From Aestuariivivens insulae (GTDB lineage Bacteria > Bacteroidota > Bacteroidia > Flavobacteriales > Flavobacteriaceae), in the NCBI RefSeq assembly GCF_022662195.1, contig NZ_JAKMCS010000019.1, forward strand, positions 1 to 56,826: a stretch of DNA of 56,826 nucleotides, written 5' to 3'. The position numbers and the translations under genes are program-made. This document shows positions 1-56,826 of the stretch, piece after piece; within the stretch, counting starts at the first letter, position 1; every line of letters starts with the position of its first letter. The notes under the pieces were generated by a model. That model was not told the origin of the DNA and did no database searches. It worked only from the letters and a program-made list of their open reading frames with translations.

Positions 1-3000
1 CAAGAAGCGACAACGCCGCCATAAACGATCCGTGGCCCTTGGGTACGACAACCATCACATGGACCTTTACGGATTCCAACAGCAACGAGGTTTCCTGTAC
101 TCAGGACGTCGTGGTTACAGACAACCAAACCCCCACTCTAACATGTCCTGGAGACTTAACCGCCACATGTGATATTTCAGAGCAACCTGCTTATTCTAAC
201 TATGCAGAATTCACAAATGCTGGAGGTATAGCATCAGATAATTGTACTATTAACGAAGCTAGTTTTACTTTATTAAATGAAGTTAGTGATAATCTAAGTT
301 GTCCTGAAACAGTAACTCGAACATATCAAATTGCAGATATGACCGGTAATCTAGCGACATGTACACAAATAATTGTTGTAAATGATGAAACCCCTCCAGT
401 TATTGACAACACAAACACCGCCAACATTGAAATAGAATGTGGTATCGATGACCCTCAAAAATTAACCGATTGGTTAAATAACCATGCTGGTGCTACTGCT
501 ACTGATAACTGTGGAAGCGTGACATGGACCAACGATTATGGACAAGATACCAATGTACAGTGCAAGGGCACAAAAGTTCCAGTAACCTTTACTGCCACGG
601 ATGCATGTGGAAACAAAACGACTACAACAGCAACCTATTTAATTAAGGATACTGAAGCTCCTACAATAATTACAAACGCATCAGACTTAACCGTACAATG
701 TGATGGTGCTGGCAACATTAATGAGTTTAACACTTGGTTAAATTCAAACGCAGGTGCACAAGCAACTGATGACTGTTCAGCTATTGCATGGTCGAATGAT
801 TATGGTGTTGACGGAAACACAATGTCTGATGACTGTGGTATGACTGGAAGTGTCACCGTAACCTTTAAAGCTACAGATGCTTGTGGTAACTTTAGTGTAA
901 CAACTGCTACTTTCATAATTGAAGACACGACCCCACCTACACTTACAGTTCCTGCCGATGTAACTATCGAATGTACTGAAGATGAAACCAGCGCCAATAC
1001 TGGAGTAGCAACATCAACGGATACCTGTAGCAATGTAACCATTACAGAAAGTGATGCTGTGGTAGAGGCTTGTGGCAATACCAAAGTCATTACCAGAACC
1101 TGGACGGCTACCGATGAATGTGGCAACCCAACTTCGGCTACTCAAATAATTACCGTTCAAGATACAACGCCTCCGGTATTAACTGTACCTGCTGATGTAA
1201 CCATTGAATGTACCGAAGATGAAACCAGTGCAAATACGGGCGTGGCTACAGCTACCGATACTTGTGGCAATGTAACCATTACTGAAAGTGATGCTGTGGT
1301 AGAGGCTTGTGGAAACACCAAAGTCATTACCAGAACTTGGACGGCTACCGATGAATGTGGCAACCCAACTTCGGCTAATCAAATAATTACCGTTCAAGAT
1401 ACAACACCTCCGGTATTAACCGTACCTGCTGATGTAACCATTGAATGTACCGAAGATGAAACCAGTGCAAATACGGGCGTGGCTACAGCTACCGATACTT
1501 GTGGCAATGTAACCATTACTGAAAGCGATGCTGTGGTAGAGGCTTGTGGAAACACCAAAGTCATTACCAGAACTTGGACAGCTACCGATGAATGTGGCAA
1601 CCCAACTTCGGCTAATCAAATAATTACCGTTCAAGATACAACGCCTCCGGTATTAACCGTACCTGCCGATATAACCATTGAATGTACCGAAGATGAAACC
1701 AGTGCAAATACGGGCGTAGCTACAGCTACCGATACTTGTGGCAATGTAACCATTACTGAAAGCGATGCTGTGGTAGAGGCTTGTGGAAACACCAAAGTCA
1801 TTACCAGAACCTGGACGGCTACCGATGAATGTGGCAACCCAACTTCGGCTACTCAAATAATTACCGTTCAAGATACAACACCTCCGGTATTAACCGTACC
1901 TGCTGATGTAACCATTGAATGTACCGAAGATGAAACCAGTGCAAATACGGGCGTGGCTACAGCTACCGATACTTGTGGCAATGTAACCATTACTGAAAGC
2001 GATGTTGTGGTAGAGGCTTGTGGCAACACCAAAGTCATTTCAAGAACCTGGACGGCTACCGATGAATGTGGTAACCCAACTTCTGCTACTCAAACCATTA
2101 CTGTAGTAGATACCACCAAACCCACATTCACTGCACCTGCTGATATCACTATAAGTTGTGAAGAGAATGCAGAGGATTTAACCTTAACTGGTGATGTTAC
2201 TGATGAAATGGATAATTGCTCTAGCAATATAGACGCTTCTTATACGGATAGTATTGCTGATGGCGATTGCGCTAACGAAAAAGTAATTACTAGAACCTGG
2301 AGTTTATCTGACGACTGTAACAATACCACAACACATGTTCAAACCATTACAGTGATTGATGATAAAGCACCTGAATTAGTTACCCAGCTTCCAGGCAATA
2401 TTACTGCTAGCTGTGATAATATCCCAGCAGCTCCAGAACCTGGATTTGCCGATAACTGTTCACAAAATGTTACCATTAACTTTACAGAAACGTCTACGTT
2501 CAGTGCAAACACAATCGATAATTATGAAATTACAAGACAATGGGAAGTGTCTGATGATTGTGATAATACTAAAGTATACGAACAAATTGTTACTGTAACT
2601 ATTGATGATTTTGTGAACCAAGTTTCAGACGCAGCTTGTTCAGATGATGGTGTAATTGATTTGAATGACTACATTAATAACTTTAATGATGATGCTAGCT
2701 GGACTTTTGTTTCTGGCGTAACGTCTAACATTGATTTTACTGGAAGTTTGTTTGATCCAGAAAATTTGGTAGATGTAGCAAATGAAATTGATTTCTTAGG
2801 CGACTATGTATTTAGCTACACCTATACAAGTCCTACAGGATGTAATGAAACTACAGAGGTAACCATTACTATAAATGATGATTGTATTGTTTACCCATGT
2901 AGTTCCGAAGATATTATAATATCTAAAGCGGTTACACCAAACGGCGATAGTTATAACCAGACCTTTGATATCGATGCCGATCTAAACTGTGGTTATAGAG

Positions 3001-3245
3001 CCTATGTTAAAATATTTAACCGTTGGGGTGCACAAATTTTTGAATCGGCAAATTACCCTATAGGTAGAAATGAAACCCCAAGTTCACAACCAGGTAAATG
3101 GGAAGGACAAGCTAAAGGCGCCATCGGCAATGCAGATAAAGCTCCAAACGGAACATATTATTATATAGTTACATTACAAAATAGTGACGGATCAGCTTCT
3201 GGAGTCCCTCCTTTTACTGGACCAGTTTACTTAGGAACCAAATAA
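1..3245 (+). CDS. HYR-repeat surface adhesin with T9SS type B C-terminal domain (5' partial)
   Basis: The reading frame is open to the left edge, so the N-terminus and signal peptide lie outside; the first in-frame start-like codon (TTG at 39) is internal to an HYR module. The visible part is a string of HYR/Ig-like beta-sandwich modules with repeated 'DTTPPVLTVPADVTIECTED' and 'VITRTWTATDECGNPTSA' blocks, including five near-identical 79-residue units. The last 100 or so residues ('AVTPNGDSYNQTFDI', 'VKIFNRWGAQIFES', 'APNGTYYYIVTL') match the gliding-motility-associated CHU_C domain, a type B T9SS sorting signal. It probably works as a secreted, cell-surface adhesin. The porP/sprF gene follows 11 bp downstream, the usual partner of type B substrates. 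Confidence 0.9.
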   Translation, partial: RSDNAAINDPWPLGTTTITWTFTDSNSNEVSCTQDVVVTDNQTPTLTCPGDLTATCDISEQPAYSNYAEFTNAGGIASDNCTINEASFTLLNEVSDNLSCPETVTRTYQIADMTGNLATCTQIIVVNDETPPVIDNTNTANIEIECGIDDPQKLTDWLNNHAGATATDNCGSVTWTNDYGQDTNVQCKGTKVPVTFTATDACGNKTTTTATYLIKDTEAPTIITNASDLTVQCDGAGNINEFNTWLNSNAGAQATDDCSAIAWSNDYGVDGNTMSDDCGMTGSVTVTFKATDACGNFSVTTATFIIEDTTPPTLTVPADVTIECTEDETSANTGVATSTDTCSNVTITESDAVVEACGNTKVITRTWTATDECGNPTSATQIITVQDTTPPVLTVPADVTIECTEDETSANTGVATATDTCGNVTITESDAVVEACGNTKVITRTWTATDECGNPTSANQIITVQDTTPPVLTVPADVTIECTEDETSANTGVATATDTCGNVTITESDAVVEACGNTKVITRTWTATDECGNPTSANQIITVQDTTPPVLTVPADITIECTEDETSANTGVATATDTCGNVTITESDAVVEACGNTKVITRTWTATDECGNPTSATQIITVQDTTPPVLTVPADVTIECTEDETSANTGVATATDTCGNVTITESDVVVEACGNTKVISRTWTATDECGNPTSATQTITVVDTTKPTFTAPADITISCEENAEDLTLTGDVTDEMDNCSSNIDASYTDSIADGDCANEKVITRTWSLSDDCNNTTTHVQTITVIDDKAPELVTQLPGNITASCDNIPAAPEPGFADNCSQNVTINFTETSTFSANTIDNYEITRQWEVSDDCDNTKVYEQIVTVTIDDFVNQVSDAACSDDGVIDLNDYINNFNDDASWTFVSGVTSNIDFTGSLFDPENLVDVANEIDFLGDYVFSYTYTSPTGCNETTEVTITINDDCIVYPCSSEDIIISKAVTPNGDSYNQTFDIDADLNCGYRAYVKIFNRWGAQIFESANYPIGRNETPSSQPGKWEGQAKGAIGNADKAPNGTYYYIVTLQNSDGSASGVPPFTGPVYLGTK
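924..2108 (+). repeat. Five tandem 237-bp coding repeats (HYR modules)
   Basis: Units begin at 924, 1161, 1398, 1635 and 1872, each exactly 237 bp (79 codons). Copies 2 to 5 are nearly identical at the DNA level, including silent positions, while copy 1 is more diverged. This points to recent unequal exchange or gene conversion. Copy number here may vary between strains and could be mis-assembled. Confidence 0.95.
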
Positions 3246-3256
3246 AACTTTAACCT

Positions 3257-4183
3257 ATGAAACTTATTAAACATTACATAATCGCTATTGCATTGTTTAG
3301 CTGTACGTTTGGAATTGCGCAGCAATTACCGCAGTTCACGCAGTACATGTACAATACAATCTCTATAAACCCCGCTTATGCTGGTAGTAGGGAAGCTTTA
3401 AGCATTGTCGGTCTTCATAGAAGCCAATGGGTTGGCTTTGATGGTGGTCCTATCACGCAAACACTTTCCATTCATACACCACTAAGAAATGATAGGATTG
3501 GTTTGGGTCTGTCTTTTATTAATGATGACTTAGGGCCTCAAAGATATTCTTATCTGTATGGCGATTTCTCCTATAGTATTCCAACAGGAACCAATGGTAA
3601 GTTAGCTTTTGGTATCAAGGGAGGATTTACGGGTTATAGTTTTGATCAGGATTTTTTAAATGATCCAACGGTCATTAATGACCCCTTCTTTAATGGCACG
3701 CAAAACCGTTGGGCCCCTAATATAGGTCTGGGTGTATTTTGGAGTACCAACAAATGGTACTTAGGCTTATCGGCTCCAAGAGTATTAAATAACGATGTGA
3801 ATAAAGAAGAAGGCTACAAAGCTTTGGAACGTATTAGTTATTACTTTACTGGTGGTTACGTATTCAACCTAAGCAATAGTTTAAAGTTTAAACCCTCTTA
3901 TTTGGTTAAGGCTACCAACGGCGCACCATTATCTTACGACTTTACGGCCAATTTCCTATTCAATGAAAAGTTTTGGATTGGTGGTTCATACCGCTTGAAT
4001 GAGTCGGCTGGTTCTTTTGGAGGATTTGTAGACTTTCAAGTATCAAGACAGTTAAGGGTAGGTTATGCCTATGAAAAGCCAAATGTTGATATTAATAGAT
4101 ATTCAAACGGCACCCATGAGATCCTACTCATTTATGAGTTTAAGTTTATGAGCAACAAATTAAAATCACCTAGATATTTCTAA
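3257..4183 (+). CDS. PorP/SprF family type IX secretion membrane protein
   Basis: This 308-residue protein starts with a signal peptide ending near 'FGIAQQ', then the family signature 'LPQFTQYMYNTISINPAYAGS', rich in aromatic beta-strand segments typical of an outer-membrane barrel. PorP/SprF proteins associate with the T9SS and are needed to secrete or anchor type B C-terminal-domain substrates; SprF serves the adhesin SprB in Flavobacterium johnsoniae. It lies between the type B adhesin and a PorE-like gene with gaps of 11 and 15 bp, so the three genes probably form one operon with this protein dedicated to the adjacent adhesin. Confidence 0.9.
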   Translation: MKLIKHYIIAIALFSCTFGIAQQLPQFTQYMYNTISINPAYAGSREALSIVGLHRSQWVGFDGGPITQTLSIHTPLRNDRIGLGLSFINDDLGPQRYSYLYGDFSYSIPTGTNGKLAFGIKGGFTGYSFDQDFLNDPTVINDPFFNGTQNRWAPNIGLGVFWSTNKWYLGLSAPRVLNNDVNKEEGYKALERISYYFTGGYVFNLSNSLKFKPSYLVKATNGAPLSYDFTANFLFNEKFWIGGSYRLNESAGSFGGFVDFQVSRQLRVGYAYEKPNVDINRYSNGTHEILLIYEFKFMSNKLKSPRYF

Positions 4184-4198
4184 TAAAAAAATCACCCC

Positions 4199-6115
4199 AT
4201 GAAAATAAAAAATTACATATTAGTTTGTATCCTATTGACGGTGAGTTTTACGGCCTCTGCGCAATACGGAAAACAGAAAAAAGCAGATACCTTATTTAAT
4301 AAGTTCTCCTTTGTAAAAGCAGCAGAAGTTTACCAAGAGCTTATAGACAACAACTATAACAAAGACTATGCTATCCGCCGTTTGGGCGATTGTTATGCCT
4401 TATTAAGGGATCCAAAAAACGCAGCTAAATTTTATAAAAAAGCAGTAGCACAGGAAAATATTCCTATTGAGTACTACTATAACTACGCACAAGCTTTACG
4501 TGGTATTGAAAATTACGACGAATCTAAAGAGTGGATGAAACGCTATAAAGATTCGGGAGGCGTTATAAATACCAGTAAATACTTAAAGCGTGGCAACTTT
4601 ATTACTAATGTATTTAATGCCAAGCAACAGTATTTCTTAAAAAAATTCAACCATAATTCAAAATTGAGTGATTTTGGAGCCTATGAGCATGGTGGAAAAA
4701 TATATTTCGCATCCACTAGGGATGAAGGGGTTTCCATTAAGCGTCTATATGGCTGGAACGAACAACCTTTCCTAGATGTTTACGCCATAAACAAAGACCG
4801 CAAAGAACCGGCCGACCATACTTCGAAATTAAATGGCGATGTAAACACCATGTATCATGATGGTCCTGTTACCATTACTAATGATGGTAAGGCTATGTAT
4901 TTTACAAGAAATAGCTTTATCGATAATGTTTACGACAGCAATAAAAAAGGTATTAATCAAGTTAAAATCTATAGAGCGACTTTAAAGGATAGCCTTTGGA
5001 CAGATATTGAAGATCTATCCATTAACGATTCTGAATTCAGCACACAACACCCAGCCCTTAGCCCTGATAATAAGAAGCTATATTTTGCTTCAGACAGACC
5101 TGGTGGTTATGGAGCTTCAGATCTTTATGTAGTAGATATCAATGACGACGGCTCTTTAGGTGAACCTACAAACCTAGGTGAGGTAGTTAATACGAAGGGA
5201 TCTGAAGGTATGCCTTTTATAAATAATGAAGGTAGCCTGTTTTTCTCTTCCGATGGCCATGTAGGGCTTGGCCTGTTGGATATTTTTGGAACAGTTGCCA
5301 ATGAGAATGGAGACATTGTAGATGTTATAAACCTTGGTGTTCCGGTTAATTCCAGTAAAGATGACTTTTCATTTAGTATGAATGCAGACGGGCTTTCCGG
5401 CTATTTTGCATCCAATAGATCTGGTGGTATGGGTGATGATGATATTTATGCCTACAACCGTATTCCTTTGTTAAATGTTGAAGGTACGGTTACAGACATT
5501 GTAAACAAAAAACCTGTACCTAATGCCATTATAACCTTATTGGATGGAAACGGCAAGCAGATTGCCTATATGGAAACCGATGAGAAAGGGTATTACGAAA
5601 TCAATATCGACAGGAATGTAGATTATAAAATCACGGCCAGCCAAAAGAAATATGAGGACGATTCTAAAAGTTTTACCTCCAAAGGCATTGAAGATTCTGT
5701 TACAACAATTACAGTTGACCTAGAACTAACGCCTGTAAGAGACGTTGTTAAATTAGCCGATCTTGGTATCATCTATTTCGACTTTGATAAACATAACATT
5801 CGTCCTGATGCTGCTTTAGAATTGGATAAGATTGTTAAGTTAATGAATGAAGATTACCCAGGCATGGTTATCCGTATAGAATCTCACACCGACTCTAGAG
5901 GTACGTTAACTTACAATGATAAATTATCTATAGATCGTGCAAATTCTACTTATGAATACTTGGTCTCTAATGGTGTTGATCCAGCTAGAATAACAGCACA
6001 TGAAGGATTTGGTGAACGCCGATTGACTAACGGGTGCGATGGTAGTGTAGACTGTGAAGAAAACAAACACCAGTTAAACAGACGTACCGAATTTATTATT
6101 ATTAAAATGCAATAA
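4199..6115 (+). CDS. PorE-like OmpA family protein (TPR, beta-propeller, regulatory domain, OmpA)
   Basis: This 638-residue exported protein has a signal peptide ending 'TASAQ'. TPR-like helices follow at about 25-120, then PD40/WD40-like propeller repeats at about 160-430 ('LYFASDRPGGYGASDLYVVD', 'GYFASNRSGGMGDDDIYAYN'). A carboxypeptidase-regulatory-like fold spans about 435-510. An OmpA peptidoglycan-binding domain ends the protein ('IYFDFDKHNIRPDA', 'ESHTDSRGTLTYND', 'HQLNRRTEF'). The same domain order occurs in PorE of Porphyromonas gingivalis, which links the T9SS to peptidoglycan. As the last gene of the adhesin-PorP operon it may be a locus-specific anchor rather than the core PorE. 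The call is firm for domains, inferred for role. Confidence 0.85.
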   Translation: MKIKNYILVCILLTVSFTASAQYGKQKKADTLFNKFSFVKAAEVYQELIDNNYNKDYAIRRLGDCYALLRDPKNAAKFYKKAVAQENIPIEYYYNYAQALRGIENYDESKEWMKRYKDSGGVINTSKYLKRGNFITNVFNAKQQYFLKKFNHNSKLSDFGAYEHGGKIYFASTRDEGVSIKRLYGWNEQPFLDVYAINKDRKEPADHTSKLNGDVNTMYHDGPVTITNDGKAMYFTRNSFIDNVYDSNKKGINQVKIYRATLKDSLWTDIEDLSINDSEFSTQHPALSPDNKKLYFASDRPGGYGASDLYVVDINDDGSLGEPTNLGEVVNTKGSEGMPFINNEGSLFFSSDGHVGLGLLDIFGTVANENGDIVDVINLGVPVNSSKDDFSFSMNADGLSGYFASNRSGGMGDDDIYAYNRIPLLNVEGTVTDIVNKKPVPNAIITLLDGNGKQIAYMETDEKGYYEINIDRNVDYKITASQKKYEDDSKSFTSKGIEDSVTTITVDLELTPVRDVVKLADLGIIYFDFDKHNIRPDAALELDKIVKLMNEDYPGMVIRIESHTDSRGTLTYNDKLSIDRANSTYEYLVSNGVDPARITAHEGFGERRLTNGCDGSVDCEENKHQLNRRTEFIIIKMQ

Positions 6116-6139
6116 AAGCCAAATTCTAAACTAATTGAG

Positions 6140-6174
6140 AACCCCACTAAGATTGATTTCTTAGTGGGGTTTTC
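6140..6174 (+). terminator. Terminator of the adhesin-porP-porE operon
   Basis: A 12-bp perfect stem (AACCCCACTAAG with CTTAGTGGGGTT) separated by 8 nt and followed by a T-run lies 24 bp after the last stop codon. Confidence 0.85.
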
Positions 6175-6192
6175 ATTTATAAACACTAGAGC

Positions 6193-6456
6193 ATGTTTTA
6201 TAAGCTAATTACCATCGAATTAGTTGCCTTTTGCAATACGAGCTACTGGTCTACATACAAGGATCCGTTTAATATCATCACAATAAACAAGAAAAGCAAT
6301 ATTAAAAGAGGCCCTGAAACAAATACAGCTTAAGAAATCATTAGAGACCATTATATTCAAGATAACATTTATCAGCTTTATAACAATTTCAAATCATATA
6401 AAAAGGCGCTATTTTCCCAAATGACTAGCTTAAAACTAATTAAGAAAAAACAATAA
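6193..6456 (+). pseudogene. Possible decayed small ORF with one in-frame stop
   Basis: An ATG at 6193 opens 46 codons, stops at TAA 6331-6333, and the same frame then continues for another 40 codons to 6454. The translation resembles no family I recognise. It could be a decayed gene or chance in AT-rich DNA. It is the only coding-like signal in the 540-bp gap between the PorE-like gene and the CAP gene; the remainder holds only the hairpin at 6590. Confidence 0.2.
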
Positions 6457-6589
6457 TGAATTAATCTGAGAACGATTATTATTTAAAAGTCCAAACCTCT
6501 TGTAAACATCTGTTCTTTTTAATTGCTAGTCATTTTCAATGCCATTATTGGCTAACTATATTCTTTAATCAAAATCAGATTAAATTAAA

Positions 6590-6615
6590 AATCCTCCCAA
6601 CTTTGTGGGAGGATT
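6590..6615. terminator. Bidirectional terminator-like hairpin
   Basis: A 10-bp stem (AATCCTCCCA / TGGGAGGATT) with a 6-nt loop has T-rich sequence on both outer sides. It lies 100 bp past the 3' end of the minus-strand CAP gene and may end transcripts from either direction. Confidence 0.65.
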
Positions 6616-6716
6616 TTATACCTAAAGCTAAATTCAATAACAAATAGTTATTAATATATAACCTATCTTTTATAAATAGGCTATGTCTTTAACCACTCTT
6701 TAAAATAGCAGTTATG

Positions 6717-7211
6717 TTATTTTTTTATAAATATATTGGTATAATACCATTTTCCTTCTTCATTCTGTTCGGCAGAGATATCAAAGTTTGTGAAATCACC
6801 TTCTATATTCGATTTATGACCTTCGCTTTTAATCCAGGCCTTGACAACAGATTCTGCTGAAGTGTAGCCATAAGCAACATTTTCGGATACTTTAGTAGCT
6901 CCTGCATTTTCCTTTAAGTAAGTGCTTCTTTTATAGAAATTATCATGGGATACAGTATTATTATCGACCATATAATCGGTATGCGAAAATGCAACAGACT
7001 TTACTACTTTCATATCATTTAAAGGTGTTAAGCCTAAAGATAATCTATGATCGTTAATAAGGTTTAAAATTTGTACTTCTATTGTTTTGGTAGCTGGAGT
7101 AACAAGGTTTTCGACTAATGCCTCAGCTTTATCGTCTAAGCTTTCACTTGAACAGGAAAAAGCAAATAAAGCTAGCAATGCCAATAACGGCAATTGTTTT
7201 AATAACTTCAT
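6717..7211 (-). CDS. CAP/SCP-domain lipoprotein
   Basis: This 164-residue protein has a lipoprotein signal (hydrophobic run then 'FAFSCSS', Cys 20) and a single CAP (SCP/PR-1) domain. Visible family landmarks are 'LNLINDHRLSLGLTPL', 'SHTDYM', 'HDNF', 'SENVAYGY' and 'KSEGHKSNIEG', including the two conserved His and the Glu of the CAP cavity. Bacterial CAP lipoproteins occur in the cell envelope and their substrates are mostly unknown. It appears to be transcribed alone; two competing inverted repeats lie in its upstream region (7285-7337). Confidence 0.85.
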   Translation of the reverse strand: MKLLKQLPLLALLALFAFSCSSESLDDKAEALVENLVTPATKTIEVQILNLINDHRLSLGLTPLNDMKVVKSVAFSHTDYMVDNNTVSHDNFYKRSTYLKENAGATKVSENVAYGYTSAESVVKAWIKSEGHKSNIEGDFTNFDISAEQNEEGKWYYTNIFIKK

Positions 7212-7284
7212 AAGTAGGTAAATTTAGATTTGGTTCTGTAAAATTAGCAGCCTACTTAGAAGAGAGTGTTAACAAAATGTTAAA

Positions 7285-7337
7285 ATCGATTAAAAACTTG
7301 TATTACATCGAATTTAAATGTTTTTAATCGATGTAAT
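7285..7337. repeat. Overlapping, mutually exclusive inverted repeats
   Basis: ATCGATTAAAAAC (7285-7297) is an inverted copy of GTTTTTAATCGAT (7320-7332), and ATTACATCGA (7302-7311) is an inverted copy of TCGATGTAAT (7328-7337). The shared right arm can pair with only one partner at a time. The region is downstream of pdxH and upstream of the CAP gene, both on the minus strand, so it may be a terminator/leader switch or simply a pdxH terminator. Confidence 0.6.
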
Positions 7338-7377
7338 GACTGTTAAATAGTTTTTAAACTGTCTTTAATCGGTTTTT

Positions 7378-8025
7378 TTATGGAGATAATCGATGAATTA
7401 GCCAATTGTAATCTTTTTGAAGCTTATAGCGTATTCTATCATGTAACCTGTTTGGTCGCCCCTGCCAAAACTCAAGTTCAACGGGCCTAACCAAATAACC
7501 TCCCCAATGTTTGGGTCTTGGCACTTCCATTCCTTCAAACTTTTTTTCCAAGGCCTTAAGTTGTTCTTCTAAAACAGTTCTATTTTCAACTATATCGCTT
7601 TGGTTAGATAATAAAGCCCCTAATTGACTGCCTCGGGGCCTAGTTTCAAAATAGCCATCGCTTAAATTTTCAGCAATCTTTTCGGCCCTACCCTTAATAA
7701 TTATTTGACGTTCTGCTCCATGCCAAAAAAAAGATAAACACACATTGGGGTTAGCTTCAATCGCTTTTCCTTTTTCACTGTTATAATTGGTAAAAAATAT
7801 AAATCCTTCAAAAGTAAACCGCTTAAGCAGCACTACCCTATTCTTTGGGAATCCATCAAGTCCGATTGTAGATACTGTCATGGCATTATTTTCATCCGCT
7901 GAAAAAAACTGATCCACTTCATGAAACCATTTTTGAAATAGTTCCATTGGGTTTTTGGGGACGTCACTTAACCGCAACTCCCCTTTTTCGTAAGACCTTC
8001 TATAATTGCTTAAATCGTTTTCCAT
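7378..8025 (-). CDS. pdxH: Pyridoxamine 5'-phosphate oxidase
   Basis: This 215-residue protein is of full family length. It oxidises pyridoxine or pyridoxamine phosphate to pyridoxal phosphate using FMN and O2 in the cytoplasm. Recognisable segments are 'NAMTVSTIGLDGFPKNRVV', the FMN-contacting 'FFTNYNSEKGKAIEANP', 'SRGSQLGA'-type 'RPRGSQLGALLSNQS', and the C-terminal 'WGGYLVRPVELEFWQGRPN' plus 'LHDRIRY'. It sits 27 bp after ribonuclease Z on the same strand and may be the last gene of the pyr cluster transcript. Confidence 0.95.
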   Translation of the reverse strand: MENDLSNYRRSYEKGELRLSDVPKNPMELFQKWFHEVDQFFSADENNAMTVSTIGLDGFPKNRVVLLKRFTFEGFIFFTNYNSEKGKAIEANPNVCLSFFWHGAERQIIIKGRAEKIAENLSDGYFETRPRGSQLGALLSNQSDIVENRTVLEEQLKALEKKFEGMEVPRPKHWGGYLVRPVELEFWQGRPNRLHDRIRYKLQKDYNWLIHRLSP

Positions 8026-8052
8026 AATAATATTGCAATTTACTGGAATTTT

Positions 8053-8958
8053 CTAAAACGTAAAGACTTTACCATCTTCACATAACTCTACATTCTCAAA
8101 GATTTCTTCTGCTTCGGCTTTAAAACCTTCTAAGCCATCGTAACGCGTTGAATAATGCCCAAGAAGTAATGTACCCACATTAGCCTGTTTAGCGATTCTT
8201 GCAGCTTCTTTTGCTGTAGAATGCTTGGTTCTTGGCGCAAGATGCGCGTGCTTTTCTAAAAAAGTAGATTCGTGATAAAGTACCGATGTATTTTTAATTA
8301 TAGGTACAATATCTTCTTTATAAACCGTATCACTACAAAATGCATAACTCTTTGGTTTGGAAGGATTGCTTGTTACCAATTCATTTTTAATCAACTCACC
8401 ATTTTCATTTACCACATCTGCTCCCTGCTTTAGCTTTCTATAATAAGCTATATCTATATTGGCTTTTTCAACTGCTTCTATATCCAATTTTCTGTCGCCA
8501 GACTTTTCTTTAAATAAATAACCATTGGTATACACTCTGTGTTCCAGGGGAATGGTATGTACTTCAACTGAATCGTCTTCAAAAATTAATTCAGATTTTT
8601 TTGAGGTCAATTCATGGAAAATAAGTTTGTAATTGGTCCAGGAATCGGCCAGCTTCATTTGAAGCGTAACTACCTCCTTAATCCCCTTAGGACCGTAGAT
8701 ATGCAAATCGGCTTCACGGGTTAGCAATCGGAATGTAGAAATCAGCCCAACCAATCCAAAAAAATGATCGCCATGTAAATGCGAAATAAAAATATGCTTA
8801 ATGCGGTTGAACTTAATTCTATGTTTTCGCAATTGCACTTGGGTACCCTCCCCACAATCTATTAAAAACATGTGATTGTTAATTTCCAATACTTGTGAAG
8901 TTGTATTGGTTAAAGCCCTTGGGGTGGCACTATAACATCCTAGAATAGTAAGTTTCAT
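8053..8958 (-). CDS. rnz: Ribonuclease Z
   Basis: This metallo-beta-lactamase-fold endonuclease processes tRNA 3' ends. The start at 8958 ('MKLTILGCYSATP') is preferred over an ATG ten codons upstream because family members begin with this segment. The zinc motif 'SHLHGDHFFGL' lies at about 60-70; the later ligands appear in 'FCSDT' and 'LLLGHYSTRY', and the 'FLEKHAHLAPRTKHSTAKEA' segment gives the His cluster of RNase Z. The length of about 301 residues fits the short bacterial form. It follows a STAS-like gene by about 200 bp and precedes pdxH. Confidence 0.93.
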   Translation of the reverse strand: MKLTILGCYSATPRALTNTTSQVLEINNHMFLIDCGEGTQVQLRKHRIKFNRIKHIFISHLHGDHFFGLVGLISTFRLLTREADLHIYGPKGIKEVVTLQMKLADSWTNYKLIFHELTSKKSELIFEDDSVEVHTIPLEHRVYTNGYLFKEKSGDRKLDIEAVEKANIDIAYYRKLKQGADVVNENGELIKNELVTSNPSKPKSYAFCSDTVYKEDIVPIIKNTSVLYHESTFLEKHAHLAPRTKHSTAKEAARIAKQANVGTLLLGHYSTRYDGLEGFKAEAEEIFENVELCEDGKVFTF

Positions 8959-9164
8959 GTGTTTATGTTTACTGTTCGAAATGGCCATGTTTCACATGGA
9001 TTGGAATAACGACCACTGATGCACTCAGCCCAGACATACAACATTTTTACAATCATCCCTTTGAGTGCCGAAATCTAACCATGGTATTTCATTACATGCT
9101 TTATAACGCTATTAAGCCGTTTGAGACAAATCAACTAAGCTTATAAATTACTGAAAAACAAATA

Positions 9165-9497
9165 TTAAAGCTCCAGGTCTCGTTCCATTTCTTCCATTTC
9201 AATGATATCGTAAGCTTCTTGCAAGGTAGGCACCACAACTAATTCATTTGGGATATCATCGATATCGATTTTGTTGGAAACAATCACAAAAGAATGCTTT
9301 GCCGCCCTATGGGTATTGGATAGTTCTAAAAATTCAACAATATCTTGAATGCCAACTTTTTTAATACCGGTTAAAGCTACAATTACATTGTTGTTTTTAT
9401 ATCTTGGGTATAACGCCTGCAGCTTCTTTACCAATTCTATAATTGAAGCCTTCTCTTGGGTTACTATGGTAATGTTCCCGTCTTGGTCTAAAATCAT
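9165..9497 (-). CDS. Small STAS-like protein between pyrB and rnz
   Basis: This 110-residue cytoplasmic protein has alternating beta-alpha pattern ('NNNVIVALTGIKKVGIQDIV', 'HSFVIVSNKID') resembling a STAS/anti-sigma-antagonist fold, but I cannot place a phosphorylatable Ser with confidence. Its start lies only 3 bp after the pyrB stop codon, so translation is probably coupled to pyrB. Homologues of this type are, from memory, common beside pyrB and ribonuclease Z in Flavobacteriaceae and have sometimes been labelled ribonuclease Z, which the sequence does not support. Function is unknown. Confidence 0.6.
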   Translation of the reverse strand: MILDQDGNITIVTQEKASIIELVKKLQALYPRYKNNNVIVALTGIKKVGIQDIVEFLELSNTHRAAKHSFVIVSNKIDIDDIPNELVVVPTLQEAYDIIEMEEMERDLEL

Positions 9498-9500
9498 AAT

Positions 9501-10430
9501 CTATTGTTTTATTTTCGACGCCAATAAATAAATCACTGCCATTCTAACCGCCACTCCGTTTTGTACCTGATCCAAAATAATGGACTGTTTAGAATCGGCT
9601 ACATCACTAGTAATCTCTACACCTCTATTTATAGGCCCTGGGTGCATGATAACAATTTCTTTGTCCAATGAATCCAATAAGGCCTTATTAACCCCAAACT
9701 GTTGCGTATATTCGCGAGTTGATGGAAAATAACTTATATCCATGCGTTCGTTCTGAACACGCAACATATTGGCTACATCACACCAGTTTAAGGCTGCCCT
9801 TAAATTGGTTTCAACCTTAACGTCTAATTTATCAATATATTTTGGAATTAAGGTTTTTGGGCCACATACCATAACTTCTGCCCCTTGGAGCTGTAACGCA
9901 TAAATATTAGACAAAGCTACACGGCTATGCAAAATATCGCCTACAATAACCACTTTCTTTCCGTTTACACTGCCTAGTTTTTCCCTTATAGAGTAAGAAT
10001 CTAACAGTGCTTGTGTTGGGTGTTCATGGGCTCCATCACCCGCATTAATGATACTGGCATTAACATGTTTAGATAAAAAGACTCCTGCTCCGGGATTTGG
10101 GTGACGCATCACAACCATATCGACCTTCATCGATAATATATTGTTTACCGTATCGATTAAGGTCTCTCCCTTTTTAACCGAAGATTGCGCCGATGAAAAA
10201 TTGAGCACATCTGCAGATAAACGTTTTTCGGCCAATTCAAAAGACAACTTGGTTCGTGTTGAATTTTCAAAAAAGAGATTGGCAATAGTTATATCCCTAA
10301 GCGAAGGCACTTTTTTGATGGGCCTGTTAATCACCTCTTTAAAATGATCGGCTGTTTTAAAAATAAGTTCAATATCTTGTTCCTTAAGATATTTTATTCC
10401 TAATAAGTGATTAACACTTAATTCGCTCAT
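9501..10430 (-). CDS. pyrB: Aspartate carbamoyltransferase catalytic subunit
   Basis: The 309-residue protein joins carbamoyl phosphate to aspartate in pyrimidine synthesis. The carbamoyl-phosphate motif 'FENSTRTKLSFE' is at about residue 53, 'HPTQALLDSYSI' at about 137, and 'MHPGPINRGVEI' near 260; length matches the class B/C catalytic chain. No pyrI is present in the window. It is downstream of pyrR on the same strand, separated by 211 bp that contain a 7-bp repeat array, and immediately upstream of the STAS-like gene. Confidence 0.96.
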   Translation of the reverse strand: MSELSVNHLLGIKYLKEQDIELIFKTADHFKEVINRPIKKVPSLRDITIANLFFENSTRTKLSFELAEKRLSADVLNFSSAQSSVKKGETLIDTVNNILSMKVDMVVMRHPNPGAGVFLSKHVNASIINAGDGAHEHPTQALLDSYSIREKLGSVNGKKVVIVGDILHSRVALSNIYALQLQGAEVMVCGPKTLIPKYIDKLDVKVETNLRAALNWCDVANMLRVQNERMDISYFPSTREYTQQFGVNKALLDSLDKEIVIMHPGPINRGVEITSDVADSKQSIILDQVQNGVAVRMAVIYLLASKIKQ

Positions 10431-10537
10431 TGTTACTGTTTAAAGTTTGAAGTTACTTGTGTATCCCTTAAAAACCCGTACTTCAGTTATTCATTATTGT
10501 TCAATTAGGTCTCGACTAGGCTTGACCTGACACTATA

Positions 10538-10634
10538 TCTAGCTTCTAGCTTCTAGCTTCTAGCTTCTAGCTTCTAGCTTCTAGCTTCTAGCTTCTAGCT
10601 TCTAGCTTCTAGCTTCTAGCTTCTAGCTTCTAGC
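10538..10634. repeat. Heptanucleotide tandem array (about 14 units)
   Basis: About 97 bp of near-perfect TCTAGCT units (AGCTAGA on the minus strand) begin only a few bases after the pyrR stop codon, in the pyrR-pyrB gap. The same heptamer class, AGYTRGA, recurs at 22349-22383 and 38754-38851. Confidence 0.97.
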
Positions 10635-10641
10635 TAAATTA

Positions 10642-11181
10642 TTATTTTTCTATTAGGTAAACCGAATCCTCTCCTTCGTTTTCCATCCAATTTACTTTTA
10701 CTTTTTCGTCGTTTATCACATCCACCTGACGTCCTCTGTAATCGGGTTGAATGGGTAAATGACGACTAAACCGTCTATCGATAAGGGTCAGCAACTCTAT
10801 TTCATTAGGTCTTCCAAACGATTGGATAGCTGTTAGGGCTGCCCTTATACTTCGTCCTGTATATAATACATCGTCTATAAATACCACATTTTTATCTTCT
10901 ACGATAAAATTTATTTCGGTGGTATTGGCCGCCAAGGGCTTATCTCCACGACGAAAATCGTCTCTATAAAATGTAATATCGAGATACCCTAACTGTATAT
11001 CCTGCACACCGTATTCTTCCTTTAATATTTTAGCTATTCGATTAGCTAAAAAAGTACCTCGAGGCTGAAGCCCAATGAGCACTGTATTGGAAAAATTGGT
11101 ATGTTTTTCAATTAATTGACAAGCCAATCGATGAAGAATGATGTTTACCTCTTTTGCGTTAAGTAAAACTTTTTGACTCAT
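10642..11181 (-). CDS. pyrR: PyrR-type bifunctional pyrimidine regulator / uracil phosphoribosyltransferase
   Basis: The start at 11181 ('MSQKVLLNAKEV') gives a 179-residue protein of usual PyrR length; a 20-codon upstream extension is atypical and was not used. The PRPP-binding loop 'VVFIDDVLYTGRSI' and 'GLQPRGTFLANRIA' identify the type I phosphoribosyltransferase fold. PyrR binds pyr mRNA leaders in Firmicutes and also has uracil phosphoribosyltransferase activity. Position directly upstream of pyrB supports a role in pyrimidine control, but I did not find a clear PyrR-binding attenuator between the two genes; the gap is filled by heptamer repeats. Confidence 0.92.
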   Translation of the reverse strand: MSQKVLLNAKEVNIILHRLACQLIEKHTNFSNTVLIGLQPRGTFLANRIAKILKEEYGVQDIQLGYLDITFYRDDFRRGDKPLAANTTEINFIVEDKNVVFIDDVLYTGRSIRAALTAIQSFGRPNEIELLTLIDRRFSRHLPIQPDYRGRQVDVINDEKVKVNWMENEGEDSVYLIEK

Positions 11182-11270
11182 ATACTTTCCAAACGTATTT
11201 GGTGTACAAATGTAATGTAAAAAATCATAGCTTACAATCAAGTTTTATGCTTTGTTTAGAGTTATAAAAC

Positions 11271-11300
11271 TGTAAAAGCTCCCATTTAGGAGCTTTTACA
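11271..11300 (-). terminator. Terminator after the type A T9SS protein gene
   Basis: A perfect 12-bp stem (TGTAAAAGCTCC / GGAGCTTTTACA) with a 6-nt loop lies 26 bp downstream of the minus-strand gene that ends at 11327. It is also upstream of pyrR. Confidence 0.8.
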
Positions 11301-11326
11301 AAATTATATACAAAGGCTATTAACTA

Positions 11327-12067
11327 TTATTGTTTAATAAACTTGTAAGATTTTGAAGAGGTACTTCCTTTGAACTTAACTACATACACCCCTTTATTTA
11401 GACGGTTAATGTCTATTTCTTCAATAGTTGTATTACCACTAACTTCAATTACTAATTGTCCCATTAGATTATAAATGGCATAATCTGTAAACGCGTTGTT
11501 GTTTATTAATTCGATAGTATTTTCCTTAACGACCATTCTAAAACTATCTAAACTCTGACTATTAACTGATAATGTTGGATCGTACTCACTTACAAAATCA
11601 ATGACTGTTTCTTCCAATATAGATGTAAGGCTTCCTACCAATGGTTTGCGAATCCTTAAATAATAATCATCATTGGAATCTACATTAATAATATCTTCGG
11701 TAAAACCACTATTTATTCCAATAAGAATATTATAAGAAGAACAAAGGATTTCTTCCCGGTTATTAATATCTCCATTAATGGCTCTTATAATTTGATAATC
11801 AAAAGATGATAAAAAAGTTAATCCTGAAGTCGTCATGCCAACAGTAACTTTATTTGCTCCAGGAATAACATCATGTTTATAAAAAACATCTGCTGACGCA
11901 TCACCACAAGACGGAGATAATTCAGAGTCTGTTAATGAATTAAAAATAGTTTCATCAATAATAGGAATGCCAGTTCCAACAATGGTAATTGGATCGCCAA
12001 TTGTGTCTCCCTGTGCCAAAATAATACTTGTACTCAACAAGGCAATTAATAGTAGAACTTTTTTCAT
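11327..12067 (-). CDS. Secreted protein with T9SS type A sorting domain
   Basis: This 246-residue protein has a signal peptide ('LLLIALLSTSIILAQG') and a C-terminal type A sorting domain ('YAIYNLMGQLVIEVSGN', 'IDINRLNKGVYVVKFKG', terminal 'SYKFIKQ'). The central 150 residues show no domain I recognise; they are rich in Ser, Asp and Ile and carry two Cys ('LSPSCGDAS', 'EEILCSSYN') that could form a disulfide. It is probably exported through the T9SS. It stands alone between rpsA and pyrR with its own terminator. Confidence 0.8.
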   Translation of the reverse strand: MKKVLLLIALLSTSIILAQGDTIGDPITIVGTGIPIIDETIFNSLTDSELSPSCGDASADVFYKHDVIPGANKVTVGMTTSGLTFLSSFDYQIIRAINGDINNREEILCSSYNILIGINSGFTEDIINVDSNDDYYLRIRKPLVGSLTSILEETVIDFVSEYDPTLSVNSQSLDSFRMVVKENTIELINNNAFTDYAIYNLMGQLVIEVSGNTTIEEIDINRLNKGVYVVKFKGSTSSKSYKFIKQ

Positions 12068-12270
12068 GTGTTAGGGGCTTTGGTTAATAATTAAATCCTG
12101 AAAATCAATAATTAATCCTTCAGTAATTTAGTACTTACACCATAAAAAACAATGCTGTTTTTAGACATAATGTAATCTAATATAGACAAAAAAATTCTAC
12201 AAACCGACAATATGTATGTTTTTTTCTATGAAATACACATTTTTTTAACATTTACTAATAAAACCCATAA

Positions 12271-12300
12271 AAAAAGCCTTCAAAAAATTGAAGGCTTTTT
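12271..12300 (-). terminator. Terminator of rpsA
   Basis: A 13-bp A/T-flanked stem (AAAAAGCCTTCAA / TTGAAGGCTTTTT) lies about 75 bp after the rpsA stop. The rest of the 307-bp gap before the type A protein gene has no gene; the stretch 12320-12360 (CTTCGACTTTGCTTAGTGC...) resembles a short dispersed intergenic sequence I recall from flavobacteria. Confidence 0.85.
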
Positions 12301-12374
12301 AATTATTTTCTGAGCCATTTAAACTGCACTTCGACTTTGCTTAGTGCCCATGCTCAGTGAACAGGTAAATAGAA

Positions 12375-14216
12375 TTACTTCTTCCCGTCCATTTTATCCT
12401 TAAGTGCTTGTAAAGCATCATTAGCATCACCTAAAGTTGGTTTTGCTTCTGCAGCTGCAGCTTCTGCTTTTCTAACAGCTTGTTTCACTATTTTAGCTTC
12501 TTCTGCTTTAAATACAGCAGTATGAGATGCTACAACACGCTTGAACTCTTTGCTAAATTCAATAATCTTGAATTCTGCCTCTTCACCTTTCTTAAGGGTA
12601 GACCCGTCTTCTTTTTCAAGGTGACGAGAAGGTACAAATGCTACGATATCTTCGTTAAACACTACAGTAGCTCCTTTGTCTACGATTTCAGCAATTTGTG
12701 ATTTGTGAACCGTATCTAAAGCGAATTCCTTTTCGTATTTATCCCAAGGGTTATCGGTAGTTTGTTTGTGTCCTAAACTTAATTTACGACCTTCAACATC
12801 TAATTCCAATACTACAACATCTAACTTATCACCTACAGCACAGAACTCACTTGGGTGCTTGATTTTCTTGGTCCAAGATAAATCTGAGATATAAATTAAT
12901 CCGTCGATACCTTCTTCCAATTCAACAAAAACACCAAAGTTTGTAAAGTTACGTACTACACCTGTATGGTGAGAACCTACTGGGTACTTGCCTGTAATAT
13001 CAGTCCAAGGATCTGGAGTTAATTGCTTAATACCAAGTGACATTTTACGCTCTTCTCTATCTAAAGTTAAGATAACTGCTTCAACTTCATCTCCTACAGA
13101 AACGAAATCCTGAGCTGAACGTAAGTGTGTAGACCAAGACATTTCAGATACGTGAATTAATCCTTCAACACCATCGGCTACTTCTATAAACGCACCGTAA
13201 TCTGCTATAACTACTACTTTACCTTTTACTTTGTCACCTACTTTAACTTCTTCTGCTAAAGCTTCCCATGGGTGTTTGCTCAATTGTTTTAAACCTAATT
13301 GGATTCTTGATTTATCTTCATCAAAATCAAGGATTACCACGTTAAGTTTTTGGTCTAATTCAACAATTTCGTTAGGGTGATTAATTCTAGACCAAGATAG
13401 ATCTGTAATATGGATTAAACCATCTACACCACCAAGGTCGATAAATACACCGTAAGAGGTAATGTTTTTAACAACACCTTCTAATACTTGACCTTTTTCT
13501 AACTGACCAATAATTTCTTTCTTCTGTTCTTCAATATCAGCTTCAATTAAAGCTTTATGGGATACTACTACGTTCTTAAACTCATGGTTGATCTTAACCA
13601 CCTTGAATTCCATAGTTTTATTCACATACTGATCGTAATCGCGGATTGGCTTAACATCGATTTGAGAACCTGGCAAGAATGCTTCAATACCAAATACATC
13701 TACGATCATACCTCCTTTAGTTCTGCATTTCACAAAACCGTTAACGATTTCACCAGAATCGTGGGCAGCGTTTACACGATCCCATGCTTTAATTACCCTA
13801 GCTTTTCTGTGAGATAATACCAATTGACCTGTTGCATCTTCGCGAACATCAATTAATACCTCAACTTTATCGCCTACTTTTAGGTTTGGATTGTAACGGA
13901 ATTCGTTTAAAGAGATAACACCTTCAGACTTAGCGTTGATGTCGATGATCGCATCGCGGTCTGTAATGTGGATTACAGTTCCTTCAACTACTTCGTTATC
14001 TAAAGTGTCAACGAAATTTTCTGCTACTAGTTTTTCAAATTCTTTTAATTGTTTGTCGTCAACCTCATCAATACCTTCTTGGTAATTGTGCCAGTTAAAC
14101 TCTTTTAAGAATTTTTCAGGGTTTGCTTGTGCTTCTGATACTACAGGAGCTTCAGCGGTTTTTACTTCAGTTGATTCTGTTGCTTCAACTTCAGCTTGTT
14201 TTGCTTTTTCAGCCAT
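12375..14216 (-). CDS. rpsA: 30S ribosomal protein S1
   Basis: This 613-residue protein carries six S1 RNA-binding domains, visible as repeated blocks such as 'GVVKNITSYGVFIDLGGVDG', 'GKVVVIADYGAFIEVADGVE' and 'GVVRNFTNFGVFVELEEGID'. S1 helps the 30S subunit bind mRNA; in Bacteroidota, where Shine-Dalgarno sequences are rare, it is thought especially important. The N-terminal 40 residues are Ala/Glu-rich and the C-terminus ends in a charged tail. Divergent from the LysM gene; cmk, its common neighbour in bacteria, lies about 750 bp away on the same strand. Confidence 0.97.
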   Translation of the reverse strand: MAEKAKQAEVEATESTEVKTAEAPVVSEAQANPEKFLKEFNWHNYQEGIDEVDDKQLKEFEKLVAENFVDTLDNEVVEGTVIHITDRDAIIDINAKSEGVISLNEFRYNPNLKVGDKVEVLIDVREDATGQLVLSHRKARVIKAWDRVNAAHDSGEIVNGFVKCRTKGGMIVDVFGIEAFLPGSQIDVKPIRDYDQYVNKTMEFKVVKINHEFKNVVVSHKALIEADIEEQKKEIIGQLEKGQVLEGVVKNITSYGVFIDLGGVDGLIHITDLSWSRINHPNEIVELDQKLNVVILDFDEDKSRIQLGLKQLSKHPWEALAEEVKVGDKVKGKVVVIADYGAFIEVADGVEGLIHVSEMSWSTHLRSAQDFVSVGDEVEAVILTLDREERKMSLGIKQLTPDPWTDITGKYPVGSHHTGVVRNFTNFGVFVELEEGIDGLIYISDLSWTKKIKHPSEFCAVGDKLDVVVLELDVEGRKLSLGHKQTTDNPWDKYEKEFALDTVHKSQIAEIVDKGATVVFNEDIVAFVPSRHLEKEDGSTLKKGEEAEFKIIEFSKEFKRVVASHTAVFKAEEAKIVKQAVRKAEAAAAEAKPTLGDANDALQALKDKMDGKK

Positions 14217-14382
14217 TTAATTTAAAAAACAATACTTTTTGAATTTTCCTTTATTGAAAACACAATTGTATTGCGATTTGTATTCTGTATGCTTCGGAAA
14301 TTTTAAGCGCTTAACACACAGAAGTGTTATTAATTATTTTTCTTAATTCCTTTTATTTTCCGACGATTCGCTAAAAGGAGTG

Positions 14383-14390
14383 CAAAAATA
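14383..14390 (-). promoter_or_regulatory. Candidate rpsA -7 element (TATTTTTG)
   Basis: On the minus strand TATTTTTG matches the Bacteroidota TAnnTTTG element, about 165 nt before the rpsA start; no TTG at the usual spacing was found. A long leader would suit S1 autoregulation. The 304-bp gap also serves the divergent LysM gene and holds no other visible gene. Confidence 0.4.
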
Positions 14391-14520
14391 CACATTATTA
14401 GCATAATTACCTAAAAATGAACAAATAAATTATCTGTGACTATTAAGGATTAATGGTGTCTTATAAACTGTAGTAAAGTTTTACTATTTATAATGTGTAA
14501 CCTATAAATATAAATCGATT

Positions 14521-14901
14521 ATGTCTGTAAAACTAAAATATAAGCCTGTACTCGATCTGGGCAAAGCCCTAAACATTAAAAACGGTAATGTTAAAGAAGA
14601 ATATGGAAAGTTATTGGTTTGGGGAATCGCTAAAACCCAATATGAGAAAAATATCCTTTGGGATAAGATAAAGGAAATTGGAGGCGATGATCCAAACGAT
14701 ATTATAGCCGATATAAAAGTTAGCGATACCAGTGTATATCATAGACACACCGTAAAAAACGGCGAATCCCTAAGCAAAATTGCAAAGCATTATTACGGAA
14801 ACCCAATGAAATACCAAGTGATTTTTGAAGCCAACACCCCTATTTTAAAGCGCCCTGATTTAATATATCCTGGCCAAGAATTGGTTATTCCTAATCTATA
14901 A
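14521..14901 (+). CDS. LysM-domain protein without signal peptide (Kbp/YgaU-like)
   Basis: The 126-residue protein ends in a LysM domain ('[20 protein letters not shown]' at about 76, then '[11 protein letters not shown]'). The spacing '[19 protein letters not shown]' closely recalls E. coli Kbp (YgaU), a cytoplasmic K+-binding BON-LysM protein. The N-terminal 70 residues take the place of the BON domain. There is no signal peptide or lipobox, so it is likely cytoplasmic, or exported by an unseen route. It is transcribed divergently from rpsA and alone. Confidence 0.75.
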
Positions 14902-14918
14902 TTTACATATAGTCAAAT

Positions 14919-14961
14919 AAAAGCGACCGTGCATCAATAAACCCAATGACTGGTTGCTTTT
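14919..14961. terminator. Imperfect hairpin between the converging LysM and cmk genes
   Basis: AAAAGCGACC (14919-14928) pairs with GGTTGCTTTT (14952-14961) with one mismatch (G/T position) across a 23-nt loop, flanked by T-rich sequence; plausible bidirectional terminator. Confidence 0.45.
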
Positions 14962-14966
14962 CTTAT

Positions 14967-15656
14967 TCAAGCATGTAATACCTTATTTACAAGCTTCTTT
15001 ATTTCATCAAACTGTTCTTCCAGAGATAAATTGGAGTTATCGATTTCAATAGCATCCTTAGCTTTAATTAAGGGGGAATCTTTTCTGTGTGAATCTATAT
15101 AGTCCCGCTCTTCTACATTTTTTAAAACAGCTTCAAAAGATACGTCGTCCCCACGTTCCAACAATTCGCTATAACGTCTTAAAGCCCTTGTTTCTGCCGA
15201 AGCAGTCATGAATAGTTTCAATTCTGCATCGGGAAAAACAACAGTTCCTATATCCCGTCCGTCCATAACCACTCCTTTTTCTGCACCCATTTGTTTTTGG
15301 TGCTGTACCAATTGGGCACGAACTTGAGGCACTGTCGCAACCTGGCTAACAAACCTAGAAACTTCTAACGTGCGAATCTCCTTTTCAATATTTACGCCAT
15401 TTAAGTAAACCTCTGCAAAGCCTAATGCTGCATTAAATTTAAAACTAACCTTAATTTCACTTAATTTGTCGAGTAACCCTTCAACATCAAAATGGTTTTC
15501 ATCAATGAGACCATGCTCCATGGCAAAATAGGTAACGGCTCTGTACATCGCCCCCGAATCTACATAAACATACCCCAAATGCTTGGCCAATTGTTTTGCC
15601 ACGGTACTTTTTCCTGTGGATGAATAGCCATCTATGGCTATGGTAATTTTACTCAT
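14967..15656 (-). CDS. cmk: Cytidylate kinase
   Basis: This 229-residue P-loop kinase phosphorylates CMP and dCMP. The Walker A is 'IAIDGYSSTGKSTVAKQLA', followed by 'VDSGAMYRAVTYFA'; the NMP-binding 'DGRDIGTVVFPDAELKLFMT' and the lid 'ERDYIDSHRKDSPL' are typical. It lies in the gene order lon, porQ, cmk and then (beyond the divergent LysM gene) rpsA. Its upstream region is a 330-bp gap occupied mainly by a 17-bp tandem array, so the array sits where its promoter or leader would be, unless it is read through from porQ. Confidence 0.95.
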   Translation of the reverse strand: MSKITIAIDGYSSTGKSTVAKQLAKHLGYVYVDSGAMYRAVTYFAMEHGLIDENHFDVEGLLDKLSEIKVSFKFNAALGFAEVYLNGVNIEKEIRTLEVSRFVSQVATVPQVRAQLVQHQKQMGAEKGVVMDGRDIGTVVFPDAELKLFMTASAETRALRRYSELLERGDDVSFEAVLKNVEERDYIDSHRKDSPLIKAKDAIEIDNSNLSLEEQFDEIKKLVNKVLHA

Positions 15657-15828
15657 TACTTAGTTTTAAAGGGGCTAAATTACTTAAATTATAAGTTTAG
15701 AGTGCCTAAAATATTTAAAATACTTAAAGCTTAAAGTGCCTTAAGTTTTGGAAATACAGTAAAACCTTCAACTCAAAAGGAACACCATACTTTTATGATG
15801 TAAAGCAATTAAGGCTTTTATCAATCAC

Positions 15829-15971
15829 AACTTTAACGTACTTATAACTTTAACGTACTTATAACTTTAACGTACTTATAACTTTAACGTACTTATAACT
15901 TTAACGTACTTATAACTTCAACGTACTTATAACTTCAACGTACTTATAACTTCAACGTACTTATAACTTAA
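15829..15971. repeat. 17-bp tandem array, eight full copies
   Basis: Eight contiguous copies of AACTTTAACGTACTTAT plus a partial ninth. Copies 1-5 carry TTTAACG and copies 6-8 carry TTCAACG, so the variant spread as a block. The array fills most of the porQ-cmk gap. The neighbouring 15660-15770 contains looser relatives of 'AAAGTGCCTTAAG'; no gene is seen in this gap. Confidence 0.97.
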
Positions 15972-15986
15972 GTGCACTCCAAGTAC

Positions 15987-17009
15987 TTATCTGTTCAAAT
16001 CGATTTGCAGCCCAAAAAAGCTGGCATTGGCTGCACTGGTGTATTTGGCATGGGTGTAACTAAAGCGCATTTTATTCATTTTTATTGAAATTCCAGCCGA
16101 CAATCCCGAAAAATTGCGCTGATCTATAATACGTAGCTCTTCTGCCCTTCTAAAATTGTAGCCCAAACGCAAGTTGAACCCTTTGTCTGGAAACAACTCC
16201 GCACCAATAATGGTGTGCCGAATGACCTGGCCTAAAAAGCCAATCTTCTCTTGGGTTTGGTTACCTGACAAATCACTTGTTGACCTTGCAGGGTTAGGTC
16301 TGGCAATAGGCCAATCCTGTAAGTTCTCTAAAGTAACATGCCACCGTATGGGAACATGCTGTAAGGTTTGCGACATACCAAAATCGATTTCTAATGGTAA
16401 GGGCTCATTTAAACCGGCATAGGTTGTAATTTGGGTCCCCAAATTTCTAATGGCCAAAGCTGCATGGAAATCAAGAGTTTCATTTATATAAAGTAGTCCC
16501 AAATCGCATGCTGCTCCAAGGGAAGTATATTGCTCTAACTTTGAAGTGATTAACTTCACATTAGCACCAAAGTAAAAATCGGAGTACCCTATTTGTAATG
16601 CATAACCTAAGGACAGGGCCGCTTCGTTTCCTGTAAAGGTTCCTGTAGCATTTCCGTTTTCATCATATCCATCAAAAGAACCATAATTAATATAGGCAAT
16701 GCCTGCGTGAAAGGTTTGTGTCCTTCTGTCTACGGTATAAGCATAGGCTGCTGTACCATAACCAATACCTCCTAAATAACTTGTATAGTTAAGTGCCAAC
16801 TGGTTATCCATTTCCACATTAATGGTTGCTGGATTGAATAGCCCCTGGGTCACATCGTAATCTACATTGGTCAACACCTTACCTCCAAGTGCTGCTTGCC
16901 TAGGAGAAGATACTAGGTTCAAAAATTGATAGGTAGCCTCCCCTCCAACCTGTGCGTTGATTATTGTTCCAATCAACAAGCAAAGCCATGTGACACTTTT
17001 CTTTAACAT
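15987..17009 (-). CDS. porQ: Type IX secretion system protein PorQ
   Basis: Starting at 17009 ('MLKKSVTWLCLLIG'), which begins the signal peptide, the protein has about 340 residues. After the cleavage region 'TIINAQVGG' comes the PorQ hallmark 'YQFLNLVSSPRQAALGGKV', followed by outer-membrane beta-barrel strands ending 'FFGLQIDLNR'. PorQ is part of the T9SS attachment complex with PorU, PorV and PorZ, which acts when cargo is cleaved and anchored. It lies between lon and cmk, an arrangement I recall as conserved in Flavobacteriaceae. A start seven codons upstream is possible but lengthens the signal peptide unusually. Confidence 0.9.
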   Translation of the reverse strand: MLKKSVTWLCLLIGTIINAQVGGEATYQFLNLVSSPRQAALGGKVLTNVDYDVTQGLFNPATINVEMDNQLALNYTSYLGGIGYGTAAYAYTVDRRTQTFHAGIAYINYGSFDGYDENGNATGTFTGNEAALSLGYALQIGYSDFYFGANVKLITSKLEQYTSLGAACDLGLLYINETLDFHAALAIRNLGTQITTYAGLNEPLPLEIDFGMSQTLQHVPIRWHVTLENLQDWPIARPNPARSTSDLSGNQTQEKIGFLGQVIRHTIIGAELFPDKGFNLRLGYNFRRAEELRIIDQRNFSGLSAGISIKMNKMRFSYTHAKYTSAANASFFGLQIDLNR

Positions 17010-17129
17010 ATTTAGGCGCAAAGTAAACAAATCTATCTTAAAACGGTAGCAGCTATTTTTTATTTTAATTGTAGAATATTTCCCTTAGACTAAACATAGC
17101 TACTCCGAACTCAATAGTAAGCATAAAAA

Positions 17130-17149
17130 ACCTCGACATAAGTCGAGGT
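17130..17149 (-). terminator. Terminator of lon
   Basis: An 8-bp stem (ACCTCGAC / GTCGAGGT) with a 4-nt loop, followed by six T residues on the minus strand, lies 18 bp after the lon stop codon. Confidence 0.9.
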
Positions 17150-17166
17150 CATAATATATAAAATAT

Positions 17167-19617
17167 TTAAAGCTTCTTTGCGTTCTTAACTTTTTGATCA
17201 GTAATAGCTATATCGATTACCTCACTCATATCGGTAACATAATGGAATGTGAGTCCTTTTAAGTATTCCTGCTTGATTTCCTCAATATCGCGACGGTTAT
17301 CTTCACAAAGTAAAATTTCCTTAATACGTGCGCGTTTCGCTGCCAAAATCTTTTCTTTAATACCGCCTACTGGCAATACTTTACCACGAAGGGTAATCTC
17401 TCCCGTCATGGCCAAACTCTTTTTGACCTTCTTCTGGGTAAACAAAGACACCAAAGAGGTTAGCATCGTAACTCCAGCACTAGGGCCATCTTTTGGCGTA
17501 GCTCCTTCAGGAACATGAATGTGCACATTATATTTATCGAAAATATCTGGATTTATACCTAATGCATTAGCATTAGATTTAATATACTGTAAGGCTATGG
17601 TTGCCGACTCCTTCATGACATTACCTAAATTTCCGGTAATACTCAAATTGCCTTTTCCTTTAGACAAAATGGATTCTATAAACAGAATATCACCACCTAC
17701 ACGAGTCCATGCCAAACCTGTTACCACTCCTGCTACATTATTATTTTCGTATTTATCGCGTTCTAATTTAGGACCACCCAATACTTCAATAATATCTTCA
17801 TTGGTTACCTTTATATTATAATCTTCTTCCATTGCAATATTTTTGGCCGCATAACGCACCATCTTTGCTATTTGCTTTTCAAGACCACGCACTCCCGATT
17901 CCCGTGTATATCCTTCGACTATTTTTTCCAGTTGAGGCTTAGCTATTTTTAAATGCGATGTATCTAACCCATGTTCCTTTAATTGTTTGGGCAGCAAATG
18001 GCGTTTTGCTATTTCAACCTTTTCTTCAATGGTATAGCCTGTTACATTAATGATTTCCATACGATCCAATAAGGCCGGTTGAATGGTATTCAAGCTATTG
18101 GATGTCGCTACAAACATCACCTTAGACAGGTCGTAACCCATCTCTAGGAAATTATCATAAAACTCATTGTTTTGTTCTGGATCCAATACCTCTAACATCG
18201 CAGAAGAAGGATCGCCTTGATGGGAGTTAGACAACTTGTCTATTTCATCCAATACGAAAACAGGATTAGAGGTCCCAGCCTTTTTTATGCTTTGAATAAT
18301 TCGCCCTGGCATAGCGCCAATATACGTTTTTCGGTGTCCCCTAATTTCGGCTTCATCACGTAAACCACCTAAAGACATACGCACATATTCCCTGCCCAAA
18401 GCTTCTGCGATGGACTTACCCAACGAGGTTTTACCAACACCCGGAGGGCCATACAAACATAGAATAGGCGATTTCATATCGTTACGCAGTTTTAAAACGG
18501 CGAGATATTCAATAATACGACGTTTTACATCTTCCAAACCAAAATGATCACGATCCAAAATCTTCATGGCTCGTTTTAAATCAAATTGGTCTTCACTAAA
18601 CTCATTCCAAGGCAACTCCAAAAACAAATCCAAATAATTACGTTGTATGGAATACTCGGCCACTTGTGGGTTCATGCGTTGCATTTTGGCAATTTCCTTT
18701 TCAAAATGCTTGGCCACCTTGTCATCCCATTGCTTATCCATGGCACGCAACTTCATCTCTTCAATTTCCTGATCATGGCTCACGCCACCCAATTCCTCTT
18801 GAATGGTCTTCATTTGTTGATGCAAGAAATATTCGCGCTGCTGTTGGTTCATATCCATTTGAACCTTAGACTGTATATCGTTTTTAAGCTCCAATTTCTG
18901 AAACTCAATATTCATATATTTTAGCGTTGCCAAAGCACGGTTCTTTAGATCGTTCATCTCTAACAATTTCTGCTTTTCCTCAACAGAAAGGTTCATGTTA
19001 GAAGACACAAAATTCACTAAAAACGAATTGCTTTCTATATTTTTAATCGCAAAAGAAGCCTCGCTAGGAATGTTAGGGTTTTCCTTAATAATTTGAAGTG
19101 CCAAATCCTTTATGGAATCAATAATGGCCATAAACTCCTTATTGTTAATCGCTGGCTTAGCCTCAGGAATATCCCTTACCGTAGCGTTCATGTATGGTTC
19201 TTCAGTAAGCACTTCGGCCACCTGAAAACGCTTTTTCCCTTGAATGATTACCGTTACATTACCATCGGGCATTTTAAGCACACGCAATATTCTAGCAACG
19301 GTACCTGTCTCATAAATCTCCTTGGCATTCGGATTTTCTACCGATTCATCCTTTTGGGCTACAACACCAATAACCTTACTGCCTTTATTGGCATCGTTAA
19401 TTAATTTAATCGATTTATCACGCCCGGCTGTAATAGGAATTACCACACCTGGAAACAACACGGTATTTCTCAAGGACAAAATAGGTAAAGTTTCGGGTAA
19501 GTTTTCGTTGTTAATTTCCTCTTCGTCCTCGGGTGTCATTAACGGTATTAATTCTGAATTTTCATCGAACTCTTGCAATGACAAACTGTCAAACGTTATA
19601 AAATTGGATTTCTTCAT
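17167..19617 (-). CDS. lon: ATP-dependent Lon protease
   Basis: This 816-residue protein has the full LonA layout: N-terminal substrate-recognition domain ('[19 protein letters not shown]'), coiled-coil linker, AAA+ module (Walker A '[17 protein letters not shown]', Walker B '[10 protein letters not shown]'), and a C-terminal protease domain with catalytic Ser in '[11 protein letters not shown]' (about 710) and Lys in '[11 protein letters not shown]' (about 750). It degrades damaged and regulatory proteins in the cytoplasm. It has its own terminator, so porQ downstream probably has a separate promoter. Confidence 0.97.
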
Positions 19618-19647
19618 ATAGCTATTCAGGTCAATTTGTCATTAAAA

Positions 19648-19655
19648 CAAATGTA
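19648..19655 (-). promoter_or_regulatory. Candidate lon -7 element (TACATTTG)
   Basis: TACATTTG on the minus strand fits TAnnTTTG and lies 31 nt before the lon start codon; a matching TTG at 19-20 nt upstream is absent. Confidence 0.35.
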
Positions 19656-19879
19656 ACCTTTTTTAAAATTAGTCTTTAATATCTTTTGAATCACTTATAA
19701 AGCAGCTTTTTAAGCTTTTATAAGCATCATTCTTACTTCTATATTTCAATTGTTATGCCATAAAACTCAATATACATGCATTTAATCGTTTAAGTAATAC
19801 TTTTCGTAAAAAAAGATTTTGTGGTTTTGTAAATAACTCTATTTTTAACCCAATAACCAATCATTTTAATACAAAGACC

Positions 19880-20707
19880 ATGAAATTAAACCTACAACTA
19901 TTGTTAGTTCTAAGCTGCTTAATTCTTTCCTGTAATATTGAGCCTGTTAATAGCGAAGGGGATTTAAGTGAAACTCAAGATGAGCCAACTGATGGTATTC
20001 TTTTGGAAAAAATAATACACGATAAAGGAACACCAAATGAATATACCGAAACTTTTAACTATAATGGCAATAAATTAATGAGTGTTGTTGGAACCGATGG
20101 TAGCGAAGAATGGAAAAATGTTTATACCTATGACAATAATGACAATTTAGTTAAAGACGATTTTTTTGATGCAGACGGACACATAGCTTCTGTGGTATTA
20201 GAATACAATTCTAATGGTAAAGTAGCCTCTTATATCGAAAACTTTTTTGAACCCTCTGGATTAAGTGATCGCAAGTACAAAAAGATATTCACTTATAACA
20301 ACGATGGTACTATAACCAATAAAGTTTATGTAGATTATTTAAATTCTGGCTTTGAATTAAAATGGACTGAAACCATTACCTTAAATGAAAAAAATATTAT
20401 AAAAATACTTGATGATGATGGTTATAAAATAGATTATACTTACGATAATAAAAATAATGCCTATAAAAACATTCATGCCATTGAAGTTTTAAATATTCTA
20501 AGTGAAAATGAATTTGGCTCAATTATTTACGGAAACACTCACAATGTTATTAAATATGTAGAAAGTGACTCCAGTATTAGTGACAACTATAATGACACAA
20601 TTGAGTATACTTATAATGAAAAAAACTACCCAAAGACAGCTATCTATACATCTAAATATGGTAACCAAATAGAAGAGGTTTACACAATGGATTATTTTTA
20701 TAAATAG
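19880..20707 (+). CDS. YD/RHS-like repeat lipoprotein of unknown function
   Basis: This 275-residue protein has a lipoprotein signal ('LLVLSCLILSCN', Cys 18) and an acidic linker. It then shows repeated beta-strand units of the form 'YTYDNNDNLVKDDFFDADG' and 'FTYNNDGTITNKVYVD', reminiscent of YD repeats and of the DUF4595-type lipoproteins common in Bacteroidota. It is probably attached to the outer membrane facing the outside. It has no partner gene: it diverges from lon and converges on the rhomboid gene. The function is unknown. Confidence 0.7.
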   Translation: MKLNLQLLLVLSCLILSCNIEPVNSEGDLSETQDEPTDGILLEKIIHDKGTPNEYTETFNYNGNKLMSVVGTDGSEEWKNVYTYDNNDNLVKDDFFDADGHIASVVLEYNSNGKVASYIENFFEPSGLSDRKYKKIFTYNNDGTITNKVYVDYLNSGFELKWTETITLNEKNIIKILDDDGYKIDYTYDNKNNAYKNIHAIEVLNILSENEFGSIIYGNTHNVIKYVESDSSISDNYNDTIEYTYNEKNYPKTAIYTSKYGNQIEEVYTMDYFYK

Positions 20708-20718
20708 AAACCATTAAA

Positions 20719-20753
20719 AAACAAGGCAATATGGATATCCACATTGCCTTGTT
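20719..20753. terminator. Bidirectional terminator between converging genes
   Basis: A long nearly perfect hairpin (AACAAGGCAAT ... ATTGCCTTGTT, with TGGATATCCA at its tip, one A-C mismatch) has A-runs on the left and T-runs on the right, serving both the YD lipoprotein and the rhomboid gene. Confidence 0.9.
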
Positions 20754-20760
20754 TTTTTAT

Positions 20761-21411
20761 TCACATTTTCCCAGCCTTCCTCAAAACATACAACAACACA
20801 ATAGGTATGGCCAAAAGGCCAATCATTAACAGATTGGTTTTAAAAAGCCATGGCGCAAAAGCCAAGGTAATAAGATACCCTCCAACAGCCCCTCCAAAAT
20901 GGGCATCATGCCCTATATTGCCAACTCTGTTTTTCATGCCGTAAATAGAGTACAACAAGTAACCAATCCCGAATAGATAAGCAGGAATAGGTATTGGAAT
21001 AAAAAAGATATACAAACTCATCCCAGGCTGAAGCAAAATAGCCGAATAAATAATCCCCATAACAGCACCACTGGCCCCTACCGCAGAATAATAATATTCA
21101 TTTTTATGAAAGTATAAAGACAATAAACTCCCCATCAATAAACTCCCTAAATAGATAATTATAAATTTTGTAACCCCTAATAATGCAATGACCACATCAG
21201 CAAAAAAATAAAGGGAAAACATATTAAAAAACAAATGGGCATTATCTGCATGCAAAAACCCAGAACTAAACAAACGTATCTGCTCTCCCCTACGTACTGC
21301 ACCTACATTGAATTTATACTTTTCAAAAAAGCCGAAATCACCAAAGCCTTTATAGGATATAATAACGTTAGCCGCAATAATAACTATGGTTACGAGGTCT
21401 AAATTGTTCAT
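20761..21411 (-). CDS. Rhomboid family intramembrane serine protease
   Basis: The 216-residue protein has about six membrane segments. The catalytic Ser 114 is in 'VGASGAVMG' and the His 171 in 'DAHFGGAVGGYL'; 'HLFFN' (59-63) supplies the oxyanion-hole region, so the dyad is intact. Rhomboids cleave transmembrane segments within the bilayer; the substrate is unknown. It shares an upstream region with the divergent acyltransferase gene. Confidence 0.93.
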   Translation of the reverse strand: MNNLDLVTIVIIAANVIISYKGFGDFGFFEKYKFNVGAVRRGEQIRLFSSGFLHADNAHLFFNMFSLYFFADVVIALLGVTKFIIIYLGSLLMGSLLSLYFHKNEYYYSAVGASGAVMGIIYSAILLQPGMSLYIFFIPIPIPAYLFGIGYLLYSIYGMKNRVGNIGHDAHFGGAVGGYLITLAFAPWLFKTNLLMIGLLAIPIVLLYVLRKAGKM

Positions 21412-21440
21412 GGGTTATAATGTTTACAATCAAATTAATT

Positions 21441-21448
21441 TATCTTTG
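21441..21448 (+). promoter_or_regulatory. Candidate promoter -7 element of the acyltransferase gene
   Basis: TATCTTTG matches TAnnTTTG exactly, followed by GC-rich bases, 24 nt before the start codon; no well spaced TTG is present. Confidence 0.5.
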
Positions 21449-21472
21449 CGGCTACAAATCTAAAACTTATTC

Positions 21473-22354
21473 ATGCAATTCCTAGTTTATATTTTGGTCT
21501 ATCCGCTTTTATGGTTTATTTCCATACTTCCTTTTAGGCTATTGTATTTACTTTCCGATGCTGTTTTTGTGTTGATGTACTACTTTGTAGGCTACAGAAA
21601 AAAAGTAGTGACCGAAAATTTAAAACTCGTATTTCCTGAAAAGTCAGATAAAGAAATAGCACATATTAGAAAAGCATTTTACAGACATTTATGTGACATG
21701 TTTTTGGAAATGGCCAAAACCATGAATATTTCTAAAAAGGAACTAAAAAAGCGTTTCAATATTGTTAATGCAGAAGAATTTAAACGTTTGGAATCTCTTA
21801 ATAAAAGTGTGCTTTTAATGTTTGGCCACTATGCCAGTTGGGAATGGTCCTTAGAAGTCCAAAACCATATTAACTTTAAGGGCTATGGCGTATATAAAAA
21901 GTTAGCCAACCGTTATTTTGACAGGCTTGTTAGAAACATTCGCTCCAAATTCAAAACTATACTTATTAGCACTAAAGAAACTATTAGTACCATTAACGAC
22001 AACGAAAGTAAAGGTGTAAAAAGTGTTGTTGGCTTTTTAAGTGACCAATCGCCAAGATTGAGTAAAGATGTATATTGGGGAAAATTTATGGGTATTGAAG
22101 TGCCATGTTTTACCGGTGCGGAACGTTTAGCCAAAAAACTGGATTTAACGATCGCCTATTTAAAGGTTAAAAAAGTAAAACGTGGTTTTTATGAAGCCGA
22201 AATCATGACAATTACCGAAACCCCTAAAGATTTTAAAGATTACGAGCTAACCGATTTATTTCTACGTGAGGTTGAAAAACAGATTTACGAAGCTCCTGAA
22301 TATTATTTTTGGACCCACAAGCGTTGGAAACACCGTGATAAAGAGCGAAGCTAG
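21473..22354 (+). CDS. Lipid A biosynthesis-type (LpxL/HtrB-like) acyltransferase
   Basis: This 293-residue inner-membrane protein has an N-terminal membrane anchor and the HX4E acyltransferase signature in 'MFGHYASWEWSLEV' (His 119, Glu 124). Further family features are 'GVYKKLANRYFDRLVRNIR', 'FLSDQSP' and 'YFWTHKRWKHR' at the end. Members transfer secondary acyl chains to lipid A or related lipids. The stop codon TAG lies inside the first heptamer of an AGYTRGA repeat array, so the array begins at the very end of the gene. Confidence 0.88.
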   Translation: MQFLVYILVYPLLWFISILPFRLLYLLSDAVFVLMYYFVGYRKKVVTENLKLVFPEKSDKEIAHIRKAFYRHLCDMFLEMAKTMNISKKELKKRFNIVNAEEFKRLESLNKSVLLMFGHYASWEWSLEVQNHINFKGYGVYKKLANRYFDRLVRNIRSKFKTILISTKETISTINDNESKGVKSVVGFLSDQSPRLSKDVYWGKFMGIEVPCFTGAERLAKKLDLTIAYLKVKKVKRGFYEAEIMTITETPKDFKDYELTDLFLREVEKQIYEAPEYYFWTHKRWKHRDKERS

Positions 22355-22383
22355 AAGTACGAAATTAGAAGTTGGAAGTTGGA
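22349..22383 (+). repeat. Short heptamer array AGYTRGA (five units)
   Basis: AGCTAGA, AGTACGA, AATTAGA, AGTTGGA, AGTTGGA in phase, overlapping the acyltransferase stop codon. Same heptamer class as the longer arrays at 10538 and 38754. The rest of the 317-bp gap to glmM has a hairpin and no visible gene. Confidence 0.75.
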
Positions 22384-22482
22384 AAATTAATATCTAGGGA
22401 TGATTTCATAAGGGATTGATCATCTTCACTGCGACCATCGCAAGCTCAACCATCTTCATTCTTAGAAATACCTTAAAAAAAC

Positions 22483-22512
22483 GAAGCAACCTTTAGTTAA
22501 AAAGATTGCTTC
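22483..22512. terminator. Hairpin between converging acyltransferase and glmM genes
   Basis: GAAGCAA (22483-22489) pairs with TTGCTTC (22506-22512) and inner CTTT with AAAG; A-run before and T-rich after. Likely bidirectional terminator. Confidence 0.55.
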
Positions 22513-22671
22513 ATTTAAGATAGTATAGTTTAAATCTTATTTAGAGTCCCGTTTTATTCATATATACATATTTTTAAATTTTTGTATTCATGAATCTTCG
22601 ATTTTCAGGAGAATGACAATCCTGCCTGTCTAATCGCTAGTTTCAACGGAAACCTCAAGGCTTATTTTCTA

Positions 22672-24060
22672 TTAAATTTTAGCTATTTCCTTAATTTCAC
22701 CAATAATCTTATCGGCTAAATCGTTGGCTAGATCTTGCGATTTGGCTTCTGTATAAATTCTAATGATAGGTTCTGTGTTACTCTTTCGCAAGTGTACCCA
22801 GCTTTCTGCAAAATCTATTTTCACACCATCTATTGTAGTCAGCTCCTCATTTTTATAACGCTCTTCCATAGCCTTTAAAATACCATCGACATCCAAACCA
22901 GGAGTTAACTCAATCTTCTTCTTGCTCATAAAGTAATTAGGATAGGTTTTTCGCAATTCACTAACAGTCATTTTTTTGTCTGCCAATAAACTTAAGAATA
23001 AAGCAATACCAACCAAAGCATCACGTCCGTAATGCAATTCTGGATAGATAATCCCGCCATTACCTTCACCACCTATAACCACTTTGTTTTGCTTCATAAG
23101 CTTTACCACATTCACCTCACCCACGGCACTAGCTTCATAAGTCCCACCGTATTTTTCGGTAATATCCCTAAGGGCTCTTGTAGAACTCATATTACTTACT
23201 GTATTACCGGGCGTTCTACTCAACACGTAATCGGCACATGCTACCAAAGTATATTCTTCTCCAAACATCTCACCATTTTCATCTATAAAGGCCAAACGGT
23301 CGACATCTGGATCGACTACAATACCAAAATCGGCGCGTTCTTTAACCACTTTTTCAGAAAGATCCGTTAAGTGTTCTTTTAACGGTTCTGGGTTATGCGG
23401 GAAATGCCCATTAGGCTCGCAATACAATTTTACCACATGCACGCCCAAACGCTCTAATAATAGTGGAATTGCTATACCTCCTGTTGAGTTTACCCCATCT
23501 ACAACTACTTTAAATTTAGCTTCCTCAATTGGTTTTACGTTAACCAACGGTAGATCTAAGACATCTATAATGTGCAAATCGAAGTAAGCATCATTTTTAG
23601 TGATTTTTCCAAGGCTATCCACATCTGCAAACTCCATAGCATCACTTTCAGCAATTTCCAATATTTTTGCACCTTCAGCTCCATCTAAAAACTCACCCTT
23701 TTCATTCAACAGTTTTAAGGCATTCCATTGCTTAGGGTTATGGCTTGCAGTTAGTATTATACCGCCATCTGCGTGTTCCATTGGTACAGCCACCTCTACC
23801 GTTGGTGTAGTAGACAAACCAAGGTTTACCACATTAATACCTTGCCCTATTAAGGTATTCATTACTAAATTTTGAATCATCTTTCCAGATATACGCGCAT
23901 CGCGTCCAACAACAACTTTGTAGTTTTCCTTTTTGCGCTGTTGTTTAATCCATACACCATAAGCCGCTGCAAATTTAACAGCATCTATTGGCGTTAAATT
24001 ATCGCCAACATTACCACCTATGGTGCCTCTAATTCCTGAAATTGATTTAATAAGTGTCAT
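22672..24060 (-). CDS. glmM: Phosphohexomutase, probable phosphoglucosamine mutase
   Basis: This 462-residue alpha-D-phosphohexomutase has the phosphoserine loop 'IILTASHNPKQWNALK' (Ser 106), the metal loop 'DPDVDRLAF', the sugar loop 'GGEGNGGII' and the phosphate-contact 'RKSNTEPIIRIYTE'. GlmM makes glucosamine-1-phosphate for peptidoglycan and lipopolysaccharide. The sugar loop GEGNGG and the 'WNALKLL' pattern agree with the Bacteroidota glmM-type enzymes, but a phosphoglucomutase/phosphomannomutase specificity cannot be excluded by eye. It is transcribed alone. Confidence 0.85.
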   Translation of the reverse strand: MTLIKSISGIRGTIGGNVGDNLTPIDAVKFAAAYGVWIKQQRKKENYKVVVGRDARISGKMIQNLVMNTLIGQGINVVNLGLSTTPTVEVAVPMEHADGGIILTASHNPKQWNALKLLNEKGEFLDGAEGAKILEIAESDAMEFADVDSLGKITKNDAYFDLHIIDVLDLPLVNVKPIEEAKFKVVVDGVNSTGGIAIPLLLERLGVHVVKLYCEPNGHFPHNPEPLKEHLTDLSEKVVKERADFGIVVDPDVDRLAFIDENGEMFGEEYTLVACADYVLSRTPGNTVSNMSSTRALRDITEKYGGTYEASAVGEVNVVKLMKQNKVVIGGEGNGGIIYPELHYGRDALVGIALFLSLLADKKMTVSELRKTYPNYFMSKKKIELTPGLDVDGILKAMEERYKNEELTTIDGVKIDFAESWVHLRKSNTEPIIRIYTEAKSQDLANDLADKIIGEIKEIAKI

Positions 24061-24239
24061 AAAATGATTATTGAATTAGTCTACAAATATACAATTAGAA
24101 AATTGCATTCAATACCTTTAGCATATTGATTTAAAGTTCTATTACAGGCTTTTATGTTTATAACAATTTTAAAGCCACATTCTTAATAAATATTCAAAAG
24201 CATAACAGATTCTTTAATCCTTATTTGTAAATTACACCA

Positions 24240-24836
24240 ATGAATTTTCTAGCTCACATTTACCTTTCCGGAGATAACGACCTTATAACTATTGGTAACT
24301 TTATTGCAGACGGCATTAAAGGAAAGGATTATAAAAGATACCCTGAAGACATACAAATAGGCGTTTTACTGCATCGCGAAATAGACACGTTTACCGATGC
24401 CCATAAAACCGTTAGGATGAGCACTAAGCGTTTGCATGAAAAGTATGGGCATTATTCCGGCGTTATTGTAGATATTCTTTACGATCATTTTTTAGCCAAA
24501 AACTGGACTAAATATTCTACTATTCCTTTAGATATTTATGTACAACATTTTTATGATTCACTTGAAATACATTATGAAATTTTACCGCTTAGGGTAAAAA
24601 AAATGATTCCATTCATGCTAGCCGATAACTGGTTATTGAGTTACGCCTCCATTGAAGGAATATCCAGAGTGCTGGATGGCATGAACCGAAGAACCAAAAA
24701 CCGCTCTGGCATGGATAAAGCTGTTAATGAGCTTGAAGAATTTTATAATCAATTTGAAAATGAGTTCTCCCTTTTTTTTAATGATCTCGTTACCTTTTCA
24801 AACCACAAACTTAAAGAACTTATTCGAAAACATTAA
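24240..24836 (+). CDS. acpH: Acyl carrier protein phosphodiesterase
   Basis: This 198-residue protein begins 'MNFLAHIYLS', with HD-like residues in 'GNFIADGIKG', 'GVLLHREIDTFTDAH' and 'VDILYDHFLAKNW'. These are the hallmarks of AcpH, which removes the 4'-phosphopantetheine group from acyl carrier protein. The ggt gene begins 5 bp after its stop codon, indicating one transcript, although the two activities have no obvious biochemical link beyond envelope and cofactor turnover. Confidence 0.9.
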   Translation: MNFLAHIYLSGDNDLITIGNFIADGIKGKDYKRYPEDIQIGVLLHREIDTFTDAHKTVRMSTKRLHEKYGHYSGVIVDILYDHFLAKNWTKYSTIPLDIYVQHFYDSLEIHYEILPLRVKKMIPFMLADNWLLSYASIEGISRVLDGMNRRTKNRSGMDKAVNELEEFYNQFENEFSLFFNDLVTFSNHKLKELIRKH

Positions 24837-24841
24837 CTATT

Positions 24842-26545
24842 ATGAGCCGATACATTTTTCTATCTCTCCTTTTCTTTATTGCCTTTTCCTGTAAAGAACC
24901 CATTAACCACGCTAAGCCCAAGCCGCCTGTAAGAGGTTTAATTACCGAACATGCCATGGTTGTTTCTGCCCGCGAAGAAGCTTCTAAAATTGGCAGTGAC
25001 ATCCTAAAAAAAGGAGGCAATGCTTTCGATGCTATGGTAGCCACCGAATTGGCATTGGCAGTAGCATACCCCTACGCAGGTAATTTGGGAGGTGGCGGAT
25101 TTATGGTGTACAGAACAAACCAAGGGGATATAGGCGCCATAGATTATAGGGAAAAGGCGCCCTTGGCAGCAACTAAAAACATGTTTTTGGATTCTCTCGG
25201 CAATGTTATTCCAGACAAAAGCACCTTAGGCGCTATGGCCGTAGGCGTTCCCGGCACGGTTGCCGGCGTGCTTACCGTTCACGAAAAATTTGGCACACTT
25301 CCCATAGACAGTATTTTAAAACCTGTAATTGACCTAGCATATAAAGGAGTAATAGTTACCAACAAACAAGAAAAAAGAATAAAAAAATACCAACCGCTAT
25401 TCATTAAAGCCAATAAAGATTCGATTCCTTTCGATAAAGCTTGGAAAACGAACGACACCATAAAATACCCCAAGCTGGCCAAAACTTTAGAACGTATAGC
25501 AATACATGGTAAAGATGGGTTTTACAAGGGTGAAACAGCTGAAACCCTAGTCAACTTCATCCAAGATAATGGCGGTATCATCACCAAAGAAGACCTTGAA
25601 AAATATGAAGCCAAATGGCGTGCTCCAATTGTTTTTACTTATGACGATTTAAAAATTATTTCTATGTCCCCTCCCGCCAGTGGAGGTGTTTGCTTAGCAC
25701 AAATCATGAAGATGATAGAACCTTTCGACTTGCACAAGTACGGCCATAACACCTTAAAAACCATACAAGTATTAACCGAGGCCGAACGCAGGGCTTATGC
25801 AGATAGAAGTTTCTATTTGGGTGATCCAGATTTTGTAGATATTCCAATACCTACATTAATTGATACCAATTATTTAGAGGAACGCATGCGGGATTTTTCG
25901 TTTGCAAAAGCAACAAAGTCAAGTGAGATTAGCCATGGCTCAATTGAAATTGTAGAAAGTGATGAAACGACACATTACTCTATAATAGACCAATTTGGTA
26001 ATGCCATTTCTGCAACAACAACGCTTAATGGAGCCTATGGTTCTAAACTGTATTGTACCGAACTTGGCTTTTTCCTTAACAACGAAATGGATGATTTTAG
26101 CAGTAAACCAGGAGCCCCAAACATGTTTGGGCTCATTGGAGCAGAAGCCAATAGCATTGCGCCAGAAAAAAGGATGTTAAGCTCCATGACCCCCACTATA
26201 ATAGAAAAGAATGGTAGCCTGTATATGTCGGTAGGAACTCCAGGAGGATCAACCATAATAACATCGGTATTGCAAACTATTCTTAATGTGCATGAATTTA
26301 ATATGACCATGCAGGACGCTGTGAACGCACCTCGGTTCCATCACCAATGGTTACCTGACGAAATAAGAATGGAACCCAATTTGTTTGATAAAAAACTTAT
26401 AAAGGCCTTGAATGATTTAGGATATATTATAAACGAGGAACGCTCGCCAGTTATAGGCAAGGTCGACGGAATACTTGTTTTAGAGGACAAAACGTTAGAG
26501 GGTGGAGCAGATCGTCGAGGGGATGATACTGCTGTCGGTTTTTAA
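24842..26545 (+). CDS. ggt: Gamma-glutamyltransferase (lipoprotein form)
   Basis: The 567-residue precursor has a lipobox ('LFFIAFSCKE', Cys 17), so it is likely anchored in the envelope. The conserved large-subunit 'GGNAFDAMVATELALAV' and 'GNLGGGGFMVYR' precede the autoprocessing site at Thr 376 ('ESDETTHYSIID'). The small subunit contains 'SATTTLNGAYGS', 'MLSSMTPTII' and the oxyanion 'GTPGGSTII'. It hydrolyses or transfers the gamma-glutamyl group of glutathione and related peptides. All catalytic landmarks are intact. Confidence 0.95.
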   Translation: MSRYIFLSLLFFIAFSCKEPINHAKPKPPVRGLITEHAMVVSAREEASKIGSDILKKGGNAFDAMVATELALAVAYPYAGNLGGGGFMVYRTNQGDIGAIDYREKAPLAATKNMFLDSLGNVIPDKSTLGAMAVGVPGTVAGVLTVHEKFGTLPIDSILKPVIDLAYKGVIVTNKQEKRIKKYQPLFIKANKDSIPFDKAWKTNDTIKYPKLAKTLERIAIHGKDGFYKGETAETLVNFIQDNGGIITKEDLEKYEAKWRAPIVFTYDDLKIISMSPPASGGVCLAQIMKMIEPFDLHKYGHNTLKTIQVLTEAERRAYADRSFYLGDPDFVDIPIPTLIDTNYLEERMRDFSFAKATKSSEISHGSIEIVESDETTHYSIIDQFGNAISATTTLNGAYGSKLYCTELGFFLNNEMDDFSSKPGAPNMFGLIGAEANSIAPEKRMLSSMTPTIIEKNGSLYMSVGTPGGSTIITSVLQTILNVHEFNMTMQDAVNAPRFHHQWLPDEIRMEPNLFDKKLIKALNDLGYIINEERSPVIGKVDGILVLEDKTLEGGADRRGDDTAVGF

Positions 26546-26626
26546 TGGTTTTCTTTCGTTTACTCATTAGCAATTAATATTTTAGCAGTACATGTTTGGC
26601 TATTTATGCCTTTAATTGGCTTATAT

Positions 26627-27340
26627 ATGAAAACAAAAAAAGTAATAAAAATAAGTTTAGGGGCGTTATTATTTTTAACATTGCCCAGCTTATTGCTTTA
26701 TGGTTTTTTATATTTTAAGTACAACGAAACCTTACCCTCTGGTATTTCTGGACAACAAGCTGATGAACTCGCCAAAAAAATGCTTGAAGCTTTAGATAAT
26801 GAAGCCTATAAAAATACAGACTACATAGAATGGACCTTTAAAAAACGGCGCCATTACAAATGGTACAAAAGCAAAAACACCTGTGATGTCCTATGGAAAG
26901 ATTTTAGGGTAAACCTAAATTTATTGGACTTTAACGCACACAAAGCCTATGTACATGGATTTATAATCGATGGTGACATGGCCAAAGATCTTATCGAAAA
27001 GGCTACCAAATACTATAACAACGACTCTTTTTGGCTGATTGCTCCCTATAAAGTGTTTGATGAAGGTGTAAAGCGGCAATTAGTAAAATATAAAAGCAAA
27101 GATGCCCTTCTAGTAACCTACACCAAAGGAGGTACAACGCCAGGCGATTCTTATTTATGGTTGCTAGACGACACTTATAAGCCCAAAGCCTTTAAAATGT
27201 GGACCTCTTTATTGCCTATCGATGGCTTAGAGGCTTCCTGGAACGATTGGACTCTAACCGAAAGTGGCGCTCAACTCCCAACATTCCATAAGTTTTTGGT
27301 TTTTGGTTTGGAAATTAGCAATATAAAAACCGCTCAATAA
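26627..27340 (+). CDS. Conserved membrane-anchored protein of unknown function
   Basis: The start at 26627 ('MKTKKVIKISLGALLF') places a single N-terminal membrane segment; an ATG seven codons upstream is less likely. The 230 or so residues after it form a mixed alpha/beta domain with many aromatics ('WTFKKRRHYKWYKSKNTCDV', 'DSFWLIAPYKVFDEG', 'SYLWLLDDTYKPKAFKMWT'), probably periplasmic. The latter pattern recalls outer-membrane lipoprotein carrier-like folds seen in flavobacterial unknowns, but I cannot assign it. It is transcribed alone, downstream of ggt by about 80 bp. Confidence 0.6.
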   Translation: MKTKKVIKISLGALLFLTLPSLLLYGFLYFKYNETLPSGISGQQADELAKKMLEALDNEAYKNTDYIEWTFKKRRHYKWYKSKNTCDVLWKDFRVNLNLLDFNAHKAYVHGFIIDGDMAKDLIEKATKYYNNDSFWLIAPYKVFDEGVKRQLVKYKSKDALLVTYTKGGTTPGDSYLWLLDDTYKPKAFKMWTSLLPIDGLEASWNDWTLTESGAQLPTFHKFLVFGLEISNIKTAQ

Positions 27341-27495
27341 GGAATATTAGCTAGGGCAAGAACTACAGTTCATATTGAAAATTGAATAATGAACATGAAC
27401 CTAGACTAGAACGATTGGCTCTTAATTATAAAATGCAACTTATCTGTATCCCATAATCATTAGCAATTCTGCTAATAATAGTTTTTGGTACCATT

Positions 27496-27798
27496 TCAGA
27501 TTTCTTTATCTAATTTTTTTGGGTTTTGTCTTGTATCAAACATCGTAACAATACTAATTCGTTTAGAATTATAGCGATAATATAAGGTCGTTTGCTTTGT
27601 AATTACACACTTTCTTAATGCTCTTCCTTTCTTAGATTCAGGAAATATTTCAGGTTGGTCTCTAATTGCCTCTATTGAAGAATCTAATTTTTCAACAAAT
27701 TCTTTTTTTACTTTAACAGACCATTTTTGAATTAGATAATCAAGTAGCTTGTCCAACTTCTTCTCAGCTGTTTTTGAAATAACAACTTTTCTACTCAA
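27496..27798 (-). CDS. RelE/ParE-family toxin (TTG start)
   Basis: This 100-residue basic protein has the ParE/RelE fold pattern: N-terminal helices 'AEKKLDKLLDYLIQKWSVKV', central 'IRDQPEIFPESKKGRALRKC' and beta-strands 'TTLYYRYNSKRISIVTMFDT'. Toxins of this group cut mRNA at the ribosome or poison gyrase. No ATG is available upstream before an in-frame stop, so translation must begin at TTG 27798, which directly abuts the antitoxin stop codon TAA. This implies translational coupling and keeps toxin below antitoxin. Which branch (RelE or ParE) is not resolved. Confidence 0.85.
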   Translation of the reverse strand: MSRKVVISKTAEKKLDKLLDYLIQKWSVKVKKEFVEKLDSSIEAIRDQPEIFPESKKGRALRKCVITKQTTLYYRYNSKRISIVTMFDTRQNPKKLDKEI

Positions 27799-28020
27799 TT
27801 ATCTGTGTTTTTTTATAAAAGATTCATAATCTGTTACTTTCCCATTTTCTATTTCAATAGAAGCATTCTCAATTTCTTCGCGCTGTTGAAGTGATAAATC
27901 ATCCCAAAAATCAGAAGTTCTTTCTTTTTTGAAAATCTTTCTAATAGATTCAATTATTTTAGGATTATCTGTATCCAAAAGCATTTTAATCAATTCTATT
28001 TTTTCAGCTTGAATATTCAT
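27799..28020 (-). CDS. Antitoxin of the RelE/ParE-type module
   Basis: The 73-residue protein is small and charged, with helical N-terminal part and the acidic C-terminal 'TDYESFIKKHR' often seen in flavobacterial antitoxins next to RelE/ParE toxins. It precedes the toxin with zero intergenic bases. I see no obvious ribbon-helix-helix signature, so its DNA-binding class is unknown; function rests on the context. Confidence 0.75.
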   Translation of the reverse strand: MNIQAEKIELIKMLLDTDNPKIIESIRKIFKKERTSDFWDDLSLQQREEIENASIEIENGKVTDYESFIKKHR

Positions 28021-28102
28021 AGCTCTTTGTTTATAACCAAAAATAACAATTTAAGCTTGAAATTGCGCATAGAAAATGTGTTTTTTAAATAATAACCACT
28101 AT

Positions 28103-28627
28103 CTACTTACCCCGCTGCCCTACAAACTGATGGGACTTCGATTTAAACAGTACATTAAATGTCGTTAAACTGCCATAAATCCTAGTAATATACTGTTGTA
28201 AATCTATTTTGCCCTGTTCGTCCAAATCACTGGAGTTGATCCGTTGCTCCATAACACGCAAACGATCTCGAACCATGGTTATCTTATGAAAAAAGGTGTC
28301 AATTGGTATTTCCTTATTTTGCAAAGAGGTGTCGGCAGGTTGTAAAATCATCGTCCCGCCTTTCCACTTATCGGCTATTGGGACGACTTCACTAACATCG
28401 CTCCACTTTTTTAAAATATGTACCAAACTACGTTCAACTTCAAAAAAACTAACTGTATCTACATCACCATCGGCAGCTTCAATAACTTCAAATTCACTAT
28501 CTATATCTATAGTTTCCAATCCGCTGTCTATAAATGTCACCCAATAATGCTGGGATGTTACATTAGTAACCACCCCTTTTCCATATTCAGGATGGTCGAT
28601 TCTTGATCCTATTCCTAATAATTTCAT
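28103..28627 (-). CDS. Conserved protein with N-terminal Tudor-like segment
   Basis: This 174-residue cytoplasmic protein starts with a small beta-barrel-like stretch ('GSRIDHPEYGKGVVTNVTSQ', then 'WVTFIDSGLETID'), similar to the UvrD/PcrA C-terminal Tudor-like fold. The C-terminal 100 residues look helical ('TFFHKITMVRDRLRVMEQRI', 'DLQQYITRIYGSLTTFNVLF'). The family is one I associate with Bacteroidota but with no known function; a nucleic-acid or polymerase-binding role is only a guess from the fold. It is transcribed alone. Confidence 0.6.
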   Translation of the reverse strand: MKLLGIGSRIDHPEYGKGVVTNVTSQHYWVTFIDSGLETIDIDSEFEVIEAADGDVDTVSFFEVERSLVHILKKWSDVSEVVPIADKWKGGTMILQPADTSLQNKEIPIDTFFHKITMVRDRLRVMEQRINSSDLDEQGKIDLQQYITRIYGSLTTFNVLFKSKSHQFVGQRGK

Positions 28628-28966
28628 ATATAATACCTTTTTGAATTCCTACGGTTTAAAAATAATTATTTCAAAATATATCTGAAACATTCAGTTAACT
28701 AAATAAATATAAATTCAGCATTCCGTTTTAATCTCGGAACAAAACTCATAAAACTTTGTTAAATTTCATATCGAATCTGGGATATCGCTTACCTCCAAAA
28801 TTTAAGGGATAAAAGCTATAAACCTATGCTGTTATAAAAATAGACATTATTTAAAAACACCTTACTTTCTTTAATAGAACGCTCTCACAAATCACCACCC
28901 ACAAAATTTATAGGGGCTAGCCCAATCATTAATATCGAACCATAAATTAACATTCAAAAATGCAAG

Positions 28967-28997
28967 TTGGTTCAATTAATCTATACTACTATTTTTG
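28967..28997 (+). promoter_or_regulatory. Promoter TTG-N20-TATTTTTG for the small secreted protein
   Basis: TTG at 28967-28969 and TATTTTTG at 28990-28997 match the Bacteroidota consensus with a 20-nt spacer, 34 nt before the start codon. The remaining 404-bp divergent gap (28628-29031) shows no gene. Confidence 0.65.
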
Positions 28998-29031
28998 ATG
29001 AAAATTTGAAAAATCTATAAAAAACTGTACG

Positions 29032-29385
29032 ATGAAAAATTTAATTTTAACCATCCTTTTGTTTGTAGTCTCCTTAACAATTAATGCGCAGGACACCCCT
29101 AAAGTAGGCGACAAATTTGTAATTAATAACCCTAGCGGACAACACTATAACCATATTGCTTTTCCTAAGCTCAATATTATTTCAAAACGGGGAAAAATAG
29201 CAAATTACAAAAGTATTATTGGAGAAGAGGTTATTGTAAAAGAGGTCATTTCTAAAAGCAATGGCAATGTATATGTAATTCTAGAGAAGGAAGATGGTTC
29301 AAAATTTTTTGGGTTTCAAACCAAGGCTAAAGCCAACTATAAAAGCGCAATAAGTTCAGGAGAATTATCTCCAACTGATTCGTAA
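29032..29385 (+). CDS. Small exported protein of unknown function
   Basis: The 117-residue protein has a clear signal peptide ('LILTILLFVVSLTINAQ'), then a basic domain of about 95 residues with alternating strand pattern ('GDKFVINNPSGQHYNHIAFP', 'EEVIVKEVISKSNGNVYVIL'). There are no Cys and no sorting domain, so it is probably periplasmic. The first part recalls short flavobacterial secreted proteins near dehydrogenase genes, but I cannot name a family. It has its own promoter upstream of uvrA. Confidence 0.65.
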   Translation: MKNLILTILLFVVSLTINAQDTPKVGDKFVINNPSGQHYNHIAFPKLNIISKRGKIANYKSIIGEEVIVKEVISKSNGNVYVILEKEDGSKFFGFQTKAKANYKSAISSGELSPTDS

Positions 29386-29502
29386 TAGCTATTTAATAGG
29401 CTTTGTTTATGAACTTATTGATCAAGAGTTTCCATATAAAAAAAACTGTTTTAAATCATTCTCTATAAACATAGCTTCATTAGATTTTAACATCTAAAAT
29501 CG

Positions 29503-29510
29503 TAACTTTG
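29503..29510 (+). promoter_or_regulatory. Candidate uvrA promoter -7 element (TAACTTTG)
   Basis: TAACTTTG followed by CGC lies only 15 nt before the uvrA ATG, implying a very short leader. No well spaced TTG. Confidence 0.5.
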
Positions 29511-29525
29511 CGCTTTTGCAAATTT

Positions 29526-32357
29526 ATGAGCCAATATAACGAATGCATTGAAGTAAAAGGAGCACGGGTACACAACCTTAAAAACATTGATGTTTCCATC
29601 CCACGTGAAAAACTGGTTGTGATTACAGGGCTATCGGGTAGCGGCAAATCGTCACTGGCTTTTGATACTATTTATGCTGAAGGGCAGCGTCGGTATATTG
29701 AAACTTTTTCGGCGTACGCCAGACAATTTTTAGGAGGCTTGGAACGCCCCGATGTCGATAAGATAGATGGGCTCTCCCCCGTTATTGCCATAGAACAAAA
29801 GACAACCAGTAAATCGCCCAGATCCACAGTAGGCACCATAACCGAGATCTACGATTTTATGCGATTGCTCTTTGCCAGGGCCAGTGATGCCTATAGTTAT
29901 AACACTGGAGAAAAAATGGTGAGCTACAACGATGAGCAAATCAAACAGTTGATCCTCGAAAATTTTAACGGTAAGCGCATTAACATATTAGCCCCTGTCG
30001 TACAATCTCGTAAAGGGCATTACCGCGAGTTATTTGAGCAAATTGCTAAGCAAGGGTTCCTAAAGGTTAGAACAGACGGTGAGATTCGAGATATTGTAAA
30101 AGGCTTGAGATTAGACCGTTACAAAACCCATGATATAGAAATTGTTATCGACCGCCTAAAAATAGATGACTCGGTCGATAATGACAAACGGCTTACCGAA
30201 AGCATCAATACAGCCATGTACCATGGCAATGATGTCCTTTTAGTAATCGACCAAGACACCAATGCATTACGTTATTTTAGTCGAAGCTTAATGTGTCCTA
30301 CTTCGGGGATTTCATATCCCAATCCAGAACCTAATAACTTTTCTTTTAATTCCCCAAAAGGCGCCTGCGATAATTGCAATGGCATAGGCACCTTATACCA
30401 AATAAATGAAAAAAAGGTTGTCCCAGACAATACGCTTTCAATAAAAAATGGCGCTTTAGCTCCGCAAGGCCCACAAAAAAACAGTTGGATTTTTAAACAG
30501 CTTGAAACCATTGCCCAGCGTTTCAACTTTAAATTAAGTGACCCTTGGAAATCCATACCAGAAGAAGCCAAGCATATGATTTTGTATGGGGGTGACGAAA
30601 AATTTTCGGTTGAAAGTAAAACTTTGGGGGTCACCAGAAATTACAAAATCGAATTTGAAGGGATAGCTAATTTCATTGAAAACCAATATAAAACAGCAGA
30701 TTCCACATCGCTTAAGCGTTGGGCCAAGGGATTTATGGACAAAATAAAGTGTCCGGTTTGTGAAGGTTCCAGACTAAAAAAGGAATCTCTTTTTTTTAAG
30801 ATAAACGAAAAAAACATTGCCGAACTATCTAATACCGATATTGCCGAACTGGCGCAATGGTTTAACGATTTACAAAACCATCTTTCGGAAAAGCAGTTTA
30901 AGATTGCTGAAGAAATACTAAAAGAAATTAAATCCAGATTACAATTTTTGTTAGATGTAGGTTTAGACTATTTATCATTAAACCGGAGCTCTAAATCACT
31001 ATCTGGAGGTGAAGCCCAGCGCATCCGATTGGCAACACAAATAGGTTCGCAATTAGTTGGTGTACTATACATTTTAGATGAACCCAGCATTGGTTTACAT
31101 CAGCGTGATAACGAAAAGCTAATAAATTCTTTGGAGTCACTTCGTGATGTTGGAAATTCTGTTATTGTTGTAGAGCATGACAAGGACATGATAGAGCGTG
31201 CCGATTACGTAATAGACATTGGTCCAAAAGCTGGCCGACACGGAGGAGAAATTATTAGTATTGGAAATCCTGTTGAGCTAAAAGCGCATCATACCCTTAC
31301 TGCAGATTATTTAAATGGCACTAAGGCCATTGAAGTTCCTAAAAAAAGACGGGAAGGTAATGGTAAGTTTTTAGAATTAAAGGGCTGTACCGGAAACAAC
31401 CTTAAAAACGTATCGGTAAAATTTCCATTGGGCAAAATGATTGGGGTTACTGGTGTCTCCGGTAGTGGTAAGTCTACCCTAATCAACGAAACCCTTTACC
31501 CTATATTAAATGCCTACTATTTTAACGGTGTTAAAAAACCTATGCCCTATAAAAGCATTAAAGGCTTAGAGCATATAGATAAAGTTATAGACATTAACCA
31601 ATCGCCAATAGGTAGAACACCACGAAGCAACCCAGCAACTTATACCGGTGTATTTAGTGAAATACGCGCTTTATTTGCCAAGATTCCAGAAGCTATGATA
31701 CGTGGCTATAAAGCGGGACGTTTTAGTTTTAATGTTTCTGGAGGACGGTGTGAAACCTGTAAAGGAGGTGGTTTACGTGTTATAGAAATGAACTTTTTGC
31801 CCGATGTGTATGTCGAATGCGAAACTTGCCAAGGGAAACGTTTTAATAGGGAAACCCTGGAAATTAGATACAAGGGAAAATCAATTAGTGATGTACTGAA
31901 CATGACCATTAATGAAGCTGTAGGTTTCTTTGAACATATTCCAAAAATCCATAAAAAACTAAAAACCATTAAAGATGTTGGGCTGGGCTATATTACCTTA
32001 GGTCAACAAAGTACAACATTATCTGGTGGTGAGGCCCAGCGTATTAAACTGGCTACCGAATTGAGCAAACGGGATACAGGAAATACATTTTATATTTTAG
32101 ACGAACCTACAACAGGTCTGCATTTTGAAGATATTAGAGTGCTTATGCTAGTACTCAACAAATTGGCAAACAAAGGAAACACCGTCCTTATCATAGAACA
32201 CAATATGGACGTAATTAAAACAGTAGACCATATTGTTGACATTGGTTACGAAGGCGGTAAACGAGGTGGACAAATTATAGTTGAAGGCACTCCAGAAGCG
32301 ATTGTCAAACACAAAAAAAGTTACACCGCTAAGTTTCTTAAAAAAGAGCTAAATTAG
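29526..32357 (+). CDS. uvrA: Excinuclease ABC subunit A
   Basis: The start at 29526 ('[17 protein letters not shown]') gives a 943-residue protein; a TTG six codons upstream overlaps the promoter element and was not used. UvrA finds DNA damage for nucleotide excision repair. Both ABC modules are complete: Walker A '[16 protein letters not shown]' and '[16 protein letters not shown]', and signatures '[15 protein letters not shown]' and '[15 protein letters not shown]'. The main zinc hairpin 'CETCKGGG ... CETCQGKRF' is intact. The zinc module in the first signature domain has 'CPTSGIS' where many UvrA have CPxC, so it lacks one Cys. Confidence 0.97.
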
Positions 32358-32382
32358 GAACCATAAAATTTCAAAATAGACG

Positions 32383-33072
32383 ATGAGAAAAGAACAACAC
32401 CGTAAAGGGTGGAACGAAATAAAAACAAACGATTCCTGGGCGATTTTTAAAATCATGGGGGAGTTTGTTAATGGCTTTGAAAAAATGAGTCAAATTGGCC
32501 CCTGTATTTCTATTTTTGGTTCGGCACGTACAAAACCCGGACAAAAATATTATGAGCTTACCGAAAAAATAGCCAGAAAAATTGTAGAATCTGGCTATGG
32601 CGTTATCACGGGTGGAGGTCCAGGGATTATGGAAGCGGGAAATAAAGGAGCCCATCTGGGTGAAGGGACCTCAGTTGGCTTGAATATTGAACTTCCCTTC
32701 GAACAAAATGACAATCCATATATAGACGATGACAAAAATTTGGATTTTGATTATTTCTTCGTTCGAAAAGTAATGTTCGTAAAGTATTCCCAGGGCTTTG
32801 TAGTAATGCCTGGTGGTTTTGGAACGCTAGACGAACTGTTTGAAGCAGTTACCCTAATCCAAACCAAAAAAATTGAGAAATTCCCTATAATACTTGTAGG
32901 AACTGAATTTTGGGATGGTCTTTTTGATTGGGTTAAGCATACTTTATTAACTGAATTTTCTAATATTAGCGCCAAGGACTTAGATTTAATCCATTTGGTA
33001 GACAATGAAAATGAAGTCATTGAAATACTAGATAATTTCTACAAAGAATCGCGCTTAAGCCCTAATTTTTAA
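32383..33072 (+). CDS. LOG-family (TIGR00730-type) Rossmann-fold protein
   Basis: This 229-residue protein has the LOG motifs 'GGGPGIMEAGNKGA' and 'MPGGFGTLDELFEAV', which in characterised members form the active site of cytokinin riboside 5'-monophosphate phosphoribohydrolase or pyrimidine/purine nucleotide N-glycosidases (PpnN-like). It sits 25 bp after uvrA and is likely co-transcribed. The physiological substrate is not evident. Confidence 0.9.
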   Translation: MRKEQHRKGWNEIKTNDSWAIFKIMGEFVNGFEKMSQIGPCISIFGSARTKPGQKYYELTEKIARKIVESGYGVITGGGPGIMEAGNKGAHLGEGTSVGLNIELPFEQNDNPYIDDDKNLDFDYFFVRKVMFVKYSQGFVVMPGGFGTLDELFEAVTLIQTKKIEKFPIILVGTEFWDGLFDWVKHTLLTEFSNISAKDLDLIHLVDNENEVIEILDNFYKESRLSPNF

Positions 33073-33179
33073 GACACTCGCTTATATAATGTATAACCTT
33101 GCTATTTTTCTTGTAATCGATGTTTAAACATATATTTCGCTATATTGCACTGCCTTGTACCATATCGTTAATAGCCTAA

Positions 33180-36026
33180 ATGTTAAAAAATTTGAAGTAC
33201 TATTTCTTAAGGACATTATTAATTTTTTTATTACCAATTTTAGCTTTTGGTCAAAACAAGATTGACCTAAAGGCTAAATTTGACATTGAGAATAGGCAGA
33301 TTTCCATTACCCAAACCATAACATATACTAACACGACACGGGATACTCTAAAAACCATCTATTTAAACGATTGGAACAATAGTTATGCTACAAAAAAAAC
33401 AGCTTTAGCCACAAGAATAGCAGACGAATACATTAAAGACTTCCATCTAGCTAAAAATGAAGAAAGAGGCTTTTCTGTAATTACTTCCATAAAACAAAAT
33501 AATGAAAGCCTCAATTTTGAGCAGCTTAAAAATCAAATCGATGTTATTAAGGTATCACTAAAAACACCTTTATCCCCACAAGCCTCATATACTATAGACT
33601 TGCAATATCTTGTAAAAATCCCAAGCGATAAGTTTACTAGTTACGGCATAACACCCGATGGAGATTTAAACCTAAAATATTGGTATATAACGCCAGCTAT
33701 TTATGATGGAGAGTGGCAATATTTCAGTAATAAAAACTTGGACGATCTATACATTCCTAAATCCGATTTGGATATAGAAATAGAATTCCCAAAGGCATAC
33801 TATCTAACTTCAGAATTAAATATTGATAACATACTTGAAACCTCAACAAAAAACCGTATTGTAAAACTAAGTGGAAAAAATAGGATAAACACTAAACTGT
33901 ATTTAAATAAATCCCTCACTTTTAGCACTATAGAATCCAACGGAATTTCTGTAGTTTCAAGCATCGATGACGAAGGCTTAGAGTTTATCGATAAAGCATT
34001 ATTAACCGAAAAGGTAATTGACTTTATTACCAAAAACTTAGGTGAATACCCACATGAAAGACTAGTGGTTTCAGAAATTGATTTCACAAAAGACCCCATT
34101 TATGGCCTAAACTTTCTTCCTAAGTTTATTAAACCCTATCCTAATCATTTTCAATACGAATTAAGGTTGTTAAAAATTGCCCTGCACAATTATTTAGACA
34201 ACACCTTACTTATTAACCCTAGAAAAGATCAATGGTTATTTGATGCCATTCAGATTTTTTATCTTATAAAGTATGTGGATGATCGTTACCCCAATATGAA
34301 GTTCTTGGGATCTATTTCAGGATTTTGGGGCGTTCGTTCTTTTCATGCTGCAGACATGAAGTTTAATGAAAAATACACGTTTGGCCACATGGTTATGGCA
34401 AGAACCAACAAGGATCAGCCACTAACTATGGCAAAAGATTCCTTGTTGAAATTCAACAAAAATATAGCTAGTAAATATAAAGCTGGTATTGGGCTTAAAT
34501 ACCTCGATGACTTTATAAACTCCAATATTGTCGAAGAAAGCTTAACCACCTTCTTAACAGAGACTAAATTACAGACTACGACAACCAAAGCCTTTGAAAC
34601 GTTCTTAAAATCTAGAACCTCTAAAGATATAGACTGGTTTTTTACAGACTATTTAAAAACACGTAAAAAAATAGATTTTAAGATTAAAAACGTAAAAAAA
34701 AGCAAAGACTCTATTACACTTACTATTAAAAATAAACGTCACAATAGTATGCCTGTATCGCTTTATGCTCTCAACAACGACAGTATCATTTCAAAAACGT
34801 GGGTAGAACATATTAACGATAGCAAAACCATTACCATACCAAGGCAAGAAGCCAATAAGCTGGTTTTAAATTATGAAAGAACCATTCCCGAAATTAATTT
34901 ACGGGACAACTGGAAATCCTTAAAGGGCTTTTTCTTTAATAATAAACCGTTACAGTTTAGATTAATAAAAGATGTGGAAGACCCACACTACAACCAAGTG
35001 TTTTTAATGCCTCTTGCAGAATTCAATAATATTTATGATGGGATTACATTGGGTATGCGCTTTTACAATACGGCATTACTAAGAAAACGATTCAACTATA
35101 AAATCGCCCCAAAATATTCCTTTACTTCCAAATCGTTTACCGGTGCTGCTGCCATATCCATGGAACACAACTTTGAAAATAATAATTTGTATTTATTAAA
35201 CTATGGTATTAGGGCTGGATATACGTCTTATGCCGAAGATTTGTTTGTACGACAAGTTATCCCATCTGTTAAGCTGCTATTTAGACAGGACAACGATTTT
35301 AGATCCAATAAACGACAAGCTTTAATCTTTAGGTATGTAGACATCAATCGCGATAAAGACCCCACTAATGTTTTAAGCACATCTGAACCAAATTACAGCA
35401 TTTTTAATACCAGATACATCCATTCCAACGATAATTTAATTCATTTCAATAAATGGTATGTCGATTTTCAAGTAGCAAAAAAATTCACAAAAATTGCTTT
35501 TAACTATGAATATAGAAGACTTTTTGAAAGCAATAGGCAATTAAACCTTAGATTGTATGGGGGAACGTTTTTAGAAAACAATACCGACACAAACTCTAAA
35601 TACTTTAGTTTTGCCCTGGACAGGCCTACAGATTATTTGTTCGATTATGCCTATTTAGGACGGTCTGAAGAAACTGGAATCTTTAGCCAACAGTACATCG
35701 ATGCCGAAGGAGGCTTTAAATCAAAACTACAGACTCCCTATGCTAACCAGTGGATTACAACACTAAACGCCAGTACAACCTTGTGGAATTATATTTTGCT
35801 TTATGGTGATATAGGTTTGGTTAAAAACAAGGGATTCAATCCAAAATTTGTTTACGACTCAGGAATTAGGGTCAATCTGGTTACCGATTATTTTGAAGTC
35901 TACTTTCCTATATATTCTAATTTAGGTTGGGAAATAGGGCAACCAAACTACGATCAAAAAATTAGGTTTAAGTTCACAGTAGACCCCCAAGTTCTTTTAG
36001 GCTTATTTAGGCGACGCTGGTTTTAA
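33180..36026 (+). CDS. Degenerate M1-like peptidase domain fused to an outer-membrane beta-barrel
   Basis: The 948-residue protein has a signal peptide ('FLLPILAFGQ') and then an N-terminal M1-like beta-saddle ('QTITYTNTTRDTLKTIYLND'). The gluzincin-like region shows 'ALHNYLDNTLLINPRKDQW' and 'LFDAI' where M1 enzymes have HExxH...NEGFA; the zinc motif is lost. After about 560 residues comes a long aromatic beta-strand C-terminal half with repeats such as 'YGIRAGYTSYAEDLF', 'KWYVDFQVAKKFTKIAFNYE' and 'FEVYFPIYSNLGWEIG', ending in Phe, as expected of an outer-membrane barrel. The role is unknown; it may be a binding or gating protein on the cell surface. Related flavobacterial genes are often labelled metalloprotease. 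Confidence 0.7.
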   Translation: MLKNLKYYFLRTLLIFLLPILAFGQNKIDLKAKFDIENRQISITQTITYTNTTRDTLKTIYLNDWNNSYATKKTALATRIADEYIKDFHLAKNEERGFSVITSIKQNNESLNFEQLKNQIDVIKVSLKTPLSPQASYTIDLQYLVKIPSDKFTSYGITPDGDLNLKYWYITPAIYDGEWQYFSNKNLDDLYIPKSDLDIEIEFPKAYYLTSELNIDNILETSTKNRIVKLSGKNRINTKLYLNKSLTFSTIESNGISVVSSIDDEGLEFIDKALLTEKVIDFITKNLGEYPHERLVVSEIDFTKDPIYGLNFLPKFIKPYPNHFQYELRLLKIALHNYLDNTLLINPRKDQWLFDAIQIFYLIKYVDDRYPNMKFLGSISGFWGVRSFHAADMKFNEKYTFGHMVMARTNKDQPLTMAKDSLLKFNKNIASKYKAGIGLKYLDDFINSNIVEESLTTFLTETKLQTTTTKAFETFLKSRTSKDIDWFFTDYLKTRKKIDFKIKNVKKSKDSITLTIKNKRHNSMPVSLYALNNDSIISKTWVEHINDSKTITIPRQEANKLVLNYERTIPEINLRDNWKSLKGFFFNNKPLQFRLIKDVEDPHYNQVFLMPLAEFNNIYDGITLGMRFYNTALLRKRFNYKIAPKYSFTSKSFTGAAAISMEHNFENNNLYLLNYGIRAGYTSYAEDLFVRQVIPSVKLLFRQDNDFRSNKRQALIFRYVDINRDKDPTNVLSTSEPNYSIFNTRYIHSNDNLIHFNKWYVDFQVAKKFTKIAFNYEYRRLFESNRQLNLRLYGGTFLENNTDTNSKYFSFALDRPTDYLFDYAYLGRSEETGIFSQQYIDAEGGFKSKLQTPYANQWITTLNASTTLWNYILLYGDIGLVKNKGFNPKFVYDSGIRVNLVTDYFEVYFPIYSNLGWEIGQPNYDQKIRFKFTVDPQVLLGLFRRRWF

Positions 36027-36145
36027 AACTTCTTAATTATTGACATATTATCAATTTAAACCTTATTTTATTGATTATTATTAAATATATTTAGATTTAT
36101 TTATTATTTTTTGTTGAATCAATAATTATTTAACATGCTGAATAA

Positions 36146-36176
36146 TTGCAAAAACAACAAACTTTAACTAAATTTG
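36146..36176 (+). promoter_or_regulatory. Promoter TTG-N20-TAAATTTG of the E1 dehydrogenase gene
   Basis: TTG at 36146-36148 and TAAATTTG at 36169-36176 fit the Bacteroidota promoter with a 20-nt spacer, 23 nt before the start codon. Confidence 0.7.
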
Positions 36177-36198
36177 CAACGCACTAGAACCAATACCT

Positions 36199-38613
36199 AT
36201 GGACTTAATTCCCGATTTAAAAAGCAGCATAACTTTCGATGATTTCAAAACTGAAGTTTTAAACGATTATGCTATTGCTGTACGAAGTCGTGAATGTAGT
36301 TTATTGGGACGCCGTGAAGTATTAACGGGTAAAGCTAAATTTGGCATTTTTGGCGACGGTAAAGAACTCCCTCAACTGGCTATGGCCAAAGCTTTTGCTA
36401 AGGGCGATTGGCGATCGGGGTACTACAGGGACCAGACTTTTATGATGGCCATTGGTAAATTTAATGTTGAGCATTTTTTTGCCGGATTATATGCCAATAC
36501 CGATATAAACCTGGAACCCATGTCGGCAGGACGCCAAATGGGCGGGCATTTTGTAACCCATAGCCTAGATGATGATGGTAATTGGAACGATTTAACAAAA
36601 CAATATAACTCTAGTGCAGACATCTCTCCTACTGCTGGGCAAATGCCACGGCTATTGGGTTTGGCACAAGCTTCAAAAATCTACAAAAAATTAGAGGGAT
36701 TCGATGCCAGTAAATTTTCAAATAACGGTAACGAAGTCGCTTGGGGAACTATTGGCAACGCCAGTACAAGCGAAGGACTATTTTTTGAGACCATAAACGC
36801 TGCTGGTGTACTACAAGTCCCTATGATTATTAGTGTTTGGGATGACGATTACGGTATTTCGGTTCCAGCTAAATACCAAACTACAAAAGAAAATATTTCT
36901 GAAGTCCTTAAAGGCTTTCAGCGCGATGAAAACCATAAAGGCTATGAAATTCTACGTGTTAAGGGCTGGGATTACCCAAACCTTATAGAGACCTATCAAG
37001 AAGCCGCTAACATAGCAAGAAAAGAACACGTTCCGGTAATTATCCATGTACAGGAATTAACCCAACCCCAAGGGCATTCTACTTCGGGATCTCACGAACG
37101 TTATAAAAGCAAAGAACGACTAGATTGGGAAGTAGTACACGATTGCAATACCAAAATGCGGGAATGGATTATTGAAAGTGACATAGCCACAAACGAGGCC
37201 CTTCTTGATTTAGAACGTGCTATAAAAAAAGAAGTCAGGGAAATTAAAGCCAAAACCTGGAATGTCTTCCTTGACCCTATAAAAAAAGACCAAAAAGAAT
37301 TAATCACCCTTTTAAAAAGTTTAGTAGGTGTTAGTGCCAATGGCGTATTCATTTCCAAGCTTATGGAAGATTTGGAAAAAATTCATGAACCTACCCGAAA
37401 AGATGTGATGTCCACATCGAGAAAAGCTTTGCGTTTTACACTGGGCGAAACTTCAAACGAAAAAAACAATCTGGCCAATTGGATTGATCGCGTTATGGCC
37501 GAAACACAACCAAAGTTTAGTTCTCACTTATATTCTGAGACCGACTCCTCGGCTATTTTAGTCAAAGAAGTAAAACCTACATATAGTGATGACGAAGCAA
37601 ATAATGTAGATGGCAGAATTATTATAAGAGATAATTTTGATGCCATTTTTAAAAACCATCCAGAGGCCTTAATATTTGGTGAGGACACAGGTAATATTGG
37701 CGATGTAAACCAAGGCCTAGAAGGATTACAGGACAAGTATGGCGAACTTCGTATTGCAGATACCGGTATTCGAGAAGCAACTATAGTAGGACAAGGCATA
37801 GGTCTGGCACTTAGAGGCCTACGCCCTATTGCCGAAATACAGTACTTAGACTATCTATTATACGCCATTCAAATTATTAGTGACGATTTAGCAACAACGC
37901 AATATCGCACTAAAGGCATGCAAAAAGCCCCTTTAATAGTGCGTACCAGAGGTCATAGACTTGAAGGCATTTGGCATTCGGGATCTCCTATGGGAGGAAT
38001 TTTAAATTTAATTCGTGGCGTATTTGTTCTAGTACCTCGAAACATGACCAAAGCGGCCGGTTTCTATAATACACTGCTCGAGGGCGACAATCCAGCATTA
38101 GTTATAGAGTGCTTAAATGGTTATCGCTTAAAAGAGCGCATGCCTAATAACCTACCAGAAGTAAGGACCCCAATAGGCGTGGTTGAAACCGTCAAGGAAG
38201 GCAAGGACATAACTTTAGTTTCCTATGGTTCTACACTGCGTATTGTTATGGAAACAGCCAAAGACCTGTTAGGAGTTGGTATTGATGCCGAAGTAATCGA
38301 TGTTCAATCGCTTTTACCGTTCGATTTAAATCATGATATCGTTAAAAGTGTGGCCAAGACCAACCGCTTAATGATTATAGATGAAGATGTGCCAGGTGGT
38401 GCTTCTGCATATATTCTAGATGAAATTCTTAACGTTCAAAAAGCATTTCAATATTTAGACAGCGAACCCAAGACCCTAACGGCAAAAGCCCATAGACCAG
38501 CCTACGGCAACGATGGCGATTATTTTTCCAAACCATCGGCCGAAGATATTTTTGAAGCTGTTTATGAAGTCATGCACGAAGCCAATCCGTCCAATTTTCC
38601 TAAGTTGAGATAA
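36199..38613 (+). CDS. Fused 2-oxo acid dehydrogenase E1 alpha/beta (branched-chain type)
   Basis: In this 804-residue protein the first half is E1 alpha (TPP-binding 'GTIGNASTSEGLFFETINAA', 'ELTQPQGHSTSGSHERYKS'). The second half, from about residue 475, is E1 beta ('ALIFGEDTGNIGDVNQGLEG', 'ADTGIREATIVGQGIGLALRG', 'FDLNHDIVKSV'). It decarboxylates a branched-chain or related 2-oxo acid with thiamine diphosphate and passes the acyl group to an E2. No E2 or E3 gene lies in the window. The alpha/beta fusion is known in Bacteroidota. The microprotein-like element begins 22 bp after its stop codon. Confidence 0.9.
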   Translation: MDLIPDLKSSITFDDFKTEVLNDYAIAVRSRECSLLGRREVLTGKAKFGIFGDGKELPQLAMAKAFAKGDWRSGYYRDQTFMMAIGKFNVEHFFAGLYANTDINLEPMSAGRQMGGHFVTHSLDDDGNWNDLTKQYNSSADISPTAGQMPRLLGLAQASKIYKKLEGFDASKFSNNGNEVAWGTIGNASTSEGLFFETINAAGVLQVPMIISVWDDDYGISVPAKYQTTKENISEVLKGFQRDENHKGYEILRVKGWDYPNLIETYQEAANIARKEHVPVIIHVQELTQPQGHSTSGSHERYKSKERLDWEVVHDCNTKMREWIIESDIATNEALLDLERAIKKEVREIKAKTWNVFLDPIKKDQKELITLLKSLVGVSANGVFISKLMEDLEKIHEPTRKDVMSTSRKALRFTLGETSNEKNNLANWIDRVMAETQPKFSSHLYSETDSSAILVKEVKPTYSDDEANNVDGRIIIRDNFDAIFKNHPEALIFGEDTGNIGDVNQGLEGLQDKYGELRIADTGIREATIVGQGIGLALRGLRPIAEIQYLDYLLYAIQIISDDLATTQYRTKGMQKAPLIVRTRGHRLEGIWHSGSPMGGILNLIRGVFVLVPRNMTKAAGFYNTLLEGDNPALVIECLNGYRLKERMPNNLPEVRTPIGVVETVKEGKDITLVSYGSTLRIVMETAKDLLGVGIDAEVIDVQSLLPFDLNHDIVKSVAKTNRLMIIDEDVPGGASAYILDEILNVQKAFQYLDSEPKTLTAKAHRPAYGNDGDYFSKPSAEDIFEAVYEVMHEANPSNFPKLR

Positions 38614-38634
38614 CAAATACCTTTTTTGCAGTTA

Positions 38635-38729
38635 TCTTTGGGCAAATGGCAAGCCACCGCGCTTTACGCTATAGTTTTTTAAAATCTTTGGAATTTTAAA
38701 AAAGCTGCCGCTCCTATCGCTTTTGCGGG
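38635..38729 (+). repeat. Dispersed intergenic element, copy A
   Basis: About 95 bp that recur in inverted orientation at 46204-46299 with roughly 8 differences. The core is an A/T palindrome (TTTTTTAAAAT ... ATTTTAAAAAA) between 'GGCAAGCCACCGCGC' and 'GCTGCCGCTCC...GCGGG'. It lies immediately after the E1 gene in the same orientation. Confidence 0.9.
38646..38699 (+). pseudogene. Frameshifted copy of a small basic/hydrophobic ORF
   Basis: ATG at 38646 reads MASHRALRYSFLKSL and then stops after two codons. Removing one G at the TTGG near 38691 restores the frame of the 46156-46287 ORF (NFKKAAAPIAFAG...). Either this is a decayed relative of that microprotein or both are non-coding copies of a repeat. 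Confidence 0.35.
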
Positions 38730-38753
38730 ATTTTGTCCATTAATTTATCTCCA

Positions 38754-38851
38754 TCCAACTTCCAACTTCCAACTTCCAACTTCCAACCTCTAACTTCCAA
38801 CCTCTAACCTCTAACCTCTAACCTCTAACCTCTAACCTCTAACTTCTAATC
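38754..38851. repeat. Heptanucleotide tandem array (14 units, mixed types)
   Basis: Fourteen 7-bp units alternating TCCAACT and TCTAACC (minus strand AGTTGGA, GGTTAGA), same AGYTRGA class as the arrays at 10538 and 22349. With the dispersed element it fills the 311-bp gap between the E1 gene and the next gene; no other gene is seen there. Confidence 0.97.
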
Positions 38852-38924
38852 TAAAAAAAAAGAAAACTTATCATGCACCTCACTATAACGCTTTTTATAT
38901 ATTTATCATTCAAATAACCACAAC

Positions 38925-39401
38925 ATGAAAGCACTGCCACTTAAAGACATCAAAAAGGAATTAAACATGCTTTCACACCAAGATCTTGAAGCCCTCTGTT
39001 TAAGGCTAGCTCGATTTAAAAAAGAAAACAAGGAACTGTTATCCTATTTGCTTTTTGAATCGGCTGATGAAGCGAGCTATATAGACAGCATAAAAGCTTA
39101 TATGGATGGTGAATTTGAGCTAATAAACAGGGATAGTTTTTTTTATATTAGAAAGAGTATCCGAAAAATTTTAAGAAACGTAAAAAAGTACATTCGCTAT
39201 TCCCAAAACAAAGAGACCGAAGTGGAGCTGTTGTTGTATTTTTGCGAACAGTTAAAACACTTTAGCCCAAACATTAAACGGAGTCAGCAATTAACCAATT
39301 TATATCACCGACAAATAGCACTAGCAAAAAAAATAATAAGCACCCTCCATGCCGATCTACAATACGATTATAATTTGAAGTTAGAAGAATTAAATCACTA
39401 A
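38925..39401 (+). CDS. Conserved helical protein of unknown function
   Basis: This 158-residue cytoplasmic protein is basic and predicted mostly helical ('LPLKDIKKELNMLSHQDLEA', 'DSFFYIRKSIRKILRNVKKY', 'QIALAKKIISTLHADLQYDY'). There are no membrane segments or signal. I recognise it as a type of unknown often found beside mutS2 in Flavobacteriaceae, but no function is known to me. It is 59 bp upstream of mutS2 and on the same strand; mutS2 also has its own promoter-like element in the gap. Confidence 0.6.
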   Translation: MKALPLKDIKKELNMLSHQDLEALCLRLARFKKENKELLSYLLFESADEASYIDSIKAYMDGEFELINRDSFFYIRKSIRKILRNVKKYIRYSQNKETEVELLLYFCEQLKHFSPNIKRSQQLTNLYHRQIALAKKIISTLHADLQYDYNLKLEELNH

Positions 39402-39406
39402 ATGTT

Positions 39407-39414
39407 TAACTTTG
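39407..39414 (+). promoter_or_regulatory. Candidate mutS2 -7 element (TAACTTTG)
   Basis: TAACTTTGC lies just after the stop of the upstream gene and 46 nt before the mutS2 ATG; nearest TTG is too distant (29 nt). Confidence 0.4.
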
Positions 39415-39460
39415 CATACCTATTGTCTAGCTGGTCGATAGTACCCAATAATACTATAAA

Positions 39461-41626
39461 ATGAACGGTATTCACGAAAAAACATTACAGGATTTAGAAT
39501 TCCCTACCGTGCTTCAGCAGGTTAGTGAGCATTGCATTACTGCATTGGGAAACCATGAAGCACAAAATATTGCACCATACAGGTCTAAGGAACTTTTAAT
39601 GGAAGCGTTAAAGCTAACCAACGAATATCTTTCGTCTTTTTATAATGATAACCGTATTCCCAATCATGGGTTCGATGCCATCTCCAAAGAGCTTAAACTG
39701 TTAAAAATTGAAAATACCTATTTAGACATACACGGTTTAAAAAAGATAGCTGCAATATCCCAAACAGCAAATACCATTATACTATTTCTTGAAAAGTTTA
39801 AGGAATACTACCCCACCCTTAATACTTACGCCTCAAAAATAGAAGTCACTAAAATACTAATTGAAAAGGTAGACAGTATTATAGATCGCTTTGGCGATGT
39901 TAAGGACAATGCATCCACTTTACTTTTCGATTTAAGGCAAGCTATTAACAAGGTAAAAGGTAAAATAAACCAGAGTTTTGCCACGGCACTTCACACTTAT
40001 CATGGCTTAGAGTATTTGGACGACATTCGTGAATCTGTAGTTGAAAACAGGCGTGTATTGGCCGTTAAAGCCATGTACCGCCGTAAGGTTAAAGGTAGTG
40101 TTATGGGCAGTAGTAAAACAGGAAGCATTGTTTATATTGAACCAGAAGCAACCTTACAGCACACCAGGGAACTCAATAATTTAGAACACGAAGAACAGGA
40201 AGAAATTATTAGAATACTTAAAGAAGTAACTAATACCATTCGTCCATTTTTACCTCTGCTACAAGCCTATCAATCTTTTTTAATTGATATCGATATCATT
40301 TCGGCCAAAGCAAAGTACGCCAAGTCTTTAAATGCCATTCTCCCAGAATTCTCTGAAGAAAAACATTTGTATTTACGTGATGCTTATCACCCGTTACTCT
40401 TTTTAAATAATTTGGAAAAAGAGTTACCAACCTTTCCACAAACCATAGAACTAAAGGAAGACAGTAGAATTATTGTTATTTCCGGTCCCAATGCAGGAGG
40501 AAAAAGTATCACCCTAAAAACAATTGGCTTATTACAGGTTATGCTTCAAAGCGGACTTCTTATTCCTGTTCACGAGCGCAGTAAAGTGTGTTTATTCGAT
40601 AGGGTTTTAAGTGATATAGGTGACAACCAATCCATAGAAAACCATTTAAGCACCTACAGCTATCGCCTAAAACAGATGAACTACTTTTTAAGAAAGTGCA
40701 ACAAAGACACCTTATTTTTAATTGATGAGTTTGGTACGGGAAGTGACCCCGAATTGGGAGGTGCCCTTGCTGAAACTTTTTTAGAGGAGTTCTACCACCG
40801 TAAAGCTTTTGGGATCATTACCACACACTACTCCAACCTTAAAATATTAGCTACAGAGCTACCATATATGATCAATGCTAATATGCTCTTTAACGAGCGT
40901 TCCTTAGAACCCATGTTTAAATTGGTTGTAGGACAGGCAGGGAGCTCATTTACCTTTGAAGTCGCTCAGAAAAATGGCATTCCATACAGTTTAATAAACC
41001 GTGCCAAAAAGAAAATAGAACGCAGTAAAGTACGCTTTGATGCGACTATCGCAAAGCTTCAAAAAGAACGTTCCAGATTGGAAAAAACGGGACAGTCGCT
41101 AAAACTAAACGAAAAGAAAAAAAGTGAAGAAGCAGATAAACTCGAGGAAATAAACAGTAAAGTTCAGAAAAAACTGGAAAGTTACCAAGAGTTGTATGAT
41201 AGTAACCAACGCCTTATTTATTTAGGACAAAAGGTAAACGATCTCGCCGAAAAATATTTTGAAAACAAACGCAAGCGCGATTTAATGGCGGAATTGTTTA
41301 AGGTTGTACAGATTGAAAATTCCAAACGCAAAAAAGTATCGGCCAAACAAAAGAAAGTCGAGAAGGCTAAGGAACAGCAGGTAAAACAAGAAGTAGAAAA
41401 GAAAGTAGAAGTTATTCGAAAAAAGAAAAAAGAAGCCAAAAAGAAAGCTGTCGAAACACCCAAGCCAAAACCGGTATTAAAAATCGGGGATCGCGTGCGT
41501 ATGGAAGATGGACGTGCCATAGGCAGCATTGATAAAATTGAAAAAAACAAGGCTGTTGTAAACTATGGCATATTTACCACAAGCGTAAGCTTGGAGCAGT
41601 TGGAGCTTGTAGAAGCAAAAAAATGA
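39461..41626 (+). CDS. MutS2-family ATPase lacking a C-terminal Smr domain
   Basis: The 721-residue protein has the MutS core ATPase with Walker A 'ISGPNAGGKSITLKTIG', Walker B 'LFLIDEFGTGSDPELGGALA' and 'ATELPYMINANMLFN'. A long basic coiled coil follows (about 515-680). The end is a KOW/SH3-like module ('KIGDRVRMEDGRAIGSIDKI') and then stops. Typical MutS2 of about 780 residues carries a C-terminal Smr endonuclease domain; it is absent here. MutS2 has been linked to recombination control and to rescue of collided ribosomes. It overlaps the next gene by 4 bp (ATGA). Confidence 0.88.
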   Translation: MNGIHEKTLQDLEFPTVLQQVSEHCITALGNHEAQNIAPYRSKELLMEALKLTNEYLSSFYNDNRIPNHGFDAISKELKLLKIENTYLDIHGLKKIAAISQTANTIILFLEKFKEYYPTLNTYASKIEVTKILIEKVDSIIDRFGDVKDNASTLLFDLRQAINKVKGKINQSFATALHTYHGLEYLDDIRESVVENRRVLAVKAMYRRKVKGSVMGSSKTGSIVYIEPEATLQHTRELNNLEHEEQEEIIRILKEVTNTIRPFLPLLQAYQSFLIDIDIISAKAKYAKSLNAILPEFSEEKHLYLRDAYHPLLFLNNLEKELPTFPQTIELKEDSRIIVISGPNAGGKSITLKTIGLLQVMLQSGLLIPVHERSKVCLFDRVLSDIGDNQSIENHLSTYSYRLKQMNYFLRKCNKDTLFLIDEFGTGSDPELGGALAETFLEEFYHRKAFGIITTHYSNLKILATELPYMINANMLFNERSLEPMFKLVVGQAGSSFTFEVAQKNGIPYSLINRAKKKIERSKVRFDATIAKLQKERSRLEKTGQSLKLNEKKKSEEADKLEEINSKVQKKLESYQELYDSNQRLIYLGQKVNDLAEKYFENKRKRDLMAELFKVVQIENSKRKKVSAKQKKVEKAKEQQVKQEVEKKVEVIRKKKKEAKKKAVETPKPKPVLKIGDRVRMEDGRAIGSIDKIEKNKAVVNYGIFTTSVSLEQLELVEAKK

Positions 41627-42042
41627 TGACCCCTATTCCCAACCATAAAAAACTTATAGTTTTTGATGGGGTTTGCAACCTCTGCAATGGTGCCGTGAAC
41701 TATGTTATAAAACACGACAAAAAAAACAAGTTTATGTTTACAGCATTACAAAGTAATGCAGGGCAACAACTTGTTAACGATTTCAATATCAATACCTCTA
41801 AAATAGATTCCATACTCTTATACACACCACAAAAAAGCATTACTTATAAAAGTACTGCTGTCTTAAAAATTGCTTACCAATTGGGTTTTCCTCATAATAT
41901 GATGGGTGTATTTTTTATTATACCACCATTTATACGAAACAGGATTTACGATGGTATTGCCAAAAACCGTTACCGATGGTTTGGTAAAAAAGAGACTTGT
42001 ATGATTCCAACCCCAGAACTTAAAAAGAAGTTTTTGGAATAA
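41623..42042 (+). CDS. DCC-family thiol-disulfide oxidoreductase-like protein
   Basis: The 139-residue protein begins with the family signature 'VFDGVCNLCNGAVNYVI' (CxxC at about 16-19), continues 'FTALQSNAGQQL', and has the usual C-terminal 'RNRIYDGIAKNRYRWFG'. DCC proteins are small thioredoxin-like proteins with uncertain substrates. Its ATG lies in the 4-bp overlap with the mutS2 stop, so translation is coupled. Confidence 0.9.
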   Translation: MMTPIPNHKKLIVFDGVCNLCNGAVNYVIKHDKKNKFMFTALQSNAGQQLVNDFNINTSKIDSILLYTPQKSITYKSTAVLKIAYQLGFPHNMMGVFFIIPPFIRNRIYDGIAKNRYRWFGKKETCMIPTPELKKKFLE

Positions 42043-42243
42043 TACTTTAGCTTTATTTTCAATACAATAAGCTACATGGGAGGTTGCCATACAATTGAAG
42101 AAAACTTCTTACCTAAAGACATAAAGGAGTTAATAGGCTAAAAACGCACTAAATTCTAATTTCACCCTTCATGCATAGTTTAATTGCATTAAAATTTCCT
42201 ACATTTATAATCACAGTAACAATCATTTTGAAATAATAAAAAA

Positions 42244-43302
42244 ATGAAACGCATTCTTAGCTGGTACAAAATCATCCCCCTACTTGCCATTATCGCCTAT
42301 ATCACTAACCTATTCCAGTTTAATACTTTGGGGCAAATTATTGTTGTTGCCCTATTAATTGGTTCTGTTCTTGCAGCAGTACTGCACTCCGAAATTATAG
42401 CCCACAGGGTTGGAGAACCCTTTGGCACCATTATACTGGCCGTTTCGGTAACAGTAATAGAAGTCGCATTAATTGTATCCCTCATGCTTGCCGGTGGGGA
42501 CAAAGCCCTTTATTTAGCTAGGGACACTGTTTTTTCGGCTGTCATGATACTTTTAACCGTGATTATTGGATTGTGCATCTGGATTGGTAGTATAAAACAT
42601 TTTGAACAAACCTTCGACAAAAAGTCAGTCAACACAGCTTTGGTAAGCTTAGTTACCATACTCGTTTTATCGTTAGTATTACCAAACTTCATAGGAAATG
42701 CAGATGACCCCAACTCAAGTAAATCCCAACTCATCTTTGTGGCCGTTATCTGTTTGGTTATCTATGGTACATTCATATACGTTCAAACCATTCGCCATCG
42801 TAACTACTTTTTATCTAATCAAAAAGACAGTCATCAAGCTAAACCTAATGAAGTCCCATTATATGTTAATCTTATATTTTTGATTATAAGTTTGGTGATC
42901 GTGGTCTTATTGGCAAAAACCATTTCCCCAACCATCGAGGGCATTATTATTGAGGCCGGTTTACCACAATCATTACTCGGAGTAATTATAGCCTTAATAA
43001 TCTTATTGCCTGAGGCCATAGCGGCAATAAAAGCTGCACATAATGATGATATACAAACAAGCCTAAACCTATCTTTAGGTTCTGCTTTGGCGGCCATAGG
43101 GCTCACAATACCTACAGTTACCTTTGTTAGTGTTATTTTTGATATAAATATTATTTTAGGACTGGATAGCATTACTATGCTACTGCTAGGGTTAACAGTA
43201 TTTACAGTAATGCTATCGTTATCTAAAGGCAGAACAAATATTATATATGGTGTTATTCTTATTTCATTGTTTGCAACATTCATATTTACAATCCTGCAAT
43301 AA
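42244..43302 (+). CDS. chaA: Calcium/proton (sodium) antiporter, ChaA-like
   Basis: The 352-residue inner-membrane protein has about eleven hydrophobic segments and the cation-exchanger repeats with acidic residues in 'GEPFGTIILAVSVTVIEVAL' and 'ALIILLPEAIAAIKAA'. It matches the ChaA family, which exchanges Ca2+, Na+ or K+ for H+. It stands alone; the upstream 200 bp contain a 21-codon ATG ORF (42076-42141) that I do not count as a gene. Confidence 0.88.
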   Translation: MKRILSWYKIIPLLAIIAYITNLFQFNTLGQIIVVALLIGSVLAAVLHSEIIAHRVGEPFGTIILAVSVTVIEVALIVSLMLAGGDKALYLARDTVFSAVMILLTVIIGLCIWIGSIKHFEQTFDKKSVNTALVSLVTILVLSLVLPNFIGNADDPNSSKSQLIFVAVICLVIYGTFIYVQTIRHRNYFLSNQKDSHQAKPNEVPLYVNLIFLIISLVIVVLLAKTISPTIEGIIIEAGLPQSLLGVIIALIILLPEAIAAIKAAHNDDIQTSLNLSLGSALAAIGLTIPTVTFVSVIFDINIILGLDSITMLLLGLTVFTVMLSLSKGRTNIIYGVILISLFATFIFTILQ

Positions 43303-43364
43303 AGCAATCTAAATTTTTTCGTTCTAAATTTTATCAAATTATCACGGTTTTAATACTCCAATAT

Positions 43365-43394
43365 TTGAATGCTTGTTGCAATAGTTTATCTTTG
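43365..43394 (+). promoter_or_regulatory. Promoter TTG-N19-TATCTTTG of pheT
   Basis: TTG at 43365-43367 and TATCTTTG at 43387-43394 match the Bacteroidota consensus with a 19-nt spacer. The leader to the pheT ATG would be about 100 nt; I saw no clear attenuator in it. Confidence 0.75.
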
Positions 43395-43503
43395 CTGGCT
43401 TAAATAGTACATGGTTTATGAAACCGTCGTTATTAATATATGTTCAACAACTATTTTAACAATGAATGGTTAGATCTGACCTCTAAAACAATAAAGTATA
43501 CAG

Positions 43504-45930
43504 ATGAAAATTTCTTATAACTGGCTGAAGCAATTTATCAAAACCGATTGGGCTCCAGAACAAATAAGTGAACTATTAACCGATTTAGGGCTTGAAGTAG
43601 AAGGTGTTGAGGACTATCAATCGGTAAAAGGTGGATTACAGGGTGTTGTTATTGGCGAAGTGCTTACCTGTGAAAAACATCCCAATGCCGATAAATTAAA
43701 AGTTACTACGGTTGATATTGGAGGTGATGAACCGCTACAGATTGTTTGCGGGGCTCCCAATGTTGCTAAAGGGCAAAAAGTACCAGTTGCAACCATTGGC
43801 TCCACGTTATACACCGAAGAAGGTGAGTCATGGATCATTAAGAAAGGTAAGATTAGAGGAGAAGCAAGCCATGGTATGATTTGTGCCGAAGACGAATTGG
43901 GCTTGGGTAAATCGCACGATGGTATTATGGTACTTGATTCCAATCTTAAAATAGGAACACCTGCGGCCGACGTGTTTAAAATTGAAAATGATAGCGTCTT
44001 CGAAATAGGCCTAACGCCCAATCGTGCAGATGCCATGAGTCATTTTGGTGTTGCCCGTGACCTTAAAGCCGGTTTTCTTCAAAAAGACATCAATTTAGAA
44101 CTTATTACGCCATCGGTAAGTGCTTTTCATACCGACAACCGTACACTTAAAATTGATGTCGATGTTATCAATAAAGATTTAGCTCCCCGTTACTGTGGAG
44201 TTACCATTTCTGGACTAAAAGTTGGAGATTCCCCAGAATGGTTGCAACATCGTTTAAAGGCTATAGGCTTGGCACCCATAAATAATGTCGTAGATGCCAC
44301 AAATTACGTTTTGCATGAGTTGGGACAGCCGCTTCATGCCTTTGATGCCGTTAAGATAGCTGGCAATAAAATTGAAGTTAAAACTTTAGAACGTGGTACC
44401 AAGTTTACAACCTTGGATGGTGTGGAGCGTGAGTTACATGGGGACGATCTTATGATTTGTGACGCCCAAAAACCCATTTGTATTGCTGGAGTATTTGGTG
44501 GGATTGATTCTGGCGTAACCGAAAGTACAACAAGCATATTTTTAGAAAGTGCTTATTTTAATCCTGTAAGCATTCGTAAATCGGCAAAACGCCACGGGTT
44601 GAACACAGACGCTTCCTTTAGGTTTGAGCGTGGTATTGACCCTAATATCACTGAATATGCATTAAAACGAGCAACGCTTTTAATACAGGAAATAGCTGGT
44701 GGTGAAGTTACAAGCGACGTTATAGACATCTATCCTAAAAAAATTAAGGACTTTGAAATACGTCTAAGCTTCGAAAATGCACAAAAGCTTATTGGCGAAG
44801 AAATCCCTAAGGAAATTATTAAACGTATACTTACATCATTAGAGATAAAGGTTAATAATGTAACCGAAGCTGGCTTGGGACTTACTGTACCCGCTTATAG
44901 AAATGACGTACAACGCGAAGCCGATGTTATTGAGGAAATTTTACGGGTGTATGGCTATAATAACATTAAAACAACAACAAAGCTAAACGCCTCAGTTTCC
45001 AACACATCTCGCTTTGAAGACCATAAAATACAAGATGTTATTGGTAATTTGTTAGCTGCCCAAGGTTTTTTTGAAACACTCTCTAATTCCTTAACCACAC
45101 CCAATTATGTGGCTTTAAGTGATCAATTAGATGAAGCACATAACGTTACCATGTTAAATCCACTAAGTAATGATTTATCGGTACTTAGACAATCGCTATT
45201 GTTTTCTGGCTTAGAGGCTATTTCGTATAACATTAACAGAAAACGCCAGGATTTAAAGCTATTCGAATTTGGAAAGACCTATCATGACATTGATGGTGAA
45301 AGAAAGGAATTTAAGCACCTAAGCCTATTGGTTACCGGTAGCAGAAATCCCGAAAGCTGGCATAGCGCTAATGGGAAAAGTGATTTCTTCTTTTTAAAAG
45401 GCATTGTAGCTACTACTTTGGAACGTTTGGGTATATCAAGATATGCCGAAGCGCCTATTGCCAATGATTTATTTGGGGAAGGTTTGTCGATCTCCCAAGG
45501 TAAAACCAAGTTAGTCGACTTTGGATTAGTAAAAAAATCTGTTTTAAAGGCTTTTGATATTTCACAGGAAGTGGTTTATGCCGATTTTAATTGGGATGCC
45601 ATTCTAGAATTGGTGAAACGTAATAAAATTACATTTAAGCCCATTCCAAAATACCCAATGGTAAGACGTGACTTTGCTTTGCTATTAGATGATAATGTTT
45701 CTTTTGAAGACATCCATAAGATTGCTAAACAAAGTGAAAGACAATTGCTAAAGGAGGTAAGCCTTTTTGATGTTTACCAAGGCAAAAACCTGCCTAAAGG
45801 CAAAAAGAGCTATGCGGTGAGCTTTACATTACAGGATGAGAACAAAACGCTCACCGATAAGCAAATTGACAAAATCATGAGTAAGCTTCAAGCTAATTTT
45901 GAAAAACAGCTTGGGGCAGAATTGCGATAG
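43504..45930 (+). CDS. pheT: Phenylalanyl-tRNA synthetase beta subunit
   Basis: The 808-residue protein has the full PheT layout: tRNA-binding EMAP-like domain ('VIGEVLTCEKHPNADKLKVT' at about 45), the B3/B4 editing region ('RYCGVTISGLKVGDSPEWLQ', then 'NVVDATNYVLHELGQPLHAF'), B5 ('VPAYRNDVQREADVIEEILR'), and a C-terminal FDX-ACB domain ('KYPMVRRDFALLLDDNVSFE'). It forms the alpha2beta2 enzyme with PheS, which is not in the window, so the subunits are not adjacent here. Confidence 0.97.
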   Translation: MKISYNWLKQFIKTDWAPEQISELLTDLGLEVEGVEDYQSVKGGLQGVVIGEVLTCEKHPNADKLKVTTVDIGGDEPLQIVCGAPNVAKGQKVPVATIGSTLYTEEGESWIIKKGKIRGEASHGMICAEDELGLGKSHDGIMVLDSNLKIGTPAADVFKIENDSVFEIGLTPNRADAMSHFGVARDLKAGFLQKDINLELITPSVSAFHTDNRTLKIDVDVINKDLAPRYCGVTISGLKVGDSPEWLQHRLKAIGLAPINNVVDATNYVLHELGQPLHAFDAVKIAGNKIEVKTLERGTKFTTLDGVERELHGDDLMICDAQKPICIAGVFGGIDSGVTESTTSIFLESAYFNPVSIRKSAKRHGLNTDASFRFERGIDPNITEYALKRATLLIQEIAGGEVTSDVIDIYPKKIKDFEIRLSFENAQKLIGEEIPKEIIKRILTSLEIKVNNVTEAGLGLTVPAYRNDVQREADVIEEILRVYGYNNIKTTTKLNASVSNTSRFEDHKIQDVIGNLLAAQGFFETLSNSLTTPNYVALSDQLDEAHNVTMLNPLSNDLSVLRQSLLFSGLEAISYNINRKRQDLKLFEFGKTYHDIDGERKEFKHLSLLVTGSRNPESWHSANGKSDFFFLKGIVATTLERLGISRYAEAPIANDLFGEGLSISQGKTKLVDFGLVKKSVLKAFDISQEVVYADFNWDAILELVKRNKITFKPIPKYPMVRRDFALLLDDNVSFEDIHKIAKQSERQLLKEVSLFDVYQGKNLPKGKKSYAVSFTLQDENKTLTDKQIDKIMSKLQANFEKQLGAELR

Positions 45931-46048
45931 TGTATACGACAAGTTTAGCCCTTGTGATTGATGGAAGTTAGATGTTTGTGTACATCCCTGATATAGTTTG
46001 CACGCTAAAAATTAAATAATTGGGCAAACGTTTTTTAACCATCTCGTC

Positions 46049-46072
46049 TTCATTCCGTTTACTCGGAATGAA
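46049..46072. repeat. Intergenic hairpin TTCATTCCG/CGGAATGAA
   Basis: Perfect 9-bp arms with a 6-nt loop, about 120 bp after pheT. Could terminate pheT transcription weakly (no T-run follows), or be a dispersed REP-like motif. Confidence 0.5.
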
Positions 46073-46155
46073 TCCATGAACAGAACTCGTTCCCCTCGAA
46101 ATGAAGGAAAGGTGGCTTTAAACTCGTTTAAGAATTTAAAGTTAGAAGGGTATTA

Positions 46156-46287
46156 TTAAAAAAAGTACAAGGCTTTTATCATATACTGAACTAACAAATA
46201 AAGCCCCGCAAAAGTGATAGCAGCGGCAGCTTTTTTAAAATTCAAAAATTTTAAAAAACTATAGCGGATAGCACGGTGGCTTGCCAT
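46156..46287 (-). CDS. Putative 43-residue basic/hydrophobic microprotein
   Basis: ATG at 46287 opens an intact 43-codon frame ending TAA at 46156. The first 19 residues are basic (MASHRAIRYSFLKFLNFKK) and the last 24 are a single hydrophobic segment, the layout of a tail-anchored or small inner-membrane peptide. It starts 51 nt after the cyclase gene stop, on the same strand. Its first 80 bp form copy B of a dispersed element whose copy A at 38646 is frameshifted. No family recognised. The weak point is that nucleotide differences between copies do not clearly favour silent sites, so it may be a non-coding repeat. Confidence 0.35.
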   Translation of the reverse strand: MASHRAIRYSFLKFLNFKKAAAAITFAGLYLLVQYMIKALYFF

Positions 46288-46299
46288 TTGCCCTAAAGA
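46204..46299 (-). repeat. Dispersed intergenic element, copy B (inverted relative to copy A)
   Basis: About 95 bp, roughly 91 percent identical by hand alignment to 38635-38729 in inverted orientation. Its core palindrome is perfect (TTTTTTAAAATT CAAA AATTTTAAAAAA). It lies in the 408-bp gap between the converging pheT and cyclase genes, just downstream of the cyclase stop. Confidence 0.9.
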
Positions 46300-46338
46300 C
46301 ATCAACAGTAATATTTATTGCAAATCTATTAAGCTTGC

Positions 46339-47166
46339 TCATTGGTTAACAAGTGCTATAATCCTTAAAGGGCCGCCGCTTCCTCCCTTAATTTTCATAG
46401 GTAAGGCTACGATTGTAAAATTTTTGGAGGGTAACTGGTCTAAATGAGTCAGGTTTTCAAAAGCTGGAATATTTTTTCCAAGAAGGATAACGTGGCTTTT
46501 AAAGTCGGTAGACTGCCCATAATCTATACTAGGTGTATCAATACCTATGGCATGAATTTTTCTGTTTTCAACAAGCCAAGTGGCGGCTTCTGGAGCTAAG
46601 CCAGGAAAGTGTAAATCTTTTACTGCCTCTGGGCCACGCATTTCCGTTCCTAAATAGTTTAACTTATTGGGATAATATTTAGAATATCCTGTTTGCAATA
46701 GCACTATGCTTCCTTCTGGGATTTGTGTTTTTTCGGTCCTTTCCCAATTCAAAAAATCATCTGTCGTTATAAGATATTCTGGATTGTTTAGTGCCTTATG
46801 GGACACATCTATTTTAATAGCACTACCAATTAAGTGTTCTAAAGGTATTTCATCTACCGTTTGACCTTCTTTAGCAAAATGAATTGGTGCATCTATATGG
46901 GTGCCTCCATGTTCTGCCGTTGAAAAATTATTAGCCGCATAAAAAAAGCCCTGCTCGGTCTCGCCATGGGCCACAGTATCCAATTCAAACTCCTTTGCCG
47001 TTACCCAATAAATGGTTTCATCTGAAAAATCGTGGGTTAAATCAATAATTTCAGCATTAGCCAAAAGCCCTTTTTCAGACGGGTAACTTTCCTTTTTATT
47101 TTGAACATTTTCCTTGCAAGCCATTATCAAAACGCCAAGAAACAATATGTAAATTCTTTTATCCAT
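46339..47166 (-). CDS. Cyclase/kynurenine formamidase-family lipoprotein
   Basis: The 275-residue protein has a lipobox ('FLGVLIMACKE', Cys 17), so it is envelope-anchored. The core carries the cyclase-family metal motif HxGTHxDxPxHF as 'HGGTHIDAPIHF' (about residue 88), plus 'LLQTGYSKYY' and 'IGIDTPSIDYGQS'. Family members include kynurenine formamidases and various metal-dependent hydrolases. An extracytoplasmic location makes kynurenine formamidase in tryptophan breakdown less likely; the substrate is unknown. Confidence 0.85.
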   Translation of the reverse strand: MDKRIYILFLGVLIMACKENVQNKKESYPSEKGLLANAEIIDLTHDFSDETIYWVTAKEFELDTVAHGETEQGFFYAANNFSTAEHGGTHIDAPIHFAKEGQTVDEIPLEHLIGSAIKIDVSHKALNNPEYLITTDDFLNWERTEKTQIPEGSIVLLQTGYSKYYPNKLNYLGTEMRGPEAVKDLHFPGLAPEAATWLVENRKIHAIGIDTPSIDYGQSTDFKSHVILLGKNIPAFENLTHLDQLPSKNFTIVALPMKIKGGSGGPLRIIALVNQ

Positions 47167-47313
47167 GACCCATACATTTAGAGATTAATTATTTACACTC
47201 ATGTAATAACCTCTAATTTAATGATTTAATTCTATGTAATTCATGAAGAAAATAAAGTTTTTGTTATCCTTTATATTCCGTATATTTAATACAGGATATC
47301 TAATACTAAAAAA

Positions 47314-47553
47314 ATGACTGATTCTAATTATACTAAAATTTTTACGGGCAGTTTAGTCATTGTACAGCATCTTGTACAAGAACTGGAGGAAAGCGGTATT
47401 AATGCCATAGTTAAAGACGAAACCGAATCGGCACGCTTGGCCGGTTTTGGTGGTGGTATTGTTCCTGGTTTTCAAGAAGTCTTTGTAAATAATGACGAGC
47501 TTGATGAAGCTATGACTGTTGTAGACAAAATAAAAGCAGAAATGGAAGACTAA
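47314..47553 (+). CDS. DUF2007-type putative signal-transducing protein
   Basis: The 79-residue cytoplasmic protein fits the DUF2007 fold (ferredoxin-like, PII-like): 'SLVIVQHLVQELEESGINAI' then a glycine-rich loop 'GFGGGIVPGFQEVFVNNDEL' and a helical acidic tail. Function is unknown. It converges with the ABC-F gene and is transcribed alone. Confidence 0.85.
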   Translation: MTDSNYTKIFTGSLVIVQHLVQELEESGINAIVKDETESARLAGFGGGIVPGFQEVFVNNDELDEAMTVVDKIKAEMED

Positions 47554-47598
47554 CACGCTCCCTTTTCTGCTTGTCTATCGTTTAATAACAGCTTACTA

Positions 47599-49281
<1,683 letters not shown>

Positions 49282-49427
49282 TTACCATATTTTTAAGCTC
49301 TTGGAAAATATATCAATTATAGACATAATAAGATTTAACAGGCCATTAACAGGACAATATAAATACAAGGTCTATTTTTGTTAATGGATTTGGGTGTTTG
49401 TGCCCAAACAAACTTAGGTAGGGATTT

Positions 49428-50855
49428 ATGAAATTTTATATTGGACTTTTAATACTCGCCATAACGTGTTTTGGATGTAAAAAGGACACGAGGTCTTCGG
49501 ATAGGAATTATGCCTATTTTGGAGGTCAAGTGATTAATCCTAAATCCAATTTTGTGGTGCTGTATAAATCTGAAAACGTTTTAGATACCATTTTATTGGA
49601 TGGCAACAATAGATTTATTCATAAAATTGATAATTTAAAAGCTGGGTTCTATACCTTTCGCCATGGCGATGAAATTCAATCGGTACTATTGGAACCCCAA
49701 GACAGCCTCCTATTTAGGTTAAACACCTTAGATTTTGATGAATCTTTAGTATATACCGGTTTAGGCGCTAAAAAAAACAACTACTTTATTAGTGAGTATC
49801 TTCAAAACGAACCCTCATTGGAAGTTAAGAATCTATATAAATCCTGCCAATTGGATATTAAAAGCTTTGAGGAGAAAATAAAAAACATAAGAAAAAGAAG
49901 TTACAAAGTTTTAGAAGCCTTTAAAGAAAAAAATCCAACCTCCAACTTATTTAATAATCTAGCTAAGGCTAATATTGATTATAATTACTATTTAAAAAAA
50001 GAAGCTTATCCACTATACCATAAGGGAACTAGTGAATCTGAAACATTGGCATTGTTGCCAAACGACTTTTACGCCTATAGGGAATTGGTGAACTATAACG
50101 ATTCTTTATTAAAAGACAGTTTTAGCTACCAATCGTTTTTACGTTATAATTTAAGTAATTTGTCCTGTAAAACCCATTTGGATCATTCTAAAAAAAAACA
50201 TTTTAATTGGGCTTCGGTTTGTTTTACGCTAGACAGGTTAAACCTAATTGACAGTTTAATTGATGATACTACTATAAAAAACAACCTACTCTATCATTAT
50301 ACGTCTAGATTTTTAGCCAATAATAAAGAGGGAAAAAATAATGAGGCTATAATCGAGGCCTATCTGGAGAAAAGTACCGATAAAGAAAAGAGTAAAATGG
50401 TAAAGCAATATGCTTCTGCAATTAAAAGCTTAAAACCAGGAAACTATTTACCTAATATTGTCATTAAAGATTATAGCAACAAAGAATACCAATTAGATTC
50501 AAAAATACAAGCGACTACTGTTATCTGTTTTTGGACACTTGCGGCATATAACCACTTTAAAGATTGTCACAATAGAGTAAAAGAATTGGAAATCAAGTAT
50601 CCTGAGGTTTCTTTTATTAGGATCAACATAGACGATTACAATGCAGAAACCATTCAAAAAACGTTAAGGAAAAATTATATTGGGCTAGACAATGAATACC
50701 TGTTCAAAAACCCTGAAAAGGCAAGAGCTACTCTTGCTATTTATCCTAAAATTAAAACATTTATCATTGATAAAAACAAAAAGATTGTAAATAGCAATTC
50801 CAATATTTTTAATCATAATTTTGAAGAAGAATTGCTTGGAGCAATAAACAGGTAA
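49428..50855 (+). CDS. Thioredoxin-like lipoprotein without a CxxC motif
   Basis: The 475-residue protein has a lipobox ('LILAITCFGCKK', Cys 16) and an N-terminal DUF4369-like beta domain ('VLYKSENVLDTILLDGNNRF', 'LLEPQDSLLFRLNTLDFDES'). A helical middle follows, then a C-terminal thioredoxin fold from about 345 ('YLPNIVIKDYSNKEYQLDSK', 'TVICFWTLAAYNHFKDCHNR', 'YPKIKTFIIDKNKKIV'). TlpA/ResA relatives have WCxxC after the FW; here the site is 'WTLAAYN', so no disulfide chemistry is expected. It probably has a structural or binding role in the periplasm. Confidence 0.8.
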   Translation: MKFYIGLLILAITCFGCKKDTRSSDRNYAYFGGQVINPKSNFVVLYKSENVLDTILLDGNNRFIHKIDNLKAGFYTFRHGDEIQSVLLEPQDSLLFRLNTLDFDESLVYTGLGAKKNNYFISEYLQNEPSLEVKNLYKSCQLDIKSFEEKIKNIRKRSYKVLEAFKEKNPTSNLFNNLAKANIDYNYYLKKEAYPLYHKGTSESETLALLPNDFYAYRELVNYNDSLLKDSFSYQSFLRYNLSNLSCKTHLDHSKKKHFNWASVCFTLDRLNLIDSLIDDTTIKNNLLYHYTSRFLANNKEGKNNEAIIEAYLEKSTDKEKSKMVKQYASAIKSLKPGNYLPNIVIKDYSNKEYQLDSKIQATTVICFWTLAAYNHFKDCHNRVKELEIKYPEVSFIRINIDDYNAETIQKTLRKNYIGLDNEYLFKNPEKARATLAIYPKIKTFIIDKNKKIVNSNSNIFNHNFEEELLGAINR

Positions 50856-50878
50856 AAGCTTAAAAAAAGTATAAAAAA

Positions 50879-50909
50879 ATCCTCTTCAATGTTTATACTG
50901 AAGAGGATT
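50879..50909. terminator. Bidirectional terminator between converging genes
   Basis: An 11-bp perfect stem (AATCCTCTTCA / TGAAGAGGATT) has A-run before and T-run after; serves the thioredoxin-like gene and the transaldolase gene. Confidence 0.9.
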
Positions 50910-50930
50910 TTTTTTAAAAGGAATCTTATG

Positions 50931-51587
50931 TTAGTTATTTCCTTTTTTATAATCTTCTAAGAACTTAGCCAAGCCAATGTCGGTTAATGGGTGTTTTAGC
51001 AAGCCTTCAATAGAACTTAATGGTCCAGTCATAACATCGGCACCTAATTTGGCACAATCAATAACGTGCATGGTGTGACGTACAGAGGCTGCCAATATTT
51101 CGGTATCAAAACCATAGTTATCAAAAATTTGTCTTATTTCTGCGATAAGGTTTAAACCATCGGTAGAAATATCATCCAAACGTCCTATAAAAGGAGACAC
51201 ATAAGAGGCTCCTGCCTTAGCAGCCAATAAAGCTTGCCCTGGTGAAAATACCAAGGTTACATTTGTTTTTATTCCTTTTTCAGAAAAGTATTTACATGCC
51301 TTAACCCCATCCTTAATCATAGGTAGTTTAATTACGATTTGGTCATGCAGTTCAGCTAAAGCCTCTCCTTCCCTTACCATGCCATCAAAATCGGTTGAAA
51401 TAACTTCGGCACTTACATCGCCATCTACTATATTGCAGATATCAACATAATGCTTCATTATATTGTCATGTCCCGTAATGCCCTCTTTAGCCATTAAGGA
51501 AGGGTTTGTTGTAACACCATCTAAAATCCCCATATCTTGGGCATCTTTTATTTGGTCTAGATTAGCTGTGTCTATAAAAAACTTCAT
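50931..51587 (-). CDS. Transaldolase, short (FSA/TalC-like) form
   Basis: The start at 51587 ('[16 protein letters not shown]') gives 218 residues, the usual size of the short transaldolases; a longer start 23 codons upstream is not supported. The Schiff-base Lys 87 is in '[11 protein letters not shown]', with '[13 protein letters not shown]', '[20 protein letters not shown]' and 'GRLDDI' also conserved. It moves a dihydroxyacetone unit between sugar phosphates in the pentose phosphate pathway; a fructose-6-phosphate aldolase activity is the alternative. Confidence 0.93.
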
Positions 51588-51715
51588 TATTATGTTTTTG
51601 TGTTTATAAGTTATAATTCGTTGCAAATTTACAATAATTAGATAAAAGAAATTCAACTAATTACTTAAAGGTTTAAGTACCATGATTGGTAATGGACATC
51701 AAATACATCCTCCGC

Positions 51716-52147
51716 TTACCTAATTTTAAGAGTATACGTTTTAGAAGTGCTCTCTTTACAAAGTCCATCGCAATCATTTAATGTGTTTTCGCAATCCTCA
51801 TAGTAGTCATCTACTTGTTCAACACTTAAACGTACCGTAAATTGGTATCTCCCAGATTCCTGTGGCGTGCCTTCAATAATTACAGACCTATAATCTACTA
51901 CAAATTCTAATCCTTCAGGCAAATCTCCATCTATAGAAAAGTAATAATAGTAATCGTCGTCTCTTGGTTCGTTTTTAATCTGTGCATTAATCGCATCTGT
52001 ATAGTAACTATTAACTTGGCCTATTTTCAGTATATCATCAGATAACACTGGATGCCTATTAAGCACACACTCCAAAATATCCTGGCAGCTAGTTGTAATA
52101 AAAATTAAGATAAGTAAAACGGAAAAGAATTTTATGCTTTTATTCAT
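51716..52147 (-). CDS. Small lipoprotein with putative Ig-like fold
   Basis: The 143-residue protein has a lipobox ('LILIFITTSCQD', Cys 21). The stretch 'LPEGLEFVVDYRSVIIEGTP' followed by 'SGRYQFTVRLSV' matches the putative-Ig (He_PIG) pattern. Five further Cys, four of them near the C-terminus ('DCENTLNDCDGLCK'), could form disulfides or bind metal. Function unknown; it is likely envelope-exposed. It is 44 bp downstream of the SDR gene on the same strand, so possibly co-transcribed with it. Confidence 0.65.
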   Translation of the reverse strand: MNKSIKFFSVLLILIFITTSCQDILECVLNRHPVLSDDILKIGQVNSYYTDAINAQIKNEPRDDDYYYYFSIDGDLPEGLEFVVDYRSVIIEGTPQESGRYQFTVRLSVEQVDDYYEDCENTLNDCDGLCKESTSKTYTLKIR

Positions 52148-52191
52148 GTCGTCAGTTTTCTCCTAAACCAAACACAAATAACATACCAAAA

Positions 52192-52995
52192 CTATAGCTT
52201 ATAATGATTCATCAAAAGCTTTTCATAAACAGTATCTGGTAAAATACGCTTTAAAACAATAGAAAATTTCTGCATAAACTCACCAACTTTATAATGCACC
52301 TTGGGCGATTTAGCCTGTATGATTTTAAAAACAGCCTTAGCCATTATATTGGGGTCACTACCAGAATCGACATGAGCATTCATTAACTCCAATGTTTTTC
52401 CGTAAGTCGCTTTATATGGCGAATTGTCCAATAGCGGGGCATGGTAGCGTCCAGCGGCAATATTAGTTGCAAAGTCGCCTGGTGCCACATTGGTCATATG
52501 AATATTAAAAGGCTTTAATTCCATTCTAAATGCTTCGGTTATTAGCTCTAAAGCGCCTTTACTGGCACTATATACACCACGATACGGTAATCCCATATAT
52601 CCTGCAATGGAAGTTGTATTTATGATCAAACCTGATTGTTGTGATCGCATATGCGGCAGCACTGCCTTGATAACATTGATAGGACCAAAAAAATTGGTTT
52701 CAAAATTGGCCTTGATTTCCGCTTCTGGAATTTCCTCAATAGGCCCTGTAATCCCTGCTCCAGCATTATTGATCAATACATCTAACTTCCCTTGTTTCTC
52801 AATAATAGCTTCTACAGCAGCTCTAATGGAAGCAAGATCCTTTACGTCTAGCTTTAATAATGGAAACTTACTTTCTGGGTATCGCTCCGGATTTCTACTG
52901 GTTCCATAAACCACAAAACCCTTTTCGATTAAAAATTCACCTATGGATTTTCCTATACCTGAAGATCCTCCCGTTATTAAAACAACTTTAGACAT
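52192..52995 (-). CDS. Short-chain dehydrogenase/reductase
   Basis: This 267-residue classical SDR has NAD(P) motif 'VLITGGSSGIGKSIGEFL', 'NNAGAGI', catalytic Ser in 'IINTTSIAGYMGLPYRG' and the Tyr/Lys pair in 'YSASKGAL'. The C-terminal 60 residues form a longer, basic segment. The substrate is unknown. It is transcribed toward the small lipoprotein, away from ffs. Confidence 0.9.
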   Translation of the reverse strand: MSKVVLITGGSSGIGKSIGEFLIEKGFVVYGTSRNPERYPESKFPLLKLDVKDLASIRAAVEAIIEKQGKLDVLINNAGAGITGPIEEIPEAEIKANFETNFFGPINVIKAVLPHMRSQQSGLIINTTSIAGYMGLPYRGVYSASKGALELITEAFRMELKPFNIHMTNVAPGDFATNIAAGRYHAPLLDNSPYKATYGKTLELMNAHVDSGSDPNIMAKAVFKIIQAKSPKVHYKVGEFMQKFSIVLKRILPDTVYEKLLMNHYKL

Positions 52996-53098
52996 AAATA
53001 AAAATGAATAATTAAAAATGTAAAATTAACAATGAATCTGATTAAATAAGATTAAAACCAAAAAAGATTAAAAAAGGACAGAATAGGGCATAAAAAAA

Positions 53099-53192
53099 GG
53101 CAAGCTACCTACATCACACCGCTACGACCATATACCTTTGCTGCGTTCCCGCCCTGGAGGATTCTACAGGAGCTGGTTGTGTAGGACTTGCC
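53099..53192 (-). ncRNA. ffs: Signal recognition particle RNA (4.5S)
   Basis: On the minus strand about 94 nt fold into one long hairpin: the 5' end GGCAAGTCCTACA pairs with the 3' end TGTAGGTAGCTTGCC. The apical region CCAGGGCGGGAACGCAGC carries the GGAA tetraloop and the asymmetric loop that bind Ffh, in the form usual for Bacteroidota. A T-run (seven T) follows the 3' end, and a consensus promoter lies just upstream, fixing the orientation. Confidence 0.93.
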
Positions 53193-53197
53193 AGGTG

Positions 53198-53227
53198 CAA
53201 AGATACAACCTTTTAAAATTTTCACAA
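53198..53227 (-). promoter_or_regulatory. Promoter TTG-N19-TATCTTTG of ffs
   Basis: On the minus strand TTG (53225-53227) and TATCTTTG (53198-53205) are 19 nt apart, an exact match to the Bacteroidota consensus; the RNA 5' end would lie about 6 nt downstream. Confidence 0.85.
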
Positions 53228-53280
53228 TGATTTTTTAAACCGATTTTAAATAAATATCTTGCTTAAAAATTAAAACGACA

Positions 53281-54315
53281 ATGCGGTTTTTTAACTATCT
53301 TACTTTCATATTATTAGGGTTAATACTTGTGTCTTGTGGTTCGAACGCCAAACAAAAAAAAAGTGATTTTACCCTAACCACCAATGCCAAAAAAGGCGAT
53401 ATTTCTATAAATGAAACCTTAAATATCTCACTCAGTAACAAAAAAAAGCATGTTATTGATTCCGTTACTTATACATTAGACGGTAGAAACATAAAGGACA
53501 ATACGCCTTTATCCAATTTTAAACTAGGAAAGCATACCATTGAAGCAACGGTATATTTCAATAACGAAAAGCAGCTTACCTCCACGCCTATTACTATTCT
53601 AAATAATGAAGCTCCTAAAATATTTAAGTACAAAATAATTAATGAATATCCTCATGATATTACATCCTATACCCAAGGGATTGAATTTTTCAATGGCAAT
53701 TTATACGAAAGTACCGGACAGTACAAAGAGTCCAAATTACGCCAGGTGGATTACAAAACAGGTAAGATTATAAAAAACATAGATCTTGCCGATGAATATT
53801 TTGGAGAAGGGTTAACCATTTTGCACGATAAAATCTATCAACTCACATGGCGAGAAGGCACAGGCTTTGTTTACGATGTTAATACCTTCGACAAACTTAC
53901 CAGTTTTAAATATGGCAACAGTAAGGAAGGTTGGGGATTATGCAACAACGACACTACCATTTACAAAAGCGACGGCACCGAAAACATTTGGCTTTTGGAT
54001 CCCAAAACCCTTGTAGAGCAAAGCTACATACAGGTCTATACCAATAAAGGGAAAATAGTGGGGATTAATGAAATGGAATGGATTGACGGAAGCATCTATG
54101 CCAACCGTTACCAAAAAGATGGCGTGGCCATTATAAACCCTAAAAATGGTGCAGTTACTGGGGTTGTGGACTTTTCTCCGTTAAAAAAATTGGTCACGCA
54201 ACATCAAGGCCTAGATGTATTAAACGGTATTGCCTATAACCCAGAAACCAAAACCATATTTGTTACCGGAAAACGCTGGGATAAATTGTTTGAGGTTGAG
54301 ATTGTTGAAAATTAA
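53281..54315 (+). CDS. Glutaminyl-peptide cyclotransferase (beta-propeller type, lipoprotein)
   Basis: The 344-residue protein has a lipobox ('ILVSCGSNAK', Cys 20), a short Ig-like N-terminal domain (about 25-110) and the plant/bacterial-type glutamine cyclotransferase propeller. The latter is recognised by 'HDITSYTQGIEFFNGNLYES', 'FGEGLTILHDKIYQLTWREG' and 'EMEWIDGSIYANRY'. The enzyme forms N-terminal pyroglutamate from Gln on peptides; in Bacteroidota this modifies many exported proteins whose mature N-terminus is Gln. This suits the several 'AQ|Q'-type signal cleavage sites in the window. Confidence 0.9.
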   Translation: MRFFNYLTFILLGLILVSCGSNAKQKKSDFTLTTNAKKGDISINETLNISLSNKKKHVIDSVTYTLDGRNIKDNTPLSNFKLGKHTIEATVYFNNEKQLTSTPITILNNEAPKIFKYKIINEYPHDITSYTQGIEFFNGNLYESTGQYKESKLRQVDYKTGKIIKNIDLADEYFGEGLTILHDKIYQLTWREGTGFVYDVNTFDKLTSFKYGNSKEGWGLCNNDTTIYKSDGTENIWLLDPKTLVEQSYIQVYTNKGKIVGINEMEWIDGSIYANRYQKDGVAIINPKNGAVTGVVDFSPLKKLVTQHQGLDVLNGIAYNPETKTIFVTGKRWDKLFEVEIVEN

Positions 54316-54358
54316 ATCGTATGTGGAGATGCATGTATCAAGTTGACATTCATTAATA

Positions 54359-54528
54359 ATGAAACCACAAACTTATTTCCCTATTCTAGTTTTTATATTA
54401 ATTGGATGCTCTCCAAAAAAACACCTGAATTAAACGGTGTATGGTACAATATAGATTCTTCTGATTTTCCTGCGGAAAGCCCCTCACAAACCATTATTTT
54501 TAATAAACATCCCAATATTCACAACTAA
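54359..54528 (+). pseudogene. Small lipoprotein gene broken by a 1-nt shift in an A7 run
   Basis: ATG at 54359 encodes a clean lipoprotein signal ('MKPQTYFPILVFILIGCSPK') that stops at 54431. One extra A in the A7 run at 54415-54421 would join it to an in-frame downstream segment, 'TPELNGVWYNID...', which recalls the start of lipocalin-like domains, ending at 54528. The repaired product would be only about 56 residues, so it may also be truncated. Whether the shift is real or a sequencing error in the homopolymer cannot be told here. Confidence 0.55.
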
Positions 54529-54533
54529 AATCA

Positions 54534-54995
54534 ATGACCCCAAAAGAAAATTTAGAACAACACGGGTATAAATTGCCAAACGTTTCAACACCTGGGGGAA
54601 ACTACGTATCGGTTAATATTAGACAAAATATAGCCTACATTGCCATCCAATTTCCTATTCAAAATGAAAAATATCACTATCAAGGACGCTTGGGTGAAAA
54701 CCTAACAACCGAAGATGGTTATAAAGCAATGGAATTATGTGCTTTGAATGTTTTAGCCCAAATACATGATAAAATTGGATTTGAAAACATTGTTGGACTA
54801 AACCATATTGATGCCTATTTTCAATCAGGAGCAGATTGGGACGATTCACCTATAGTTGTTAATGGGGCTTCAGACTTATTCGTAAAAATTTTAGAAAATA
54901 AGGGCAGACACTCAAGAGCCATTTTTGGAGTTGAAAAACTGCCTCGCAATTTTAGCGTTGGATTAACAGCATCATTTACAGTAAAAAATGTATAA
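54534..54995 (+). CDS. RidA/YjgF-family protein (YoaB-like)
   Basis: The 153-residue protein fits the larger RidA subfamily: 'NIAYIAIQFPIQNEKYHYQG', 'AMELCALNVLAQIHDKIGFE', 'RHSRAIFGVEKLPRNFSVGL'. The Arg that binds the carboxylate in active imine deaminases is present in the latter motif only in a shifted context ('HSRAIFGV'), so deaminase activity is uncertain. It starts 5 bp after the broken lipoprotein gene. Confidence 0.85.
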   Translation: MTPKENLEQHGYKLPNVSTPGGNYVSVNIRQNIAYIAIQFPIQNEKYHYQGRLGENLTTEDGYKAMELCALNVLAQIHDKIGFENIVGLNHIDAYFQSGADWDDSPIVVNGASDLFVKILENKGRHSRAIFGVEKLPRNFSVGLTASFTVKNV

Positions 54996-55048
54996 TCAAT
55001 AAACAGTATTGCCGTTAAAACGGGATTATTGATCCTAAAAAAAGAAAC

Positions 55049-55612
55049 TTGACCTTAACCAAACAACTCATTAATATTATAGAAAGCGACGATTGGATGA
55101 TTCAAACTTTAAAAACCGTTAGGGACTTGAACCTAAACGATTGCTGGATTGGAGCTGGTTTCGTTAGAAATAAAATCTGGGATTATAAACACGGTAAAAA
55201 AAGAACAGAACTAAATGATATTGATGTTATCTATTACAACAAGACCAAAGCTTTAAAAAATGATGATCTGCTAATTGAAAACAAACTAAAAACAATTACT
55301 TCAAATTTGAATTGGTCTGTAAAAAATCAAGCTAGAATGCACATTAAAAATAATCATAAACAATACATTAATTGTTATGAGGCCATTTCATTTTGGCCAG
55401 ATACCGCTACATCAATAGCCATCAGATTAACCCCTAATAATACAATTGATTTTATTGCTCCGTACGGTTTAGACGACTTATTCAATCTCATGGTAATTCC
55501 AACACCTCAGTTCGATTTAAACACCTACCATAACAGGATTAAAAAAAAGAACTGGAAAGAAAAATGGAATAAACTCAATATAAAAACTTCCCATAGGATC
55601 ATACAAGCATAA
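55049..55612 (+). CDS. Nucleotidyltransferase-fold protein (DUF925-like), TTG start
   Basis: The 187-residue protein has the typical 'WMIQTLKTVRDLNLNDCWIG' followed by 'AGFVRNKIWDY' and 'LNDIDVIYYN', where the Asp pair could coordinate metal. The C-terminal half contains 'CYEAISFWPDTATSIAIRLT'. An in-frame stop blocks any upstream ATG, and the first internal ATG would cut the conserved N-terminus, so TTG at 55049 is the best start. It is 51 bp after the RidA gene; substrate unknown. Confidence 0.8.
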   Translation: MTLTKQLINIIESDDWMIQTLKTVRDLNLNDCWIGAGFVRNKIWDYKHGKKRTELNDIDVIYYNKTKALKNDDLLIENKLKTITSNLNWSVKNQARMHIKNNHKQYINCYEAISFWPDTATSIAIRLTPNNTIDFIAPYGLDDLFNLMVIPTPQFDLNTYHNRIKKKNWKEKWNKLNIKTSHRIIQA

Positions 55613-55831
55613 CAACAACTATAATTTATGCCAATAATGATAGTCTTTAAAGAAAACGTATTTAGATGATTATCATTTTGAAGAAAACGATGCTTATACT
55701 GAAAATTATAGTAAGACTTACAACTTTATAGTTGATATTAATAAAGTATTTATCCTACTTTTAATTGTTATTATTAGTAATAACTCCTAAAAAATATAGA
55801 AATAGATGTATTCATACGCTTATAAACGGGT

Positions 55832-56826
55832 CTAATACCTCACCCTGGTCTTGGTACAGGGACAGTTGCTTATCCCCCTCAGGAAGTTAAGCCCGATGGT
55901 AATGACATGGGTCCCCGAGTTGTAGCCCGACAGCCCATTGGCAGTGATCTGGTAGGCATAGGCAAAATAGAACTTGTCCTGGTTGATCCCCGCCATGGGA
56001 CCTATATTGAGCGGCTTGAGCAGCTGGTCGTTCAAAAAGCGGTACGAGATCCCCCCGAACACATAGTTGTCGTTCCTGCCGAACTTCTTCACCTTGAAAT
56101 TAAGGTCCGTACTGGAACGCTTATCACTGGTAAACATCTGGTAAAATATAGAGGGCTCGAACTGAACACCATTGCGAATGGGCTTGCCAAAGGTATAGCC
56201 CGTATAGATTTGGTAGTTCAACAGAAACCTTGGTTCCTCTTGGAATATCTGGTTTTGAATATCCCTAAACTCATCGATATTCTTGTCGAGGAAATTATTC
56301 AAGTTCAAGCTAATAAAGAAATCCTTGTAACGGTACAGTGCTCCAACATCGAAGTTTATATTAGATTGCGCCCTGTCGTCTTCAATGCCTAAGGCCGATG
56401 CCGGTATTTGATTCCCACTTTCGTCATAACCAACAAAGTTTGCTATATCGATCCTAAAGTTGTTAACGTTGAGCGAAAGCCCAAGGGACAGGTACTGTTC
56501 CGAGGTCACGTCCAAGATCAAATGGTGGGCAAAAGAGAACTTCGCCCCCGTCTGTATCGTGTTACCGTTGCGGTCGTTATAGAACGATGCCCCTAGCCCC
56601 GAACGGTCACCAAGGCGCACATCGGCGTAAACCGATTGGTTATCGGGGGCGTCCTTGATCCCCACCCACTGCGTAAGCCCATTGGCACGGATCTTTAAAT
56701 AGTCACCTATACCCGCAAAGGTCGGCGATACCACAAAATCATTGTCCGCCAAATATTGCGTATATACCGGCAGGTTAAGCTCCTGGCCATAACCAAACGT
56801 TACGGTAAGCAGAAAGAAATATAGTA
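55832..56826 (-). CDS. Second PorP/SprF-family protein (5' partial)
   Basis: The frame stays open to the right edge and includes most of a signal peptide ('FFLLTVTFGYGQELNLP'), so only a few codons are missing; a TTG at 56752 is internal. The mature start 'LPVYTQYLADNDFVVSPTFA' is the PorP/SprF signature, and the rest reads as outer-membrane strands ('RLGDRSGLGASFYNDRNGN', 'FYFAYAYQITANGLSGYNSG'). This copy is much richer in G+C (33 of 60 bases in 56641-56700) than the porP at 3257 or the interior genes. Its presumed adhesin gene would lie just beyond the edge on the same strand. The 219-bp gap before it (55613-55831) shows no feature. Confidence 0.88.
   Translation of the reverse strand, partial: LYFFLLTVTFGYGQELNLPVYTQYLADNDFVVSPTFAGIGDYLKIRANGLTQWVGIKDAPDNQSVYADVRLGDRSGLGASFYNDRNGNTIQTGAKFSFAHHLILDVTSEQYLSLGLSLNVNNFRIDIANFVGYDESGNQIPASALGIEDDRAQSNINFDVGALYRYKDFFISLNLNNFLDKNIDEFRDIQNQIFQEEPRFLLNYQIYTGYTFGKPIRNGVQFEPSIFYQMFTSDKRSSTDLNFKVKKFGRNDNYVFGGISYRFLNDQLLKPLNIGPMAGINQDKFYFAYAYQITANGLSGYNSGTHVITIGLNFLRGISNCPCTKTRVRY

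Follow-up and report, generated by a model that had tools for sequence, protein, structure and literature searches.

The window analysed here, a stretch of 56,826 nt from Aestuariivivens insulae (contig NZ_JAKMCS010000019.1), contains two copies, A and B, of a palindromic element in opposite orientations. A sequence-only reading of the window had described an inverted pair of 95-bp repeats, and a local BLAST comparison recovered the same pair: 46156-46299 matches 38635-38729 of the opposite strand at 92% over 95 bp (E 3e-28). That reading also placed each copy shortly after the stop codon of an unrelated gene and in the direction of that gene, which is true of both copies in the orientation that it used. 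This orientation, referred to below as the reader orientation, is the opposite of the Rfam strand and corresponds to the minus strand at copy B. The A/T palindrome that it saw at the core is present as well. Its statement that the element occurs twice holds within the window only, since at least 31 copies of this subtype are present in the genome as a whole. The features of the two loci are the following.

36199-38613, plus strand: E1-dehydrogenase-like gene (E1_dh and transketolase domains), with its stop codon 21 bp ahead of copy A
38640-38726, minus strand (Rfam sense): copy A from end to end in the alignment of 18 short copies (row L014), with an exact end motif at 38641-38658
38651-38735, minus strand: sub-threshold Flavo-1 match of copy A in the Rfam search (38.1 bits, E 2e-5)
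43504-45930, plus strand: pheT, convergent with copy B, which served to locate orthologous sites
46198-46282, plus strand: Flavo-1 match (RF01705) of copy B in the Rfam 15 search, 46.5 bits (gathering score 42)
46208-46293, plus strand (Rfam sense): the whole of copy B, from GCAAAA to TTTGCCC, in the alignment of 18 short copies, with an exact end motif at 46275-46292
46339-47166, minus strand: putative cyclase gene (cyclase-like), with its stop codon 39 bp from the end of copy B

Other repeats adjoin the element. A second dispersed repeat, located at about 46114-46205 of the window, is made up of a TTTAAA-type palindrome and, after it, ...ACTGAACTAACAA. In copies L001-L004 and L007 this repeat directly adjoins the element at its 5' end, and some insertions are therefore composite. 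A tandem array of TCCAACCTCTAACC-type units is found beside copy A (38754-38849), and similar strings flank other host copies. Elsewhere in the window, about five near-identical 237-bp tandem units occupy 951-2101, and a small SRP RNA (RF04183, 105.6 bits) is located at 53094-53200 on the minus strand.

Identity, copy number and coding potential

The RF01705 search identified the element as a member of the Flavo-1 superfamily. Copy B exceeds the gathering score of 42 bits and copy A falls below it, and the paired arm with internal mismatches that marks Flavo-1 is present. In the host genome (4.23 Mb, 33 contigs), at least 34 Flavo-1 matches were found at E<=1, at least 24 of them above the cut-off. 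For the window subtype we compiled at least 31 copies, and for the classic type at least 14. Three weak host matches (C27:1519, C33:76735 and C32:76035) were left out of this compilation. The copy numbers are lower bounds because the first searches scored only part of the candidates (40 of 87 and 150 of 751, with at most 36 per relative genome and at most 15 per genome of the phylum). Flavo-1 is sporadic in Bacteroidota, with matches in at least 56 of 119 relatives and, at E<=1e-5, in at least 40 of 296 genomes of the phylum.

An 18-mer at the 3' end, GGTGGCTTGCCATTTGCC, occurs exactly 29 times in the host genome, on both strands alike and always inside the compiled copies. The remaining two copies (L066 and L067) carry an altered end motif, and one further match with two mismatches was found at C28:9196. 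None of the 29 exact end motifs in the host genome belongs to an autonomous partner sharing the same 3' end. The inner part of the copies is much less uniform. Among the at least 31 host copies, 18 contain a short A/T hairpin, nine have a loop longer by about 70 nt, and three contain an unrelated G+C-rich hairpin; L064 consists of the 3' end alone. In locus L063, a TPP riboswitch was observed at 1751-1847, no more than about 100 bp away from the copy there.

The subtype at first appeared restricted to the host species, an idea that was overturned by a survey of 397 Flavobacteriaceae genomes, of which 20, including the host, contain the end motif at no more than one mismatch; it is single in 15 of the other 19. 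We examined 22 foreign loci from 16 of these 19 genomes. They were selected by the end motif and not by the 5' arm, and the exactness of the motif among them is therefore partly a result of selection. These copies from other genera have the same ends with different inner stems, among them the core of classic Flavo-1, and L260, L262, L265 and L269 are hybrids that combine window-type ends with that core. Rfam detects Flavo-1 in 19 of 20 foreign loci (10 over the cut-off and 9 below it; none in L271), which ties the window subtype to Flavo-1.

The 43-residue frame (MASHRAIRYS...) that had been proposed to encode a membrane microprotein is indeed open in copy B and broken in copy A, but it is not kept across the copies. 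In a survey that caught 26 of the 30 copies given to the script, from a genome with at least 31, the homologous frame was open in 10 copies and stopped in 16, and in two of the 10 open copies (L009 and L012) it slips into another frame half-way. The element lengths of 85-87 and 139-200 nt represent all three codon phases, and a Pfam search with the 43-residue product matched no family. A small protein family with a conserved frame was thus rejected. The weak similarity that had been seen past the repeat in the restored frame fits the second repeat adjacent to some copies (e.g., L001-L004 and L007) and not a coding extension. We conclude that the repeated element is non-coding, an interspersed palindromic repeat of the Flavo-1 superfamily.

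Base pairing and architecture

The alignment of 18 short copies extends the pairing beyond the core arm. At copy B the paired parts are the following.

46208-46212, plus strand: 5' side of the outer stem, GCAAA, pairing with 46287-46291 and invariant in 18 of 18 short copies
46214-46216, plus strand: GTG triplet, pairing with CAC at 46272-46274; the copies show four covarying states here, of which this is one
46228-46260, plus strand: inner A/T hairpin, the place of which is taken by unrelated hairpins in other copies
46277-46286, plus strand: side mini-hairpin TGG-CTTG-CCA, invariant in the alignment of 18 short copies
46287-46291, plus strand: 3' side of the outer stem, TTTGC, from the alignment of 18 short copies

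The covarying triplet lies just inside the 5' end, before AT[A/T]G, and its partner follows [T/A]AG near the 3' end. We parsed 30 host copies, from which L063, L065 and L066, lacking the 3' arm, were left out (L064 was not included). In the resulting 27 copies the triplet pairing is exact throughout, as GCG/CGC in 15, GTG/CAC in seven, ACG/CGT in three and GCA/TGC in two. The adjoining A-T/T-A pair is kept in 26 of the 27, the exception being copy A. Neither value was matched in any of 20,000 permutations. The same was seen in classic Flavo-1, where 36 of 43 loci could be parsed: all 36 triplets pair exactly, in six states, and the A/T pair is kept in 34. Over the whole alignment of 18 short copies, 98.3% of the cells are paired; shuffles give 94.9%, and sliding the partners against each other gives 41-52%. 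Both sides have changed at six pairs against a shuffle mean of 2.9; further pair types (9 versus 8.6 in shuffles) are not more numerous. The mismatches within the arm are conserved and never mended to perfect pairing, and simple copying of one arm from the other therefore fails as an explanation. The pairing of the arm is thus maintained through compensatory changes, which was the test that the sequence-only reading had named for its other option, a hairpin repeat, and that option is supported.

Because the outer stem and the side hairpin are invariant in the 18 copies, covariation within those copies provides no proof of them. Other copies are more informative. In L067 the side hairpin is swapped for another self-complementary sequence. 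Type-2 Flavo-1 has equivalents of both parts, an outer stem GCGTTA ... TAACGC enclosing a variable side hairpin. This outer stem covaries and was found in 11 of the 18 type-2 copies, a number that none of 20,000 permutations equalled (mean 4.3); the parse covered 35 of the 43 classic loci, with L038 mis-parsed. The outer stem, the side mini-hairpin and the long mismatched arm, which bears the replaceable inner stem at its tip, are together consistent with a three-way junction. Free-energy folding was no better than for shuffles (z from +0.4 to -1.6 in ten folds of four copies), and the whole junction was seen in only one of the ten folds, that of the Rfam strand of copy B as DNA.

Among 237 parsed triplet pairs (81 host, 108 classic and 48 foreign, the last from 16 of the 22 loci), a single G.T was found, and all the others are Watson-Crick pairs. 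This seems few for an RNA helix, and it may hint at selection on pairing in folded DNA.

Gain in the lineage and position relative to genes

A search with a 102-bp query of the element found no match in 39 relatives, including three congeners, at E<=1e-6. Among the matches listed, Flavo-1 has at least 28 in the host versus 1, 0 and 4, of other subtypes, in the three congeners. We then examined the orthologous intergenic stretches of five sites (A, B, L003, L012 and L023) in these congeners by an Rfam search at E<=1 and by motif distance, and the element was found in none of the 15. At site B in G001, conservation was seen on the pheT side only. The absence from 15 of 15 congener stretches indicates that the copies were gained in the host lineage. 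The long matches to the congeners, at about 63-84% DNA identity, are too diverged to place insertion points or duplications precisely, and a comparison of the flanks by eye established no target-site duplication.

At site A, more distant relatives have 15-53 bp in three loci (L153, L169 and L171), and two Algibacter loci (L150 and L165) contain, as judged by eye, another palindromic stretch at this place. The stretch of L165 is a weak Flavo-1 match (29.5 bits), and that of L150 gives none at E<=0.1. The place behind the site-A gene may therefore have been used more than once. Presence followed by loss may be an alternative to gain at this site.

The position behind a gene that had been noted for the two window copies generalises, and it proved the most informative part of the sequence-only reading. 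In the reader orientation, a stop codon lies within 85 bp upstream of 17 of 31 host window-type copies, 19 of 21 foreign copies, 15 of 24 classic copies of relatives and 6 of 14 host classic copies. The corresponding values in the Rfam orientation are 1 of 31, 8 of 21, 5 of 24 and 6 of 14. These counts cover 21 of the 22 foreign loci (L263 left out) and 24 of the 29 classic loci of relatives, and they take as genes all co-directional open frames with a length of 80 codons or more (60 or more in short loci), although some frames (e.g., those of 82-90 codons in L098 and L099) may not be genes. The window subtype is thus strongly oriented relative to genes, whereas the classic type is less so or not at all. 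In the preferred orientation the GGGC end (reader strand) faces the stop codon of the gene, and the copies with such a gene lie 6-75 bp behind it. In 12 of the 31 host window-type copies, the GGGC end points towards a gene start; eight of these 12 lie between genes called divergent, where the element could not form the 3' end of either adjacent gene. Four of the 45 host copies are overlapped by a putative ORF of 87-284 codons.

Among the foreign copies, one location recurs. The element is found 7-42 bp after dusB in 13 of the 22 foreign loci, which represent 13 of the 16 genomes and 10 genera. The identity of DusB was confirmed with TIGR00737 in the two loci tested (329 and 325 bits, cut-off 293). 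Sorted by eye, the copies at this site have three different inner stems, in five, four and four loci. The host copy L067 lies inverted between a gene with a dusB-like C-terminus and a gene for a permease resembling LolE. Classic Flavo-1 was observed 11-40 bp past the sufD stop codon in five genomes including the host (L032, L088, L089, L092 and L097), between sufD and sufS in L032, the only one of these loci in which gene identities were tested. It was also observed behind a phoH-like gene in three genomes including the host (L031, L099 and L101), with purC following in the host locus L031, where alone the identities were tested. The occurrence of the element at the same places across genera suggests host use at the dusB, sufD and phoH-like locations, although the foreign set was picked by its end motif.

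Interpretation and relation to known systems

Our best explanation, in which we have about even confidence, is that the element is a REP-like interspersed palindrome that is spread by an enzyme and serves as a structure at the mRNA 3' end when it lies behind a gene. Pairing, gain and position are observed; in addition, we infer a putative enzyme that would recognise the folded single strand through its conserved ends, by which copies would spread. Insertion would take place at T-rich stretches. Copies behind a gene in the reader orientation would then be kept, with the transcript ending in, or being trimmed back to, the folded structure. In E. coli, REP hairpins keep 3' exonucleases from degrading intercistronic regions and the 3' ends of mRNAs, and by analogy the element may work like a REP without being one. 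Several observations count against this explanation. The host classic copies are unbiased (6 versus 6 of 14), 12 of the 31 window-type copies turn the GGGC end to a gene start, 8 of them between divergent genes, and in F. psychrophilum Flavo-1 hits are found on either strand of transcribed regions and often outside them (PMC9723704). The single G.T points to pairing at the level of DNA. Further pair types are no more numerous than in shuffles, the outer stem and the side hairpin do not vary in the 18 short copies, and free folding does not surpass shuffles.

The positions between divergent genes speak for a selfish non-autonomous hairpin that is moved as single-stranded DNA and has no host function, a reading that we regard as possible, if somewhat unlikely. 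The bias towards gene ends would then reflect an insertion preference for T-rich stretches behind genes together with purifying selection elsewhere. All five checked sites are empty in the congeners, the host has at least 31 copies of the subtype and none was found in the three congeners, and the ends are conserved around an exchangeable middle. Right past the 3' end, AAA (TTT on the reader strand) was counted by eye in 30 of 31 copies, and the single G.T in 237 triplet pairs also agrees with movement as DNA. However, purely selfish spread does not sit well with the dusB-linked copies, which have intact ends in 13 genomes of 10 genera, or with the classic copies found repeatedly, in several genomes, after sufD and phoH-like genes, and no mobilising gene was found.

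The Y1 transposase gene of REP systems (RAYT) was considered as a candidate for such a gene. Y1_Tnp is present in 30 of 56 Flavo-1-positive versus 7 of 63 Flavo-1-negative relatives (Fisher p about 9e-7 from a hand tally that ignores kinship). However, of the 20 genomes in which Flavo-1 gave 10 or more hits, 10 lack a Y1_Tnp match at E<=1e-5, and Flavo-1 was not seen within 1.5 kb of Y1_Tnp in any of the 19 loci searched (29 fetched). RAYT is therefore not required, and spread driven by it is not supported. In genome G051, with at least 36 Flavo-1 copies (36 of 36 candidates scored matched), Y1_Tnp was not found at E<=1e-5. Y1-like sequence was also observed in two larger frames. In host contig C28, a single open frame (L062:1477-2997) combines a Y1-like N-terminal part (PF01797, 21.6 bits, below the cut-off of 23) with coproporphyrinogen III oxidase (PF01218, 457 bits), and G054 has a Y1-like match in a frame of 511 codons.

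E. coli BIMEs bind gyrase or IHF. By analogy, the element might be a binding site for a chromosomal protein, acting as DNA or as a cruciform, which we consider quite improbable. The near-invariant ends and arms, the almost exclusively Watson-Crick changes and the use of both orientations by the host classic copies are in agreement with such a site, but the window subtype is strongly one-sided relative to genes, and at least 28 host matches against 1, 0 and 4 in the congeners, among the matches listed, would be odd for a housekeeping site. A transcription terminator serving the upstream gene or convergent gene pairs is suggested by the distances of 6-75 bp past stop codons in copies with a reader-orientation gene, and is very improbable: an intrinsic terminator (a G+C-rich hairpin followed by a T run) was found at neither window copy, the T tract precedes the hairpin on the reader strand instead of following it, and 8 of the 31 copies lie between divergent genes.

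Hardly any probability remains for a trans-acting small RNA, the type under which Rfam classifies Flavo-1 ('sRNA'). In favour of this type, sigma-70-like promoter matches number 6 versus 1.6 in shuffles in the 600 bp around copy B, and 2 versus 1.3 around copy A; one of them is the same match inside each copy on the reader strand. However, the sigma-70 consensus pattern used differs from the flavobacterial one, and the promoter scan only counts consensus matches. The tens of copies tied to gene ends, with the window subtype on the strand opposite to that of Rfam, argue against this type. In F. psychrophilum, as far as the account in PMC9723704 goes, Flavo-1 hits lie sense or antisense to transcribed regions alike, with many outside them, and gave no clue to function. 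Finally, a family of 43-residue membrane microproteins is almost certainly wrong, since the frame, open in copy B and in 10 of the 26 copies surveyed, is stopped in the other 16, the lengths fall in three phases, Pfam is silent and base pairing explains the conservation.

Beyond our best explanation, we offer a broader view of Flavo-1 that is speculative and that we ourselves think unlikely. Instead of a family of RNA genes, Flavo-1 would comprise folded-DNA elements, as a single strand or a cruciform, with invariant ends and a freely exchangeable inner stem; dusB, which encodes a tRNA-modifying enzyme, would be a long-kept home site of one subtype, from which bursts such as the at least 31 copies in the host arise. 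The copy at dusB may serve dusB itself, for example as an mRNA-end structure recognised by DusB.

Among known systems, the REP elements and BIMEs of enterobacteria and pseudomonads are intergenic palindromes that are often gene-adjacent and uneven in copy number, according to the part of PMC3733652 devoted to them. The present element shares these properties, but it measures about 86 bp or more instead of 20-40 bp, ends in GCAAAA and TTTGCC without the GTAG or CGTC tag, and has no linked RAYT gene in the 19 Y1_Tnp loci searched. Bacterial MITEs (ERIC, RUP, NEMIS and others) are described in the corresponding part of PMC3733652 as non-autonomous, dispersed and gene-adjacent with strong hairpins. 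The element resembles them in all of this and in having been gained where relatives lack it (0 of 15 congener stretches), but its terminal repeats are the 5 bp of GCAAA/TTTGC, accompanied by a side hairpin, instead of 15-30 bp, and no partner transposon with the same end was found. Because the end tag, the length, the terminal repeats and the linked transposase do not agree, we do not claim membership of either class. In BOX elements the middle modules are exchangeable, and the middle of the present element is likewise exchangeable.

The closest relative is Flavo-1 itself. The RNA motif RF01705 has a table entry in Weinberg et al. 2010, and since then it has counted as a candidate for a structured RNA with no function assigned (PMC2864571). 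It is also mentioned where a review of 2022 treats the small RNAs of highest abundance (PMC9029176). The sections drawn on here of PMC2864571, PMC9029176, PMC9723704 and PMC3733652 give no function, outer stems or dusB link for Flavo-1. The core arm, its mismatches and the inner hairpin agree with RF01705, whereas the outer stem and the side hairpin lie beyond the model, many copies score below its gathering score, the inner hairpin is exchangeable, and the position relative to genes suggests the strand opposite to that of Rfam. The results thus define the boundaries of the Flavo-1 element, add outer parts that the Rfam model does not contain, indicate the likely strand of one subtype, point to recent gain and show the end of dusB to be a place where the element recurs. 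Its role becomes directly testable on one intergenic hairpin in a culturable flavobacterium.
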